Origin: Tetrahymena elliotti 4EA
Taxonomy: Eukaryota; Ciliophora; Oligohymenophorea; Hymenostomatida; Tetrahymenidae
Length of the DNA stretch: 64,000 nt
NCBI GenBank assembly: GCA_000231825.2
Contig: JH720315.1
Coordinates: 729,497-793,496, forward strand
Direction of reading: 5' to 3'
Shown here: positions 1-64,000 of the stretch, piece after piece
Layout of the letters: every line of letters begins with the position of its first letter
Numbering within the stretch: the stretch's first letter is position 1
Notes under the pieces: model-generated
Databases searched by the model: none
Told to the model about the DNA's origin: nothing
Seen by the model: only the letters and a program-made list of their open reading frames with translations
Position numbers and translations under genes: made by a program

Positions 1-300
1 TGCTTGAAAGATTTTACACTTAAACAAATGTGTTCAATTTCTTTTTATATTTAAAATAGGTTGTAAGAAATATGCTTGAAAGATTTTACACTTAAACAAA
101 TGTCCTCAATTTCTTTTTATATATAAAATAGCAAGTAAGAAATATGCATGAAATATTTTACACTTAAACAAATGTGCTCAATTTCTTTGTCTATATAAAA
201 TAGGATGTAAGAAATATGCTTGAAAGATTTTACACTTTAACAAATGTGCTCAATTTCTTTTATCTTTAAAATAGCCAGTAAGAAATATGCTTAAACTATT
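1..300 (+). repeat. Tandem ~71-bp repeats, each an intron plus one codon
   Basis: Four to five near-identical units with periods of 72, 72, 71 and 71 bp open the window. Each runs from GTAAG through a conserved TTTTACACTTAAACAAATG core to AAAATAG. The three bases between units vary (GTT, CAA, GAT, CCA) while the flanks are conserved, so the unit amplified here is one intron plus its 3-nt spacer. Units further right keep only the end motifs. The array probably continues beyond the left edge. Confidence 0.85.
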
Positions 301-3300
301 TAAGGCTGAAAAATATTGAATTTATTTTTATAAAATAACAATTAGGATGTAAAAGTAAAAAAGGGTGAATAAAATAAGAAATATTTTAAATTAAATAAAG
401 ATAGTAGGAATTTCAAATAATATTAAGTTTAGATTGAAAAACTATTTTATGAAAATAATAAAACCAAGCAAGTAAATTCTTAGAAAAAAAAATTCATGTA
501 AAAACAAGCTAATTTATTAATAAAATAAAACCTAGCGAATAATTAATAAAAATAAATTAGAAATAATTTCAGTAAAAGTGGTTTCTATTTAACTTTAAAT
601 AGGAAGTAATATTTTATTCTTAGAGAAAATCATTTTGAAAGATTGATTAAAAAATGAATAATTTCATACTAATAAACTTAAAATAGCAAGTAGTAATTTA
701 ATCACTTAAAATGTGAGAAGACCTTCTTAAATACTAATTAATTAATAAAATTTAGAGAGTAAATTTTGAATTATTTAAAGCGATGGCAAATTAACTCAAT
801 ATTTATTTTAATAATTTAATAGACAGTAATTTTTGATTTGAGATGAAAAGTATGATTGAATATTTTTAAATACAAAATAGGATGTAAATTGTTTAAGCTA
901 TCAATAATGGTTAATCTTAAAATATAAAAATTGATATCATTAATATAGTGGGTATTTTATTAATTTTGGATAGCAAGCAAATATGAATTAATCTTCTAAA
1001 TATTTTTATTTAATACAGAAGGTAATTTAAGTTAACAATAAATTAGAAAATAATTTCATTTCAATTCTTTTCAATAAGGATGTAAGCTGAATTTGAGTAA
1101 TCTAAAAAATAGTTTACAAAATATATTTCAATATAGTTTGTAAATATTTGATAACAAGACACAAACCAATCAACAAAAATAAAAATTAAATAGATAGTAA
1201 AACATTTGATTAGTTAGAAAATAAAATGTGAATATTATTAATTTAATTAAAATAGCAAGTATTTAGTTTACAGCTTTACTGAAAAATAATTTAAAAAACC
1301 ATATTAAAATAAAATTAACAAATAGAGATTTCAAGTATAATTTCATTTATCAGTTTCCTCATCGCATAAACCAAACAAAATATTAGAGGAGAGTAAGATT
1401 TAAGAATAAGAAATAATGAATCTAAATATTAATTAAAAACCAAATTAGCTTGTAAATAAATCCAAAATTTAATTTTAATAGATTAAAAAATGTTTATTTG
1501 TAAAATAAATAGATAGTATAGCAAAATTCCCAATAATTTTGATTTACTAATGCTAAAATTTCAAACAGGAAGTAATTTATTTAATTACTTATTTTTTTTA
1601 AATTATGTTCAAACATCTAACTAACTTACTAATTCACTAGCATGTAAAATATCTTTGAATTTTTTTCAATAATGATCAAATCTATTAACACTGACTCATA
1701 ATAGGAAGTAAACTACTTATTATTAATTAAAAGATTTGTCCATAATGTACAAAAATAAATAATATATTAAAATAGAATGTAATTTTTAAAGAAGACAATC
1801 TTTAATGCAATATTCTCTTTAATACCATAAGGATGTAAACAATCAAAATTAGATTAAGATCAATTAAGTTTCATAATTTCTTTAGGGACAAGTAATTAAT
1901 AATTTTTGCTATTTTGCTACTTAAATGAGAAATAAAATAACTGATTATAAAGGAAGTATAAAGAATAATTGATGCTTTTTAATAGTCATTTATTGATATT
2001 AAATTAGTGGTTAACAGTAATAAAGTTTTAACTGAGTTAATTAAGTGATATATTTTGGAATTATTAAATAAGGCAAATGTATGCATTTATTTAAATTTCT
2101 CAAGCAAACTAATAGTTAATAAATCTTTATTTTTTCAATAGAGGGTAATTAATTAATATTAATTGAATATTTACAATATTTAGTATAATTTGCTTTATTT
2201 AAAATAAATAGAGTGTAATATTAATAATTTGATAATTCATTTTATTTGGAATTCTAAATATGATTGATCTTCTTCTAACAAACAAACAAATCTCATATAA
2301 ATAAAAGAGTGTAGATCTATTTAAGATTTAAAGTTTTACTTTTTCACAAATATTTTATTTTAAATAAATAAATAGCTCGTAAAAATATAAAAATCTTTTA
2401 AGAGAATTGTCCAATAGTTAATAAACAAAATTAAAATTAATGAATAGACTGTAAGGCTATTACTGAATTAGTGAAATTAAATTAATTAAAATCTAAAAAT
2501 AGAATGTAATCCCTTTTATACAAATTCAATTTTCAAAAAGTTGGCTTAATTTTAGTTTCTGATTGATTTATTTATTATTAAAAAAGGATGTAATCTTAAT
2601 TCTCCAGCAAGAAAGATATAAAAACATGAAATTAAATATATCTTTATAAAGAGGGTATTCTTTTTAAGTTATTTCAGATACATTTAAATTAGAGATTAAA
2701 TATATTCATTATTCATTCTTTAATCTTTCTTTACAGATAGTAATTTATTTTACAACTATTTTAACAACATTTCTTAACTAAATCTTTTTTATAATATAAA
2801 AGAAAGTAAAATTATTGAATAAAACTAAATTGATTATAAGGTGTAATTGTTAAAATAATCTAAACAGACAGTAAATAGATAAATAATTAGATTACTTCTC
2901 TTACTTGAATAATTCATTATCAAGTTTAATTTTTCAAAAAAAAAGATTGTAAATTGTTAATAATTAAAATTATTTATATTTATTTACTTTATTAATCAAA
3001 ATAGTTAGTAAAATTTTAAAATTTTGAAGATTAAAGCAAAAAAGGAAAATTTCAAATTAAAAATAGTTGGAAGTAATACTTTAAAATTATTTAAATGAAA
3101 AGATGATAAAATAATAATTAATATAATAAATAGCTCTAAGTAAAACACAAAAAGAATTTGAATCCCAATAAATTGAACAAACTTATACTATATAAATAGG
3201 CCTGAGTAATATATTTGAATATTTTTATGTCCAAAAGCCAATTAATAAACTTAAATATATAAAAAGCACATGGTAGTATTTTTTAAAATTTCACATCGAA

Positions 3301-4438
3301 GAAGAAATTCTAGATAAATAGATTCTAAATGTCTATTTTAAAAAATTGTAATACTTTTTGAGTTCAAAAATTAAAGGAATCTTTAACTAAAAATTAACTT
3401 AGAAATAAACAGGACAGAGTAATTATTCTTATCTTAGCAGCTCCATACTTAAAAATAAAATATTTACTTTTTATTAAAATAGGCTGTAATAAATTGAAAT
3501 ATTGTGTGAATATCAAATAAATACTAAAGGCTTATTTATTATTTAATTTAGAAAGTAAATTTTTATTCTGAAGATAATTCTATAATACTAAGAAAATAAA
3601 ATAACAAAAATAAAAATTATCTAAAAAGCTGGTAAGACTTTATCTATTTGTTAAAGATCATGAATGTGCTTTTTATTGTTTAATATTATAGCGAGTAAGA
3701 ATTTATCTCAATTGATTAAGAAGAACATAAAAATGACGTTAATTCAATAGATAGTAAATAAATTTTGAATAACTTTTAAAAACTAACACATTTATAAATA
3801 TCTTATAATTTAAAAAGCGAGTAGAAATTTTGAAAAGGACATTTATTCAACATAACTTTAAAAATAGGCTGTAAATAAAATTAAAATTATACTGATTTAA
3901 ATAGATCATAATTACTTTTAATACTAGATTGTAAGAAAAAATAAATTATTTATTGATGATTGATAGTCAGATTCAACAAGCTTAACTTCTAAAAATAGCT
4001 GGTATTTAACTATAATTTTTGCAGATAATAATCATTCTTAATTCTAGATTGTAAGAAATATTGATGATTGTTAGTTAGCCAGACTTAACAAATTTTATTT
4101 CTAAAAATAGTTGGTAATTAATTATTATATTTTTTGGAAATAATATTAATTAACTGGCTATCTTGATTCGATTTAATCAGTTTAAACAAGAAATTTGAAA
4201 ATAATAAGGCTAAATATTTCTATAAAAATTTAGAGTAAATAAACATAGAAATTTCAAACAGAATAATTTAACCATTTATTTACAAATTATAGAGAGTAAA
4301 TTCTAAACTATTAGATCGATTTTATATAATATAGAAATATTTATAATAAAAATATGCTAGATTGACTAAACTTGTTTGTACTCATAGATTCAAGAGACAA
4401 AGAAATAAGATGAGGAATCACACACAGACAGACAATGA
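1..4438 (+). CDS. Chain of 3n-nt micro-exons (putative gene, 5' partial)
   Basis: About 4.3 kb is built from units of roughly 50-95 bp that begin GTAA/GTAT/GTAG and end TAG, AAG or CAG, the local intron form. Between consecutive units lie only 3, 6 or 9 nt. I count 61 clean cases: 51 of 3 nt, eight of 6 nt (for example 1387-1392, 1886-1891, 3067-3072, 3134-3139) and two of 9 nt (1326-1334, 2008-2016). First examples: GTT 60-62, CAA 132-134, GAT 204-206, CCA 275-277. Joined in phase 0 they give an ordinary-looking residue mix and no TGA until GCCTGA at 3200-3205. A last exon at 4361-4438 is open in phase 0, rich in Gln/Glu/Lys/Asp, and ends in TGA. Irregular spots lie near 536, 3322 and 4181-4234, so a full reading frame is not established. 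It could be an extremely intron-rich gene, a decayed one, or a repeat that mimics splice sites. The product is unknown. Confidence 0.5.
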
Positions 4439-5265
4439 ATAGAATATTATTATTAAATAAAATATGTAAATAAGTTATATAATATGAAATATGTAATTGA
4501 TTTAATTATTATATGCTTTATATTTTGTAAACTTAATTTAACAATAATTTTTTTCTTTTTTTTTATTCTTTCCTATTTCGATTAAATATTTTTTTGCTGC
4601 TATCACCATAATTTTTTTTATGACCTATCACTTTATTTTTATCTAAAAAGTCAGTCAAAGAATTCTAAATTTTGAAAATTTTTTTTGTGATCAAAATTTT
4701 AAAAAATAGCAATTAATATTTTTAATATGGTGTTTAAAATTATAGAAAATAAATATGAGAAAAGTTCCAAAACTTTTGAATTAAAAATTAATTTATGAAT
4801 GAAAAAATTTTAATTTCATTATGAGAAATCACATGACAATTTTTTTAGAAGTAAAAGCAATAAAAGATTAATAGAGACTAGTTGAGATTATGAAGCTAAA
4901 AAATATGGAAATGTTTTGAGTTAGCAATAAAAACCAATAGACACTAGTTGAAATAAGATAATAATAGAAAGAGGTATTAATTGTTTTAATGATTTGCAAA
5001 TAAAAGGTAAAATTAATATTCAAAACTTTAAAGCCTTTTTGGAGTTTAAGAAGATGGCTTTAGAGTTTATTTAAATGATTTATCAAATAGCGATTAACAG
5101 CTTTTAAGATTAATTGAAATGATGTCATCATAAATAGGCTAATTATAATATAATTAGTGGAGTGTATTTAGTTTGGAATAAAGGGTTAATAATATTATTA
5201 GATTTCAATAAATAATATTATTAAAATAAAAAAATACCTTAATATTTGTTTTTGAGATTGATATC
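4439..5265. other. AT-rich spacer, no gene seen
   Basis: Poly-T and poly-A runs with no reading frame of coding character on either strand. It lies between the end of the micro-exon chain and the start of the LRR gene and presumably holds the LRR gene's promoter, but no motif can be named. Confidence 0.5.
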
Positions 5266-6755
5266 ATGGGAAAAAGCCAAAGTAAAAAAATACAAGAAAA
5301 AGAGTAAAGTTTTTGTGGACTTGTTAATTAAAATGCAGATAAAAGCAGCAAATAAAGGGAAGTTTAGGCCATTATAAATGAGTTTTTCTCTAAATCATAG
5401 GAATATATTTGCCTCTAAAATTTAGTTGATTTCAGCAGTTATATAGTATTCGGTTGTTACAGCTATAAAAAAATGAAGATTGTTGCTGTTTATTTTGAGC
5501 AAATACTAGGAGAAGGTGAAATTGAAAATGATAAACAAAAAACAAAATTTGAGGAAGTATGCAAAGGGTATGTAGAAAAGGCATAATTTCAAGGATGTTT
5601 TGAGTCTACTATACTTAGGAAATGCTATGATATTTATGAAATTGAAATAGATGCTGTATTTAAGCAATTAAATATGGAAGATCTTTAAAGTGAGGATTCT
5701 TCATCTATAAAAAATCTCTTCATTGAGTAAAATTGATTGTTTGTTTGCCAATTTGAATATTTAAAAATATTTAGTTTATTTCAAAGGGAAAAACAATAAA
5801 AGAATGATTTTGATTTGAAGAGTGTTTGCAATAAAAAAATTGATTTGTTTTAGTTAGGCATCAATTTTGGGTAAATTTATTTACAGTCTTATTTTTTAAT
5901 AATATTATTAATTAATAGAAACAATCAGAGAGGAACTATATAGCTCAGTAACTTAAATTAATTTCTTTTGTAATAACAAAGCATAATTAGCTTCTCATTC
6001 AAGCAGCAGTAAATATTAATTTCCATCATAAAGAAATTCATTCATATTTCAATTATAAAAAGAGGATTCAATTTAACAAAGACTACTCTCTAACAACTCT
6101 TAAATATCCTAAACAAAAACACTGATCTAAAATGCATAGATATTGAGCTCAAGTAAATTGACATAATTCTTTGTTATCTAGCATAATAAACTAACATTTT
6201 TTAATAAAAGATATAGCCAAATAGATTCCTCTACTCTTAGACAACTCACTGAAGCTATCTAAAAATGCAGAAAGCTTCTTGTCTTGAAACTAGATTTAGC
6301 GTAAACAAAATATTAATTTATTTAAAATATTTTATTTATTTTGTTTGTTCAATAAAAAAGATTAAATAATATTTGCAAATCTGGAATAAATAAATCATCT
6401 TAATTCTTTGGAATGTGCTCTCAGCTTTAATCTCTAAGTCTATCTTTTAAGTAATATTTTTAAAGACAACTTTGACTAAAATTTTGAAAATTTTTATTAA
6501 GATCAAACAGAATTCTGTCAGAAGGAATGCAATTAATTTCATAAAATATGCAAAAGCTTGTGAATTTAAGAGACCTTTATCTTGATTTCAGGTAAATTGA
6601 GATAAATATTTCTTATTATAAAAAGTAAATAAAATTAAAATCAAAAAGTGAATGTGGAATCATAAATGGGGTTGAAAAAATTGGACTTAGTTTATAAAAT
6701 TGCAAGCAAATTTCTCATTTAAAGCTCTGTTTTAGGTAATAAAATAACAAATAGA

Positions 6756-6786
<31 letters not shown>

Positions 6787-7469
6787 AATAATAAAATTAA
6801 AATTAAGATACAACAAATTAAGATCTGAGGATTGTGTTATTCTTATGAAATACATTAATAATATAGAGAGCATAATTTCATTGTCTTTAGATTATTAGTA
6901 AATTATTTCTTTTTATATTAATTTATTAATTTTTCTTTAATAATATCTAAGGGATTGTTAACTAAACAGCTAGGATGTTATTCATTTTGTAAAGTTAATT
7001 AAAAACTAAAAGGAACTCACAGAATTAGACTTAAATTTGAAGTAAATTCAATATTGGACAAAACCTTTGTTAATTTAATTATTATTAAAAAGATAAAATA
7101 ATATAGAATGTGATACCGCTTAGGCAATCATAAATGAACTCTCTGCACTTAAAAACCTAAAGTCGCTGTCTCTTGATATAAAGTAATTTTTTATTCTTCT
7201 AGACTAACCTTTAATTTTTTTTCTAATTTTAACAGATAGAATCAGATTTTAAGCTCCACTTTAGAAAAAATCAGAAGAACAGCTAAGTTTTAGTCATTGA
7301 TTAAAATGAGTTTTGGAATCAAGTAAGCATTTTGCAATAATTTAGCAATTTTATTGATTTATTTTGCTTAAATAATAGATAAAACGATTGCCATTAGAAT
7401 GTATTAAACAAATTCTACTCAGCCATAAAAAAAAATATTAGGTTAGTTAACTTTCAAGTAATAAACTGA
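5266..7469 (+). CDS. N-myristoylatable leucine-rich-repeat protein
   Basis: Twelve exons: 5266-5726, 5775-5870, 5919-6152, 6211-6300, 6361-6450, 6502-6591, 6649-6735, 6823-6897, 6952-7041, 7093-7182, 7236-7322, 7379-7469. They join in one frame to 526 residues ending in TGA. Every intron is GTAA...AG, 48-87 bp. The protein starts MGKSQS, which fits the N-myristoylation rule (Gly2, Ser6), so membrane attachment is likely. Residues 1-154 (exon 1) are not recognised. Exons 4-11 each encode about 25-30 residues with an LRR pattern such as LVNLRDLYLDF, LKNLKSLSLDI and KELTELDLNL, resembling ribonuclease-inhibitor-type repeats. All internal exons begin on the third base of a codon, so each is a removable cassette. 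The partner is unknown. It is probably a protein-interaction scaffold. The start is the only in-frame ATG before the exon-1 coding stretch. Confidence 0.85.
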
Positions 7470-8525
7470 CAGATAAACATTATTTATACTATTAACATCA
7501 CTAATTAAAAAACACAAAAAAACTATAACTAAAACTAAAATACTACCTTACTAACAAACTAAACTAAATTATCTATTTATTTATGTATTTATATTATCAA
7601 ACTACTAATAAATTCAATTAATCAAATAAAATCTTTCTTAGCATGATTTTTATTACATTAAAATATCAATTGACTCTTTTATTCATAAATCTTTCCTCAA
7701 AAGTTGTTTTGCAAGCCAATTTTATTTAACTTTCTTTATTAACCAACCATCTATTTGCGTATTTTAAATTAAAAATCCATTTTTTAGTAAAAAATAATAA
7801 AATTTCTTAAAAATATTGTTTTGATTTACGAACTTTTAAAATATTCCTTAAAATAAACTAATTCTATTTAATACTTTTTTTTGAAAATATTATTAAATTT
7901 TAAATAATTTTTGCAATCAACAAATATTAAAAAAATGATTCAAAAATTACCCTGTAATTTTATAGTTTGATCAATAACTTTTTTTATTAGCTAATTTCAT
8001 TTTATTGAGTATAATCAAATATAATTTATTAGATAAACAAAATGCTGAAGCAAGGATAAAATAAATTGAAGCAATTTCTATTTCAAAGGTAAATTGATAA
8101 AATAAGTTATTTTTTATGTACAACTTGGATGAGTAAGTAAATAATTAAATAGAAAATTTATATAAATTAAGGGATTATGATTAAATTAATTTTATTAGTT
8201 TTTAAAGAATTTTTGCAATCAATTAACATTAATAAAATAATTAAGAAATTAATTACCCTCCCTGCATTTTTATAAATAGATCACTTTAAAATTAGTAAAA
8301 TTTTATTTTGTTGAATGAAATAAAATATGATTTATTAGATATACAAAATATTTAAAGGACTATAAAACAAATTGAAGTAATTTCTATTTCGAAGGTAAAT
8401 TAAATTAATTTTTATGTACAACTTGGTTGAGTAAATAATTATATAGACATATTTATATAAATTAAGAGATGATTTTTAAATGAATTGATTAATTAATGAT
8501 TGAATAATTTTCAAAAAGTAGCTGC
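7470..8525. repeat. Spacer with a diverged ~280-bp direct repeat
   Basis: Between two genes that converge here, about 7890-8173 and 8197-8471 are diverged copies of one sequence. They share TTTTTGCAATCAA, ATTTATTAGAT, ATTGAAG.AATTTCTATTTC and TTATGTACAACTTGG, each in the same order. No coding frame was recognised in either copy. The shared blocks suggest a duplicated 3' flank or an old mobile element. Confidence 0.6.
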
Positions 8526-10038
8526 TCATTTTAAAGTGTTTTTTTCTTTTTGAAACATATCAACTTCCTTGATAAATGAATCTATTCCATCAAATTCAGC
8601 TCCTAATTCTTCGTATTCTTTCCAATCTCCTCTCATACCTTGGAGCAAGTCTCTAAGACTAAAGAGATCATTATCTAATTCTTAACATTCTTTTTTGATA
8701 TTAACAATTTAATTAGAGAGTTGGTGTTCTTCCTCTTCTATGTAATTTTACTCATAATAATCAGTATAGTCTTATAAAATTTATTAATCTTCATTATTAT
8801 CATCATCATCACCTTCTTCTTCGCTATTATCACTATCATCAAAGCTTTCTATTCCTGTATAATTTTCGTTGTACTCTGGTAATTCCTTCCTTTCCTGCTT
8901 ACTTTTTTTGTTTTTTTATTTCTTTTTTTATTAATAAACTGACCCTTCTACTTTAAATTCAGTTGTTTTTAGCTCAGCTTTATCCTTTTCCTTCTTCATG
9001 ATTTCATTCTAAAAAGGAGTATAAAAAATAACTTTTTTTTCTTGCTTTGACTATTAAGAATTATAATTGGTACTATTAACATTCTATGATACTTCATTAA
9101 CATTTTTTGGAACTAATGATTATGTGTGGTTATTAAATCTAATTATATTATCTTTTTTATCACTTAAACTATTGATTGCTTGTATATTTGCAATATTGCT
9201 GTTTATTTAATAATTTACATTTAATGTTTTAGAATCACTTATTATTTTCTTTGGAGTTATTGTATTTTATGCATTCATTATTTTATTGAAATTATTCTTA
9301 CTACGAATGACATTACTATTCTAGTCTATTTAGTCTAAAATATTTGTCAAAAAAGGAGCTTTATGTATTTATTTCTATGTATCTTCATTCATATTTTCTT
9401 ATTAAATGCTATTTGAAAAACTTGAATTCAAATTACTCTTACTCTTATTAACTTTTTCATTTGCACCACTGCCTTAAAAACTAACATTATGATTATTTCT
9501 AATATTTTTATATGAATTAACTGGCTTGCTCTAATTTAAATAATAAAAAATCAACTCAAATATACATATAAAATGATTGTTTTACTTGAGAAATAGTTGA
9601 CCCAAGCAATACCTTATCCGATTTGCCTTTATTTAAATTGATTTAATCTCCACAAATATCTGATAAAAACTACTCATCAGTCATATCATCATCTTCTAAC
9701 AAGGTTCTTTAATTTAATTGATTTATAGAATTCCTCTTGCTACTATTTCTAATTGAAGACTATTCAATGCTAAAAGATGAATTCATTGTTTTTTTATCAT
9801 TTTCCTTCCTAATTTTTAAGTCGCTATTTTCAACAACTCCAAATGATTTATTTAAGTTCTGATTCTCATCTCTATCATATTTATCTAGCTTTGAAAATAA
9901 ATTTTTTTTAAGCTACGAAATTGGATCTTCAACTTCAGAAATGCTCCTTTTCTTAAATGTTCTAACTGGAACCCTTTTATCATTCAAAGAGCTTATCTTT
10001 GAACTTAGTGGCTGTATTTATGGAAGCTTAGTAGCCAT
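8526..10038 (-). CDS. Acidic Asn/Ser-rich protein with C-terminal helical region
   Basis: Two exons on the minus strand (10038-9586 and 9530-8526) separated by a 55-bp GTAAAA...TTAG intron give 485 residues ending in TGA. The product starts MATKLPQIQPL and is rich in Asn, Ser, Lys and Gln through its first 350 residues. It then has a Lys-rich stretch, an acidic Asp/Glu/Asn tract near residue 380 and a C-terminal part rich in Glu and Leu that looks helical or coiled-coil. I recognise no catalytic motif, signal peptide or membrane segment. Low complexity and charge suggest a largely disordered nuclear or cytoskeletal protein. The function is unknown. It converges with the LRR gene ending at 7469. 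Confidence 0.8.
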
Positions 10039-10920
10039 AATATTTTTTATTATTCTTTATGATTATTGATATTAATGTTAATATCTCTCTCTCTTTCAGT
10101 TGAATATAATAATAACACTTCTTTATAATAAGAAATTAACGAATTCATTCAAACCAAAAATTCAATATTTCACCATTAGAAAAATTATTCCACAAATCTT
10201 CATTATAAACATTCGTTCATTCATTTATTATCTATTTAATTAATATTAATTAATTGCCTTAATTTGTACTCATTTCTGATTATTATAAATCAAATACTAC
10301 TACTTATCTTTTCATTCATTATAAGTATCTACAAATTTTTCTAGTTTTTTTTAAATTAATGTATTTTTCGATCCATTTGTTTGAAATTTCAATTTAAATT
10401 ATTTTAAAAATGTATTCAAAAATATTTTAATTTATAAATATAAGAAGGACTTATATAAAGTTCAAGTTGTGATTAAAACATTGTAAAGTTTTATGTTTGC
10501 AAATTAAAAAAAGTATCAATATTTTAATTTATAAATTATATAAATACTCATTATACAATAAAAATAGAGTATTTCTATGCATTTGAATAAAGCAAATTCA
10601 TTTTTAAAAAGTTTATTTCACTATATTAGAAATTAAAAAATTTATTGAAAGATTTTTATTTTTTTAAATTTTAAACAAGAATTTCTCCTATATTTTTGGT
10701 TTTTTCTAAATAAAAATTACTTCTAATAAAACCTTATCCATGTCATGAGAATTTTTAATATTTAAACTCAGTTTTACAATAACATTAAGCCAAAAATTAC
10801 TCTAAAACATAATTGAAAATGTATATTTTTGCCAGAAAAGAAAAATATTTCTAAAAAGTAAACAAACAAATTAGAAAATAAAAAATGAAAGGTTATCTTC
10901 TGGTTGGTGAAAAAAGTTTT
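10039..10920. other. Spacer, no gene seen
   Basis: AT-rich sequence between two minus-strand genes. It should hold the promoter of the acidic protein gene and the 3' end of the TMEM43-like gene. No recognisable element. Confidence 0.5.
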
Positions 10921-12279
10921 TCAATTTTTAGTGATGTTTTCTTCATTTTAAATTTATTTTTAGTTTTCTTCTTCATCTAATTTGTTTCTTCTAATGAAGT
11001 ACAAAGAGGATACTAAACATGTCATAGGTAAACCAAGGCTAATTAGAACATAGGTAGCTCCATAATGTAAAGCTACAGATAGTTTAGAATCATCAACTAA
11101 GATTTTAAGACTTTTTTCAAAGTTAAAGATTTATTATATTCCTTCATATCCAATATATTTTTTAAATTAAACATAATAGCTTGCTGGGATTATAGATGCT
11201 GATTCTGGTGTAGTTGCTAATTAGCTTTCAATGAAATTATATAGTAGATATATCAAAACGAAATAAAATATTTTGTAAAATCTATCATCTTGTTAAAGCT
11301 AATAAGTGATGTTATTCACTAAATCTTACATTGGAATCAAACCTTCAACAACATACTTTACTTATGTAGGCTTAAATACATGAACCTTATTTCCTAACAA
11401 AATGTTTCTCCTAAATTTAGAGAAACGAGGAATATTCAATTCAACTGGGTCTAAAACATCATTTTTTAAACCTGCAATTACAGTAATTTCATCAAGTTTT
11501 TTAATCTCATAAAAAGATATTCTTATATCTCCCTTTGAAAACTAGTTAGGAGTTTTTTAAAAGTAAATGTAATTATTATCATGAATGAGATGTCTTTTAT
11601 TTAATTATCTATAAGGATGTGATTCTTAATTATGAATTCCTTCTTTGATGAGTTGATCTTTTTCTTATTTCTCTTTTTCTTCCTCATTAAAATTAAGCCT
11701 AAAAGTTTATTCAATATAATTTTTTATTTCATCTTAATGAATATTTATTTTATTCATATTTTCAGTTGACTAATCTTCGAACAGTGAACCAGATAAAGTA
11801 TAATTGTCTATTGTTAATTTACCCTTTGTGAATACTTGACTCTAAAGAAGCTTATTTTATGAATTTTTATTAATCATGATTTAAAAGTAAGATTAATCTC
11901 TTTGATCTATAAATTAACCAGAGCTCTACAAAAAACTTGTTTGATAAAGTTCTACTTTTCTCAATATTCCTATTGAATCCTAATTAACTGGCTTAATACC
12001 AAAATGGTAATCATACAAATTAGTGTCTTTATCAAACTTAAGCTTCCCAGAAATATATCCTAAATCATATGCATCTGATTTACCTTTGGGAATTTCAGTA
12101 ACAGGTTTAATCATTTTAAATTTTTATTTAAGATATTTCATAAGGAACATAGTTTTCATGCTTCTGTAAAATTTAAATGAAGCTAAACCCAGGCAAGCAA
12201 AAGCTGCAGGTAAAGTATATTATGGATTCAAAAAGACCTAACTTATATCCTACTATGTCTTTTGATTAATTTGGTCCAT
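10921..12279 (-). CDS. TMEM43-like multi-pass membrane protein
   Basis: Single-exon frame of 452 residues from ATG at 12279 to TGA at 10921. There is one hydrophobic segment near residues 20-40, a large polar middle, and hydrophobic segments in the C-terminal third ending FIRRNKLDEEEN plus a short acidic tail. The order of motifs resembles animal TMEM43 (LUMA), an inner nuclear membrane/ER protein. ILRKVELYQ sits where TMEM43 has LRRHVEMYQ. A GDIRISFYEI block followed by ITVIAG matches its GDxRVSFSY...VTVIA region, just before the membrane segments. In animals TMEM43 binds lamins/emerin and acts in innate signalling, but whether that applies in ciliates is unknown. The call rests on these short matches. 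Another two-end-anchored membrane family is the main alternative. Confidence 0.6.
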
Positions 12280-12846
12280 TTATATATTTTATTTATGCAA
12301 AACAACACTCAATAAATTTAACAAAAAGAAAAATATTATAAACTTTTTTTTTATACATTAATTCCTAAAAGAACTGATATCTTATTAACAAAAAGAAAAA
12401 TATTATAAACTTTTTTTTTATACATTAATTCCTAAAAGAACTGATATCTTATTGAAATTAAATAATCATTAAAAATACAAAAATAAAATAAAAACGTACT
12501 TTTTATTCGTTTAAGTATCCATTTACAAATTAAAAAAATTCTAATCAATTATTTACATATTAGGATATCTTCACAAAATACCAAATGAATATATAGTAAA
12601 TTTGATGACTTTGTTAGACTAAACAATAATTGATTTAATTAATATTATTTTAATTTATTTTTTCAAAAAAAAAAGGATCAAATCCATCCAGTAAATGTTT
12701 TTCCATAAATTAATCAGTAATTATTTAGAGAGCAAAATAAACATCTTAATTTTTGTAAATTTGAGTAATATGGAACTTTTTTTATAATGAATCAATTTAT
12801 GTTTTTATTTAGTAATTTAAAAAATTATTTATGTGTTTGTTTCATC
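12280..12846. repeat. Spacer with a perfect 67-bp tandem duplication
   Basis: 12320-12386 and 12387-12453 are the same 67 bp (starts AACAAAAAGAAAAATATTAT, ends GATATCTTATT). The identity implies a recent duplication, just upstream of the TMEM43-like gene's ATG. The rest of the spacer is AT-rich with nothing recognised. Confidence 0.85.
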
Positions 12847-14162
12847 TCATAAGTAACAGATTAGTTTTTTCAAACAAGATAATATGATAATTTAACTAAC
12901 CTTTTGGCTTTCAATAGTTTTAATCTGAATCTTTATCTGTCTATTTAAACAAAAGAACTCTTTTCTCTTTTCAAAATTATACAAACATAAAATATTGAAA
13001 GAAAGATAAAAATGTGAATTAAAATTCTGATAAATGAATGAACAAACAAATAAAAATTAATGAATGAACTTAGCAAATATTAAGTAGACTTAAATGGATT
13101 TGTTTGTTCAATTATTAAAGTTTTTTTTGTTCAAAATACATAGGAAATATGAAAAGTTATTTTTACCTAAGGTTAAGTAGGTTAAGACTTAAAGTTTAGA
13201 GATGAGAACATTGTGCTAAAAAATATGCTAATTCATATGCGCCTATTTCGCTAATATGATTGTTACTTTTAAAAAATAAATTTAATCAATAAATATTGAG
13301 TAGAGAATGAGAATAGATTAAAAATGTCAATTAAATTTAAGAAGAATAAATAAATAAAAATTAATGAAATCCACTAAACCCAACAAAAACTAACTTGTCA
13401 GTTTTTTTTCATATCTTAATTTATTCAAGAATGATAATTAATATTGGAAAATGATTTTTACCATAATATAAGAGTCAATGTTTTTAGATTAGAGCATTGT
13501 GCTAAGCCAGATGCTAATTCTTAAGCCCCAGTATCGCCAATTAGATTGCTACTATTTAAAAATTATAAAGATATAAAATATTTTATTAAATTTGAGAAGA
13601 AAAAATAATAATTAGTTAATGAACAGCCATAAAAGTACCAAATAAATCTTAATAAATTTGTTAGTTAGTTAGTAACTCAGCCATGCATAATGCAAAATCT
13701 TTATTTATTCAAAAATGAATTGTTAAAAATGAAAAGGTATTTTTACCTAAGGGAAAGAGTCAAAGTTTAAAGATTAAAGCACTATGCTAAGCTCAATGCT
13801 AATCCTTGTGCGTCCATATCATTAATTATATTACCACTTTTTAATTAAAAAAATATAAAAATAAATATTGAAAGAATGAGAAAAAGATAAAAATGTAAAA
13901 AATAAAATTTTAGAAGAATAAGTAAAAATTTAAGAAAAATGTCAAGTCAACCAAAAAAAATTGTTAAGTCAATTAGTTATTTATTTACTCATAAATTAAA
14001 GTCTATATTCATTATTATTCATTCATTGATTCAAAAATGCGTGAATAATTAATAACCAAAAACTATTTTTACCAGAGGTCAAGAAACAAAGTCTTAAGAT
14101 TATAGCATTTTGCTAAGGTAGATCCCAATCTTTGTGCACCTTGTTCATCAATTTGACTCCAT
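12847..14162 (-). CDS. Leucine-rich-repeat protein, 3' part, 5' end unresolved
   Basis: Minus-strand exons at 14162-14073, 13836-13747, 13551-13462, 13265-13167 and a terminal exon 12940-12847 ending in TGA. All splice in one frame with GTAAAA 5' sites. The four internal exons (90, 90, 90 and 99 nt) each encode one LRR of the form GAQxLxSxLAxCxNLxTLxL. The last exon is Lys/Ile-rich and not an LRR, as in the other LRR genes here. Introns of 200-300 bp are longer than usual for this genome. No ATG exon in the right phase was found upstream. A decayed LRR exon is visible near 14340-14440, so this may be the tail of a shrinking gene or continuous with the LRR exons at 15356-16632. Likely a protein-binding scaffold. 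Confidence 0.7.
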
Positions 14163-14955
14163 CTTTTCAAAAAAATTTTAATCTTGTTTTTAAAAATGAT
14201 AAAAATGTAAAAAATATCAAATAAATGAATAATGAACGGAAAAAAGATAAAAGTATGGATCTAATTTGAGATAAGTAAAGATTTATTAATGAAAAAAAGA
14301 AGTTTGAACTAAACCCAAATAAATTAGATTAACATTAAAAAACTATTTTAACATTAATTTAAGTAAGAGTCAATGCTTAAATGTTAGATTACTTTAAAGA
14401 AGAATTAATCAAAATACCTCAAATTCACCTCTATGTTAAAATCAAAGGATAGGTTAGAGCTTAGTAACTTTTAATAAGTAAATGTTAAAATATATATTCA
14501 CCTCTAAAAAATTATGTGTACTTCTGTGAGATTTGAAAAACGTTTTATTTTCTAATTTAACATTAATTTATTTTTTTTTATGTTATGAATTGAATATTAA
14601 ATAATTAAACACTAATAAATATTTAAAATATAATGACTTTTTTCGTTTGTCAAATTATAAAAACAAAAAGAAATTTTTGATTATTTCTGAATTAATTTAG
14701 AATAAATTATTTTCTGGAGAAAAAAATGAATTAAATATTTTAGATTTTTAAATAAGATTTTAAATATTTTAAAAAACAAAAATGTACATCTTTTAAGCTA
14801 ATTTTAAGAAAATAAAAATGTGAATTTGTACTTTTTTTAGTCTGGGCAACAAGAGAAAAACCCAAATAAGTTTATTGTGAGATTTGGAATATTCTTTTTC
14901 TATTTCCCTCCCATCCATCTCTAATTTTTCTAATAAAAATTATTTATTTATTTAT
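14163..14955 (-). other. Spacer with one decayed LRR exon
   Basis: Around 14340-14440 the minus strand still reads like the end of an LRR exon (SNIQALTLTQ) but its upstream half has an in-frame TGA and its 5' splice site is weak. The remainder, including poly-T stretches, has no recognised feature. Confidence 0.5.
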
Positions 14956-16632
14956 TCAAAGAATTAATTAGAATTATATTTTATTTTGCAAAAGGTATTC
15001 ATAATTTTGCTGTTAAATATTATTCATACCCAGCCACCTCTGATATATTATTAAATTTAATCTTTTTTTTGTTAATTAAATTGAAACGAAATGAAAATAT
15101 CTTTGTGAATAAAATTGCTATAGTATTATGATTAATATATATTAATTTAAGAAATAAATATCATGAACATAAACCTTTAAGTATAATTTTAATTTTAAGT
15201 AGTCTAAATGTTTTTTTAATTTATGCCTATAATTTTTAAAAATTTAAGTAGTCGATTTAATTTAAACTTTATTTTAAAAAAATATTTTAATAAAACATAT
15301 TGTCTAAATTATTTTAAATTTATTCAATTAATAAATAGTTAAATAATTATTTTACTTTAAATCAAGTGTTAAATTTGTTAATTGTTTGTTTTTCGATAAA
15401 TGGTTACATAAGAGCAATGCTCCCTTCCCTCCAATATTACACTAACTATTTTTTTTTTAAATAATTTTTTAGTAATCTCTTTAAAAAGTATTTTATTAGG
15501 TAAATTTAAAAAATAAAAATCTGAATAAATAGATATAATAATAATTATTATTATTTACTATAAATGAAGAGCTAATACTTTAAGGTTTTTAAATTTCTAT
15601 AAATTTCTACCAAGTCCTAAAGCTCCTGATTCTCCTAAATTATTTCCACTTTTGAATAAAAAAAAAATAATTTTAGATCTTTTGCAAAAGAAACTAATGA
15701 AACTATTATAAAATCTCTTCTAAATGTGAGTTAAAATACAAAAAAAAGCAACCATTTTTACCTTAATAGAAGTATTAAATTTTATAGATTTGAGCAATTT
15801 TATAAAGCAGAACTAAAATCAATAATGCCTTGGGATTTTATATAGTTTTACCTTTAAAATATATAAAAGAATTGTTTATAATTCTGATCATAGGATGTAA
15901 GCTAAGTAATAATAATAGTTCTTTACCCTAGATATATCTTTAAGTTTGTAAGATTTTACATATTAGATAGCTAATGACCTAAAGCAGATACTCCTTACAT
16001 AAAAATATTATTACTGCTATTTATTACATAATAAAAAATATTTTAGTAAGTAATTCCTATATTTTTCTTGCTTATTTAATATAATTGTTGCTATTTTATT
16101 AGTTCTTTTGAGATTGAAAGATTGTTTGCTTTCTTTTTTTCTTGTTAGAAAAAATCCAAAAAGTAATATTTACCATAGTTGTAAAGTGAGGTGTTTAATT
16201 CTTTTGTTTTTTGCTAATTTAGATGATAAAACTTAAATTCCCTCAACACCAGTCAAGTTCCAACTTTTAAAAATAAAAAAGGTTCAGAAAAAGTTAAATT
16301 GAATTTCAGTTGAAAATGAAGGAGTCAAATGACTTATAATTTATATTTCTTTTAATGATAAAAAGGGAAAAATTAATTAATAGATTTGATGGATGGATGG
16401 ATATTTTTCTCTAAAGATATTTTTTAGAATTCAACTCCTATTTCAAACTTTAATAAAAGAATTATTATTGTTACTCTAAATTAAGTGTTAAGTTATCCAA
16501 ATTATTACAATTAGACAAAGCTTCACTTAAATTACTCAGTCCCTCTTCATTTAGTCTATTCTTACTTAAATATTAACAAAGATTAAGTTCATTCTTCTCA
16601 CAAGAATTAACGATTTAAAGAATATTTTACAT
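14956..16632 (-). CDS. Short leucine-rich-repeat protein
   Basis: Minus-strand exons 16632-16475, 16263-16174, 16016-15927, 15851-15762, 15648-15559 and 15445-15356, all in one frame. A possible last exon at 15061-14956 ends in TGA and would give 237 residues. Exon 1 begins MQNILQIVNSCEKNELNLCQ and already contains one LRR (ALSNCNNLDNLTLNL). Each 90-nt exon after it is one 30-residue repeat, for example GVSALGHQLSNMQNLTNLKI. All exon junctions fall after the second base of a codon, as in the LRR genes at 5266-7469 and 36464-40736. The last exon is not repeat-like and is less certain, because 294 bp separate it from its neighbour. If it is wrong, the gene may continue into 12847-14162. Confidence 0.7.
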
Positions 16633-18578
16633 ACTTTCATTCAATAAAATTATTTTTATATAAAAAATTTCAAAAATTTTTGGGTTTTTATGTAATTTGT
16701 TTTGTGAATCATACTACTTAACGAAACGTGCCAAATTTTGATTTAAAAAAGTAAATAGATATTTAAATTACTGTCTACTTTTCTATTTTTGCTTTACTAA
16801 TTGATCTATTTCTAAAAAAAAGAAGCTAATCATCTTTTAAAAAATGAATGCCTAAATACAATCAAATTGCTCCTAATTTATAAAGTCCAAACAAATTTCT
16901 GTTTTAGTGCTCTGTGTTTTTTTAGATTGTTTAAGAGAAAACACCAAATTTTGATTCAAAAAAAGCTTTTGGCATTGCAAAGTAATTAGATATAAAAGTT
17001 ACTGCTTACTTTTAGTATTTTTACTTGAATTGATTTTTTTCCAACAAAATTTCTCTAATTATCTTTTGCTTTGGCTAAAAAAACTATTGCTTTAATTCTA
17101 TAAAATTGTTTTCAAACTGTAAAGTAGAAAAATATTTCTCTTTTTATGCTTTTTATGACATTTATTTTATTGTTTAAATTTTTGAAGAGAAAATAATAAT
17201 TTTTGATTAAAAAAACTTCACTTCATAAAATAATTAGATATTTAAATTACTGCCAATTTTTAGTATCTTTGCTTGAATTGATCTATTTCAAAAAAAATTT
17301 AGTTTATCAATTTTTGTTTTAGTTGGAAAATATTATTTTCTTTTTGGAACTAACCAAAATTTACAGAGGATCTTTGTGTCCATGATAATCATTCATTTTT
17401 TTATTGCCATTTTGCTTTACAAATTCAGTCAAAATACAGATATTTATTTGATATTTTGTTTGCTTTTTTCTTATAATTATGATAGACGATTAGTTGACAT
17501 AATTTGATTTAAGGCTAACTTTATTTTATTTTTAAATCTTTGTTGAAAAGATAAGCATGAAAATAGCTAAATAAATATAATAATGAATAAAGTAACTGAT
17601 TTATTTACCTAAAATCCAAATTTAATTCATTGAAATCTTCATTCAAAGAGTCTAAAAACTTTATTTATTTAAGAAAGAATGATTTATCACTAATTTCTTT
17701 TGATATTTATTTTTACGCTTTAAAGTTAATTAAAAGAGCTCTTTACTAATCTCATTTTTATTTTCAATTTATATTAATTTCAATTTTTTAAGAAAATGAC
17801 AATTATATTGATTTAATTAAGTTTTTATATTCGTAAATAAACAAATCATCAAACAACAACATTTCTAGTAAATTAATTAATTATAAACTAATATTTAGAT
17901 ATCTAAATATTTATCCTTTGCTTCTCTTATTGTCGATATTCATAATTTTTAAGTAAACTATACACATTTAATGGTTTTAAAAATAAGTAGCATCAAAATA
18001 CTTAATCTTCTAAAAATATTTTTTTTATTTGTTTGCTGAATTAAATCACTTGCCGTTGTATACCTCAAAATTTTGGTTGTCTAATATTTAGTTGCTATTA
18101 TATAAAATCTCCATATTATTGGAGTAATAATAATGTGATCAAATTTATTGAATTTAATTTAATTATAAACGCATCTTTATGTTTATTGAGGGAATCAAAC
18201 AAAATATTATAAAAAAACCTATTTTTAATTTGCGAATAAATTAATTGAAAATGCTTAGAGACCAGAAATTATTTTAAATAAATACCCTCTAATATTGAAA
18301 GAAATATATTAAAGTGTAAATCTATTATTAATTCTTTTGATTAATATTGAAAAATAAAAATTATTTATATAAATTGAAGTAGATTAAAATGGTATTTTAT
18401 AAAGTAGTAAGTATTGTATTACTGAACATCCATAAATTTTAATTGTAAGAAAATATAATAATTTGATGAAGTTAGACGAAAAATGCAGAATAATAGTAAA
18501 CAAATAAATAAAATATACGAAAAGAAGAAGATGATGAAAATAAATATTTTAATAATTACTATATAAATTAGATAGAAC
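16633..18578. repeat. Spacer with three diverged ~240-bp direct repeats
   Basis: Between about 16720 and 17340 one unit occurs three times. Shared blocks are an AATTTTTGATT-A-AAAA start, TAGATAT..AA.TTACTG near the middle, and a CTTGAATTGATCTATTTC-like end. No open frame of coding character was found in the units on either strand. Beyond 17340 the sequence is AT-rich with nothing recognised. Confidence 0.55.
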
Positions 18579-21500
18579 TCATTCGACATTGTTAATTTTG
18601 TTAAATCTTTGTAATAATTGTTCAAGCTTATCTTATACATCTTGATTTTAGTCATTATTATTAGAGATTGTATGGTTTTAAGTTTCATTATTAACTGTGT
18701 TGATGTTGAATTAATTTAGTTTTTTAAGCCTTTCTTCGTTTCTTTAATTTATTTTATCAATATCGAAGTTGTTTGTATTGTACGTATTTACATTGTTGTT
18801 GTTATATGTAATATTATTATTGTCATTTTTGAGCATTCCACTTGCTCTGAAGTTAAGTTCGCTTGCTTAAAAATTAGCTTCACTGTGGTTTTATTCTATT
18901 TTTGGTTTAGAACCAAATCCATTACTGAATCCTTTTTTGTTATTGATTGAAAAGTCAGGGAAATCGCTACCTAAGTTGTAGCCTTCTTGATCTATATTTG
19001 TTTTAAATGTGTTAGATTACTGTATTTATTTTTATTATTTTTATTATTCAAAGGCTTTGGAATCTCCTAAAATGCCTCTTGCAGCTGAGCCAAAAGGATT
19101 GTTTTATTCTTTTCCTGTCCTTCTCATTCCTTGGTTAGAGCCAAGTCTACTTGGTGGTTTTTATGCATAAACATTTTAATTAAATCCAATTTAAGGATTG
19201 TAAGAATTTCCTTCATTTTAATTTTCATTATTTATTTTGTTTGTATCTTTAATTTATCTTGGATTTTAGTGATAAAAGCTTTACTAAGTTGCAAATTAGT
19301 CTCCCACATTATTATTATTTTTCTGCATGATTTTGTCGATATCTTTCATAATATCACTGTTAATAGAAGGAATATCATATTTTAGATGATTGTCTTTGTT
19401 GCCTAAATCATTAGATGATCTATTATATGATTGAGGACGTCTAGGAAATCCACTGTTATTGTTGTTAAGATTCAAATTCTAAGCAGAACCATGATTCTAT
19501 TAAACATTAACTTAAGAACCATTAACTCCATAATTTCCTAATTTAGACATAGTTATCTAAGAATCTTTAACCTAATCTAGAATGTCAAGAGGAATAAATT
19601 TGTTGTTGCTAACCAAAGATTTCATCCCATATTAATGCATTTTAAGCTCATATTCTTTCTTTGCTTTTTCTGCTAACAAGTTATCTTCATATTATTTAGG
19701 ATTGGAGTCTAATTCTCTGTTATTATTTGTTGGTATTGTATTCAAAGTATCTAATTATTTAATATTCTGATTATTATTGTTGTTGTTGTTATTGTTTATA
19801 TTTTAATTATATGAAGGAGGATCTTGATATTTTATAATATTTATTTATGGCTGAAAAGCTACTCCTTAGTTACCTTAATCAATTCTATTACTTGAAAAAC
19901 CTTAATTTTTTTATTTGTTATTCTAAATCTCATTATTAAATGGCTTGACTGCCTCAGCTTAATTTTCATGAAATTAATATTTCATAGGTGCTTCAAACTA
20001 TTCTCCTTGAGTTGGAGTGATGAAGTCTAATTCTTTTTTCAATTACTAATGAGGTTTGTTGCTAGGATGATATCTACTAAGAGCATCTTATAATTATTGT
20101 TAATATTTCTTTTCTTCCTATTGCTTTGATTCATACAATTTCTTTAATTCTAAATATTTTTATTCAGCTTTATTTCTCTCGTCAATAGCAACATTTGCTT
20201 AACTTTTAATCAAATCAATTTAATGTTACTATTGTTGCATCTGCAATTTCAGCTCATATAATTAAGGTAAAATGTCTGCCTATTACTTAGCTAAGAACTA
20301 TTATTGTTACATTAACTAAGGATTCATCATCATAGGTGCCATCTAAGGAGCAAAAGGCATAGGAGGAAATTGCCCCATCATAAATTAATTTCCATACATC
20401 ATGGGATTCTATTGCATCTATTATTACATAAAAGGATTTGGTTATTACATCATATTATTAGCAAACATATTCTATTAATTTTATTATTATTAATTCATAG
20501 GAGTCATCACATTATTTTAAGGAGTCTAAACCATCGATCCCTAACCTACTAAATTCTATGCTGACTTCTTTCTATGAAACTCCATAAGACTAGCCCTTGG
20601 ATCTATTCCTTCACTAATCTTTTCATCATTTAAGAATTATTTTGAAACAAGATTAAAAGGAAGCTAAGTATTATTCTCTATTATATTTTAAAAAAGATTA
20701 AATCTAAAATTTTAACAATCTTTTAAATAAACTGAAGTAGTCCCATTAAATCTTCTTCTAATTAAAGTTTTTTAAAATGATTTCAATGAAAACTTGTTTT
20801 AATTTGAGTAGTTAGTTAGAAATCTAAACTCATTCTTAAGATATTTAATATTTTTTTCAAAGCTCTAATGATAAATTGATTATTTAATTTTAAAAGCAAT
20901 ATGAATGATTCTATAAATTATCTTAAAGCTATGAAAAGAAAGTAAATAAATAATAAATAATCTTTTCAATAAATCAAATAATTTTAAAATAATTATCTTC
21001 TAATCTTCACAAAAATGATAGATTTCAAAATAAAAGAAATATGCTATTTTAAGTTAAATTTTAAATAAATTCTTTATTTTCCATCAATTTTAAATTAAAA
21101 TCCTGAATTTTCAATTAAATCCAAAGTGATGATGATAAAAAGATTCCCTTCAACTCCAGAAAAAGGTTTAAACTTAAAATTAGAACTTCTTATAAAATTG
21201 AAATTAATTTAAATTAATTCTCTACTAATCTTATCCATTTTTTTAAAAATTTCATCTTTCTATGGTTATAATAATTATTCATTTTTTTTTTAATTCTTAC
21301 ATTTATTTTTTGATTTTGTGAAATATAAAAAACATTTTAAATTGATTATTTTCTCATTTTTATTAGAATTTTTTTACATTTTTATCAATCCAATTAAAAA
21401 TTCAACTCCTATTATTTTTCATTGATGTTTTTTCTTAATAATCATTTTTGAAGACGAAATGAAACAAAATTTACCTTCAGATTTGAGCTTGGAACTGCTG

Positions 21501-23500
21501 CCAACAGCAGCAAATCCATCGTTGTTTTATCTTTTATTTTTGAGTTTCTGTTCTCTGAGCTACTCATTTTCTTTTTAGATATTTTCTTGTTGCTGCTTTT
21601 TTGAGTTATTTTCCTCTTCAATTCTTCTTTTGAGTTCTTCTTATTCCTTTAGAATCTTTTTTTCTTCTTCAAGCTCTTCTTTTTTAATTCTTTCTTCCTC
21701 CTGCTTTTTTTTCATGGCTTATTCTTGTCTTTATTTTTCCAATTCTCTTTTGTATTCTAGCATTTACTATTATTTTCTGTTAATTTCTCCTAAATCAGCA
21801 TTTTCTATTTTCATAAAATTTCTATTTCCTCTAACCGCACTAACTTATTCTCCATTATTTTATTTAAGTCCAGATTAATTCTGTTAAAATCCTTCTTATT
21901 TAGTAGAAATAGGTTAACTAATATTTTAAGCTTGTTAGTTATATTATTGACTATTATTTTAGAATCCATCTTAAAATCCTTAATTTAATTAAGGAGTAGA
22001 AGCTATTTGCTATTACTAATGATGATAATTAATAGGTTAAATAGGTTATCTTTGCTATTAAAATTAATTTCCTTAATCATATTAGTTCTAAGATATTCCT
22101 TCTTAATTTTACATTTAACTCATAGAAGGCATAGAAGGCTAGTTATACATGTTATTTATATTCTTTCTAGCAAAATTTGTTCTGTTTACAGGCATTGAAC
22201 CCCTTTTTTTAAATCATATTTAAATTATTTTTCAAAATTGAATTAAAAAATTTTAAAAAATATTTTTGAATGAATGAGATAAATAAATAATCTTACATGC
22301 CTTAATTTTATGAAGATTATTGATTTTGTATTTCCATTTGCTATTACAATAAGGCCTTTTTATCAACCAACTAATTATTGTTTTGATTCTTGTTTTACAT
22401 CTAAATAAATAAGAATATTTAAACATCATTTCAAAAACAAACAATTAAAAATATCTTTTTACTTAATTCATCAAGAATTATCTATATTCCTACTTTTAGT
22501 TAGCATTGTTTGCCTAATTATCAAACTGCATTCCTCCATAAAATTATTGAGCTTATATTTAGTTATTATATTACTATTAATGAACAGGTGGAGCCATTTA
22601 CTGCTGCTAATTTTAAAATTGCTAAGATTGTTATTCCTTCATTTTCATCTATTCTTACAATTATAATCTATATTATTCCTTTCTTTCCCTTTCTTATTCT
22701 TTTTACATTTCTATTTTTTTTCTTTCATCCTCCATCTTTTATCTTTCCATTTCTTTTTGTTGTCTTTCTCTTTCCTATTGAATCTACTTTTCAGCCATCT
22801 TTTATAAAACAAATCATTTTTTAAATGTCTAAATTAGTCCTAAATAATTAAAACAAACAATTTTTACTTATTATTGCAAGATGTTATTATATTGTTATTT
22901 TTGAATCTTTTAATCATTAATTGCTTGCTTTTCTATGTGGCCTTCATTTTGTTAGTTATTCATCTACATGTTTGCATTTTAAACTTCTATAGCTTAATTC
23001 ACTACTTGTGCTTGTATGAATTGCTTTTTGTTATTTCTTATATTGCCTTCCTCTTGCTATACTTACTACTATTGTTACTAATTCGCATGAAAACTGTTCT
23101 AAACCATCTAATCCTATCCAAAATTTTATTACTAATTTCTTGTTGGTTCAACAAAATTGCGATCTTATTTTATTTATGTCTATGGAGCAAAGCTTTGATT
23201 AACATTATTTTGCTATTGAAATCCTTCATTGGCCTCCCAGTTATCTGCCTTTTTAGCTTATCTAAATCCATTATTCTAAGGAGGAGGAATTTCATTAAAA
23301 TTATTCGGAGGAAATTGCTATTATTCTTATGGAAATTCTTTTCCAGCATCTCCTTCACGCTACCCTAAAAGAATAAAAAATGTTAACTTAATGATAAATA
23401 AAGTTATATTTTAAGATGAAGAATAATTACTCCTCAATCTCTCCTCTCTCTCCTTCTTCTTTTTTTCATATTAAAGATCTCTCTTGCTTTTTTCGCTCAT
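18579..23500 (-). CDS. Large Gln/Asn-rich coiled-coil protein
   Basis: Six minus-strand exons: 23500-23431, 23364-22868, 22798-22463, 22400-22297, 22202-21475 and 20677-18579. They join to 1278 codons ending in TGA. Residues 1-30 are basic (MSEKSKRDLQYEKKKKERER). Exon 3 is almost entirely a charged coiled coil of Glu/Arg/Lys/Gln, and a second coiled coil ends exon 5. Much of the rest is Gln-, Asn- and Met-rich low complexity, with most Gln encoded TAA/TAG. That explains why no long standard-code frame exists here. Coiled coils separated by disordered Q/N tracts suggest a structural protein of the cytoskeleton, basal body or an RNA granule. No enzyme motif is seen. The fifth intron (20678-21474, 797 bp) is unusually long. 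Its 3' site was chosen because it alone restores phase. Confidence 0.75.
20678..21474 (-). other. Long intron of the Q/N-rich gene, with chance-open frames
   Basis: This 797-bp intron is over ten times the local norm. Within it the minus strand has an ATG-started frame of about 90 codons (from 21241 down) and a second long open stretch. Open frames of this size arise easily in AT-rich DNA when only TGA is a stop, so I do not call a gene. An unrecognised extra exon remains possible. Confidence 0.4.
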
Positions 23501-24170
23501 AACTTGATTGCAATCTATAATGAACTTAAATCTAAATTTTCAAAGCTTATATATAACTAATTAATTTTTTTAATAATTATAAAGATTGATTAAATCAATT
23601 AATGAATGATTCACCACTGATCCATAGATAAATCTGTATATTCATTGAATAATCGCTGAACTTTTACTTAGTTTTAAATGTTATAAATTTTCATTTCAAC
23701 TTCAAATTTTAAAAAACAAACAAACAAAATAATCCAATGCATGCAGTCTGTGTAAAAATTTGAATTAAAACTTAATGAAAATACATTTAATTAAAATAAT
23801 TTACTATTATAATTTCACACAATTTTAACTGAAAAATATCTTTTTTATACCTTCTAATGTAAATATAAACACAATATAACTTCACATATTTTCTGTATTT
23901 TTTATGGTACTATTTTATTTTTAAGTAGTAGACTATGGTCTCTTCTTCTTTTTATTATTAATTACACTGTTTATCACTGCCAACTACTCCTTCAAAACTA
24001 TTGTTAACTCCATAGTCTTAAGAAGTACTCCTTTTAATTCATTATGTCTAGCTTAAATATTTATTTTTCCTCTGTTATTTGTATCTATTTTTCAAAATAA
24101 AAAAGTTTTTTCAATAAGATGTAAAAAAAAACAAAAACATTTTTATTCAAAAGCAAAAGTATTTTGACAT
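23501..24170. other. Spacer between two same-strand genes
   Basis: AT-rich, with the 5' flank of the Q/N-rich gene and the 3' flank of the next gene. Nothing recognised. Confidence 0.45.
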
Positions 24171-25612
24171 TCAAACCCAAATTAAATATTTTTTTCTTTT
24201 GTTTTGAAAAGTAAAAAAAGTATTTAAAAATTTCTAAACAAAGCCTTTTCTTTTTTGTTTAAAATCAAATTTAGAATCTTGTTTGATTTTTTTGTTAATT
24301 TCTCTAAAAATAAATAAGGCAAATTAGTTGTTTTTGAATAAAATTATTTCTGAAGAAATTATTTGATGTTTGTTTGTTTGTTTACCTGAAGTTTACTAAA
24401 ATTCTTCTTTAGTTTATTTATTGAATTCTTTAGGCTTAGACTTTTTATTTTCACTAAGAACCTCCCAAATTCTGAGATTACGAGTTTCATTATATTTATT
24501 TTTGAGGGCATTATATTCTCTTTAGAATTCTTCTAGAGTCATTGAGGTTTTATACTTGTCTAATTCGTATATGTGCACTTTAAGGTCTCCTTGCTATTTT
24601 AATCAAGAAAATTAATATTTAATTACTAATATGATTTAGAATAAATTACAGCACTACGATAGGCTCTATAAGTGACTTTGCTATTTAGCTATTAACTAAG
24701 TTCATTTGCTTCACCCATTTTTATTAGCATTTCATACTCATATTCATTTCTTCCTTTACTAATAGTTAATTTAAGCAATCTATCTATTTCTTTTTCTCTT
24801 TCTTTATGCTTTTGTAAGTAGTATTTAGATTTATTAGGAGCAGGTGCTTTTCTTATTTCAACATCTCTAAATAATTATTAATTTATTTAATTATCATAAA
24901 ACAAAAATTAATTAATACACTTCTTCTACTGTATTCTTAGGAATATTTAAAGTTTTTTGAGATATTGAACTCATAGGACGTTTTTATAGGGCTGCTAAGC
25001 TGCTTTATGGTCTTATATTCAATTGCTACATTTTAAATTACTTTTAAGCATTGTTTTTAGATTTATCAGCCTTCTCTTGAGTCTTCTACTTTAAAAACTC
25101 AGTCATAACTCCTTTTAATAATTAATAAATACAGATAAGTTAACTTTCTATACAAATTAGATAGATATAATTTGCTAGATCTTATTTAATAATAGATCAT
25201 ATTCTTAAATATCAAAAAAGTTATCTTTTTTACCTTCATCGTTTTTCCAATATGGGATTTATTGACATAATTATTGATATGTTATATAATTATTCTCATT
25301 ACATAAAATCTTCATCAATATTTACTTCTCTCTTTCATCAAATTTTATTGCTTTCTTCTTGCAAAAATCAAAAAACTAGTCAGGATACACTTGGGTTTAA
25401 GTACTGTCCCAAAATGTTTCAAGTGATATTTATTCTCTTCCAATATATTTCTATAATCTTAATAGAGGATCAACACCATCCTAATCTCCATAAAAATTAC
25501 TATCATATTCTCTATTTTAACCATAATCCTCATTTTCATCATCATGTTCATCCTCATTTCCTCTTTATCTAATATTATAATATAAATTCATTTTAATAAT
25601 CTCAACACTCAT
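24171..25612 (-). CDS. Coiled-coil protein with EF-hand-like N-terminal region
   Basis: Minus-strand exons 25612-25234, 25111-24919, 24866-24650 and 24593-24171 splice in frame to 403 residues. The first exon has an acidic start (about 25 residues of Asp/Glu/Asn), then helical segments (SLETFWDSTQTQVYPDQFFD and EREKQILMKILC) that look like degenerate EF-hands. The later exons are Lys/Glu-rich and predicted helical (KHKEREKEIDRLLKL, YEMLIKMGEANELSQQLN), ending in a Lys-rich tail. The last exon could instead splice at 24386, which would change the final residues. A short possible upstream exon (MNDPDDYDDQ, near 25793-25764) could not be joined in phase. Family not recognised. The shape fits an axonemal or cytoskeletal protein, which is only inference. 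Confidence 0.6.
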
Positions 25613-26286
25613 CCTAATCAATTGATAAATCCAAATTCATCACAATCAATACATTAATTCTTTACCCATATATTCTTTAATACATCTTGTTAGAAGATTA
25701 TCCCTTTTAAATTATATTTATCTTTAAAATTTATTTTATTTTTTATTAAAAGTTTTACCTGATCATCATAGTCATCAGGATCGTTCATATTACCCTATTT
25801 AAATATGATATTAAATTAATAATATTGTTTAAACTGCTAAGCTATTAAATATCATTTATTATATTGCAATTAAATTAACTACTCTTTAATAGTCAAGTCT
25901 ATTCATTTACTAACTCTTATTATCTTATTTGCTTATCCCCTTCTTTTGATTTCTATTTAATTTCAATCACTCGATTAATTTATTATTTATTGTTGCTATC
26001 CTATTTTTTACTGTTTAGAGTTAATTAATTTCACTTATCAAATTTCTTTCTCTAAACGAAGTTATGAAAATTTTAAAAAGATAATTATCATTAAAGCTTA
26101 TTTAAAACAAACCAAAAAATCACTATTATTTAAATTCATTTATTCATTTTAAATATTTTATTATATTATAAAAAATTTTCTTTTCATTTAATTTATCAAG
26201 CATTTTTTTTAATAGTAATTGTTTCTTAATTAACTAATTATAAAAAAAACATCAATCTTTTTTAATTTAAATCAGAAAAAAAAAAT
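25613..26286. other. Spacer with a possible short upstream exon
   Basis: On the minus strand around 25764-25793 a ten-codon stretch rich in Asp followed by GTAAAAC looks like a small first exon, but I could not connect it in phase. A ten-T run on the minus strand just before 26287 fits an RNA polymerase III terminator for the tRNA gene. Nothing else seen. Confidence 0.45.
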
Positions 26287-26359
26287 CACCCACCGAGGGG
26301 CTCGAACCCTCGACCACCAGCTTAAAAGGCTGGCGCTCTACCGACTGAGCTAGACGGGT
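26287..26359 (-). tRNA. tRNA-Lys (anticodon UUU)
   Basis: The minus strand folds into a complete 73-nt cloverleaf without an intron. The acceptor ACCCGTC pairs with GGTGGGT (two G-U pairs), the D-arm is GCTCAGTCGGTAGAGC, the anticodon stem CCAGC/GCTGG holds the loop CTTTTAA, the T-arm is GAGGGTTCGAGCCCCTC, and the discriminator base is G. The anticodon UUU reads AAA/AAG lysine codons. CCA is not encoded, as usual in eukaryotes. A run of ten Ts follows on the minus strand as a Pol III terminator. It is the most GC-rich short segment nearby. Confidence 0.97.
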
Positions 26360-26792
26360 TTGATAGAATACTTATTTACATTTAAAATTAATCAAAATAC
26401 CTTTTAAAATTTATGTTCTTTAACTTTAAGGGTACTTGCTTTAAATTTGTAATCTATGTTAAAAATATTTTTTTTTCTTCAATCAAAATTAAATTGATAA
26501 AAGATTTAATTTAAAAATATAATTAATGTACTTTAAAAATCTATAATTTTATTTATTCAGAAATTTTATTTTATTTATTAGAATTTATAATTAAAATTGG
26601 TAATTTTAGAAAATAATTTTTAAATAAAGTAATGAAAAATAAGACTTTGAAGTAATTAATAATTCATTAAATTAACAAAAAAATGTGAATAGCTAAGGAT
26701 ATAATAAATTTTTTAATCGTAATTAATTTTATTTTTCTAAAGCTTGTAAGAATTCTACATACATAGTTTGTGGCCATTTAAGCACTTTTTTT
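26360..26792. other. Spacer 3' of the SPRY-like gene
   Basis: Mostly AT-rich. The first ~60 bases next to the SPRY-like gene (26733-26792, minus strand) continue to read like protein in a shifted frame (see findings). No other feature. Confidence 0.45.
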
Positions 26793-28523
26793 TCAAAAGT
26801 TATCAACGATTTTGGCATAGTTAATAGTCATTTAGACTACTTATTTCCAAAAGGATAGATATAAAACTAAATCTGACTATTCCACAAAATATTGTTTGTC
26901 TGCCTCTTTCAAAGACATTTTATATTGATAATTAGGATAATCTAAAACTTCTAATATTTAATCTTCTTACGAAACTCTTAATTCAATTGTTTTTTCATTT
27001 GATAACTCAAATTTTTAACCTCTAATATAAGTGTTAATTCCATTAGATCTGATTGATCCCTCTATTTAAGTTGATTTAACTAGATAACAGCTTAAAGAGT
27101 CTTGATGTCCATATGATAAATTAGAATTAGATTTTTTCATTAAACCAATATAAAAACAATTTCCATTTATGGCATTGATTTATATTCTGAAAACATACTT
27201 TTTATTCCTTTCTATAATAAAATCAGAAATGCAATTTATGTATTCACTATTCTTATTTAATTGTAATATTATTTCACCATTTTTATTCCTTTTAGAATTT
27301 AAATTATTTATTCCATCATTAAATTATGTTGAAACTATTTCCATTTGCTACAATATATCTTATTCATTTTATTCTTCTTAAAAATAATTTTAGAAAAATT
27401 ATTGGTTAGGCTAACATAGAGTTCTTAAAAATGGATAAGTTTCAATAAAATATGATTGGTAACCTAAATTTTCTTATTAATTGAGTTGTATATTAGATTA
27501 GTTAATTATTTCTTAAATTTCCTCTATTTCACTGGAATTTTTAACTTATCTCACATAATCATCATATATTTATTCCAAGAGAATAGCATGTTCTGCATAG
27601 TCTTTCATGAATTAAAATCTTTATTCGTTCATTTAATAGAAGTTAATTGGTGTATAATCTTATTTAAATATCTAACTTGAATAATTAATTTCAATTAAAG
27701 GTCTTATCTTTTAAAGATTTTATTTAAATTCATTGAGAAATGATTCAGAACAAAAATTTGTTTTATTTCCTATTAAACTCATTATTTATTCTATTGATAA
27801 TTTTTAGTTTTAGATTTATTTATTATTTTCTTCTTCTTCTTCTTCTTCTTCATCATCAAATAGTTTAATTTATTCTAATTAATTGATAATTTTTTATTTT
27901 TATTTTTTTGCTTCATCAATTTTAAAAGAACTCATAAAATCAAGAGCTTAGTATGATAAATCCTCTAGTTTTCTTTTATTTTCTTTCTTTTAAGCTTCTG
28001 CTTTAGAAATAAATAATTTGCATTATTTTTCACACTCTTCAAAATTATTTTATTAAATTAAATCCTTTAAAAGATTTTTAAACACAAGAATATTCGATAT
28101 TTACTGATATTATTAAATGATATAATTTTTATCACTTGATTAAGCTTATCTCAAAGCTTTCTTTTCTGCGCCATCTACTTTTTACAAAATTTGTGCTCTG
28201 AAACTGATAAAAAAATCCAAAATTTGCTAGTAATAGTTATTTTAATTGTCAGAATTATGAGTAATATCCTTTAATATCTATAAAATATCACTATTATCAA
28301 TAGGTGGCCATTTTTACATGATGTTATTATCTCCTTCTTCCAATAATTAATCTATCAAAATATATTTTTGCTGATTAAATTAATTATCGTGAGAAATACA
28401 TTATGAGCAATAAAATATTGACTTTTCTTCAGATTATCCAAGAACATCTCTTACCTAAATAAATTCTATGTCTTTTCTAATATGTTTAGGGCACTTTAAA
28501 CTTAGATTGTGTATTTAATCCAT
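26793..28523 (-). CDS. B-box / coiled-coil / SPRY-like protein
   Basis: Single-exon minus-strand frame of 576 residues, ATG 28523 to TGA 26793. The N-terminal 50 residues hold spaced Cys/His (LKCPKH..., FYCSQC) like a B-box or related zinc finger. A long Gln/Lys/Glu-rich helical region follows, interrupted by an eight-Glu run near residue 230. The last ~150 residues look like a SPRY/B30.2 beta-sandwich, with NGNCFYIGLMKKS and a strand with IRSNGINTYIRGQ. TRIM-like proteins of this design often act in ubiquitylation, but no RING is present here. Ciliates have many proteins of this general type. The stop follows NF, and protein-like sequence continues in the +1 frame, so the true C-terminus is uncertain. 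Family placement is by eye. Confidence 0.7.
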
Positions 28524-29487
28524 TAATATGCAAATTTATTTTTCAATAATTATGTTTAGAAAAATCTTTTCAATAGATATTCTTTATTATTAAATCTCTT
28601 TTTAAATTTATCAATATTCTAAATTCTATTCAATAAGTAATAAATTATTTTTAAAATTTTACTTTTATTAATAAACCAATATATCATAAAAATAAAATTT
28701 TATAAATTGTGAATTACTAAAAAATAAAAAAGATTATATTTTGGTTAAAAAATATAATTTTTTTAGGTTTTTCTTTTAATATAAAATTGAGTTTGTATTA
28801 AAAATCTGGTTTTGAAAGATGGTAGGTTTTGAGACGTATTTTTTATTAAAAAAAAGAGTTTTAAAAATACAACAAAAATTTCCAAGAGCACAGATTTTTA
28901 CAAGATAAAAAATAAAATTAAAATATTTAAATAAATAGATATTTATTTAGTAAATTAATGAAATCAATTCAACTAATATTAAGTTTTTAGAATAATAATT
29001 CTTTTTCTTTTTATTAACCTACAGAAGGGATAGATAAATCTTAATATAAATGATGATTATAGCATAAATATATTTTAGAGAGATGAAATATGTAGGTAGA
29101 TATAGCTAGTTGGAGCAAATTAATTTTTTGAACTAAAATTCATATTGTAAGTATTCTAAATTAGTTAGAAAAATAAAATTTAAATTGAAGCCTGGAACTT
29201 GCAGGCTAGATAAACTAGAAATACAGATTTGCTATTTTTTACAAAATTATCTAAATTAATTATTATATGTTCAGCTACAAAAAAATATCTGAATATATCA
29301 ATAATTGAATGTTAAAAATCTTGTTTTGAAAGTTTAAAGCTTATGGTAGATTTTGAGAATTTGTTGATTTAAAAAAGAATTTGAAAAATAAAATATTTTG
29401 GAATATTGAGAATTTGAAAATGATAAAAAATTAAAACAAAATATTAATATAAATAGAAATTAATTTAGAAATGAATGAGAATAATTT
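28524..29487. repeat. Spacer with a diverged duplicated segment
   Basis: About 28780-28870 and 29300-29400 share diverged blocks: AAAAATCT.GTTTTGAAAG, then TGGTAG.TTTTGAGA. This suggests an old duplication. No coding frame was recognised. Confidence 0.4.
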
Positions 29488-32400
29488 TCAACAAATATTT
29501 AATTTTGTGAAGAGTTATTCTTTTTCTTTAAACAAGTTATTTTTATTTAGATCTATGATGCTTTTAGCTATTATTTTAGTTTCAGGGTTTTTAGATTCTA
29601 GTTTTTTATAGAAAGATAAGTAGTAATGTTCTTTTTTATCTTTGATTCTGTACCTGCTAGGTTCACTGATCATTTGGATAGTAGATTAAACTACTTTATA
29701 AAGATTTTATTAGATAATGGGTTATTCAGCATCAAAAAGGAATTCAGCTATTTGAATAACCCTTTTCATTTCTGCATGATCATCTTCGAATGGAACTATT
29801 TGGAAAAGCTTATCAAACGGAACTAAATCTTATTTTGTAAATTGCTAAGACTGTTTATTTGCTAGTAGCTTTGTAGCCATCAAAGCATAAGTAGTTAAAA
29901 CATTTTCAATAGTACCCTTTTCATCATAATGATCAAAGTTCTTTGATTGTATTACTTAGCCTACTATTGAGAACATTTATTTAAAAACTTCAGGCTCTAT
30001 AATGTCATAACAATATCTACAAATGACATTAATGTAAAAGATACAATTTCTTAAAAGAATTTCATCCTTCACAATCATCTTATCAAAGATCAACTAGTTA
30101 ATAATCTTAGAAACTATTGGATAAACACATTTGTCATATTTAATAAAATGAGAAGTATAACCTACGGTAGAACTAATAATACTTAAATCTAAACCTAATT
30201 GATTTAGATTTCTACTTTAACCTACTTATTCATCTTCGTCTTCTTCTTCTTCCATATCTTCATATTCATTCGAATCATTATTCTCTTCTTCTTCATCAAT
30301 GTTTTAATCTTCTTATTCCTCCTCTTCTTAGTCTCCTTCTTAATTCACTTATGAATCATTCGAATTTATTTTCTAATTAAAAATGTTTGCTTCTAGGATT
30401 TTCCATATTTACTAGAAATTCTTTTATAATTAAGATGGATAAGCTTTATAAATGATTTGAAGACATTCCATTTATTTATCCATTAAACCAGCTTAAAATA
30501 GACTGTGAGTTTTAATAATATTCTTCTTGATAGTACTAAAAATGTCAAAAAAGTATGTTCTCTTAGTAGCATAATCAATATTTCTAAGGACATAAGATAA
30601 TTTGTAAAGAAGTTCTTCATGAATATTATCTTCATTAAGTTTATCCAAATTGTTAATTTGGTCTAAGAAAATTTAGAATAAAGGAGAGTATTCAACTTTG
30701 GCTTCTTCAGACAAAAAGGATTCTTCAGGTTTAACATTATTATCCAAATAATACAAATGAGGTATCTGCTAAGTAAAGTATTACTAAATACATTTAAACA
30801 TCTGTCCAAGAGTCTAATAATTCATGTACATTATCTAATTTTCTTCTCTATCATTAACTGAAATTTCATGTAAAACCTTAATTATCTCAAATTTCTTGTA
30901 CTCCATTACTATTTTTGGACATTCTTAAATAAACTCTCCTAATATATACAAAGCATTTGTTTTCAAAGCAAACAATTCTGTGTTAGGTTATTCATAATAA
31001 ACCTATTCGTAACCTTCATCATATTCCATGTCCTCTAACAAATCATCATCATTTTCTTCATGTACATTGTTAAAATTGTTTTCTATTTATTCTTGCTATG
31101 CTTCTTCACTTTCCTATGAAAAGACATCCTCATACTCATCATTTTCACTTTCTTCAATGTCTTCATCATTATTTTATTAATTTTAATCATTATTATCATT
31201 GTTATTATTGTTATTGTTGTTGATGTTGTTATTGTTGTTGTTGTTGATGTTGTTATTGTTGTTGTTGTTGATGTTGTTATTGATGTTGTTGTTGTTGATG
31301 TTATTTTGATGATTATTATTTTGGTTTTGATTTTAGTTGTTGTTATTATTGTTGTTTATGTTTAGAACAACATTGATATTTTACATTAAGTTTTAGTTTA
31401 TTTAGCCGTTTTGGAATGCTTGGTTTAATTGCTAGGCTAGAGCATTCTAAATTTAATTTGGTAGCTAAATATTTTATGCTTGTTAAGGGAAGGCGTTGAT
31501 GATGTTATTGAAATTAGCTTCTTCATTTTCAAGATTTTTATTTTTTCTAATTAACTTAACATTTGTCAAGACTTAGCAATCAGCGATAATGTGAGAGTAC
31601 ATTTTAAGAAATAGTTCTTCAATTAAATTTTTATCATTTAATAATTCAATTGAAATGCTGTAAATAAATTAATAAATTTATGTTCTTTACACTACTTAAT
31701 CATTGAATTTTCCTTGATAAAGTTCATTTGCATACTATCTAAGAAGATTCTTAACTCTATTCACTAAATCGTCATCTTTACAATGCTAAGATTTCATAAC
31801 CATTTTAGCCAAACTGCTTAGACAAGATAAATTTACAGTTGAATGCGGCAGACTGTAAGAATTAGACTTATTATTATTGTCATCTTAAATCATGTTTTGT
31901 TATTGCAAATTGTCTTCCTTTTTTTCTACTTAGGCAAAGAAAATTTCCTTGGAAAGTTAGACATACTGCTTAATATAATATTCAATTTTCTTTTTATGGA
32001 GAATAGAATTGATAATATTCAAAATAGATTCTTAATACATAGGAGATTCTTAGGAGAAGAGAGGAGAAGAAAAATCATTTAAACATATTTCATATAATTT
32101 AGGAATATATTCAAATAAAGCAAAGTCCTCTTCATAAACAATCTTAAATACCACTCTATCCAAGAATGATATAGAAATAATAGATTATCTTAAAGATCTA
32201 TTTTATTTATTCTACAAAATGTCTATGATTATATCCATATAACTGCTATGGAAAGGAGCTATATAATTTATAGCTATATTTGCTATTTGATATAAGAATC
32301 TAATCACATAGCACTGAATATAAACATTCTTTAAATGAGATCCTATGTATTTAGTTAAAGTTGCCAAAATAGCACGAATAGCTTCAACATTGAATTTAGT

Positions 32401-33807
32401 CTAAAAGAAAAGCATGTTATAGTAACCTACTAATACTCTTATTTCTTGTGATGTATAATCAATTTAATTATTATTCTGGCTACTTTAAACTCCATGTCCA
32501 ATTTTTTTAACATTATTTATTATCTTGTTGAAAATAAAGTCATTCATTAATATCTTCTTTGAACTTTAATTTATTGTTTCTAATTAATACTAAAAATCAA
32601 TAAAAGCTTGATCTAATTCTGGACTGTTTGACTTAATATTACTCTAATTCTCATAATCAAAATTATTTTGAGCATTTTCACTATTGCCTTCTATTTTATC
32701 TTCTACTGTTATTGAGTCTAATTCACATAATGAAAACATAAAATCAACCATTTCAGGAATAAATTTGCACTGCTTTCCCAATGATCTCTCTATTGTTTCT
32801 TCAAAGACATACATTCCTAATGAAACAGAAAGATATTTATTTGCTTCAAACACTTTCATTTCTTGATTAATTTCATCTAAAACTTTTTTCTTGTCTTCTA
32901 CTACTATCTAACTATTCTAAATATCCTTCAGTTCTTGAATTTCATACATTCTGATTAATAACGACAACTTTTTAAAGACATTCTATTCTCTTTTCAAAAA
33001 GAAATTTTTATCACACACTTTTAAGAAATTTAGGTAATTAAATAGTAAATCTTTATCTTCTTCAATGAATTAAGAAGATGCTATATATGTAACTATGAGA
33101 GGATATGACTTCTTTTTCTAACTTTCCATCATTTAATTTTACAATTGAACTAAGCACACAGTTAATAACAAATTCACATCTTAATCTAAAATATCCTGCT
33201 TTTATTTTTATACTTTTTTGCTACTTTTTGTTTCCTTTTATGCTTTCTTCTCCCATCTATTTATCAATGCATTTATTACTTCGCAAACACCATGAATAAC
33301 AGCCTACCCAGGTTTATAAAAAAATTGCAAACTATCTGTCAAATTTGTATTATTTCCTTGCAAACGCTGAAACCATTCTTTATAACTTGTTATTTCCCTC
33401 AATAAAATTAACCCTTTTATCATTTTGCCTTTCTTTTAAGCCAAAATCAATTAAAGAATGTCATAATCCTAAACGGATAAATAATTACTGTATCTTCTCA
33501 AAAGACCACCTATTACTTGAGCTTAAATAAGGATATTCTCTCCTTCATATTCCTTAAATGCTGTTAATAACTTTAAATAAGTTTTCTCATAATATATTTT
33601 TTTTGATCTTTCTTCTACTTAATCTAACAAATTAAACATATGAACTGCTGCTCTAATAGAAACCTAGCTAGATTGGCTAATAACTAATTTGCTCAGCTAC
33701 TCAATTAAATCGCCAACTTAAATAGACTTGAAAACATTTAGCAAATTCTCTTCTCCCTAATTCAACTAAATTTCCTTAGCAATAAAATCACTTAATCCTA
33801 TTTCCAT
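29488..33807 (-). CDS. Importin-beta-type karyopherin (HEAT-repeat protein)
   Basis: Single uninterrupted frame of 1439 residues, ATG 33807 to TGA 29488. It starts MEIGLSDFIAKEIQLNQGEE and continues as helical pairs throughout, with the leucine/isoleucine spacing of HEAT repeats (for example NILIQAQVIGGLLRRYSN). Length and helical content fit the importin-beta superfamily, perhaps importin-4/5-like, which carries proteins through nuclear pores with Ran. Between about residues 820 and 960 there is an Asn-rich stretch (DNA 31190-31330, AAC/AAT/ATC codons) followed by acidic clusters. A second acidic block lies near residue 1180. Acidic loops are common in importins as cargo mimics, while the poly-Asn insert is not typical. 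The subfamily is not settled from sequence alone, and another HEAT-repeat protein remains possible. Confidence 0.65.
31190..31335 (-). repeat. In-frame poly-Asn coding repeat
   Basis: Codons AAC, AAT and occasional ATC repeat for about 48 triplets inside the karyopherin frame. It is read on the minus strand as Asn runs broken by single Ile. Such trinucleotide-like tracts expand and contract by slippage. Confidence 0.85.
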
Positions 33808-34404
33808 ATTTATAAGAAAATCTAAAAATATCTATCTATCTATTTATTTATATATTTTTTTATTTTGTATTTATTTATGTTAATATTTCTTTCACTAATA
33901 AAATCTATTCGATTTCAATGCAAAACAAAAATACTATTCTAAACCAACTTTATTAATCAAAAAAGAACAAAAAAAATATCAAAACTTTAGTATTAATTTT
34001 CTACTTAATCAATATTCTTTTTGCTCAAAATGCTTTCAATATTAACAAATAAATTTATTTTAATCTAATTTAAAGAAAATAAAATAGCTTCCACCAAATT
34101 TTTGAAATAATTTTATCAGAGTATTAAAAATAATATTTTTAAGCATTTTTTATTTTGAAAATTGTGTTTTTGGAGATACTTAGAGATTTTAGTAGATTTA
34201 AAAATAATAATCAGTTTGTTAAGAGACAAAAAAATAAATTTAAAATCATATTTCTTGAAAATTTTTTAAAAATAAAAATGCAAAAACCTTATTTTATCAA
34301 AATTCATTTGCAAATCCATAAGGAATAATTATTTTAATTTTTCTTAAAATTACTCAGCTTAAAATAACTGAATAATTTTTTTTTAAATTGAAGAAAGCTA
34401 AAGA
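33808..34404. other. Spacer between divergent genes
   Basis: AT-rich 5' flank of the karyopherin gene with a short ATCT/ATTT repeat near 33825-33860. No recognised promoter motif. Confidence 0.45.
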
Positions 34405-35650
34405 TTAACATATGATTCTAGGATAAATGACATACATAAGGACTAGGATCTGAGTTAGCATAATGCTCTAATCTCTAAACTTTGACTCTTAACTTGTTGT
34501 AAAAATATTGTTTAAAATTATTTATTAGTGACTCACTTATCTGAGTTGTTTAACTTGTATTTTTCTAAATCTATTTGACATGTTTGTAGTTATCGCATAA
34601 ATATTTTTTTATTAATGTGTGTTTAATATTTTTAAAAGGAAAAGTAAAATTGATCAAATTGGGGTACTAGAATTAGGATCTTAGTTAGCAAAATGCTCTA
34701 ACCTTAAAATTTGACCCTTGAACTGAATTAATAATATCATTTAAATATCAATTAGGTATTTATAAATAAACAAAGACTTTAATTTAAAAGTGTCTGAAAA
34801 ATTTAAGTTTAATCATTTTTATCTTTTTCTCATTCTTTAACTTTAAATATTTCTTTATTTAATGTATTTAATATTTATAATTTTTCAAAAGCCAAAATAA
34901 TATTGGTGAAATGAGAGCATCAGGATTGGGAGCTTAGTTAGCTATTTCTAATTCAAAACTTTATCTCTTAACCTCTAGTAAAAATATTATTTCTTAATGA
35001 TATATTTAAAAAAAATAACTACTTTGATTCATTAACTTTTGAGTAATTATTGTTTGTTTGATATTTGGCAGCTCATTATTTTTCATTTGTTGCTTTCAAA
35101 TTTAATTCTCATTTTATATTTTCCTCAATCTTTTTAATTTTTATTGATTCAATATTTATTTTTATAATATTTTAAAAACAATTGTTAGATAGGTTCAAAA
35201 GGAGCATAAAAATTAGGATCAGAGTTTTTTATTGAGTTACTTACTTTCAAAATTAATGAAAATTTTAATTTATTCTCATACTATTAAATATTTTATTTTT
35301 CAAAATTTATTTTTGTAATTGCTTAAAGTTATTGAAAGATTGATGATACTGGTGCATAGGTATTAGGATCTGAGTTATCAAAATGCTCTAATCTCTAAAC
35401 TCTTATTATTGGCATGAAGTAAAAATATTGTTTAATATTAAAAGTCTTTATTTTAAATTTTTTGACATTTATTTTTTAAATAGCATATTTATCTTTTTTT
35501 AAATTAAATATTTGTTAATCAATATTACTTTTAAAAAGGGAGAATGAAATTTCTGAAAAGGGATTTTTAAGATAGAGACTAAATCTATCAAAAGCAAAAA
35601 GATTAGTTAAAATATCATCATGCAACCACATTAAATTTCTGAAATGACTC
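34405..35650 (+). pseudogene. Decayed leucine-rich-repeat exon array
   Basis: Five to six LRR exon remnants (near 34410-34500, 34640-34735, 34885-34972, 35190-35235 and 35345-35420) and a terminal exon-like piece (35560-35650) follow the order of exons at 38741-40736. Decay is visible: an in-frame TGA in the first remnant, 1-nt losses in the second and third, loss of the GTAAAA splice site in the second, and truncation of the fourth. The fifth (IDDTGAQVLGSELSKCSNLQ) still looks intact. It ends with a Lys-rich piece matching the last exon of the functional neighbour. I read it as an old partial duplicate of the downstream gene. Alternatively some exons may still serve an upstream part of that gene. 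Confidence 0.65.
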
Positions 35651-36463
35651 ACAAATCTGGTTTTTTTAAAGACTAAAATTAAAACTTGTTTTTAAAAACT
35701 TTAATTAATTCAACCTTGTTAATAAAAGAGTTTTTATTTTTGTTTTTGTTTATGTATTTTAATTAAATTTCAAAAAATATTAAATGAATTTAAATTTGTT
35801 AATACCATATTACCTTGATAAGAATTTTTTACGAATTACGGGGGTGGTGCTAAAATTAACAAAATTCAAAAAATTTCAAATTTCGGCTTCCCTCGCAATT
35901 CAGATCACAAGCCTTATTGAGGAATTAAGGTATTTTTTTCATCAAAAATTCTATCATAAGATGTCCGTCCCCCTACAATAAAATAATTCTTTAATATGAT
36001 AAAGTAAACTTAAAAATAATCTTTTTTTCTCTTATCAAATTCAAGAGACTTGATAGTATTTATAAATTTTAATTTTTAAGATTAAAATTCACTTGTTAAG
36101 AATTTCTTTTATTATCATATTTTAGTGTTGTTGTGACAATTATTGTTAAGAATGAAAAACAAAATGTATGCTATTTTGATATCAAAAATATTTCTTAAAT
36201 AAATAATTTTTTTCTTAAAATGACTTTAAAGCTATATTTTTAAATTAAGTTTTATTTAATTTTATATTTATTCTTCAGAAATTTATCTGAAAAACTGAAT
36301 TAAATTATTCATATTAATTTTTATTAACTAATATTCATTTTCTAAGAAAATTAAAAAGAATAAAAAACATGTTATCAAAAAAGCTAAAAGAAACTACTGG
36401 TTTCGACAATGTATTTAAATTTGTTTAGAGATCAATAAGCATATTAATTTTTTTTATTAAAAG
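35651..36463. other. Spacer with a compositionally odd ~160-bp island
   Basis: 35820-35980 contains unusually GC-rich words for this window (ACGGGGGTGGTGC, CGGCTTCCCTCGC, GTCCGTCCCCCTAC) and a 71-codon frame from 35784 using CAA/CAG but almost no TAA/TAG for Gln. The G-rich left end and C-rich right end form an imperfect inverted repeat. It could be a small mobile element, a structured RNA, or a small foreign-like gene. The rest is AT-rich. Confidence 0.4.
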
Positions 36464-39400
36464 TTTCTCTCTTCTGATTTAACTTCTTGCTTAAGCCTTT
36501 ATGTTACCTTAGAGTAAAATTATTAGCTTTTCTTTAAATTAATTTAAATATTAACTCTTAAACTAAGGTAAAAAAACATATTTCAATACTCAGTGTATTT
36601 AAATAAACAAAGATTTTTATTTATGAGCAAAATCTTGATGATTAATTTTAGTTTTCAAATTCAAATCTTTTATTCATATCTTAAATATTTTAAAGGTATT
36701 GTGAAATTGATTTTTGGAAGAGAGCATAAAAATTCAGATCTAAGCTAGAAAAATGCTCTAATCTCTAAACATTGAAATTACAATTGAGGTAAAAATAGTT
36801 TTTCAATATTAATTAGAGACTGACTGATTAACTTAGGTTTACTTGATATTCAGCTCTTTAATTCTTACATTTTTACATTTTTCTTAGTCATTCAATATTT
36901 TGTTGTTTAATATTTATTTTTATAATTTAAGGAAAAATAGAATAGATAATGCTGCTGTTGAAGAAATAGGATCTGGTTTAGGAAAATGCTTTAATCTCTA
37001 AATTTTGAAGCTTAACCTCTCGTAAAAATTTTGTTTGAAAATAAACTTTTTTGGATTGACTTGATATTTGACAGCTCATTAGTTTTTTTGAATTTTAATT
37101 TCTTTTTGTTCACAATATATTTTTGTAATTTTTGAAAAGGGAAAATTAAATAAATCAAATCGGCACATAAAAATTAGTATCTGAATTAACAAAATGCTCT
37201 AATCTCTAAACTTTGAAACTAAACCTCTCGTAATAATAGTGTCTCAACATTAATTATCTATTTTTGAATAAAAATAATTTTAATCTATTTACTACTAAAT
37301 AATTTTGGCATATTTTATATTAGGCTCATTTATTTTCTAAAATATTTAGATTTTTATCATTCTTCAAATATATTTTTATAATTTTTAAAAGCCAGAATAA
37401 AATTGGGAAAATTGGAGCATTAAAGTTAGGATTTGAGTTGGCAAAATGCCCTAATCTCTAAAACTTGAGACTTAAACTGTAGTAAAAATATTGCTTCAAT
37501 TTTAATTATGAAATTTTGAATAAATAAAGATTAGTTAGATTTCCTTGATATTTCTATTATTTATTTCCTTGATATTTCTATTATTGATTTCCTTGATATT
37601 TCTATTATTGATTTCATTTGTTTTATTAAGTTTACATTTTTATATTTTCTTTACTTTTTTAAATATTCCTTGATTAAAAATTTATTTTTATTTTTAAAGT
37701 TGTACTGAAATAGGTGAAAAAGGAGCAGAATTTTTAGGATCTGAATTGGCAAAATGCTCTAATCTCTAAACACTTACCCTGAACCTTTAGTATTTCAACA
37801 TTAATTAGGCATTTTTGAATAAATTTGGGTTTATTTGATATTTAAATAGTTAGTTTTAAGTGGTTTTTTTCAAATTAAAATCGATATTTATTTTTTATCT
37901 TTTTCTCCTTCTCTCAATATTTTTTTTTATTCAATTTTAATTTTTGTAATTTCTAAAAAAATAGTAATGAAATTGGTTAAATAGGAACTTAAGCATTAGG
38001 ATCTAAGTTAGCTAAATGCTCTAACCTCAAGTCTTTGACACTTAAACTTGGGTAAAAATAATATTTGGATAAATTGAGACTTTTATTTTCTAAGTGACTC
38101 ACTTACTAATTTAGGTCTACTAGATATTTTGACTCATTAGTTTTTCTGAAATTTAGTTCACATTTTTATCTTATTATTATACTTTAATTTGGTTTTTCAT
38201 TGAATAGATATTTTAATACTTTAAAAAAAAGGAGTTAGATTGGTCAATTTGGGTCTTAAATATTAGGTTCTTAGTTAGCAAAATACTCTAAACTCTAAAA
38301 TTTGGCTCTTTACTTAGGGTAAATTAATTTTAAAGTGAGCGTCTTATTAATTTTGGGTTACTTTTATATTTAAATAGCTCATTTGTTTTAATTTTTAATT
38401 ATTAAATTTAATCCACATTTATCTTTTTACATTCATTGTAATTTATTTATTCAAAATGTTAACAATTTTTTAAAAGAAGTAATAAAATTGGTGATAAAGG
38501 AGTACAAGGATTAGCATCTGAATTAGCAAAATGCTCTAATCTCTAAAATTTGATTCTTGAGCTCAGGTAAAAATTGCGTTTGAATGTTAATTATGCATTT
38601 TTGAATAAATACTAAGCTTAACATATGAACTACTTACTAATTAATTTGTGTTGAATTAATTCTTTGTAGCTCATTAATTTCTATTTTTAGTTCCCTTATT
38701 CTTTGTTAATTTAATATATATTTTGATAATTTTTAAAAAGTGAAAATAATATTAGCTAAGTGGGCACATAAGGATTAGGATCTGAATTATCATAATGCTC
38801 TAATCTCTAAACCTTAGATCTTGATTTGTCGTAAAAATACTGTTTAAAAATAAATTGTGAAATTTAAAATACATTTTAATTTATTAGTGACTCACTTATC
38901 TGGGTTCGTTTAACTTGATATTTATTTGGATTGCTCATTTATTTTTTGGAAATAATTTTGGCATTTTTTTAATTATCTCATAAATATTTTTTTTTCAAAA
39001 TGTGCTTTAATAATTTTTAAAAGGAGAAATAAAATTGATCAAATGGGAGTGTAAGGATTAGGATCTTAGTTCGTAAAATACACTAACCTCTAGAGTTTGG
39101 CTCTTGGACTAAGGTAAAAATTTCATTTCAATATTAATTAGGTATTATCAATAGACAAAAATTTGAACTTAGCAATTTGTGTTTAATTAAAATTTATTTA
39201 CTCTTTACTTTTATTTTTAAATTTAATTCTTTTTCTCATGCTTCAACTTTAAATATTTCTATATAATATTTATAATTTTTAAAAAGCGGTAATAATATTG
39301 GCGAAATGAGTGCATAAGGATTAGGAGCTTATTTAGCTATTTCTAATTTCAAAACTTTAACTCTTAATCTCAAGTAAAAATAATAATGATACATTTTTAA

Positions 39401-40736
39401 AAAAAATAACAACTTAAATTAATGAACTAATGAATAATATGTTTATTATAATTCAGAGCTCATTATTTTTGATTTGTTACTTTCAAATTTAATTCTCGTT
39501 TTTGAATTATCCTCTCTCTTTTTAATATTTCTTTATTCAATGTTTATTTTTATAATACTTTAAAAGTAATAGTTAGATAGGTTCAATAGGAGCATAAAAA
39601 TTAGGATCAGAGCTAGCAAAATGCTGTAATCTCTAAACTTTAGCACTTCACCTTAGGTAAAAATAGTGTTTCAATATTAATTATATATAAATTTTAGACA
39701 TTTATTTGTGATCAACTAAATAATTTTAGTTCTAGATATTTAGCTCATTATTTGTTTTTTTCAAACATAATATACACTTTAAATATTATTTTGTCAATAT
39801 ATATTTTAATAATTTTTTAAAAGTCAAAATGACATTGATAGTACAGGAGTGTAAGTATTAGTATCTGAATTAGCAAAATGCTCTAAACTATAAAATTTTA
39901 CTCTTAACCTGAAGTAAAAATATTGTTTATATATTAATTATACAACTTACCATTAATACTTTAGATTTACTTGGATTTAGTTCTATTTGGCTCTTTATTT
40001 TTCTTGTTATTTATTTTTTAGATTTAACTAATATTTTGATAATTTACTCATTCTTTTAAGCCTTTCTTAATTGTTTATTTTTATTATATTTTAAAAGCTA
40101 GAATTTGTAAATAGGTTCAATAGGAGTATAGAAATTAGGATATGAGTTAGCAAAATACTCTAACCTTTAAATTTTGAGACTTTGGTTGAGGTAAAAATAT
40201 TTTTTGTATGTTAGGTATCGATTTTATTACTAACAAATACTTTAGTTTATGGTAGACTGGTTTAACTTTTTCTTTAGCTACATTCCAAATTAATTAAAAT
40301 TTTAATTTATTCTCATTCTATGAAATATTTTACTATTTGATTTTTATAATTATTTAAAGTGATTGTAATATTGATTATACTGGATCATAGATATTAGGAT
40401 CTGAGTTAGCAAAATGCTCTAATCTTTAAACTCTTATTCTTAACATGATGTAAAAATATTGTTTCAACATTAAAAATACTTATTTGAATAAAAGCTTCAA
40501 TTAAGACCACCTGAATAATTTAGGCTAAATTTGGCTCTATTTATTTTTTTAGTTTAATTTTCTGACTATGTATGTATTGTTTTTAAATTTAATTCACATT
40601 ATTATCTATTTTATTTTTTAAGCATTTCTTTCATCAATATTTATTTTAATAATTTTTTAACAGCATGAATAGAATTGATGAAAGAATATTTTTAAGGTTG
40701 TAAAAAGCAAAAAGATTAGTTAAAATATCATAATGA
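36464..40736 (+). CDS. Leucine-rich-repeat protein with one repeat per exon (5' end unresolved)
   Basis: Exons 36464-36513, 36696-36788, 36932-37021, 37140-37229, 37392-37481, 37700-37789, 37965-38051, 38232-38318, 38477-38566, 38741-38830, 39024-39113, 39287-39373, 39567-39656, 39824-39913, 40098-40190, 40360-40449 and 40664-40736. They join without a TGA to 489 residues. Fifteen exons of 87-93 nt each encode one repeat of consensus I..IGAQ.LGSELAKCSNLQTLTLNL. Every junction lies after codon position 2. Introns are 110-220 bp and begin GTAAAA in most cases. The last exon (FLRLQKAKRLVKIS) is Lys-rich and shared with the decayed array upstream. The first 50-nt exon is the least certain and no ATG was fixed. 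It is a solenoid protein, probably for protein binding, with target unknown. Confidence 0.75.
37541..37612 (+). repeat. Three 24-bp tandem repeats inside an LRR-gene intron
   Basis: TTCCTTGATATTTCTATTAT followed by a T-rich tetramer occurs three times in direct tandem within the intron after exon 37392-37481. Likely a slippage product. It does not touch the splice sites. Confidence 0.85.
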
Positions 40737-43015
40737 AATTATTATTTTATATTTCGAAATGACTTACTTGCATAACTGATTTTTTTCAAATCAATTCAAC
40801 TTTATAAATAAAAATGTTTTTATTTTTATTTCTTGTTTATTTAATTAAATTTCAAAAAATGTTGGTAAATCTACATTTTTAAAATTAAAATTTTCTTATT
40901 AAAGCTTCTTTTATCTTCCTAAAATAGAATAAAAAAGTTGTCCATTCTGATATTATTGATACAATAATTCTTAAAAATGAAAAATATAAAAATTTTTAAG
41001 ACAATAAAAATTTCACTTGAGTTTATGTAATAAAGCTTTAAATGTCAAAATGGAAATGAAAAAAATTTGATTGAAAATCAAAAATTCTTAGAATATGTTT
41101 TAATCAAAAAGTATTTATTAGATTATGATTAAAGTTAAAAATTAATCTTAGATCATAATCTAAAAGTAATTTGAAAAATACTTCTTATAATTGAAGAATA
41201 ACTCAGCAAAATTCTCATTTTTTAAATTTATTTGAAGATTTATTATTTTAGAAATAAAGAAAAAGCTTATTTTTAAACAAATTAATTGTTTCAAAACATA
41301 AAAATTAATTGCTTCAAAACATAAAAATTAATTAAGATCAAATTAAACAAAATATATTAAAAAAATCTGTATTAAATACCTATTATTTTGAGTATTTTTC
41401 AATGCATAAGTGTAAAGTCTTTAAAGAGAAAATTCCCTTTTAATAATCAATTAAATAAAGTTTCTGTTTAATAATTTCTTTTTTAAACAAAAAAATTATT
41501 ATTTTTTAATCAGGATAATAAAGTTATTGATATTTATTAATATTATTGTCTTTTTTTTGCATTTTTCTTTAAATATTTAAAAATTATCAATATTAAAATA
41601 GGAATTATCTCACCAAAATTCTTTATATCTTAAAAATACCTTATGAATAAAATCAATACTTTAAAAAAATACGACTCATTTAAATGGTTGATTGAAATTA
41701 ATAATAAAAAAATATTTTCATTTAAAAATGATTTGTTTTAATATTATTCATAAATCTTTCAGAATCTTGAGTATTTAGCTCCATTTGGATCTATTTTCCA
41801 ATAAAAAAATTTATTATCAAATTTTTGAAATTTTATTTACTATTTTTGGTTATTTTTAATGTTTTGTTCATAAGATAATTCCAAAGGTTATGTGCGTGAA
41901 TTCCTTTAATTCTAGTATGAAGTCATTTTTCTATCAAATATAATCAAATATTTTTATAGTGACTTATCATTTTAATGATAATAATTTATATCAAAGAGAA
42001 AATTATAAATTTAACACTGCATTACATAAAAAACATTTACTTGAAACATTTGTTTAGAAAGGTATGATTTGTGTATATAATTTACTGATTCAAAAAGAAA
42101 GTCTAAGTAAAATGCGCAGTGAAATCAAGAAATTTAAAAAGTTATTTGTAAGTAAATGATGTAAAAGCTTAGTTTGTATTTTTTATTTGATATTTAACTT
42201 TTGGAGAATTATTTTATTACAAATTTAAATAATAAAATAATACATTTTATTTATTTGGAATAAAGATGTATGGAAATAAAATAGAATGATGATATTTAAG
42301 TTATTTTACAGAGGAAATAAAAAACAGCTTGATTTGTTGGTATCTAATTTGAACAGAAAAAAAATAGAAATTTGACAGAAAAATATTAAATCTAATATAG
42401 TAGAGTGGCAATTTTTGGAAAAAAATAGAACAAATTATTAATACATGCATGTATGGATTTATTAGGTTTTATAAATGCTTCAAACAAATAATTACATCAA
42501 AAAATAGCAAATAATAAAAAGATTACTGAGAATTCCAAATAAAACTTTAAGAGAAAGCTCGTTATAATCAAGATTTTATCAATCGATTCCCAATCAAAAA
42601 CATGATTTTAAAAAAAGTAGAATGAATGAATCAATCAATCAAAGAAGGTTTTTGTGCATGAGATAGAATGGGAATGAAAAAGAAAGAAAGATTGAATTGC
42701 AATGAAATGATTGATTGAATGTTTGACTGACCTAAATAAAGTAAGTAGGTGTATTAAAGAAGGCGTAAAGTAAAAATGATTGATATAATATAATATAATT
42801 AGGAAATAACAAAAGTACTAGATAACATAATGTAGTAACAAAGTCTCCTTAAGAAAGGAATGAAGAGAGCTCAACCAATGTATTAATAAATAATTGAATT
42901 ATTTAATTAAAAAAAAAGGAATAGTATTTACAATAATAATAGAAACAAAGAAAACAAAAAAAACAATCAAAAAAATTGAAAATTTAATAAAATATACAAG
43001 AGAAATAGTAGAGTG
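40737..43015. other. Long AT-rich spacer, no gene seen
   Basis: 2.3 kb without a coding-like frame. A 28-bp direct duplication (around 41281-41333, AAATTAATTG.TTCAAAACAT) is the only clear local repeat. The last 400 bases before the Rab gene become richer in GAAA/GATTGA motifs and should contain its 5' UTR and promoter. Confidence 0.5.
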
Positions 43016-43687
43016 ATGCAGGCAAGTGAATTGGGTTCATCGATGACTTAATCATAAACAAGAAAGAGTAGCAATGATTCTACAGGTTCTAATTCAAGAT
43101 GCTTCAATATTTAGCTTTGTGGCAACTCTTCTGTGGGTAAAACCTCTATCATCCATAGATTAATTTACGATAATTACCTTGAAAACACAGTCATAACTTT
43201 AGGTGTTAATTACTATAAGAAGAATTTTGTTATTCAAGGTGAACCTATTTCAGTTACTATTCATGATACTTCTGGATAAGAAAGGTACATAGATATCACA
43301 AAGCAATCAGTACGTAAGGCAGATGCATTGATCCTTGTTTATGATAAAACCAGTGAGTAATCATTCCAAGACCTTGAGAGCCTTTGGATCTCTCAATTCG
43401 ATAAAATAATAGACTTAAATACTATTCCTCTACTCCTAATTGGTAATAAATCTGACTTATATTCACAAAAAAAGCTAGAGCAAGTAAGTTATGATTAAGC
43501 TGACTAATTCGCTAGACAATACAATATGGCATTCTTTGAAACTTCTGCACTTTCTGGCCATTAAATATAAAATTCATTTGAAGCTCTAGTTTAGAAACTC
43601 TATTTATCAAATAAGTAGAAAAACCCTCCAGTATCAATCCAAAAAAAGAAGAAAAGCACAGGAAAATCCAAAAACAGCTGCTGCTGA
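43016..43687 (+). CDS. Rab-family small GTPase
   Basis: Single exon, 223 residues, ending in TGA. The GTPase motifs are in order: P-loop GNSSVGKTS (about residues 36-44), switch II DTSGQER (83-89), NKSD guanine-specificity motif (about 143-146) and ETSA (about 174-177). The C-terminus is a basic stretch followed by Cys-Cys, the geranylgeranylation signal of Rabs, so the protein cycles between membranes and cytosol to direct vesicle traffic. The switch II Ala of the usual DTAGQE is Ser here. The position after the P-loop Lys is Thr, as normal. A ~30-residue Ser-rich N-terminal extension precedes the G domain. The subfamily cannot be assigned by eye. The start is the first ATG after an upstream stop. 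Confidence 0.93.
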
Positions 43688-46044
43688 GGGAAAAAATAAA
43701 GCAATTTATTAAGAAATTATCATGTAGATCAATCATAAAAAAAATTGCTTCAAGTTGCTGTTGTTTATTCCTTCATTCATTTTAATAAACTACTTACTAT
43801 ATATTTATATAACAATAATATTAAAAAACTTTTGGGCATTCTAATTAACTAGTAAGATGATTCTTCCTAAAATTAATAATTCATTAATAAATTCAAACAC
43901 TAATTAAGTCTATTGAACTGTTTTTAAAAACTTAAACGTTTAAGAGTGAGTCTCATCAGAAATTTCAAATATAATATTACTAACTATTAATAATCAAATT
44001 AATTAATAGACCATAAACTAACTTAAAAAAATGATGCACGGACTCAATCTAACTAACAGCTTATTTTGGAATCGAAATAGCTTTAAAAACAAAAATGTTA
44101 ATTTGACATTAAAAATAGATTTACAAGTGAAATAGATTATTTTAGCATTAATTAAAATGTTAGAAACAAAAATTATTTTAATATAAAAACAACATAAAAA
44201 TTACTTTATTTTAAATTTAAAATCAACAAAATAAATAAAAACAATCAAATAAATAAATAAAAATAATAATAATAATAGGTTCTCTGTCTAACTCACTCAT
44301 TCAAAACAAACAAACAAAAAAACAAATAAATAAGTAAAAACTATATTTTCTGTAAATGTCTCTATAATAAATAAAATAAAATACTATTTTTATATCTTAT
44401 ATATCCACATACTGTATCTTACTTCTCCTATTCCATTCTTTTAATTTTACACAAATTTATTTATTTATTTAATCCTTTTTTCTATTCCTAATTAGTTTTT
44501 TTATCTATCAGATAAGAAAGTTTTTTTGTTGTTTGAAAATAATTGCAATATTTAAAAATTTTTTTGGTTCAACTCTAAATTCAGTTTTGCATAAATTTAT
44601 TTATTAATTTATTTCTTTGCAATATTTTCTACTTCTTTTGATTTTTTGAATATTTTTGTTAACACAATTATTCCACTTCAAGCTTTTTTTAAAAACTATC
44701 AACTATTTTTGTAAAATTTAAATCCTGGCTCGATAAAATCAACTCATTGTTTCTTTAAGCCCTACTTTTAAAAAGAAATTTATTATTTTCTACTTACTTC
44801 ATTATTATTTTCACCTCATTTTTTAAAATAATAGCCCACCAAAAAAGATATTGATGTATTCTAGCTAGATCAAAAATAAAAAACAAGATCTTTAATTATC
44901 AACTTAATTCCAGTTTTTCAATTTTATTTGTTAAATTATTTTTAGCAAATAAAATTAACTTCAATCGTTATAAATCAAGAAATAAATGTTTAATAAATTT
45001 AAGAATTACTTTTTATTTTATTTGTACCTAAAAAAGATTAATCAAATGTAAATTGATAATTGCTTTTTTATTTTATTTTTTATACAAATAAATATGAAAC
45101 TAAAATTTATCTATTCTTTTAATCATCTTAATATCAAAAAACTATTTTTAGTATTTTTATTGTAAGTGAATTCATTTTTTAGTCTAATTACAAATAATAA
45201 ATACATGCTTTTTTTGTGTTGGGTATTTAAATATTATATTTACATAAAATGTTTTTTCCTCCAAAAATATTTAATTGCCATTATGAGCAGGAGTTTTTTT
45301 TAAAGATTATAAAAAAATCACAGAATTTATAGATTTTAAAAAAAAATAATATTCTTTGATTGTCTATGTTAAGTGAATAAATAACCCTGTCTTATTACTT
45401 AATAAGAAATTAAAAGTATTTTATCTCATTTTGAGGATTCATTTACTAGTAAATATTATAAATAAATTAATTTTAATTTTTAATGATAAATATCAAAAAT
45501 AAAATTATTATTATGACTTCTAAGACAAACAATTAAATTTTATATTTTTATTTTTTTATTTATTATGTTTATCATGTTAGCCATTTTTATATTATCACAA
45601 AATTTTGGATGGAGTTAAAGAGAATCTGAAAAAGATTAATCAAAAATACAAATTTTAACTTTTAAATAGAAATTTTTGAAGTTTTCTGTTGGTATATTAA
45701 ATACTAAAGGTGATTGATTGTTAATACTTGTTTAGTTAATTAATTTGATATTTGTTCAAAATCCAAATTAGGTTTTAGTAAAAATATAATAAATAGATAT
45801 CATTAAATCATGAATAAATAGCAAACTATGTAAACAAGCACAGTCCCTATTAAAAAGACTGTGCCTTAGTTTTTATAAGTAATACAAAACGTTTTATTTA
45901 GAATTTTTTGTCATGTTTTCATTTTATAAAAAGAAAAATAAAGAAGCTCAATTAAATAAATAATAAACATCTAGCGTCATTTAGAATTAAAGCTAAAATT
46001 TTCCTCCAAATTCATTCTAAAGTCCTTAATCCACTGCCTAAAAA
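43688..46044. other. AT-rich spacer with one perfect hairpin
   Basis: 2.35 kb with no coding-like frame. At 45836-45867 the 8-bp arms GCACAGTC and GACTGTGC flank an 11-11 nt loop region (CCTATTAAAAA), immediately followed by CTTAGTTTTT. It is GC-rich for the region. It could be a structured RNA end or a chance palindrome. Confidence 0.5.
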
Positions 46045-46957
46045 ATGGCAAATCCCAATAAATAAAAAAGCTAATTAAACACTAAAGATCCAAACATCCC
46101 AGAAGTAACTAAGTTAAAAGCAATTCTTTATATTGTGCTAATTATATTTTTAGTAAAAAGAATTATTTCCTTATATCTCTAAAGTAAGAGAAAAGGATCC
46201 AAGATAGTTAGGAGTGAATATTTAAAAGTGTTAGGAAGTTTATGATTTTTATAAAAGATTAAAAGATAGTGAAATGCCAGTTAAAGGTATTCGATAAATT
46301 ATCATTTTTCGATTTACATTTTAATTTATATTTATAATTCATTCAAAGAACTAGGAAATGCATTAAGATCTTTAGGATATTTAGTGAACACAAAAGAAAT
46401 TAGAGAACTTCAAGAAAAACTTTAAAAATGTAAATATTTTAAATTTAAAACTCTAAACAAGCTTTTAAAAAATTAAAATTATTTTGAGAAAACTGTTTTT
46501 AAATAAGAAAGAATAATTTTTAGATTTGTTTCAATAGAATTTGATTAATTATTTTATAAAATGTTTAATTTGTATTATATAAATTAGAAAAAATGCAAAT
46601 AAATTAAATGGCTTCTGTGATTGAATTCAAAGACTTTTTAGTTGCAGTTAGCTTAGTTCAGCATAAGTTACCTAATGAAAAAGAGTTATTAGAAGCTTTA
46701 AGAATATTTGATAAGTAAAAAAATGATTCTGTAAACAAAGAAACTTTGAAAGCAGTCTTAACTAAAATAGGAGATATTATTCAAGAAAAAGAAGTAATTA
46801 AAAGTATTTTTAAAAGTTATTTTATTTTATTAATTAAAAAATTTAGTTTGATACACTTTTTCCAAATATTATGACAGACCAAAATGGCAATATACCAATT
46901 CAAAAATTAACAGGAATTCTTCTTAAGCAACCTCAATAATAATCCTAATATTATTGA
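46045..46957 (+). CDS. Calmodulin-like EF-hand protein (EFCAB2/DRC8-like?)
   Basis: Five exons (46045-46104, 46154-46286, 46349-46429, 46588-46793, 46847-46957) joined by GT...AG introns give 196 residues ending in TGA. The second and third exons read VYDFYKRLKDSEMPVKELGNALRSLGYL (split across the junction), the layout of a calmodulin first lobe including the LG..LRSLG helix, but with the calcium-binding acidic residues mostly missing. A second pair follows: FKDFLVAV, then LRIFDKQKNDSVNKETLKAV, and finally DQNGNIPIQKL, which keeps a near-canonical D-x-N-G loop. So it probably binds little calcium and works as a light-chain or regulatory subunit. The size and lobes resemble EFCAB2, a nexin-dynein regulatory complex subunit, but a myosin/other calmodulin-like protein fits as well. 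Confidence 0.8.
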
Positions 46958-48488
46958 GTATTAATTCTAATTAATAATAAAAAAATATTAAATTGACAAT
47001 AATACATAAATACCTTCTTCTTTTCAAAAGAATATTTCATAAAATAACATAATAATAATTCAATTATCAAATAATCAAATGTTGTATACAAATTTATTTT
47101 ATGTTTTTTGCTCTTAATAATTATTTACAAATTAAAGATGAATTAAAAAAATTCCAGCTCTTAAATTAATACACATTTTATCATCCTAGCATTTATTAAT
47201 ACTGAATGAGCTTTTTTTATTTAAAAACTTACTAATTACGTTTTAAAATTTTATATTAATAAACTTTAAATTTTTGTTTAGGACGCTAATTCTTTTGAAA
47301 GTAAGGAAATTTATATAAATAATAATACCACATTGATATTTTAATAAAACTTATTTTGTTTAATTTATGATTTTAGTATAAAAGATTTTGGTTTCAAATA
47401 GTTCATTTACTTTAAAAGCAATAAATTTCATAAATTATTTCATATACTTATTTTATTTTTTGGTTGTGTTGTAAAAACTATAAAAGCTAAAATATTTTAC
47501 TTAATAGATTTAAAAAATTTATTAGTGTATTCTTATTATTTAAGGATAGATAATATATCCAAATCTGTGACTAAAATTATGGATTTTTATATTTGTGCTA
47601 AAAATAATTAGTAATTTAATAGTGTGTTCTGATGATCTTTGAAGGTTGATTAAATTTTAGACATTCTCAAATATCTCTTCTTTTCTATATATGTTATGAA
47701 TGATATAATTAGTGCTTATGACTTATTAATGAAATTGAGGTCTAAAATTATCTTATTTTCTAACAATCATCAAGTCAATCTAATTTTTGCTATGATAATC
47801 TAAAAACATTTTTCCTGTAAACGATTCGCTAAATAACAATTAAAGAGTAGGAATGAATTTTTTGATGTTTACAAGTTCTGAATGAGCTTTTTGAAAAACA
47901 AATTCATTTTTTATTTATAATTAATAATTTTTATTTGGATTGGCATTTCCATATATTTTTGATAAAAGATAAAGGAAAGTTTTAGAAAATTCTATAATTT
48001 TGATATTTAAAATAAATTATCTTCTTTTATTGTATTTTATTGTTTAAAATTTTTTGTTTGGAATTAATGGCTTGATTGGAACTTCTCTAAATTTCATAAA
48101 TTTTGTGCTTATGTTTCTTTTACTAAAATATAATAAATACCATATTATATTAGAGGGATTTAAACTATTTATTAGTAAGTGTATTCTAGTGAGATCTCTC
48201 AAGATCGATTAAATTTTACATATTGTCAAATATCTCTTCATTTTTTTGTACGATTCGAAGTATAATTAAGGTTTATGAGATTGATCCAAAATTTATCTTC
48301 TTTATAAAAGTTGATCCAGCTAATCTAATTTTTCCATATGAATATCAAAAAAATCTTACCAATAAACAAATAGCCACTTGATAACAATTAAATAGAAGTA
48401 ATTAGGTATATCTGATTGATAAAAAATAATAATAACACAAATAATTAATACAAAAATCCAAACATAAAAAAATAAAGAAAAGGTGTAA
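46958..48488. repeat. Spacer with a diverged ~190-bp direct repeat
   Basis: 47625-47822 and 48178-48365 share GTGT.TTCT, GATTAAATTTTA.A.ATT, TCAAATATCTCTTC, AATCTAATTTTT and ATC.AAAA.A in the same order. No coding frame was recognised. The rest is AT-rich. Confidence 0.5.
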
Positions 48489-50198
48489 ATGGAAAATAAA
48501 ATAGCATTTAGCAAAGTCTATGATATATGCGAGGTTTACTTCACTGAAAACCATGAGAAAAGAATTGATTTTATTAAGATTGGGTTCTCTTTAAATAAGA
48601 TTATGCTTTAAATAAAGGAATTTGTAAGTGATGTGAATTATGCTGAAAATAATGGCAAATTTAAAGCAGAAGACGGGTACTAACTTTTTATTAATGACAG
48701 ATAACTTCAAAAAGATGCAAGTTTAATAGTGGTGAAAAAGAAATAAGATAGTGAATCTGAATACTTTTTGGTTGACTTATACTACAATTTTTATGAAGAT
48801 TTGAGACTATTTGATAACATCTACTTTAAAGATTAAAGTAGCAGCAAGCAATCATTTAGTGTACTAACAGTTAAAGAATATCATCAATTTAGCTATAAAA
48901 AACCTAAATTTTATGGAAGCTTTAAATTAAAGGAACTTTCTCATAACATCTTAAGCTAGATATGTTTTTACCTTCTACCTCATGAGTCATAAAATCTTTT
49001 CTTGAGTTTCAAATCTATTAGCTTGAACAGAGTTATCCAAGAACCAACTATTTGGAGATAATATGCTAAGTATCTTAATTTCGATGTGAGCAAATATGAT
49101 GAAAATATCAATAGAGAGACTTTCTTTAAGTTGTACAGAAACAGGTAATTAGAATTTGAATTGGAGGACTGCTTAAGCATTTATAATGAAAGTTACTAAT
49201 GCAAAGTTAAGAAAATTGTATTTAGTTAGAATAATATTAAGGTTTATTTTAGAGTTTAAGGAGATTAATCCCTTGGTGAATTATAAGATCCTCTACATTC
49301 AAAGCTTTGGATGAATAATAAAAATTTGTAAGTGTAAAAAGATTATTCTAATTTTAAAGAAGTACAAAATAATTAAAATAGCCAAGTTTATGAAGGAATT
49401 ATTGCTTATAGGTATCCCTATGATTTAAATATGACAAATACCAAACATTTATATATAGATTTTGAATTTGGATAAGCTGGATACAATCAGGTTGAAATCT
49501 TTGAGCTTTCATAACAAAAATTACTCAAATTTAAATTATTCTCATTTTTTTAAGAAAAGAAATACTAAAATGTGTTTAAATTTGAAGAACTTTAACAAAA
49601 CATCTTAAAACATATCTCCTCTTTCTTGTATCATCATGAATCAATTAAACTCCTTTAAACCTTCAAATCACCACATTTAAATAAGATTTTTGAAGATCCT
49701 AGTTTCTGGTCATATCATTCCAAATGTCTTGCTATATAATCAGTTAAAGAAATCACCAGTAAGGAATAATTTGTTGCATCTTACAAAACCAGAAAACTAA
49801 GTTTTCCATTAAATAATTGTGTTAGTGAGTATAATTAAAATTATAAATGTGATATTCCTAAAATTAGTTTCTATAATCAATAAATTGTTATTGATTTTCA
49901 AGTCCAAGGAGATAACTCACTAGGTCCTTTATAAGATCCTCTATAATCTCAAGTATTTCTTTCATAATATGGTGGATACTTATCACTAATTATTTTGGAG
50001 TAAGATAGCTAATTTAAAGAAGTAAATTAAGAAGGGAAATAAATTTACATAGGTTAATTAAAATTTAAATTAGAAGCCAAATTAGAATTCAACCAATAAA
50101 TTTACTTTATGTATGGGTCTGCTGGATTCGAAGCAGTACATCTTCTATAATTAGACAAAGATGCTTTTAATAAATTATAACTTTTTAACTTTGTATGA
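48489..50198 (+). CDS. F-box protein with a duplicated F-box module
   Basis: Single exon, 569 residues, ending in TGA. Two F-box-like motifs appear: LKELSHNILSQICFYLLPHE from about residue 146 and LQQNILKHISSFLYHHES from about 366. Each is followed by a helix ending in a Trp-containing segment (EPTIW, DPSFW) and later by a beta-rich part containing QGD(Q/N)SLG.LQDPL. The second ~215-residue block is a diverged copy of the first. F-boxes bind Skp1 and bring substrates to cullin-1 ubiquitin ligases. The beta-rich halves would be the substrate-binding part. Two F-boxes in one chain is unusual and could allow two Skp1 contacts, or one may be inactive. Residues 1-140 are not recognised, though GYQLFINDRQLQKDASLIVV is ubiquitin-like in feel. 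Confidence 0.75.
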
Positions 50199-50887
50199 TA
50201 CATACTTGTTCATTTATTTTGTCTTAACTTAATCTTAGCTTTTCTATTTTATAAAATATTTCACTCATTAATTAGATTATACAAAAGTTTTTTTTTATTT
50301 TAAGCATTTTTTATTCAATTTAATTCTCTTATTAAAAACCTGAGATCTTTAAGTTTCTAACAAAAACCTAGCCAAATCTCTAAAAGATAAAAATTAAAAA
50401 AAATTAAATGTTTGAATAAGAAAAAGTTGATATTCTTTTGTCGTCAGACAATTATCTGATAATTACTTAACAATAAGGATTTTAAATTTTATAAAATATA
50501 CTGTAAACCTTCTTAAGGAAAACTAACAACTTGTGAGTTAAAAGGTAAGAAAGATCGCCAAAAAAAATAAAAAATTTGAGAGTAAAAATTTTAGATATTT
50601 TAATACGAATATAATAATAGCAGTTCATTTTAGTAAAAGCACTTAAATATATTTATATTTAAATTTAAATTTGGATTAGAGAAATGGAGATATTTCTGGA
50701 ATTATTGTTACTTAGAAATTGAAATAATAACAATAATAATAAAATTTAAAATTAATATTTATTTTACTTGTTAAATGTATTGAGTTAAGGTTTTTCTTAT
50801 TCTTAAAAATGATTTATTTATTAATTAAATAAAATTGATTTGATAAAAATTTGAAACATAATTTAAAATAAATCATTAATAAAGTAG
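50199..50887. other. Spacer, no gene seen
   Basis: AT-rich. The right end marks the breakpoint where similarity to 61061 onward begins. Confidence 0.5.
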
Positions 50888-53800
50888 AAATAAATAATGA
50901 ATACTTAATTATTTTAAGTTAAAGTAAATATGAAATATTTTAAATAAAATCAAATTCAATTGAAGGTAGTTTAATGGATTAAGTAGCACTGTTTGACCCA
51001 ATATTTATGTCCTATGCCATAAGTAGTGGAGATACTAATAATCAAGATTAAATATTGTAAGTACTATTACTCTCGAAAGATTAAGTAATCGAAAAGAAAT
51101 ATATCCTTAATGATGAGAATGATTAAAGGTTAGATAAAATATGTAGCATGGAAGTTTCTGTTTTTGAATTCTATGATATTTCTTTTTCTATGTGTAGTAT
51201 TAAACCAGTATCTTATCCAGATTCACCTTAAGCTTCTATGATCCCTGTAACAGATTCTAGTTAAAACAATTATTTAAATATTATGCTAAGTGTTAATGAT
51301 TTAAGGTCTATTAACTTCTAAAGTACTCTTAACGGTCTTACTCAAGTCTATCCTGCAGAATAATCTGCTGTATATTGTATTTAAGACCTCTTTTCACTTT
51401 AAATATATGAAGACTCATTTACTAAATATACCGAACAATTAGTATAAATTAGAAACTTCAGTTTCAACTTCTCTAATAACTTATCATAAGTTAGGTTTTA
51501 CAACAATTCAAAGAGTGTAATTTTTGAAAATATTAATATTCAGAAATAAACTATTGATAATGTTACATTTGAGTTCACAGATATGGATCGTGTTATTCTT
51601 AACCAAATATATTTGAATAATTTCCAGAGAAGACCAAACTATAATTAAACTAGATCTGAATGGTTCTTCACTTTTTAAAATGTGAATGAAGTCAATATCT
51701 ATAATTTAATCTTAGATAATAGTAATCTACATAGCTTGAGTTTTAGTGGTTTAATATCAGCGATAAATGTGAATAATGTCATTATTTCAAACTTGACAAT
51801 ATAAAACTCAAGTATTGATTCTTTGATTGATATCTATAAAGTATAAAATTTTGAAATTCATAATTTATAGATAATCAATTGTTAATAATCATATACTGAT
51901 ATAAATAAATATATCCTAAGTATTACTGGAGTAGCAAGTTCAACTCTATCAAATATTTTGATTGCTTAAAATTCCAATTTATAATTTATTTATGCAACAA
52001 ACAAATTTAGAGAAAATGCAACATCATATTCTCTAGAGACTGATAACTTAGTTATTAACAATTTAAATATTTCATCAAACTTAATTTCTTCCTCAAATGG
52101 CTTATCATTAGTATCATTTTAAAGCTCTTTTTGTTCATTTAATAATGTTAATTACTTAAATAATTAAGGAAACTTTTTCTTAACATTATCTCAAAGCTTA
52201 TTGATATAAAATAGCATATTTTAACACAACTAATGCCTAAATGGAGGAGCTCTTGCTCTGAATTAATGCTAAAATTAAATATNNNNNNNNNNNNNNNNNN
52301 NNNNNNNNNNNNNNNNNNNNNNNNNNNNNNNNNNNNNNNNNNNNNNNNNNNNNNNNNNNNNNNNNNNNNNNNNNNNNNNNNNNNNNNNNNNTAATTAGTC
52401 AAAATTAATTAAAATTAAGCTTTGATAGGAGGAGAGATTAGGCTTTTTAACAGTCAACTAAATCTACCTTAATCACTTAACTTTAATTATACAAGCAATA
52501 TTTTTAACAACAATGCATAAATATATGGAAAAAATGTAGGAACTTTCTTACAAAATGTAATTTAAAGCTAAAAAACAGATAGTAGTAGTCTTTCTGATTC
52601 ATCAGATATACACTATTCTACAATATAAAATTAAGACATGAATGAATCTGATTCATAGAAATTTTAGCAAATACTTAAAGTATTTAATTTTAAAAGTGGT
52701 GGTATTCTAATTCTTTTTGTAAAATTAATTGATTCTGAAGGCACATATCTTAAATTCTCTTCATAAAAATTTCAATCTTAGCAATATCCTGAGCCTATTT
52801 AAGTTGAATTAAGTTAGATATCTTTCAAATTACAATCTTATACTAATAATTAAGATTTATTGATTAATGGGAGAAATATTATTACTTCCTCTGATTTTGA
52901 TGATTCTTAAAATCAATTTTTATTTTCATTAATTTAAATTTCAAGCATGCCAAACTAGACAACAAGTTTAGATATTATCCCTATCTACACACCTTCTAGC
53001 ATAAATATTCTTCCTCTTTATATAGAGCTAAATATGAGAATTTGTTATCCTGGTGAAGTTGTTAAACCAATTTCAAATAATATTTATATTTGCTATTCTT
53101 GTCCCTTGGGGTAGTATTCGTTAACAGATCCAACTAAAGATTAATTTTGGTATGAACATATATCAAAGACAGGCATATAAAATTCAAATGACTCATAATA
53201 GGCCTATTTATCTGAATGCTAAAAGTGCCCAGAATCAGCTTTTGAGTGTTAAAATAACACAATAGTTTTAAGAACAGGTTACTGGAGAAAGAACCATTTA
53301 TCTATTGATATTGTTTAATGTTCTCCATAATTTAATGCTTGTGATGAATAGGATATCACAAATAAATAGGTTTTTAAGAGGGTATATGGGGCCTCTTTGC
53401 TAAGTATGCGATATTGGAGGATAGTTATGGGAAGGTGAACGTTTTCACAATCAAAATCAGATTAAGTTAAATGTAATTTATGCAGTGAATAAAGTTTCTA
53501 AATTTTTTTATCATTTTTGTAGTAGTTATCTTTATTATTTATTTCACATTCAGCACAATACTTTTCTTTAATTCTTTTGTTCACTCCTGCTTATGCTATT
53601 ATATTAGAATGTTAAAAATCATAACTGTTTCCAGATTTTCAGTTTTAGATCAATCTAGTTTTTATATGAAGATATTAGTTAACTATATTTAGATCTCAGC
53701 CATTTTGTAATTCTAATAGGTAAGCTTTTTCCCCAGTTTCCTGTTTTCTGTAACAAATTATGTTTCTAATCCTAATTCATAATTGATTGTCGGTGTTAAT

Positions 53801-55239
53801 TGCTTATTTAGCGAATAGTTTATCAGAAAATATGGTTTATCTCACTTTATACAAGTAATGTAAGCAACTCTACCTATATCATTATTTTTAATAGTTTTAT
53901 TATTGATTATGTTGTTTGAAAAACTAAAGATTTTTGGTATTAAAAAGTTTCACAAATACACCCTCATGAACTCTATTTTTATATTTTTTTAGCCTGATTA
54001 AATAAATTTCTTTTCCAAGCAGCTTAAATGTACTTAAATTGGGTCAGAATAATATGTTACTTCTGATCTGACAATACAATGTAGCGATCCTGATTATAGA
54101 TCATTTACGTATCCTCTATCTATTCCTTTGATTATTATTTGGAGTATATTTCCATTTATCATATTAAAATTTTTGTAGAAAAAATCTTCTAGGCTTTATT
54201 CATGCTTTACCCTTAATTACTTTGGGTATTACTATTAAGAGTATTAAGAAAAGCGTTATTACTGGGAATTTGTAAGAATTTACATCAGAGTTATAATCGT
54301 TGTTACCTTTACACTTATCTCACAGTATGAATATTTAAGCTACTAAATTATCATTTTCATACTTTTCTTAAATATTAAAATTACACTCTACTTTATACCT
54401 ATAAGAAATCGCATATTATAGAGATTTGATCTTTACAGCTACTTTATTATAATGGTAAATTGCTTGTTATCAATAATAAATATTTAAATGAACTCCAATG
54501 TAACCAAAGGAATCATATATTCCTTACACTTTGCCTTTGTATTCAAGATAACCCTAGCTATTATTTTTTTCAAATTAAGCAACCCCTTAACCTTTATAGG
54601 CTAAAATTTTGGAAAATTTCTATTTTATATCCTACCTAATTCTATCTATAAAAAATATTTAAAAACTCAAAATACAAAGTGTAAACTTTTGCTCTTTGGA
54701 GGAAATTGTAGTAAAATTTGAGTATATTAGTAAAAATGAAAGCCCTTTAAAAAGTGACAAATGAAACTCCCTAGTAAATTCTGAGCTCTATCAGTTTAAT
54801 TAATGGCTTTGATTTTAAAATTACATTTTTTTTATATTGTTTATTAACAAATATTTTATCAAATAAAGCAAGCAAAATAACAAGCAAGTAAAAAAATGAT
54901 TCATAGAAGATAACTCTTTAAAATGTATTTGGATCTCTACTTATAGAATCACCCAAATCCAAAGATTCGATGAATGGTATCAATATTTTTAGAGTTAATT
55001 TTTTTAATTTACTATTTCTTTTAGAAATTATCTCTTCTGCAAGAAGGGAAAGAGTACTGAGTGAAGATTATAAAAATAATGAAGTCAAAAATAACGTTAA
55101 AAGTATTTTTGGTCTTAAATATGAAGAGGATAGCATATTTCCAATGGATGAAATAGTTTAATCGCCTTTCAGCAACATCAATTAATTAAAAAGAACTTTA
55201 GATATGAATTATGAAACTTAATTCAAACTATTAAGATGA
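50888..55239 (+). pseudogene. 5'-truncated, frameshifted copy of the giant membrane protein gene
   Basis: From about 50888 it matches 61061-64000 closely and in the same order. It lacks the first ~4.7 kb of the full-length gene (signal peptide and Cys-rich start). The long beta-helix-like part is open on both sides of the assembly gap. At about 53372 two bases are missing relative to the paralogue, and at about 53505 a T-run is one shorter, so ~130 nt is out of frame with a TGA at 53437, after which the frame is restored. The multi-pass membrane part (53540-54460) is well preserved. Later exons lead to a cytoplasmic tail (SARRERVLSEDYKNNEV...) ending in TGA at 55237-55239. It is either a recent pseudogene or a gene with assembly indels next to the gap. 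The copy also shows how the full-length paralogue may end beyond the window. Confidence 0.7.
52283..52391. other. Assembly gap (109 N)
   Basis: Run of N inside the truncated paralogue. The corresponding interval in the full-length copy (near 62435-62526) is roughly 92 bp, so the gap is probably of estimated size and arose from repeat confusion between the two copies. Confidence 0.95.
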
Positions 55240-56296
55240 AATAAAATTCATTATAAAAAAAGCAACGAATTTACTTAAAAGTTATTATTAAAAAATAATA
55301 GACAAATGTTTAGAATAATTCTTGATTCGAAGAAGTTTTTCAACCAAATACCTAAATTCATTAATTTATATTTGTTTGCTAAAAAAAGAATAAATCAATT
55401 TTTTTTTTCTTATTTAATTATTTTCAATTAAAGTATGATACAATTTTAACTTTTTCCTTTTTAAACCTCATTCCCTCAACCTTTGTATGAAAAAAATTTT
55501 AATTTTTAGCCAAATTTTACAAATTCAAGATTAATAACATTTTTAATCAAATCCAATAAATTTTTTTGCAATCCCCGCTTGCATGATATTTTTTACTCTA
55601 AAAATACTATACTTGTAAAATATCAGTGGGATTTAAGAATATTAAAAAACATTTGACAAATCATTTTGGAGAAGAATTACTAAAAAAATTGAATAATTTC
55701 CTATCACAAATTTTACATTTAATTCTAAAATAGTTAACTTAATTTTAATTTTTTATAATAAATTTTGATTATGAAAAAATAAATTTATTATTGAGAGTAT
55801 CTCCAAAAATTTGGTTTAGATTACTCAAAGACTGACTTTTAATTTTCATAAATTAATATTTAAAATATACAAAAAATTTTGTATTTAACTTTAAACTATT
55901 TCTTTTAAAAAAATTATACTTTTTGATTTTTGAATTATTTTGTAATATGAGTTTTTGATAAAATTGCTATCTTACAAAAGTAGTTAGTTTATGGATTTCT
56001 TAATTATTAAATGGAGCTGAATTTTTTTATTTAAATTGTTGTGCCTAGAAATATAAATTTACAAAGAAAAACCTTACTGGAATAAATTTTACTAAGAAAT
56101 CTACATCATAATAATAATTCTCATAAATTGTTATTTCTACTTTACTATCAATTTGATTGTAATGAAGATTTTTCTGATTTTTTTAATCATCTACTAATTA
56201 TTTAAATTATTTGATAAAGAGTTTTGATGACAACTAAAAATATATCATTAATAAAAGGAAATAATAAAGGAAAACAAATTCTACTAGGATTTATAA
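55240..56296. other. Spacer, no gene seen
   Basis: AT-rich, with the 3' flank of the truncated copy and the presumed promoter of the full-length gene. No recognised motif. Confidence 0.5.
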
Positions 56297-59200
56297 ATGA
56301 AATTTAGTTATTATTTCAAAATAATAACACTTTTTTAGCTCATTGCTTCTCTCTCTGCATGTCCTAAAGGTTGTAAATCTTGTAGTAATTAAAATGTTTG
56401 CTACGAGTGTGAGCAAAATTTTTAATTAGATTAATAATCAGGGATTTGTATTTTCAAAGGATGCTAGCCATATTTATACTTTTAAGATAAAAGTAATTAG
56501 TAACTAGGAGCTTGCTAAGCTATTTGTGATGCAGGGTACCAAGGCGATAATTAAACAAACTTATGTGTAAATCTTAATTAATGTTCGCAATCCTATAATG
56601 CACAAACAGGAATCAGTTAAGTAAATGAAGCAATCAAGAAGGTGTTGCCCTATGAAGATAAATATTTTATCATAGTCTACTAATCATATTTGAACATATA
56701 AGTAAAATCTACAGGGATATTTTTATAGAGCATTCCTTTCTAGTAGAATATTGAGTATGTAGAATATTTCTAAGGTAATTTCTACATATTTTAAAATGAT
56801 AATAAAGTTGCGAAATGGAACTTTTCGAATAATAGAACAGAATTATTTAATTTTGCTTTGTAAGGCAATTTTGATTAGAGTACTCAGATTATCTAAATAA
56901 ATAAGCAATTTGCTGTTGTTATTACTTATGAAAGAAAAAAATCAAAAATTTATGCCACTCTATTGTTAGATTTGATAGAATAAAAATTTGTTTAATACTC
57001 TTCTGTGGTTTAATTAACTTAATAAAATAACGAAAGTGATTACTTTTTTAATGACTTAATCTACATTACGCTACCCAATGGAATTTAAACAAATTTATTT
57101 TTTATTGACAAAAACAATAATTTGAATGTTAAAAGCTTTTCTAACGGAAATTAATGTGTAAATTTATAAGCGCTTACGGTTTAACAAGTATTATCTTTAA
57201 ATAGTTTGTAAAATATTTTAATACTCAGCAAATAAACATTTTACTTGATTTTAGATTAATCTTCTTGCTAAGTATTTCAAATTCCATAACCATGTACTAA
57301 AATTAAAACTGCATATTCACCAGCATAGCCTTCTTCAAATTTCTTCTTTTTATAGCTGCAGACTTTAATTTATGTTTTGGATCAGAAATAATCTATAGTT
57401 GCCCAAATAAAAATTTAAGGAAATATAATTGATTTTGTTTTGATAACTTCTAATAGCTAAAATTTGATTTTGTCAGTTCTTGATGACTTATCTAATCTAA
57501 ATTTTTTTAATTTAAATCTTAATACATTTGAAAGTTAATTAAGTTATAAAAAGACATTAAATAACTTCAATCCCACCACTCTAATTCTTATGAATTAATT
57601 AATTGATATTAATAATTAGTTAAAGCAAATTTAATTATTTGCTTACTTTAAACAATTGCAGTCATTAACGTTAAATATAACTAATGATAATTCTTTAGTC
57701 TTAACTAATCAGTATTATTTAAAAACATTTTAAAGAAGGTTTATTGACATGTAATCAGGTATCTAATCAATGGACATAAACGATTCTAGTAATCTTATAA
57801 CCTCTTGTTCAAGTAAAGGTTAAATCATGACATGGAGCTACTCAAATATTATTAAACCTTAACTTGTAGATTCAACTTTCATAACAAATCAAGGTTCATG
57901 TCAGTCCATATCTTATTTAATAAACAATTATGTTTTGATACTATTTTAAAACAGCATAATAGCTTTTGATGTTGTTTTTTCTTCAATTTTGAAAACTTGG
58001 ACTTTCTCAAATACATAATCTAAAATGACCAATAGATTTGCATTACCCTTAAATGGCAATTCATATCTCCTATATGACTCTTGCTTTAAAGCATTTGATC
58101 CAAATTTTTCATTTATATTTTAAGACTGCAGTTCATTCTTTGATGATGCCATAATCAAAGCAGTTTTAGATCCAAGTATGAAATTAGTTGTTTAAAAAGC
58201 TAATTCTTTTACAGTTTTCTAAGTATAAAACAATTAATTAAATCTGATTGCATCATATCCCAGCATACCTCAAATTTAATTTTGGAAAATAAGAAATTTT
58301 CCATAAAGTTATTAATAAAAAAATAATATAATCTTTGAAATAGTAGCATTTTTTTCTGATCAAACATTTACTATTTTTACTTAGTAATTAGTTCCAATAA
58401 TAACATATCAAAATGTTTATATCTCAGCTGCAGTTGATATTAGTTTTATGAATGATGATCCAGATGATAATCTATATGTTGTTGGAGGAAAAAATAGCTA
58501 AAAGGGTTCTTCATTTGCTTACTAATCTTTTGGTTTATTCAAGAATTATACAAATCTTTTTTCAGTTGCTCAACACAGTGGCTTAAGCAAAATATTTCCT
58601 ATCAATAAAAGTATCAACTAAAGTAATAACAATCTTGGCTACAGTATCGAAACTGTTGTCCTTTTGAGTTGTTGTACTGTCCTATCTAGCTTTCATTACA
58701 ATATGCAAACTTCAAACAGTTTTTATTATGCACACTAAAAAGATGTTAGTGTTCTTATAAACTCATTTTCACTAATCAAATAGGATTAATTTTATATGAT
58801 GGGCGATACATCTGGTCTAATGGTTGTTGATTCTAAAAGAAGATAAAAATACACTAATGTATATAATCTAAATCCTAATGAAATTCAACAAAAAGATTTT
58901 ATCAAAGGAGTGTATTAAAGTTAATTACTTTAAAGATATTTTATAGTAAAATCGAATATCTAAGTTTATAGACTATTAACAAATGAGTTCATGGAAGTAT
59001 TAGAAGTTAAATAAAACCCAACACAATCTATTTAATATTTCTCAATAGTAGAATCATAATACTCAATTATTTCATTAAAACAAAATGTATTATTTGCTAA
59101 GAATTTTGAAATAGGTTAAGTATATTACTTTAGCGGCTTCTCTAGTATTACTAATTATTTGGTAGAAAATGATAATATCTATTTATATGGTTCAAGTATT

Positions 59201-62200
59201 TCTATATTAAGCTTTGATTTGACTGAGAAATATACTTTAAAAGATCAATCTGATACAACAATTGTATAGTAATGCTCATAAAGTTCTATGGGACTTGTTT
59301 GTAAAAGAGCTTCAGGAACAATCAGTGTTCTAGATTGGTAGAATCTTAACCCTATATTTACCTTATCATAGCGCTTTTTAGATAATAACTATAAGTTTGT
59401 TATAGATAATACATATTAAAGAATTATAATGTATTCATCTAATATTGAGGTGTATACCTTAAATGGAAACTTTTAAATGTATATCTCCTCTATCAATTTA
59501 TCTATATAAAGCATTTAGATATGTACCAATGATATCGCTCTCATGTCAGTTAGTAAAATTTTTATTTATTTTTTTTAAGATAAAATTAATACAATAAATT
59601 AGGCATATACATCTTTAACAGAAAAGCTTTAAAATAAAGAGGAGTTCTTTCTAATCCAGGGGGTGCAGCTATTTTAAATATGGGATTTATTCCTGAATTA
59701 AATTAGCTAATATTCTATACATCTTCTTTAAGAAATGGATAGCTCTTTACAATAAATTTAGACACCTTGCTTACAATTATGTCATATCAAAATGCTTTTA
59801 CACAAAATATTCCTTCAATTACTGCAGGCTATGTCTATGATAAAGATTAAAATTTGATGATTTATTTAGATACTTAAGGAAATTTCTAAGCCTTAGATTA
59901 CTTGGGTTCAGTTATTATAAGAGCAGGAATAAAGTTTGCAGAATATGATTAATACTCATTGTATACTTTTATTGGTTTTTCATTAGATTTTTAAAATAAT
60001 AATATTCTAATGTACTCTTCAACTTAAGTTTTTAATCATTGTCTTGCTGATTTATTGAGTTAAGGAATTTAATTTAGGACAAATAAAAAATAACTATTTG
60101 CCTAAATTGCAGATAAAAGCTCTTCTGGCTAAGGTTCGGATAGTATTGCTTTCATAATCCTAGGAGATTCTGGAATCCTTTACAAGTACTAAAATACCTA
60201 ATTTTAATACTTTTATCAGTTCTAAGAAGAAGTTTAAAGCATCATTTATAACTCAAGCATGAAGGTATTAATTATAGCTCTTTCTCAATCTTTTGTTATC
60301 TTTAACTAATTTGATTCAATTTCTATGAGCAAGTTTGATTAATTCTAAAATAACTAAAAAATAATTCCTTTAACTAGTCTTTTTTCATCATTTATTTGTG
60401 AAGATATATTCCTGACTAAAGATAGATTGATCAGTCACTACGATTTTCTAAATTATGTCCTCCTTGGATAGATAATACTCTAAGAACCTTAATCCATAAT
60501 AACCAAAAAGATATGCTCTTCAGTGACTCCTAATGTGTACTTAGGTCTAAGTAATGGAGATGCTATTATCTACAATAGAAAGACCTATTAGTAAAATACT
60601 ATTAGCTTAATTACCAAATAATTAGGACAATAATACTCTGGTTTAGAAATTGGATTTTTAAAAGAAGCATCTACGCATTTATGGGTGTGCTTTAGTAATT
60701 CATAAGGAATTTTTAGAATTAATCTTTCCAATTAAAATTTTGAATAAATAATTTAATTTGATAGTTTGAGTGCTTACAGATTGTTTGAGTAGTTAAATGT
60801 CATGTTGTTTGATGTTGATGAATAAAATTAAAGAATATTTTTAAATTTCCTAGGAGAAAAGCTACTTAGAGTATTCGATTTTAATGGTAAATTCATCTAA
60901 TAGCTAGCTTTACCAGATTTAATGTATAATACTTTAAAAATTAATTCGTCTCATTTACTAGCTTATAACATCTTTCATGTTATGATATATGATAGAAATA
61001 CTCTTAAATACATCTAAAGGGTAAGAAGAAGCAATCGTATAGACTAATTAGTAGATGTAATAGAAATAAATAATTAATACTTAGTTCTTTTAAGTGAAGG
61101 TAAATATGAAATATTTTAAATAAAATAAAATTCAATTGAGGCTACTTTAATCGATTAAGTAGTAATGGTAAAACCAATATTTATGTCTTATGCCATAAGT
61201 GTTGGAGTTACTAATAATCAAGATTAAATATTGTAAGTATTATTGCTCTCTTAAGATCAAGTAATCGAAAAGAAATACATCCTTAACTATGAGAGTAATT
61301 AAAAGTTAGATAAAATATGTAGCATGGAAGTTTCTGTTTTTGAATTTTATGATATTTCTTTTTCTATAAGTAATATTAAACCAGTGTCTTATCCAGATTC
61401 AACTTAGGCTTCTATAATCCCTGTAACAGATTCTAGTTAAAACAATTATTTAAATATTATGCTAAGTGTTAATGATTTAAGGACTATTAACTTCGAAAGT
61501 ACTCTTAACAGTCTTACTCAAGTATCGAGTAGTTAAGGTATTTATCTGCTTCAAATATATGAAGATTCATTTACTAAATATGCCAAACAAGTAGTATAGA
61601 TTAGAAATTTCAGTTTCAGTTTCTCTAATAACTTATCATAAGTTAATTTTTACAACAATTCAAAGAGTGTAATTTTTGAAAATATTAATATTCAGAAACA
61701 AACTATTGATAATGTTACATTTTAGTTCACAGATATGGATCGTGTCACTCTTAACCAAATATATTTGAGTAATTTACAAAGAAGACAAAACTAAAATTAC
61801 ACTAGATCTGAATGGTTCTTCACTTTTTAAAATGTGAATGAAGTCAATATCTATAATTTAATCTTAGATAATAGCAATCTGGATAGCTTGAGTTTTAGTG
61901 GTTTAATATCAGCGTTGAATGTGAAAAGTATTATAATCTCAAACTTGACAATATAAAACTCAAGTATTGATTGTTTGATTGGGATCTAGAAAGTTTCAAA
62001 TTTATAAATTAATAATTTATAGATAATCAATTGTTAATAAGCATCTACTGATATGAATACGTATATCCTAAACATTACAGGGGTTGCAAGCACTATTCTT
62101 TCAAATATTGTCATTACATAAAATTCCAATTTATAATTTATTTATGCTACAAACAAATTTAGAGAAAGCGGAGAATCACATATTTTTGAGACTGATAACT

Positions 62201-64000
62201 TAAGGATTAACAATTTAAATATTTCATCAAACTTAATCACTTCCTCAAAAATGTTATCTTTAATATCAATTTAAAGCTCTTTTAATTCATTTAATAGCAT
62301 AAATTACATAAATAACTAAGGAAACTTTTTCATAACATTATCTCAAAGCTTATTAATATAAAATAGTTTATTTTAATACAACTAATGCCTAAACGGAGGA
62401 GCTCTTGCTCTGAATTAATGCTAAAATTAAATATCGATATTAAATAGCACATTTTAATTTAACTAAGCTTTTGCTAATGGAGGTGCTATTTATTTAGAAA
62501 ATGTTGGAGCATAAATCCAAATGGACTAATTAGTCAAAATTAATTAAAATTAAGCTTTGATAGGAGGAGGGATTAGGCTTTTTAACAATTAGCCAAATCT
62601 ACCTTAATCACTTAATTTTAATTATACAAGCAATATTTTTGACAATAATGCATAGATTTATGGAAAAAACGTAGGAACTTTCTTATAAAATGCTATCTTA
62701 GGAGTGATTTAAAACTAAAAAACCGATAGTAGTAGCATTTCTGATTCATCAGATATACACTATACTATTATATAAAATTAAGACATGAATAAATCTGACT
62801 CAGAGAAATTTTAACAAATACTTAAAGTATTTAATTTTAAAAGTGGTGATATTCTAATTCTTTTTGTAAAGTTAATTGATTCTGAAGGCACATATCTTAA
62901 ATTCTCTTCATAAAAATATTAATCTAAACAATATCCTTAGTAAATTTAAGATGAATTGAGCTAGATATCTTTTAAATTATAATCTCATACTATCAGTTAA
63001 AATGAGTTGATTAATGGGCGAAATATTGTAAGTTCCTCGGATTTTGATGATACTGAAAATCAATTTTTATTTTCATAAATTTAAGTTTCAAGCATGCCAA
63101 ACTAGACAACTAGCTTAGAAATCATCCCTTTTTACAGACCTCCTCTCGTAAATGTACTTCCTCTTTATATAGAACTAAATATGAGAATTTGTTATCCTGG
63201 TGAAATTGTTAAGCAAATTTCAAATAACATATATATATGTTATGCTTGCCCTTTAGGATAGTATTCATTAACAGATCCAACTAAAGATCAATTTTGGCAT
63301 GAAAATATATCAAAGACAGGCATATAAAATTCAAATGATTAATAATAGGCCTATTTATCTGAATGCTAAAAGTGCCCAGAATCAGCTTTTGAGTGTTAAA
63401 ATAACACAATAATTTTAAGAACAGGTTACTGGAGAAAGAGCCATTTATCTGTTGATATTGTTTAATGTTCTCCATAATTTAATGCTTGTGATGAATAAGA
63501 TATCACAAATAAATAGGGTTGTCTAAGAGGGTATATGGGGCCTCTTTGCTAAGTATGTGATATTGAAGGATAGTTATGGGATGGTGAACGCTACTCATAA
63601 TCAAAGTCAGAGAAAGGTAAATGCTATTTATGCAGTGGAGAGAGCTTCTAAATTTTTTTTATCACTTTAGCGATAGTTATCTTTGTGTTTTATTTCATTT
63701 TTACTACTGTTCTTTTTTTTAATTCATTTGTTCACTCTAGTCTATGCTATTATATAAGAATGCTAAAAATGTTACCTATTTCCAGATTTTCAGTTTTAGA
63801 TCAATCTAGTTTTTATATGAAGATATTAGTTAATTATATTTAGATCTCAACTGTTTTGTAGTCTTAATATGTAAGCTTTTTTCCTAGTTTCCTCTTTTAG
63901 GTTACCAATTATGTTTCAAATCCTAATACATAATTGATTGTGAGTGTCAATTGCTTATTTAGTAAAGAGTTTATAAGTAAGTATAGTATAGTACACTTAA
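56297..64000 (+). CDS. Giant secreted-start, multi-pass membrane protein with beta-helix and Cys-rich modules (3' partial)
   Basis: A frame of about 2550 residues runs off the window edge, with a 50-bp intron at 59553-59602. It starts MKFSYYFKIITLFQLIASLS, a signal peptide, then a Cys-rich segment (CPKGCKSCSNQNVCYECEQN) of the growth-factor-receptor-like type common in ciliate surface proteins. A long beta-rich region follows (to ~61050), perhaps propeller-like. Next come repeats like pectin-lyase/polymorphic-membrane-protein coils (GGAIYLEN, IGGGIRLF), then CPLGQYSLTDPT and CLRGYMGPLCQVC motifs before the first membrane helix near 63655. In the paralogue at 50888-55239 several more membrane helices and a polar tail follow, so the family is probably a large receptor-like surface protein. 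Ligand and function are unknown. Confidence 0.8.

Follow-up and report, generated by a model that had tools for sequence, protein, structure and literature searches.

The first 4,438 nucleotides of the window, meaning the whole 64,000-nucleotide stretch of DNA analyzed here (C23:729497-793496; the genome comprises 134 contigs totaling 89,954,799 bases), very probably form the 3' portion of a gene from a multigene family, predicted to be spliced by the spliceosome and to encode a small C-terminal domain with almost one codon per exon. This part (plus strand, C23:729497-733934) is referred to as copy A. At the DNA level, there is good support for predicting a spliced micro-exon gene: putative GT..AG introns surround exons of at most 30 nt, and the exons, when joined, keep an open reading, in copy B with one exon omitted. 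The pattern, its conservation, and its reading can be followed directly in the DNA, and transcription, splicing and its order, and a protein function are what we infer from them.

The chain of micro-exons in the window

In positions 1-4440 of the window, the strict pattern [ATC]AG-Nk-GTA[AGT] was matched 51 times at k=3, 9 times at k=6, and 4 times at k=9. There were two matches each at k=1 and k=2, one each at k=10 and k=11, and none at k=4, 5, 7, and 8; these counts include some overlapping matches. In the rest of the window, the looser pattern AG-Nk-GTA occurs 1.9 to 3.3 times per 4.44 kb for k=0 to 12, and spacers of 3n are not in excess. When the shortest spacer of 3n was taken for each acceptor, 61 junction-bounded exons were obtained in positions 1-4438, namely, 51 of 3, 8 of 6, and 2 of 9 nt, which reproduces exactly the count given in an earlier note on this DNA. 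That note placed the intron-like units at about 46-95 bp, and this range holds for 57 of the 60 intervals between copy A exons, the other three being longer (472-602, 131 nt; 3273-3412, 140 nt; 4114-4292, 179 nt). Within 304 kb scanned, 43.6 kb of which are N, linked junctions with 3n spacers formed runs of up to 41 on the plus strand and up to 7 on the minus strand, and runs with non-3n spacers did not exceed 5. Minus-strand chains near other N gaps resembled ordinary genes or chance when they were read.

Other statements of the note had to be revised. The chain was said to start at position 1, where it runs into an N gap of 12,669 bases located directly upstream of the window, and its 5' end lies near -13102 (negative positions are upstream of the window). 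It was also said to continue to 4438; exon-like units indeed go on, and the part after about 4001 follows the predicted stop. Finally, the donor of one unit, exon CGA near 537, is lost in copy A.

The features are listed in Table 1. The exons in 2142..3007, together with 2073-2078 and 3067-3072, give the predicted peptide QIGVVSLMIGQKQFYW. The block of mostly 6-nt exons at 3067..3418 is also found in copies B, E, and F, and the downstream part of 4388..4560 matches family members as well as other places on many contigs.

Table 1. Features of copy A and its surroundings in positions 1-4560 of the window
Feature	Position	Strand	Basis or remark
72-bp tandem array, 4.1 copies	1..292	+	unit of 68-69 nt intron plus 3-nt exon
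3-nt exons starting at 60, 132, 204, 275, 346, 401, 469, 603, 687, 756, 823, 881, 949, 1019, 1079, 1137, 1194, 1256	60..1258	+	pattern, A/B alignment
Former exon CGA	537..539	+	donor AT in A and GT in B; one residue predicted to be lost
Exons at 1326 (9 nt), 1387 (6 nt), 1449, 1513, 1569, 1641, 1705, 1776, 1832 (3 nt each), 1886 (6 nt), 1953 (3 nt), 2008 (9 nt), 2073 (6 nt)	1326..2078	+	pattern, A/B alignment
3-nt exons starting at 2142, 2212, 2308, 2376, 2448, 2503, 2587, 2652, 2737, 2803, 2868, 2946, 3005	2142..3007	+	pattern, alignment, reading
6-nt exons at 3067, 3134, 3200, 3267, 3413	3067..3418	+	pattern, A/B alignment
3-nt exons starting at 3483, 3552, 3629, 3692, 3751, 3818, 3868, 3928, 3999	3483..4001	+	predicted C-terminal NCEYELF
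Predicted stop TGA, split: TG closes exon CTG (3999-4001), and A opens the next exon at 4048	3999..4048	+	placed alike in B, E, and F
Exon-like 3-nt units past the stop, at 4048, 4111, 4293	4048..4295	+	pattern; 3' untranslated in the proposed model
Terminal exon (start placed by eye) and downstream region	4388..4560	+	sequence matches

Upstream locus and related chains

Beyond the N run, the 5' end of a similar chain was found, with the exons GAA, TTT, AGG, ATT, CAT, GAT, and CAA. Before it lies a coiled-coil ORF, which runs for 508 codons from an ATG to a phase-2 GTAA donor at -13357, and the ORF before chain D likewise ends at a GTAA donor in phase 2. A search of the genome with the coil sequence returned matches at C23 only. 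Five chains beyond A were recognized in all. Chain B (about -23300 to -18070), the coil of which we read as frameshifted, and fragment C (about -25900 to -25200) are both located upstream of A, and D, E, and F lie on contigs 24 and 40. The DNA was read for A to F and for pieces of C5, the remaining places being matches; chain C was seen and left out of the counts.

Parts of A, D, and E used as queries against the genome returned at least 3, 11, 3, 16, 32, 26, and 19 matches, self-matches included. Matches to the E chain over several hundred bases, with E and F among them, are located on C24 (three), C40 (three), C33 (two), C82, C106, and C3, and the 3' region of E additionally matches C23 (three), C37, C54, C17, C50, and C35.

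Related loci with spacers other than 3n had been named as one observation that would speak against a gene. The 3n rule is kept in A5, B, D, E, and F, all of one genome. Over these regions and A, the strict pattern was matched 223, 35, 11, and 4 times at k=3, 6, 9, and 12 (sum 273), and 29 matches, overlaps counted, are spread across eight other values of k up to 11. At 258 junctions, the AG and GTA of which are set by the pattern, A occupies base +4 in 0.87 of cases and T occupies base -3 in 0.66. Among the 3-nt exons, 46 distinct triplets occur.

Conservation of splice sites and exon length

Copies A (window 301-4380) and B share 82.5% identity over 3777 aligned sites. The set of A exons compared comprised 54, exons before 300 and the duplicated stretch 3960-4115 being excluded, and both AG and GT were kept in the same columns at 53 of them. 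This is the count free of preselection; an AG/GT identity of 51/51 is circular, as its rows were preselected, and was not used. As a control, the same layout (two bases, three spaced, two bases) was fully kept at 1158 of 2710 places in introns (43%), and at 45 of 139 when limited to places where A has AG or GT. Among the 53 exons, length changed by -3 once and by +6 once. The exception is exon GCT at 3483, where B is short by exactly three bases, leaving AG directly followed by GTAATG, a unit of zero length. In the A/B alignment as a whole, 40, 12, and 12 gaps have lengths of 1, 2, and 0 modulo 3.

The second pair behaves similarly. Of the 39 junction pairs of E and F, 35 have AG..GT aligned; by inspection, the other four consist of two misalignments, one change from 6 to 9 nt, and one donor lost in F. 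The gap lengths of this pair are distributed as 32, 13, and 5 at 1, 2, and 0 modulo 3. The comparison of A and B supports the view that their splice sites are probably kept under selection, and the selection on reading frame that had been suggested for the chain is supported, together with that on splice sites, by the excess over the intron control and by exon changes of 3n.

Reading frame, stop, and predicted protein

The 38 matches to the chaperonin TCP1 in this genome contain many internal TAA and TAG and only two TGA, so that TGA was taken as the usable stop and TAA and TAG as sense. This code makes a ciliate the most likely source, base composition and gene style pointing the same way, and a Tetrahymena-like one may be supposed. 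Hand-curated exon strings were translated with code 6 in three registers. Left out by judgment were exons CGA of A, AAT of B, TAA of D, and CTT of F, together with candidates that overlapped a different junction or implied introns shorter than about 40 nt. By our own reading, the TAA exon of D would add no TGA.

When the first base is skipped (phase-2 reading), no internal TGA is present in A, B, D, E, or F, with B being stop-free only if exon AAT near -19001 is skipped, a choice made as A lacks its donor. The other two registers contain 1 and 3 internal TGA in A, 2 and 3 in B, 2 and 0 in D, 6 and 3 in E, and 0 and 2 in F. In shuffles of exon order, all five chains were TGA-free in 4 of 5000 cases; for the set of A, D, and E this happened in 283 of 5000, a weak result. 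Singly, the TGA-free fractions were 0.22 for A, 0.018 for B, 1.0 for D, 0.25 for E, and 0.63 for F. Much of the weight of this test is thus supplied by B, with AAT left out, and D adds nothing, its shuffles averaging 0 TGA. Chains A, B, E, and F end alike at TT[CT]-CTG-A (hyphens mark exon boundaries), with TGA split across two exons.

When A, B, E, and F were compared pairwise, the top protein score came from the phase-2 reading each time (113, 73, 68, 66, 62, and 104 for the six pairs), the other registers scoring 29-92; since the underlying DNA is related, shuffles were outscored by other registers as well in several pairs. The aligned proteins have the invariant columns I, G, V, S, G, Y, E, L, and F, and the motif IG.VS...G with YELF is common to the four. 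One motif and one stop thus emerge from A, B, E, and F with introns in phase 2, in agreement with the proposed delivery of about one codon per exon. A 3-nt exon would accordingly supply the third base of one codon and then the two that open the next. For D, the protein score against A, B, E, and F was no better than that of shuffles in any reading, and its probable place in the family is based on its opening exons, its structure, and one DNA match of 82%.

Codon usage favors the phase-2 (+1) register in A and B, a preference that is not significant against shuffles. A search of the window ORFs for their family gave no strong hit, so that the ORFs used for training codon usage are not verified genes. 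Comparison of the deduced domain with Pfam, protein, and PDB collections gave nothing convincing, neither a homologue nor a fold, one of the answers being empty, which is uninformative alone.

Several other ways of reading the region were rejected. Codons made of whole exons (reading 0) give 1, 2, 2, 6, and 0 internal TGA in A, B, D, E, and F. Coding intron bodies were dropped in view of A intron lengths that are spread 23, 22, and 21 over the residues modulo 3, and of 18, 34, and 26 TGA in the three frames of the unspliced region. The tail ATTCAAG..TGA was dropped as coding end, the common stop being earlier.

Intron bodies and evolutionary rate

Within the array at 1..292, intron cores are 0.90-0.93 identical pairwise, and the exons GTT, CAA, GAT, and CCA between them are unlike. 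Mean core identity in the arrays is 83% in B (16 units), 86% in D (11 units), and 91% in A (3 units), and the exons in these arrays have 24, 27, and 33% of their bases in common, respectively, which is about chance. Such intron bodies could be kept alike by block duplication, by recombination between introns, or by intron insertion, the codons between them differing. By our own reading, exons of B recur in the order AGG, ATG or AAT, GTG or CTG, CGA or TCT, GTT, which suggests block duplication; insertion of introner-like copies may also have been a source of the arrays.

At matched base composition, exons are somewhat less conserved than introns between A and B (127 of 183 bases identical, 142.5 expected, P 0.004) and equally conserved between E and F (87 of 123, 88.3 expected, P 0.42). 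Strong positive selection on exons, suggested by the first A/B comparison, was set aside, as at matched composition only the A/B exons stay less conserved. With exons no more conserved than introns, purifying selection on residues is not visible between close copies. The motif nevertheless persists between the A/B and E/F lineages.

Alternative explanations

A non-coding tandem repeat with splice-like unit ends, which took its 3n spacing from a founder unit, would account for the real 72-bp array and for the likeness of intron bodies within arrays. It is nonetheless extremely improbable, given that splice dinucleotides are kept while intron bodies diverge, that spacers of 6, 9, and 12 nt occur as well and exon indels are only 3n, that D, E, and F have other intron sequences under the same spacer rule, and that a peptide motif is common to A, B, E, and F. 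The region could instead be a spliced gene in which most 3-nt exons are skipped and the mRNA is made with longer introns, the units acting as decoys or as recursive points for the stepwise removal of a long intron. Single 3-nt exons are hard to include, a length of 3n makes skipping harmless, and the zero-length unit of B is a site of the recursive type. However, neither a 3n spacer nor a shared protein reading would be expected of pure recursive sites, whereas the phase-2 reading yields a single motif and a single stop in four chains; we consider this explanation very unlikely.

Decay of the family, in which a former micro-exon gene now exists as many pseudogene copies, A or B included, would be consistent with the frameshifted coil of B, the fragment C, the donors lost in A and F, and an exon divergence close to intron rates. 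Against it stand the splice sites, still kept at 53 of the 54 exons aligned between copies that have diverged by about 17.5%, the coil of A, open over its 508 codons, and the open readings of E and F, and we regard it as unlikely.

Proposed mechanism

For the preferred reading, a spliced micro-exon gene, the introns would be short, of the GT..AG type, and in phase 2. Each intron of 46-95 nt would be recognized across the intron, and introns would be removed one after another, the growing exon gaining three bases per step. No spliceosome would then have to sit on a lone 3-nt exon. The ordinary Tetrahymena intron measures about 56 bp (PMC6564038), and recognition across the intron would fit since the introns of the chain are close to this length. 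Crowding of spliceosomes had been put forward as a difficulty demanding a sequential or recursive route; sequential removal is retained here, and the difficulty would be smaller than supposed with introns of 46-95 nt.

Because exons are of 3n and in one phase, the loss of a splice site would remove one residue and keep the frame. Four candidates for such one-residue changes were observed: the lost donors of CGA in A and CTT in F, GCT missing in B, and the exon-like AAT present in B only. As a tentative extension, each codon might serve as an exon cassette, so that skipping, splice-site mutation, or intron recombination yields an in-frame protein with a whole-residue change. Should this be true, alternative skipping or recombination between introns would vary a protein domain one residue at a time.

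Comparison with known systems

The 3-nt exons known so far are rare and occur singly. A literature search on micro-exons in ciliates or Tetrahymena, judged by titles and abstract openings and with most subscription journals outside its scope, retrieved no paper on genes of this kind. The deep RNA-seq study of Tetrahymena thermophila used TopHat with microexon search and set a minimum of 8 bp on each side of a junction (PMC3274533); the whole family could easily escape standard annotation and RNA mapping.

Clear parallels exist with the aphid bicycle genes and megacycle, which form a large, fast-evolving family with many micro-exons and internal exons almost all in phase 2 (PMC9168663). They have about 17 exons on average, and one gene has more than 100 micro-exons for about 2000 residues, with tens of bases per exon (PMC9168663). 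As described there, they share with the chains the micro-exons, the fast evolution, and a homology that shows more readily in gene structure than in sequence, as well as internal exons in phase 2, which were also found in the chains; unlike the chains, with mostly 3 nt, they have tens of bases per exon, and they belong to a different phylum. Bicycle genes presumably also carry a signal peptide and a cysteine-pair motif.

Schistosome micro-exon genes (MEGs) have 10-20 exons, mostly of 15 bp (range 6-81 bp in the text and 3-81 bp in the abstract), and introns of 0.1-5 kb (PMC10526429). In this account, they resemble the chains in their fast evolution and in runs of short exons that are mostly a multiple of three, and differ from the window, with its approximately 60 exons, 51 of 61 being of 3 nt, and introns of mostly 46-95 nt; the chain thus lies outside the schistosome pattern of exon number, exon length, and intron length. 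The LRR genes of Tetrahymena consist of arrays of 90-bp exons, more than 98% of the introns before them being in phase 2 (PMC6564038). According to that source, they are likewise ciliate genes with tandem exon-intron units, phase 2, and fast evolution, whereas their exons are exactly 90 bp and encode LRR; the chain has no such exons, and no LRR match was found in its deduced protein. Introners leave near-identical introns between unlike coding bases (PMC9860276), a trait shared by the chains. An introner would be marked by one intron family inserted into many unrelated genes; the array introns have matches on many contigs, and those of the matched places whose DNA was read were chains of the present kind.

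In the descriptions cited, none of the bicycle, MEG, or LRR systems has runs of 3-nt exons. Dozens of such exons in a row would make intron-defined sequential splicing directly testable, and splice-site changes would act as one-residue edits. Judged from its DNA, the gene family appears to be real and very unusual, and its nearest known kinds would be the schistosome MEGs and the aphid bicycle genes, compared to which its exons are far shorter.

Assembly gaps and surroundings of the chains

The tandem arrays of introns separated by 3-nt exons may defeat assembly, since runs of N fall in the 72-bp intron array of contig C23, in the array at L042 (chain E) and at three loci on C5 (L036, L038, and L039). 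The coordinates of the C23 gap and of further features in the window and its neighbourhood are compiled in the table.

Features of the window and its neighbourhood (negative positions lie left of the window on C23)
Feature	Position	Strand	Remarks
Coiled-coil ORF	window -14883..-13357 (L003)		internal repeats; precedes chain A
N run, 12,669 bases	window -12668..0 (C23)		directly left of window, inside 72-bp intron array
Exact tandem duplication, 67 bp	window 12318-12453		
tRNA-Lys (TTT)	window 26287-26359	minus	
N run, 109 bases	window 52283-52391		
Cysteine-rich ORF	L008:3-2015		neighbourhood; Pfam VSP (PF03302) match, E 1.2e-16

A protein search with the coiled-coil ORF returned five matches, all of them at C23, with three in A and two in B, a second chain that lies upstream of A; the copy in B looks frameshifted. 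In L004 (window -26400..-25200), fragment C of the chain comes immediately after a putative protein-kinase-like ORF, named by eye, an arrangement as though the two had been fused by duplication.

By eye, a similar stretch, GCCTTGTAT..GAATCTGGGCCAG..CCCCCCTTTTT, was found at two places, namely, where chain D breaks off (L040) and at the edge of the C5 chain (L039), and is possibly an inserted repeat.
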